From positions 1 through 9,830 of the forward strand of contig JAGQKX010000018.1 in NCBI GenBank assembly GCA_020429905.1: DNA of 9,830 nucleotides, read 5' to 3'. Position numbers and translations under genes: made by a program. Within the stretch, counting starts at the first letter, position 1. Every line of letters starts with the position of its first letter. The stretch is from a candidate division WWE3 bacterium (GTDB lineage Bacteria; Patescibacteriota; 4484-211; JAGQKX01). Of this stretch, positions 1 through 9,830 are shown one piece after another. Below the pieces are notes generated by a model that had not been told where the DNA came from, did no database searches, and saw only the letters and a list, made by a program, of their open reading frames with translations.

Positions 1-1818
1 GCCTCAGATCCGGTCCAACCCGATCTTGATCCCAATCCTAAACCACTTGTTGGGCAGACGGCTACCGCTTCAGTATCTGTTTCTACAACACTACCTGCTC
101 AACCAAATCTGTCACCAACAAATACGGACACACTACCTGCCGAAAATCCGCCCCTGACCGGAACAGGTCCTACACCGGCAGTGCCAGCCAAAACGGCACC
201 TGTCTTTAAACAGCCGGATCCGGCACCCATCACCGATACTGAGCCTGCTCAGTCTCCAAAAAGTGATCCCTTAAAGGTGAAACTTCCTCCTTCTCGGTTA
301 CAAATCAGTACCCGAAAAATACTTGTAGGCTTGATTTTATTTATATTGATGGCAGGAGTTGGATTGCTCGGAGCAGTTGCCGCCACGGGTAATTTAGAAG
401 AAACAGTTCTGACCCCGATTCAGAAAAATTTTGGCAATATTCCATTCCTGCCGAGAAGTAAAAATTTTATTATTCAGCAAATGGTTTCTTCTGAGGCAAC
501 CGTTTCCTCATACGATTTTGACGTTTCGTTTGGTCTCAATTTTGAATCCCAAGAGTTCGTCCTTGGCTCAGAATCAACACAGTCAAATATTGACATTGCC
601 GCTAAAGGGTCGCTCTTTCTGAATCCAGATGATAATACGGTCAAGACTTTCGGTATGGATGTTGATTTTAAAACGATTATTCCTCCCTATAATGGCCAGA
701 TTAGTTTGGGTACAGCCGGCACTACTGACGTACTCTATTTGCAACTAAAAAGCGTCACCGGTGGATTTAGTGATTTTGCTCAATACCTTCCTCCGGCAGG
801 GGAGTGGTATTACTTAGACTTAGCTCCACTCGAATCTCAAGCGCGTGATGTGCTTGATTCATATCAGCTTGAATCCGTTGATACCGCTCAGCAACAAGAA
901 GAATATCAACAAAAATTACAGCAGGTGGCCGCAGACTTATATAGTGATCCCGCCATTCAGGACAACATTGAATTAGTGGGAGACGAAACATTATCGGATG
1001 GCACGACCGCCCATCATTTATCTATGACTCCTACAGCCGAAAACCTCGCTGAAATTTTCATTCAATTAGCTCAGGTGGAGTCCGCACAGGATATCTCACC
1101 GGATGAACGGTTACAGATTACAAATGCATTTAAGGATTTCACCGATTTCAAACTCGATATCTGGATTGATGAAGATTTATTCATGCTACGGAAAATGGTT
1201 TGGGTCTTCACGTATTTGTATGATTCCGCAAATGTAAGCCAACTGGTTATGAATGACGTTGCACCTGTACCGCTGATGAATGCGGCCACCCAGGTACTTG
1301 CCGATACCACCTCAAAAGATACCATTCAGGGTTCGTTTGTTATGGAATTTACGAATGTTAACAATGCGACTGCAGTAGATACTCCCCAGAACGCTGTGCT
1401 ACTCGATGATTACCTTAATTCGGTCATGGAACCAATCGGACTCACCTCAAATTTTGAAAACGCCAGAAACGCACAAACTCAATCAGACGTGCTCTCTATT
1501 GGAACCGCATTGGAATCTTACTTTATCGAAAACAATGGCTTGTATCCCGTTTCTCTGGGCGAGCTTAGCCCTACGTATATCAGCCAACTGCCCACAAGAC
1601 CCTCCGACCTAGACACAACCTGTACTCCAAACTATAGTTATGTATCAACCAGCACTGAAGCCGCCGTTTGGGCTGAAATAGAGCCATGTTCCGATAATCC
1701 AGTTAACAAAAATTATATTGTCTATCGAACCGTTTGCGGTAGAACAACTCAAATTAACGGAGGAGAATTTACCGATGTGCAAACACTCATGCAACTACCA
1801 GCCCGACCGGCATGTTAG
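1..1818 (+). CDS. Single-pass membrane protein with pilin-like C-terminal domain, 5' end outside window
   Basis: The frame is open from base 1 to the TAG at 1816-1818, so the gene starts upstream; the GTG at 181 is only an internal codon. Visible residues 1-100 are rich in Pro, Thr and Asp and look disordered. A membrane helix (visible residues about 107-129, ILVGLILFILMAGVG...) follows two basic residues, which suggests N-terminus inside and the bulk outside. The middle 350 residues have alternating polar and hydrophobic strands that recall lipoprotein-type beta folds, but I cannot name a family. From about residue 484 the sequence ARNAQTQSDVLSIGTALESY, then an N-G-x-Y-P turn, matches the region after the first helix in type IV pilins and GspG pseudopilins. 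Four Cys lie in the last 65 residues, enough for two disulfides. Probably a surface protein; exact role unknown. Confidence 0.85.
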   Translation, partial: ASDPVQPDLDPNPKPLVGQTATASVSVSTTLPAQPNLSPTNTDTLPAENPPLTGTGPTPAVPAKTAPVFKQPDPAPITDTEPAQSPKSDPLKVKLPPSRLQISTRKILVGLILFILMAGVGLLGAVAATGNLEETVLTPIQKNFGNIPFLPRSKNFIIQQMVSSEATVSSYDFDVSFGLNFESQEFVLGSESTQSNIDIAAKGSLFLNPDDNTVKTFGMDVDFKTIIPPYNGQISLGTAGTTDVLYLQLKSVTGGFSDFAQYLPPAGEWYYLDLAPLESQARDVLDSYQLESVDTAQQQEEYQQKLQQVAADLYSDPAIQDNIELVGDETLSDGTTAHHLSMTPTAENLAEIFIQLAQVESAQDISPDERLQITNAFKDFTDFKLDIWIDEDLFMLRKMVWVFTYLYDSANVSQLVMNDVAPVPLMNAATQVLADTTSKDTIQGSFVMEFTNVNNATAVDTPQNAVLLDDYLNSVMEPIGLTSNFENARNAQTQSDVLSIGTALESYFIENNGLYPVSLGELSPTYISQLPTRPSDLDTTCTPNYSYVSTSTEAAVWAEIEPCSDNPVNKNYIVYRTVCGRTTQINGGEFTDVQTLMQLPARPAC

Positions 1819-1878
1819 TGAGAATAAGCCGTTCACAAATTTTGTGTTCTGCCGCTAATGTGCGATAAGATATAACGT

Positions 1879-2592
1879 ATGGGAGATGAAACCGATGGTG
1901 AGTCATCGATTCACGAAACAATGTCTGCCCGAGCGCAAAGTCGGTACAATATTTTTTTAAACACAGTTCAACGTAGATTTTCTATCTTGAGTATTGGATT
2001 ATTTGGTCTCGTGGCATGGATGGGAATTTCACTCTTCGTGTTTGGATCTATCGTCGGCATTTATGTCATGCAATATAATCCACAAACTAATGCCTCTACT
2101 GATCAGACCTACAAACCACATAGCCTCTTTGCTTCGGTCCCTCGAGTAGTACAGCTCGCCGGGTTTATTCAGGGAGAAAATGATCCCCGTGCAGCCATGC
2201 TCGAAAGTTATCTTTTTGCCAAAGGTTCACCGATGAGTTCAGCTGCTCGAACGTTTGTACAAGTAGCGGATCAATGTCCCATGGATTGGACGTTACTACC
2301 AGCGATTGCCGGGAAAGAATCGAGCTTCGGCAAAATTATTCCGTACAACTCGTATAACGCGTTTGGCTGGGCCGTGTACACAGGTCAATCAAGCGGGGCG
2401 GTCTTTGACTCATGGGATCACGCGGTACAAATAGTCGGGGAGGGGCTGTGCGAAAACTATATTAAAAATGGTCGAAACACTCCCGAATTAATTGAAGTCT
2501 ATTACACACCTATCAGTGCCAATACGCACGGCGGTTGGAGAAGTGATGTCACGTACTTCATGGATGAGATAAAACACTGGTGGGACAACTAA
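1879..2592 (+). CDS. Membrane-anchored lysozyme-like (glucosaminidase-type) protein
   Basis: A 237-aa protein with a short cytoplasmic N-terminus, one membrane helix (about residues 35-63) and an extracytoplasmic domain. The domain contains LLPAIAGKESSFG with a candidate catalytic Glu147, followed by a Tyr/Asn-rich YNSYNAFGWAVYTG. This arrangement is typical of lysozyme-fold peptidoglycan hydrolases and mannosyl-glycoprotein endo-beta-N-acetylglucosaminidase-like proteins. The predicted role is cleavage or remodelling of peptidoglycan glycan strands. It lies 60 nt after the previous gene. No Shine-Dalgarno is seen; a TAAGAT box at 1866-1871 would place the transcript start almost on the ATG, so the message may be leaderless. 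An in-frame ATG at 1921 is an alternative start. The 3' end is only 4 nt from the end of the convergent phosphatase gene. The assignment is by motif, not by search. Confidence 0.8.
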   Translation: MGDETDGESSIHETMSARAQSRYNIFLNTVQRRFSILSIGLFGLVAWMGISLFVFGSIVGIYVMQYNPQTNASTDQTYKPHSLFASVPRVVQLAGFIQGENDPRAAMLESYLFAKGSPMSSAARTFVQVADQCPMDWTLLPAIAGKESSFGKIIPYNSYNAFGWAVYTGQSSGAVFDSWDHAVQIVGEGLCENYIKNGRNTPELIEVYYTPISANTHGGWRSDVTYFMDEIKHWWDN

Positions 2593-2596
2593 CCAA

Positions 2597-3394
2597 TTAA
2601 TAGTACTGTTGGTTATACGATTCTAGCTCCAATCGACCATTCGCCCCAAGTTTTGAATTTCCTTTATAAACTGTAACTCCACAATTGATTGGCTTTTCTT
2701 TTTCATCCACCGATAAAAATGTTTCAACATCCCATCGTTCAAGGTTAGATCTCAAACATAAAAGCGTCAGATGGTGTGAAACAAGCAGAATGTTTTTCTC
2801 GGCGTATTCTCTGATGAATGTCCCTAACATACTGCGTAATCTGCTTTTTACATCTGAACGACTCTCTCCATTCAAGTATCGGTAATAATATTTCCCTTCC
2901 TGTTTGAACAATAGTGCCTGAAGGGGATTCAACGTGAGATAGATGGCCCGATCGTTAAACACAGAAGCGAGACCATGTTCTTGTTCACGAATACGATCTT
3001 CGAATACGTGAGGCACGTCGTTCAGCCCAGGCCAACTTTGGGCAATACCTTCAAATGTTTGACGGGTACGCAGATATGGTGAAATAAATATCGTATCGGG
3101 TAAGGTTATTTCATCTTTTAGACGAGCACCTGTCTGCACAGCTTGATCATATCCTTCATCGGTCAATGGAGTGTTCTGATCATTGATATTTTTTAATTTT
3201 ATAGCTTTCATTGCCTTAATGGCCAAATCTCGCAACTCACTACTCACCCAATCAGGTTCATTAGCGCTCTCAAATTCTCTTTTGAACTGCTGTTTGAACT
3301 CCTGGTATTCAGGCTGTTGTTCTTTTGTCACTTTTAATTTGTTGTATTGAGATTGTCCGTGGCGAATGAAAACAAGAGAGGATGGCCACTTCAT
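2597..3394 (-). CDS. Histidine phosphatase family protein (phosphoglycerate mutase-like)
   Basis: A 265-aa protein with the signature VFIRHGQS at the N-terminus (Arg11 and phospho-accepting His12). It also has PLTDEGYDQAVQTG (77-89), ISPYLRTRQTFE (104-115, second Arg), REQEHG (136-141, likely acid Glu) and NILLVSHHLTLL (201-212, second catalytic His207). All core residues of the family are present, so it should be active. The substrate cannot be read from sequence; members act on phosphosugars, phosphoproteins, nucleotides and other phosphoesters. An insertion of about 50 charged residues (20-70) separates the RHG motif from the next block. No Shine-Dalgarno precedes the ATG. A TATACT box (- strand, 3402-3407) lies 7 nt upstream, so the mRNA is probably leaderless. 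It is convergent with the preceding lysozyme-like gene and divergent from the tRNA. Confidence 0.9.
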   Translation of the reverse strand: MKWPSSLVFIRHGQSQYNKLKVTKEQQPEYQEFKQQFKREFESANEPDWVSSELRDLAIKAMKAIKLKNINDQNTPLTDEGYDQAVQTGARLKDEITLPDTIFISPYLRTRQTFEGIAQSWPGLNDVPHVFEDRIREQEHGLASVFNDRAIYLTLNPLQALLFKQEGKYYYRYLNGESRSDVKSRLRSMLGTFIREYAEKNILLVSHHLTLLCLRSNLERWDVETFLSVDEKEKPINCGVTVYKGNSKLGANGRLELESYNQQYY

Positions 3395-3401
3395 TAGGGC
3401 T

Positions 3402-3407
3402 AGTATA
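3402..3407 (-). promoter_or_regulatory. -10 box of a leaderless promoter for the histidine phosphatase gene
   Basis: On the - strand the hexamer reads TATACT and sits 7 nt before the ATG at 3394, so transcription should begin at or next to the start codon. No good -35 is visible. It is only 5 nt from the -10 box of the opposite-strand tRNA promoter, so the two polymerases would compete for the same DNA. Confidence 0.5.
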
Positions 3408-3412
3408 CCATG

Positions 3413-3418
3413 TATAAT
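3413..3418 (+). promoter_or_regulatory. -10 box of the tRNA-Leu promoter
   Basis: Perfect TATAAT ending 22 nt before the mature tRNA, giving a 5' leader of about 16 nt for RNase P to remove. The -35 is weak (TTCATT at 3390-3395, 17-nt spacing). Confidence 0.5.
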
Positions 3419-3440
3419 GCACGGGTAGCTAGTTTATTGT

Positions 3441-3525
3441 GCCGGAGTGGCGAAACTGGCAGACGCGCTTGGTTTAGGACCAAGTGTCGCAAGACGTGGG
3501 GGTTCGAGTCCTCTCTCCGGCACCA
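3441..3525 (+). tRNA. tRNA-Leu (anticodon UAG)
   Basis: The acceptor arms GCCGGAG (3441-3447) and CTCCGGC (3515-3521) pair fully, followed by discriminator A and an encoded CCA (3523-3525). The anticodon stem CTTGG/CCAAG (3468-3472/3480-3484) encloses loop TTTAGGA with anticodon TAG at 3475-3477. A variable arm of about a dozen nt (TGTCGCAAGACGT), typical of class II tRNAs, precedes the T arm GGGGG-TTCGAGT-CCTCT. It decodes CUN leucine codons. No intrinsic terminator follows before the next promoter at 3559. Confidence 0.97.
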
Positions 3526-3558
3526 CATTATTCTTCCACAAAGCCCCACACTATGGGG

Positions 3559-3587
3559 TTGATATTCAATATTTTTTCGGATATAAT
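3559..3587 (+). promoter_or_regulatory. Consensus housekeeping-sigma promoter of the first large-RNA unit
   Basis: TTGATA (3559-3564), a 17-nt spacer, and TATAAT (3582-3587). The predicted start is near 3594. It is preceded by an imperfect inverted repeat, CCCCA...TGGGG (3544-3558), which recurs before the second unit. The spacer sequence differs between the two units while its length is the same, as expected if the promoter itself is under selection. Confidence 0.88.
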
Positions 3588-3593
3588 GCGGCC

Positions 3594-4290
3594 ACATTTC
3601 TTGCCTCATTCGCGGCAAGTTTTTTATGTACGTTAACAACCGACTCACATTTTACCCGCGATGATAGGGGAGATAGCGACATTTATTGTGTCTCTGTTTT
3701 CCCTATCATCTTTCCGCTTTTACCAGCGGAATCGGGATTTCCTCTTTTTTGATATATTCATCAATTCACATACTTCTTCCTATTTCCCTACGGGGAGCCT
3801 GGGGGGAGAGCCAAATCTGTGGCCGATCTCTGCTGCAGCCTCGTGAATCGTATGAATACACACTGATACATCACTGAGTATCTCTCAGTAATTTGAGATG
3901 ATGTGTCGTTCTGTTTGTATGTGTACATAACACGTACAAAACGCTTGATACCGATTTTTGGTATCCGTCTATGGGCACACACCCATACCATAGATGCGAA
4001 TCATGTCTTTGGCGACGAAGATAATGAGGAGATACAGTGTAGAGGACACTGTAGGATCAATTCGAGTTTGACGGTGAATGCGATTTCGGTCGCGGGTACT
4101 GTCACGAAGTACAGCCGTCAGGCTGTCGGTAGATCCGACACGGTAATCTGAGACGTGTGTGACGTTTCGGAACCCAATCATTGTCATAATGATTGCTTCT
4201 TTGACCGCGGTTAAAGAAGAGAAGTCTATCTGGGTAGTTTTCTGGATAGCCACCCTAATTCGTCTGAATTTTGGTGTGTTGTTGACTGAG
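3594..4290 (+). ncRNA. Large structured RNA leader, copy 1 (about 690 nt)
   Basis: No conserved reading frame lies between the promoter and the Shine-Dalgarno of the 427-aa gene. The stretch is homologous to 5774-6460. Bases 3576-3750 match the second copy with 7 differences and no indel, and 4241-4287 is identical. Helices seen include: 3600-3605/3614-3619 followed by six T; 3660-3669/3701-3710 (10 bp); 3712-3717/3726-3731; 3866-3872/3900-3906 enclosing 3873-3878/3884-3889; 3914-3924/3930-3940 (11 bp); 3947-3952/3960-3965; 4006-4011/4016-4021 capped by GCGA; 4034-4040/4046-4052; 4080-4084/4089-4093 capped by TTCG; 4111-4116/4121-4126; 4147-4155/4163-4171; 4175-4182/4188-4195; 4196-4202/4213-4219; 4226-4231/4244-4249; 4251-4254/4273-4276. 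Many covary with copy 2. The class is not one I recognise. It may act in cis on the downstream gene or as a separate RNA. Confidence 0.85.
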
Positions 4291-4323
4291 TAAATTTCTG
4301 TAGTTTTTGACAAGGAGTAAGTG

Positions 4324-5607
4324 ATGAACAAGCAAAATCCATTTGCAAAGTTAGGACTGGACGGTGATATGTTGGCCATGCTTGCTGAACAAGGTGTTCA
4401 GTTCGGCCAGTTGGGCGAACTTGATGCCATGATGGGTGCCATGAATTTTACCAGTGAACCCATCCACGATTTTGGCCAGCATGAGCTGGATCTTAATCTG
4501 GAAGGGTGGAGTGGTACACACAACTGTCAGGTCCTCCTGACCACGCGTCACATGGGCAACCATATGTTGTTATTCGCTCGCGGTATGACCACGATGGCAC
4601 TGGAAATTCATGTTCTGGATGCCGATGAGTCAACAACCGCCGACGAGTTCGAGGCGGGTCTGGACGAAGAGTTGGAAGCCATGTTGGCCGAAGCCGAAGA
4701 GACAATGGCCGGTTTGCCGGAAAACGATCTCCCCGGTGATGGACTTGACCTGGATGAAGAGCCGGAAAATCAACCGCTCGATCCAGTGATCGTCCTGAAC
4801 TTTGGGCGATTTGACATCTTCCATGGCTATCGGACCATTCAATTGATGCTTCAGTTCAGCGGTATACCCATCAGTGAAGATGTCATCACGGCGTGCGGCA
4901 TGTTTATGCTACGCGGCGAAACGGCCGAAGCACTGGATCGGTACGGACACGCCATCGCCTATTTTGGCGGCATGGAAACCGTAGCCGAAATTTTGGCCGC
5001 AGCCGTTCCCGAGACACTAATTGAGCATGTCCTGTCCCACATCATCCAGGATAATATGAAACCCTGGATGCTCACGCAGGAAGCAGTGCAAAAGACTGTG
5101 ACCTGGGAAGAAGAATGGACCTTCTACGGCTGTCTCAGCCCGGCTGAGTACGAAGATCTGAAGGCCCATCGTGAAGCCGTCTTGGCGCCGTATCAGGAAC
5201 CGATTGACGCTTTCGTTCAGTACATGCTTCAATTTATCACCGACGATGACATCCCATTTCATCTGATTGGCACCGCTGCTGACGGGATGAAAAAGGACTT
5301 TATCGAAGGGCTTATCATGGCGTTGGAGCGTATTCCGGCTGAAAAGCAGTCCCCGGTACTGGTACTTTCACTGGCATTAACGATTTCACTTTCCAAAGCT
5401 GAAAAATCGCAAATGCGTCGCAATGAAGGCAACATTACGATTCTAAATGGGGTCTTATCAGAGGCTACCGACTGGAGCCTTAACTGGTACGATGCCCATG
5501 GCGGCGCTACGACCAGTGACCGCGCCTGTCGGACGTTTGTCCGTCAGAACGTATATGCGTTTCCCAATTTGGAGGTTGTTGATCAACTTCGTTACGGCCC
5601 GATGTAA
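4324..5607 (+). CDS. Uncharacterised acidic protein, paralogue 1 of a three-member local family
   Basis: A 427-aa soluble, acidic protein without signal peptide or membrane segment; I do not recognise the family. I chose ATG 4324 because AAGGAG (4312-4317) lies 6 nt upstream, exactly as in the second paralogue; a GTG at 4321 is too close. Residues 99-150 form an Asp/Glu-rich insertion absent or shortened in the paralogues. Blocks shared with the 382-aa protein are ELDLNLEGW (54-62), RTIQLMLQF (170-178), YFGG followed by AAAVPETLIEHVL, W-x-FYGCLSPAEY (265-275) and the C-terminal QLRYG. The pattern suggests a beta-rich N-terminus and a helical C-terminal half. Its GC content is visibly higher than in the flanking genes, a possible sign of transfer or of high expression. 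The gene has its own promoter, structured leader and terminator. Confidence 0.88.
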   Translation: MNKQNPFAKLGLDGDMLAMLAEQGVQFGQLGELDAMMGAMNFTSEPIHDFGQHELDLNLEGWSGTHNCQVLLTTRHMGNHMLLFARGMTTMALEIHVLDADESTTADEFEAGLDEELEAMLAEAEETMAGLPENDLPGDGLDLDEEPENQPLDPVIVLNFGRFDIFHGYRTIQLMLQFSGIPISEDVITACGMFMLRGETAEALDRYGHAIAYFGGMETVAEILAAAVPETLIEHVLSHIIQDNMKPWMLTQEAVQKTVTWEEEWTFYGCLSPAEYEDLKAHREAVLAPYQEPIDAFVQYMLQFITDDDIPFHLIGTAADGMKKDFIEGLIMALERIPAEKQSPVLVLSLALTISLSKAEKSQMRRNEGNITILNGVLSEATDWSLNWYDAHGGATTSDRACRTFVRQNVYAFPNLEVVDQLRYGPM

Positions 5608-5679
5608 ATCGGCCGTTTTAATCGCTGTTGAGATATAACTTTCGAGAACCTATGGCGAATAAATCGCGATAGTTAGTGT

Positions 5680-5711
5680 GGGCCTACCTGGATTCAGGTA
5701 GGCCCTTTTTT
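5680..5711 (+). terminator. Strong intrinsic terminator after the first paralogue
   Basis: An 11-bp perfect stem, GGGCCTACCTG (5680-5690) with CAGGTAGGCCC (5695-5705), a 4-nt loop GATT, and six T (5706-5711). It closes the first unit, so the second RNA copy depends on its own promoter at 5739. Confidence 0.95.
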
Positions 5712-5738
5712 ATTGCCCAAAAAACCCATACTATGGGG

Positions 5739-5767
5739 TTGAATTACACGCGTAATTCGGATATAAT
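5739..5767 (+). promoter_or_regulatory. Consensus promoter of the second large-RNA unit
   Basis: TTGAAT (5739-5744), a 17-nt spacer, and TATAAT (5762-5767), with a predicted start near 5774. The perfect inverted repeat CCCATA-C-TATGGG (5725-5737) lies just upstream of the -35 and could be an operator; the first unit has a one-mismatch version. Confidence 0.9.
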
Positions 5768-5773
5768 GCGGCC

Positions 5774-6460
5774 ACATTTCTTGCCTCATTCGCGGCAAGT
5801 TTTTTATGTACGTTAACAACCGACTCACATATCACCCGCAATGATAGGGGAGATAGCGACATCACATGTGTCTCTGTTTTCCCTATCATCTTTCCGCTTT
5901 TACCAGCGGAATCGGGATTTCCTCTTTTTTCGTTTGTTAGTTTTTTTCACTCCATTCCATCCTTCTTCCCATACGGGAGCCTGGGTGGGGAAGCCAATTC
6001 TGTAGCCAATCTCTGCTGCAGCCTCGTGATAAAAACTAGCCCTATATACATCGCCCTGTATCTCTGGGCACTGTGAGATGATGTATCCCTTTTTTCAGAA
6101 TCAGTGTTTTACTGATCCTGATCTTTTGATATCTTCAGATATCCCACCATGTTCGCACATTTGACATGGTAGCTATCCCTGTGTTTGGCGACAAGCATAA
6201 GGGTGTGAGGTGATGTAGAGGACATCACTGGGTTATCGAGTTTGACGGCGAGCAATTTCGATTGCGCGTACCGTCTCGAAGTACAGCCGTCAGGCTGTCG
6301 GAAACCCAAGACTGGTGAACTTTGTGAGGTGTGATCACAGAGAGCCCTACCGACTTCTGGTCGTGTAGCATCCTAAGTGTATCTGAGGATGAAAAGTCTA
6401 TTCAGGAAGTCTTCTGGATAGCCACCCTAATTCGTCTGAATTTTGGTGTGTTGTTGACTT
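5774..6460 (+). ncRNA. Large structured RNA leader, copy 2 (about 690 nt)
   Basis: Homologue of 3594-4290. Matching helices, many with compensatory changes, are: 5780-5785/5794-5799 plus six T; 5841-5849/5881-5889; 5892-5897/5906-5911; 6046-6052/6080-6086 enclosing 6053-6058/6064-6069; 6100-6105/6111-6116 extended by 6096-6098/6118-6120; 6128-6133/6138-6143; 6146-6152/6164-6170; 6177-6180/6200-6203 and 6182-6187/6192-6197 with a GCGA loop; 6210-6216/6222-6228 with loop AGAGG; 6244-6248/6271-6275; 6252-6256/6261-6265 with a TTCG loop; 6283-6288/6293-6298; 6320-6327/6335-6342; 6347-6354/6360-6368 (one bulge); 6369-6374/6386-6391; 6398-6403/6416-6421; 6423-6426/6445-6448. No terminator separates the RNA from the ORF, so RNA and mRNA start as one transcript unless processed. 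Confidence 0.87.
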
Positions 6461-6493
6461 AGTAAACGTTTGTAGTTTGATAAGGAGTAAATC

Positions 6494-7642
6494 ATGTCTC
6501 AAGCACATGCATTTAAAATCGACTTTGATGATTTAGAAGCTTTATTGGGCGGCGAAGACGGCTTTGATCTTAATCGTCTCCGGGCGATGATGGGCCAACG
6601 CGGCTCATTCCGGGACCAACTGATGGAGCCACCCATGCCAATCTACGAGCTGGAACCACGCGAGTTAAACCTGGCTTTGGGCGGCCGTCTTAACGGCCCG
6701 TTCATGATCACGATCATTCTGGGTCTGCAAGCTATGGGTTCAAAACCAGAGCTTTCTATCCAATTCAAAGTCGCGGTACCCGCTACCGATGGCGACTCAG
6801 ACGGTGAGACAAAAGACGCCGGGGCGCTCATGAATTTGACGCACCAGAATGTCTTCCTGGCCTGGCGGTTGATTCAGCTGCTCTTACACGCTGATGAAAT
6901 CAGTACCAATACCGTCACCCATGCTCACATCCTGGCCGACCGGGAAATGGTTGCCCAACTTGATGAGTGGGACACCCATTCTCAGGCGATCATTGAGTTC
7001 GGCGGACAGGCCAACATTGACGCGGTCATGACGGCAACGGTTCCTGAAGCCTTGCTGACGGAAGTATTGCTTTTAATTGATGACGAAGGTGAAGGAATTC
7101 ATCCTTCCGTCGTCACCGCCGAAATCGCAGCCGGAACGATTCTCTGGGATGATGATTTTGTCTTTTATGGCATTCTGACCCCAGATGAAGCAGCAGAAAT
7201 CGCGGCTGCGCGAGAAGCCCTACTGGACACATTCCGGCCGATGATTCAGTCATATGTGACCATGTTTGGCCATCAACCTTCCATCGAAAAAACGATGGGC
7301 GAGGCTGGAGGGCAAATGGTTCGGGATGTCGCCGGCCACAGTCTGGAACACTACATCGTCACCATCGCCGAACGGATGCCAGAGCTGACCACCGCCCAAA
7401 CTATGGCCTTGGCCGTTAGTTTTGGTAAATTGATGTTGTATCACAACTCAAAACTACCTGGCGCCTGGGCGCTCGACACGGCCGCCATCGCCAGCGCGAG
7501 TTGGACCTCAGCCCACTTCGACGAACATTATCAAGGTTGGGGTGATGACGAGCGCGGCCTGCGTAACTTCCTGATGGCAAATGGCACCGTCAACATCACC
7601 TCTCTGGAAAAGGTTCGTCAGTTACAGTACGGCAACTGGTAG
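6494..7642 (+). CDS. Uncharacterised protein, paralogue 2 of the local family
   Basis: A 382-aa soluble protein; the start is fixed by AAGGAG (6482-6487) 6 nt before the ATG. It aligns end to end with the 427-aa protein, at perhaps a quarter identity by eye. Shared blocks are ELNLALGG, WRLIQLLLH, IIEFGG followed by TATVPEALLTEVL, F-x-FYGILTPDEA (222-233), AREALL and the tail QLQYG. The acidic insertion is reduced to a short DGDSDGETKD. There is no catalytic motif I can name, no nuclease signature, and no Cys/His metal cluster. The gene is preceded by RNA copy 2 and followed by paralogue 3 after a gap containing a 12-bp hairpin. The GC-rich codon choice matches paralogue 1. Function unknown; its link to the RNA is inferred from the repeated arrangement. 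Confidence 0.88.
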   Translation: MSQAHAFKIDFDDLEALLGGEDGFDLNRLRAMMGQRGSFRDQLMEPPMPIYELEPRELNLALGGRLNGPFMITIILGLQAMGSKPELSIQFKVAVPATDGDSDGETKDAGALMNLTHQNVFLAWRLIQLLLHADEISTNTVTHAHILADREMVAQLDEWDTHSQAIIEFGGQANIDAVMTATVPEALLTEVLLLIDDEGEGIHPSVVTAEIAAGTILWDDDFVFYGILTPDEAAEIAAAREALLDTFRPMIQSYVTMFGHQPSIEKTMGEAGGQMVRDVAGHSLEHYIVTIAERMPELTTAQTMALAVSFGKLMLYHNSKLPGAWALDTAAIASASWTSAHFDEHYQGWGDDERGLRNFLMANGTVNITSLEKVRQLQYGNW

Positions 7643-7686
7643 TTCAAACCAGTGTCAGAGATAACGATGAACGCTAACTAGATACC

Positions 7687-7724
7687 TGCCTGTGGATTGA
7701 ATAAATCCACAGGCATTATTATCT
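7687..7724 (+). terminator. 12-bp hairpin between paralogues 2 and 3 (partial terminator or processing site)
   Basis: Perfect stem TGCCTGTGGATT (7687-7698) with AATCCACAGGCA (7704-7715), 5-nt loop GAATA, followed by TTATTATCTT. The T tract is interrupted, so termination may be incomplete. I see no promoter for paralogue 3, which suggests read-through or 3'-end protection of the upstream message. Confidence 0.6.
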
Positions 7725-7738
7725 TCCAGGAGGAAATG

Positions 7739-8692
7739 ATGACTAAGCGCGTACCAACCGTTTGGTGGCGTATTCCACGGGTCGTTGTTATGGCCCAAAC
7801 GGATACCCACAGCGGTAAATTCCCACTGAGCATGGAACTTATCCATGACGGAGTGGACCAGTTTTCCATCAATTTCGAACTATTGGTTGAAAAGGAAACC
7901 AAAACAGTGCTGCAATGGGACTTCCAGGTTCCGCACCACTGCTGGGATCCCAGTCACCTCTACCGAATTATGATGGCCGTTTGTCGGGTAAAACAACTCG
8001 ACGAGCAGTTTCTTGAAGTGGCTAACATGGCCATGCATTACGAGTTCTCGATTGATGAGATTCCGGAATGGTTTGTCCAATTGATCGGTGCGGAAGAAAT
8101 CCTTCGGCTCCGTTCAGCGGCACCTCCGAGTGCGATTATTACCCGGCTTGCCTGGGCAATTAAGCACCGACAGTGCCGACCAAGCACGATGACGTACCTT
8201 CTCGAAAAAACCAATCTTAGCTGGAATAAAGCCTGGTCAAAGATTGGCATTCTCTCACCAAAAGAAGCTCACGCTTTGTTAGTCAAACGCGCCAAGCTGG
8301 TCGCTCAGTACCAAGACCGGCTTGACCAGTATCTGACACAAGTTAGCGGCTTGCCGTTTGCGGATTCAGATCACGAACAAGCCCTCTACGGTGCGTTGAC
8401 ATTAGTAGCCGAAAAGGGGAAATACATCCCTGAAAAACTCTTCATCCCCATGGTCATTGCTGTGGCACATTTTCAAGTGCTGCTTGATGACTTAGATGAG
8501 GATACGGCAATTGAATTGGCTGCCAGTCGAACAGCAGGCTGGATGAGCCAATTTTTGAGAATGTTTTTATGGTGGAAATTCGATTATCGCGAGGCCTTTC
8601 AGGCAATCTCGCATTTGCTCGAATATTGGGACGTAATCCCAAGGGAAACCATCCTGATTTATCCGCCTTACAGCAGCGTCTCGTTTCCATAG
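7739..8692 (+). CDS. Uncharacterised protein, divergent paralogue 3 of the local family
   Basis: A 317-aa protein from ATG 7739, placed 5 nt after AGGAGG (7728-7733). The longer frame opening at 7697 would begin inside the preceding hairpin loop and lacks a ribosome site. An ATG at 7736 is only 2 nt from the Shine-Dalgarno. It shares W-x-x-IGILSPKEA (166-177) with the FYG-x-L-[ST]-P motif of the other two, plus the block IGAEEILRL...APPSAIITRLAWAI (116-141). The C-terminal QLxYG tail is missing and the acidic insertion is absent. It is more basic and Trp-rich than its paralogues. It has no large RNA leader of its own and probably depends on transcription from 5762 through the hairpin. Function unknown. 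Confidence 0.85.
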   Translation: MTKRVPTVWWRIPRVVVMAQTDTHSGKFPLSMELIHDGVDQFSINFELLVEKETKTVLQWDFQVPHHCWDPSHLYRIMMAVCRVKQLDEQFLEVANMAMHYEFSIDEIPEWFVQLIGAEEILRLRSAAPPSAIITRLAWAIKHRQCRPSTMTYLLEKTNLSWNKAWSKIGILSPKEAHALLVKRAKLVAQYQDRLDQYLTQVSGLPFADSDHEQALYGALTLVAEKGKYIPEKLFIPMVIAVAHFQVLLDDLDEDTAIELAASRTAGWMSQFLRMFLWWKFDYREAFQAISHLLEYWDVIPRETILIYPPYSSVSFP

Positions 8693-8710
8693 ACGCTAAC
8701 ATTTAAACCT

Positions 8711-8746
8711 AGCGCTTACCGAACCAATCGGTAAGCGCTTTTTTTT
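8711..8746 (+). terminator. Strong intrinsic terminator after paralogue 3
   Basis: A 12-bp perfect stem, AGCGCTTACCGA (8711-8722) with TCGGTAAGCGCT (8728-8739), a 5-nt loop, then seven T. It ends the second unit. Confidence 0.96.
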
Positions 8747-8822
8747 GTTCTTTTTACACATCCATACATCATCTCAACAATAAAAACTAATCTATTCCTT
8801 TCATATCGGTTGATATATTGCG

Positions 8823-8851
8823 TTGACAGATCAAAACATTGAAGGTATAAA
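8823..8851 (+). promoter_or_regulatory. Near-perfect consensus promoter in the right-hand gene-free stretch
   Basis: TTGACA (8823-8828), a 17-nt spacer, and TATAAA (8846-8851). The start is expected near 8858, 5 nt before a small ORF. The transcript would run to the terminator at 9034, about 177 nt, unless antitermination occurs. Confidence 0.85.
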
Positions 8852-8862
8852 CAGGGTAGTTT

Positions 8863-8964
8863 ATGAATAACCAACCAACACGAAACGAACTCAAGACCCT
8901 CCGATACGGATCCACACATCAGTGGCAATCAATTATGTTTGTCATTATTGTGGATACTAACTGA
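8863..8964 (+). CDS. Possible 33-codon ORF (leader peptide candidate)
   Basis: An ATG-TGA frame encoding 33 residues: a polar N-terminal half (MNNQPTRNEL...) and a hydrophobic stretch IMFVIIV near the end. It begins about 5 nt after the predicted transcription start, so it would be translated nearly leaderless, like other genes here. The TGA lies one base before the 5' arm of an attenuator-like hairpin, which is what makes it notable. There is no run of one amino acid as in classical biosynthetic leaders. It could be chance in an AT-rich small-RNA gene; coding status is uncertain. Confidence 0.35.
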   Translation: MNNQPTRNELKTLRYGSTHQWQSIMFVIIVDTN

Positions 8965-8965
8965 C

Positions 8966-9034
8966 GGGAGGTCTGAAGATAAACGTAACTTAGAAGAATA
9001 AAGACCTCCCCCAAAAAGGGAGGTTAATTTTTTT
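8966..9034 (+). terminator. Intrinsic terminator with competing upstream arm (attenuator-like)
   Basis: The terminator is ACCTCCC (9004-9010) with GGGAGGT (9018-9024), loop CCAAAAA, then TAA and seven T. The same C-rich segment also pairs over 9 bp with GGGAGGTCT (8966-8974) as AGACCTCCC (9002-9010). The two hairpins exclude each other, the layout of a transcription attenuator. The downstream gene would be the M20 peptidase. Confidence 0.75.
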
Positions 9035-9050
9035 AGGGACCTTGATAAAA

Positions 9051-9340
9051 AAATAACTCAGACACATGGGTTATTCACTCGTGCACATAGCAATACGTGT
9101 ATAAGCGGGTTACTCATATGAATGCGAGGACTCAGTGTGAGTAACTTTTGCATGTGAACAATTTATAAGAATGCCCAAAAGGTAGCGAGGAAACACATGC
9201 TGACTACAAAGATGGCGATTACCTGGAATAATCGCACACGTAAGGAGGTGTCCACATTGGTGGATAAAATACACTGGATGGAAAGGGGAGTGGTGAGTTT
9301 ACACGTCTCATCTACTCTCCTTTTCCACTAGTGAAACCGT
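9051..9340 (+). other. Hairpin-rich gene-free stretch upstream of the peptidase gene
   Basis: No convincing gene. Several stems occur in order: ATAACTC with GGGTTAT (9051-9072 region), GTTACTCA with TGAGTAAC (9109-9116/9138-9145), GCGATTA with TAATCGC (9215-9221/9229-9235), and a long imperfect stem of about 18 bp (9280-9297/9307-9326) with no T tract. AAGGAGGTG at 9242-9250 is a full match to an anti-Shine-Dalgarno. The only frame it could serve is a 24-25-codon TTG or GTG start at 9257 or 9260, ending at the TAG at 9329. The stretch may be a structured leader or a separate small RNA. Confidence 0.45.
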
Positions 9341-9355
9341 ATCTAGATTGACTTA

Positions 9356-9830
9356 ATGCCAAAACTGGATTACCATCCCGAAATGAACGAAGATACCTAT
9401 ACCCACTATCTTTCACTACTCACTGAGCTATTGCAGATCAAGAGTATTTCTACAGATCCTGCATTTGATGGAGAAATCGTCAAAACAGCTGAATGGCTTG
9501 CAAAAACCCTAGAATCTTCCGGCTTCACTACCGAAATTATTTCTGGATATGGAAATCCAATTGTTTATGCCCACTACGAAGTCGACCCTGAGGCGGAAAC
9601 AGTACTCATCTATGGGCACTACGATGTACAGCCAGCATCAATCAATGATGGTTGGAAGAGTGATCCGTTTGTTTTGTCTGAACGTGACGGAAGACTCTTT
9701 GGTCGGGGAGTGGTTGATAATAAAGGCCAATTTATGATCTATGTCGCAGTGATCAAAGAGCTCATCGCCGCAAAAAATCTGAAATACAACATTAAATTTG
9801 TCATCGAAGGAGACGAAGAGACCGGCGGAC
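9356..9830 (+). CDS. M20 family metallopeptidase (dipeptidase-like), 3' end outside window
   Basis: The 158 visible codons show the family hallmarks: LIYGHYDVQPA with metal ligand His88 and Asp90, GRGVVDNKGQ with bridging Asp121, and EGDEETGG with general base Glu154 and metal ligand Glu155. The opening YLSLLTELLQIKSISTDP is typical of M20 dipeptidases. The enzyme should bind two zinc ions and hydrolyse dipeptides or N-acylated amino acids in the cytoplasm. The lid and C-terminal metal ligands lie outside the window. The start is uncertain. ATG 9356 follows a TAGATT box by 6 nt. ATG 9383 (codon 10) follows TTGACT-17 nt-TACCAT by 6 nt. Either would be leaderless, and no Shine-Dalgarno precedes either one. 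Confidence 0.9.
   Translation, partial: MPKLDYHPEMNEDTYTHYLSLLTELLQIKSISTDPAFDGEIVKTAEWLAKTLESSGFTTEIISGYGNPIVYAHYEVDPEAETVLIYGHYDVQPASINDGWKSDPFVLSERDGRLFGRGVVDNKGQFMIYVAVIKELIAAKNLKYNIKFVIEGDEETGG

Follow-up and report, generated by a model that had tools for sequence, protein, structure and literature searches.

The 812-kb genome of a candidate division WWE3 bacterium contains a large structured RNA, about 460-730 nt long, of which seven copies were detected by covariance models built from two of them. One further copy was found through a common promoter and a ninth is probable, and each copy is oriented like the gene that follows it. The conserved structure lies directly upstream of the start codons of several genes, on the same strand. 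On the sequence evidence set out below, this giant leader, common to several genes, may well set the expression of a regulon in cis. Few bacterial molecules are as poorly understood as large ornate RNAs, and here a reduced genome devotes several kilobases to diverged copies of one fold, each with a different gene.

The first two copies, A and B, lie in the window, by which we mean the whole 9,830-nt stretch of DNA that was analysed. Each leader is counted from just past the -10 box up to the last base ahead of the start codon. The leaders are of near-equal length, as the earlier note had stated, and at about 730 and 720 nt they are slightly longer than its figure of about 690 nt. They are identical at 539 of 738 alignment columns (26 gap columns, 16 indel runs), which makes them far more similar than the proteins they head (29% identity). 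The matching promoters ahead of paralogous genes were recovered, as were the almost unchanged 5' ends, with seven differences in 175 nt (3576-3750 against 5756-5930); the 3' identity claimed over 47 of 47 positions was measured as a run of 48 nt (4240-4287 in A, 6412-6459 in B).

Both leaders are predicted to fold very stably, with z-scores of -10.0 for A and -8.2 for B, and none of 20 dinucleotide shuffles was as stable in either case. In the core, A and B differ on both sides at 9 of 34 pairs, yet 100% of the cells are paired. The folding scores and compensatory changes together bear out the earlier description of a large structured RNA that keeps its helices. A reading frame conserved across the leader, which the earlier note had named as evidence against its proposal, was looked for, and no frame common to the leaders was found; the open pieces that they share are short and track nucleotide similarity.

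Table 1. Features of the window, followed by the contigs on which the copies lie and the way each was found.
Feature	Position or contig	Strand	Description
Promoter of leader A	3543-3587	+	palindrome around ACTATGGGGTT over -35 box
-35 TTGATA, -10 TATAAT of A	3559-3564, 3582-3587	+	TTGATA-17-TATAAT, 3559-3587
Leader A	3594-4323	+	about 730 nt, approximate
P0 of A, then six T	3600-3619	+	5'-terminal hairpin, terminator-like
P1 of A	3632-3640 with 4278-4286	+	predicted closing helix; predicted folds
P2 of A	3660-3710	+	long hairpin; fold
P3 of A	3712-3731	+	hairpin; fold
PK1 5' strand of A, TCCTCT	3740-3745	+	complementary to P6 loop
Core of A	4031-4134	+	P6 (4034-4052) and three-way junction Pa-Pd; covariance models
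PK1 3' strand of A, AGAGGA	4041-4046	+	in P6 loop
Ribosome-binding site AAGGAG of gene A	4312-4317	+	read from sequence
Gene A	4324-5607	+	427-aa orphan protein
Terminator after gene A	5680-5711	+	
Promoter of leader B	5723-5767	+	palindrome AACCCATACTATGGGGTT over -35 box
-35 TTGAAT, -10 TATAAT of B	5739-5744, 5762-5767	+	TTGAAT-17-TATAAT, 5739-5767
Leader B	5774-6493	+	about 720 nt, approximate
P0 of B, then six T	5780-5799	+	hairpin, terminator-like
P1 of B	5812-5820 with 6450-6458	+	predicted closing helix; pairing probability 0.96-1.0
P2 of B	5841-5890	+	hairpin; fold
P3 of B	5892-5911	+	hairpin; fold
PK1 5' strand of B, TCCTCT	5920-5925	+	complementary to P6 loop
Core of B	6207-6306	+	P6 (6210-6228) and three-way junction; covariance models
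PK1 3' strand of B, AGAGGA	6217-6222	+	in P6 loop
Ribosome-binding site AAGGAG of gene B	6482-6487	+	read from sequence
Gene B	6494-7642	+	382 aa; paralogous to A, 29% identical when aligned
Weaker terminator-like site after gene B	7687-7715		
Third gene	7739-8692	+	317 aa; more remote paralogue, 18% identical to A when aligned
Terminator after third gene	8711-8746	+	
Copies A, B	contig C67 (window)		covariance model
Copies C, E, F	contig C103 (L011)		covariance model
Copy D	contig C7 (L012)		covariance model
Copy H	contig C117 (L119)		covariance model
Copy G	contig C84 (L038)		found via common promoter, not model-detected
Probable ninth copy	contig C4 (L127)		starts inside core at contig end; recognised by eye

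The earlier count of two tandem copies proved too low. When a covariance model built on the A/B core (R1) was searched against eight genomes of the class, three further copies emerged, all in the source genome (one of eight genomes matched). A second model (R2) added a sixth copy and then a weaker seventh within an already known leader, and with a third (R3) each of the seven scores E 9e-14 or better, two of them having been added to R3 itself. Copy G stands outside this set: it has the 5' hairpins P2 and P3 as well as PK1, with a fold z-score of -9.7, and its core reaches only E 0.19 with filters off. The sequence on contig C4, which the covariance model does not report at E<=5, is probably the ninth copy. 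Copy F lacks its 5' end, where the contig is cut, and another contig, C83, ends 12 bases past a match to the promoter with one mismatch. Because the assembly is 76.7% complete and was partly masked in the data used, further copies may be missing.

The covariance-model search of Patescibacteria that had been proposed at the outset thus found more copies in the source genome and none elsewhere. Among 379 genomes of the phylum, R2 matched the source genome and 0 of the 378 others, with stricter filters that lose weak matches. R3 at E<=5 over the eight class genomes also matched the source genome only, where an eighth match (contig C33, E 3.1) was taken as chance. In 27 genomes of the order of G050, a genome that carries the promoter palindrome, R3 gave 0 of 27 in a search that had no positive control. 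Searching 192 related genomes with the DNA of leader A matched a single genome, its own; no other member of the source's family turned up among the phylum genomes, these 192 or the eight class genomes. An exact core pattern occurs in 34 stretches of genome contigs and a looser one in 19 stretches of viral contigs, none of them scored by R1 at the matched place, while a longer exact pattern has 0 matches in viral contigs, and phage records yielded no match. The sequence GTACGTTAACA has nine matches in six of the eight class genomes. Two of the six matches outside the source genome appear to fall in coding sequence, and one (L102, the same place as L039) is accompanied, judged by eye, by a P2-like hairpin.

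In all seven leaders whose start is in hand, the 5' domain consists of the long hairpin P2, then P3, then a pyrimidine motif, as assigned from single-sequence folds. Alignments of this domain (A10-A12) were dropped, the arms having been misplaced. The predicted closing helix P1 is clear only in A and B and is not general in the other leaders.

The core, which lies about 290 nt past the 5' pyrimidine motif in A, is composed of hairpin P6 together with Pa, Pb, Pc and Pd, which form a three-way junction. Across seven cores, in an alignment that was fitted to a model from five rows (E and H outside) and leans to the structure, standard pairs fill 93.0% of 200 cells and both-sided changes occur at 20 of 29 pairs. 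None of 500 model shuffles, which ignore relatedness, reaches any of the five measures for these cores. As a control, partners slid by 1-3 columns pair in 28-41% of cells, compared with 93%. In a count over five copies, the measure of further pair types was no better than shuffles (127 of 500). When the arms are assigned manually in A, B, C, D, E, G and H, 219 of 223 positions pair, and an automatic check finds the arms in order in six of these seven leaders, G being the one that fails. Two helices of the first two-copy structure (R1) were discarded, since the three-way junction takes their place in the further copies.

The 5' domain and the core appear to be joined over a long range by a pairing, PK1. 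In seven out of seven leaders with their start in hand, the motif that follows P3 is the complement of the P6 loop, and the letters differ: apart from A and B, the pairs are CCTCAT/ATGAGG in D, TCCCAT/ATGGGA in E, TACCCT/AGGGTA in G, TCCTCA/TGAGGA in H and CCCTAC/GTGGGG in C, the last with one G-U. In six leaders (B being omitted as a near copy of A), the Watson-Crick runs of the true assignment sum to 33, where permutations average 23.2. The sum of 33 is matched in 2 of 720 permutations, the true one included, and reached by 0 of 5000 random-window sets; the windows were chosen after the match had been noticed, so that these statistics are not blind. F and the C4 copy, each without one strand, do not enter the comparison. 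Through PK1, the 5' domain is predicted to attach to the P6 loop.

The core might also fold in another way, as the 5' strand of Pb can pair with a stretch of Pd. In six cores, E being the exception, the energy of this alternative lies below that of 91-98% of shuffles, and an equally low value is reached in 70 of 5040 permutations, which hints weakly at a second core fold.

The leaders are also linked by their promoters. Six of the seven leaders with their start in hand have a common promoter, in which palindromic sequence (e.g., AACCCATACTATGGGGTT) surrounds the -35 box; H is without it. The pattern CTATNGGN{0,1}TTGN{19,21}TATAAT has six matches in the source genome, one before each of A, B, C, D, E and G, and 0 in a reversed control. 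The region as a whole is not promoter-rich, with five promoter-like sites compared with a shuffle mean of 6.7. In the 192 related genomes, the pattern matches in 16 and the control in none. Outside the source genome, 17 of 27 matches belong to a single family, f39, and cover all seven of its genomes searched. Among the matches listed, those of f39 precede genes with short leaders, and several from other families fall in coding sequence and are likely due to chance. We infer that the palindrome would be the operator of one regulator.

The genes behind the leaders are of several families. Copy D heads a 125-aa orphan, with hrcA and hsp20 upstream; E heads a protein of 132 aa whose match to DUF1097 falls short of the cut-off; F heads five small genes with no Pfam match; G heads a UPF0182 protein; and H heads orphans of 535 and 197 aa. 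Behind C there are 63 codons before the contig ends. Scans of ten proteins against PHROGs, NCBIfam and PADLOC produced nothing convincing. A search for homologues of protein A returned the query itself only, among 7996 scored candidates, and an alignment of the three paralogues added only one protein of the window's own contig (7998 scored candidates); protein A was not found in viral contigs. The AlphaFold2 model of protein B is poor (mean pLDDT 49.8). The UPF0182 protein occurs in only one of the eight class genomes, its own, so leader G has no comparison partner. Since the headed proteins belong to different families and are mostly orphans, the dedicated protein partner proposed in the earlier note is not supported, and the arrangement fits a common control device rather than an RNA-protein pair. 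GC3 of the seven first genes is 0.50-0.59, against 0.32-0.46 in 11 neighbouring genes on the contigs that carry them, a small sample picked by hand (p 6e-5), and this is compatible with strong expression of the headed genes. A codon baseline of 131 ORFs was dropped because 77,783 of 181,207 bases were masked.

How might such a leader act? Copy A is arranged as promoter, leader, gene and terminator, and copy B as promoter, leader, gene, weaker terminator-like site, third gene and terminator. Given this order, the leader would be part of the mRNA and would act in cis. No terminator-like site was found between the core and the start codon in A and B. The ribosome-binding site is predicted to be closed in A, C and H and open in B, D, E and G; closed in only three of seven, it does not point to a uniform switch at that site. 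The terminator-like P0 hairpin with its six T at the start of A and B would allow early termination of most transcripts. The conserved loops and the docking PK1 speak for a body with something to bind. In the mechanism that we favour, one regulator would act at the promoter palindrome, the leader would fold as it is transcribed, and PK1 would close it into a compact body. The core would then read a protein or small molecule, and this reading would alter either translation or mRNA lifetime. Besides the mixed state of the ribosome-binding sites and the P0 hairpin, some observations run against this explanation: H does not have the common promoter, the predicted P1 stands out only in A and B, the weakly supported alternative fold fails in E, and the RNA was confined to the source genome in our searches. 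It is tempting to go further and to propose a new class of giant RNA that controls a regulon of fast-evolving orphan genes, in which the 5' domain is docked and the core refolds on a signal. This bolder reading builds on the second fold hinted at above, and we hold it only tentatively.

Other explanations fare less well. Firstly, the leader might passively enhance translation or stabilise the transcript, being a sturdy 5' body that senses nothing and preserves the mRNAs of abundant proteins. Hairpins at the 5' terminus, folds of great stability, strong ribosome-binding sites and the raised GC3 of the headed genes would all suit such a role, for which, however, a hairpin alone would suffice; the conserved three-way junction and the re-made PK1 exceed the need, and we regard this explanation as rather unlikely. 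Secondly, the leader might be cut or ended before the gene and work as a separate RNA in a ribonucleoprotein, as OLE does, its position merely reflecting shared promoters. Its size and complexity resemble those of large ornate RNAs, and there is a terminator-like hairpin at the 5' start. The copies nevertheless lie a few bases from the ribosome-binding sites of different genes, and A and B have no terminator-like site at the leader's 3' end, which makes a separate RNA less probable still. Thirdly, many copies confined in searches to one genome could be expected of a mobile or self-splicing element, present or past, that multiplied across the genome and inserted ahead of genes. This is highly improbable, as there is no Rfam intron or ribozyme match, neither a transposase nor a reverse transcriptase lies beside the copies, and the orientation is always that of the following gene. 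Finally, the tandem position and nearly identical ends of A and B could be put down to recent duplication or an assembly artefact without RNA function, but this can be dismissed almost entirely, being contradicted already by the diverged copies on C67, C103, C7 and C117 (by model) and C84 (by promoter and PK1), and also by compensatory changes and the lack of a common frame.

A cis-acting leader, the reading that we prefer, is directly testable from its position before genes, and the diverged copies are natural replicates for structure work. In addition, an orphan gene group has been uncovered whose common promoter palindrome recurs in distant relatives.

The RNA could not be placed in a known class by the earlier note, and comparison with Rfam 15, which covered the window, leader A and loci L011, L012, L038 and L119, gave no match to it at the curated cut-off. 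In the window at E<=1, a tRNA alone passes, with one sub-threshold miRNA match; leader A at E<=10 has eight matches and L119 at E<=1 has two, all sub-threshold, and L011, L012 and L038 at E<=0.5 have none. No paper on such leaders was found among the literature records returned, as far as their excerpts tell, and one query mostly drew general riboswitch papers.

OLE RNA, going by excerpts of the papers, is similar in being about 600 nt long, highly structured, part of a ribonucleoprotein and adjacent to protein genes. It differs in having its own partner proteins and a membrane complex, whereas the leaders described here head different families, have no Rfam match and occur in many copies in one genome. 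No OLE-associated membrane protein was found by name in Pfam scans of the window and leader-headed proteins, in which no OLE-specific profile was used. The raiA-motif RNA (ModT), again from excerpts, is likewise a structured bacterial RNA near protein genes. HEARO/omega RNA is another. The present leaders differ from both in lacking an Rfam match; Pfam scans of proteins from the window and behind the leaders revealed nothing resembling IscB or RaiA, and no nuclease domain, such as an IscB-type neighbour would carry, was present in the proteins scanned. GOLLD and ROOL, as excerpts describe them, are also large ornate RNAs with long-range contacts. Both are generally known to stand alone, frequently on phages or plasmids; the leaders here precede chromosomal genes and have no Rfam match. 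To our knowledge, large ornate RNAs are present in one or few copies per genome.

Riboswitches, T-boxes and protein-binding leaders are cis-acting structured leaders that precede several operons of one genome, and they share with the present RNA a cis-acting structure common to several genes of one genome. The leaders described here are three to seven times longer and do not uniformly hide the ribosome-binding site. A size like this is so far familiar to us from ornate RNAs that stand alone, and we take the present RNA to be a new fold that probably serves as a leader in cis.

Immediately 3' of both predicted transcription starts, leaders A and B carry identical terminator-like hairpins which could serve as an attenuator. 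On its upstream side, leader H, a copy of the same structured RNA on another contig, adjoins a sub-cut-off match to a phenylalanine leader.

Coordinates of the hairpins, Rfam match and promoter copy
Feature	Position	Strand	Remark
Terminator-like hairpin, leader A	window 3600-3619		followed by six T
Terminator-like hairpin, leader B	window 5780-5799		followed by six T
GCATTGGTAAGCATGCC	L011:4770-4786
GCATTGGTAAGCATGCC	L111:1951-1967
Intergenic stretch with strong hairpins	window 8820-9350
Intergenic stretch with strong hairpins	L011:4440-4855
Phenylalanine leader, weak Rfam match	L119:4410-4542	minus	28 bits, cut-off 55
Promoter copy	L121 (C99:74-109)	minus	one mismatch

Two other intergenic stretches, one in the window and one in L011 (the locus of leaders C, E and F), both finish with a hairpin containing AAAGG(G)AG...CTCCTTTTC, and are possibly other small RNAs; Rfam gave nothing reaching the cut-off for the stretch in the window. 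The sequence GCATTGGTAAGCATGCC is a repeated hairpin element of another kind: among the genome loci read, it occurs exactly at only two places, and six viral contigs have exact matches to it.

The shared promoter, CTATAGGTTG-N20-TATAAT, is again present in distant genomes of the phylum (family f39, loci L047-L064; e.g., L060:941-2100), where small orphan genes with short leaders stand behind it. In the related genome G050, three small orphan genes stand in a row at intervals of about 550 bases, and a separate promoter serves every one of them. Behind the further copy in the window's own genome (L121) lies a short leader (about 70 bases), which continues past the contig end.

In G003, a genome of the same order, GTACGTTAACA and then a long GGGG...CCCC hairpin stand ahead of a gene (L039/L102, the same place), an element resembling, by eye, the 5' domain of the leaders.
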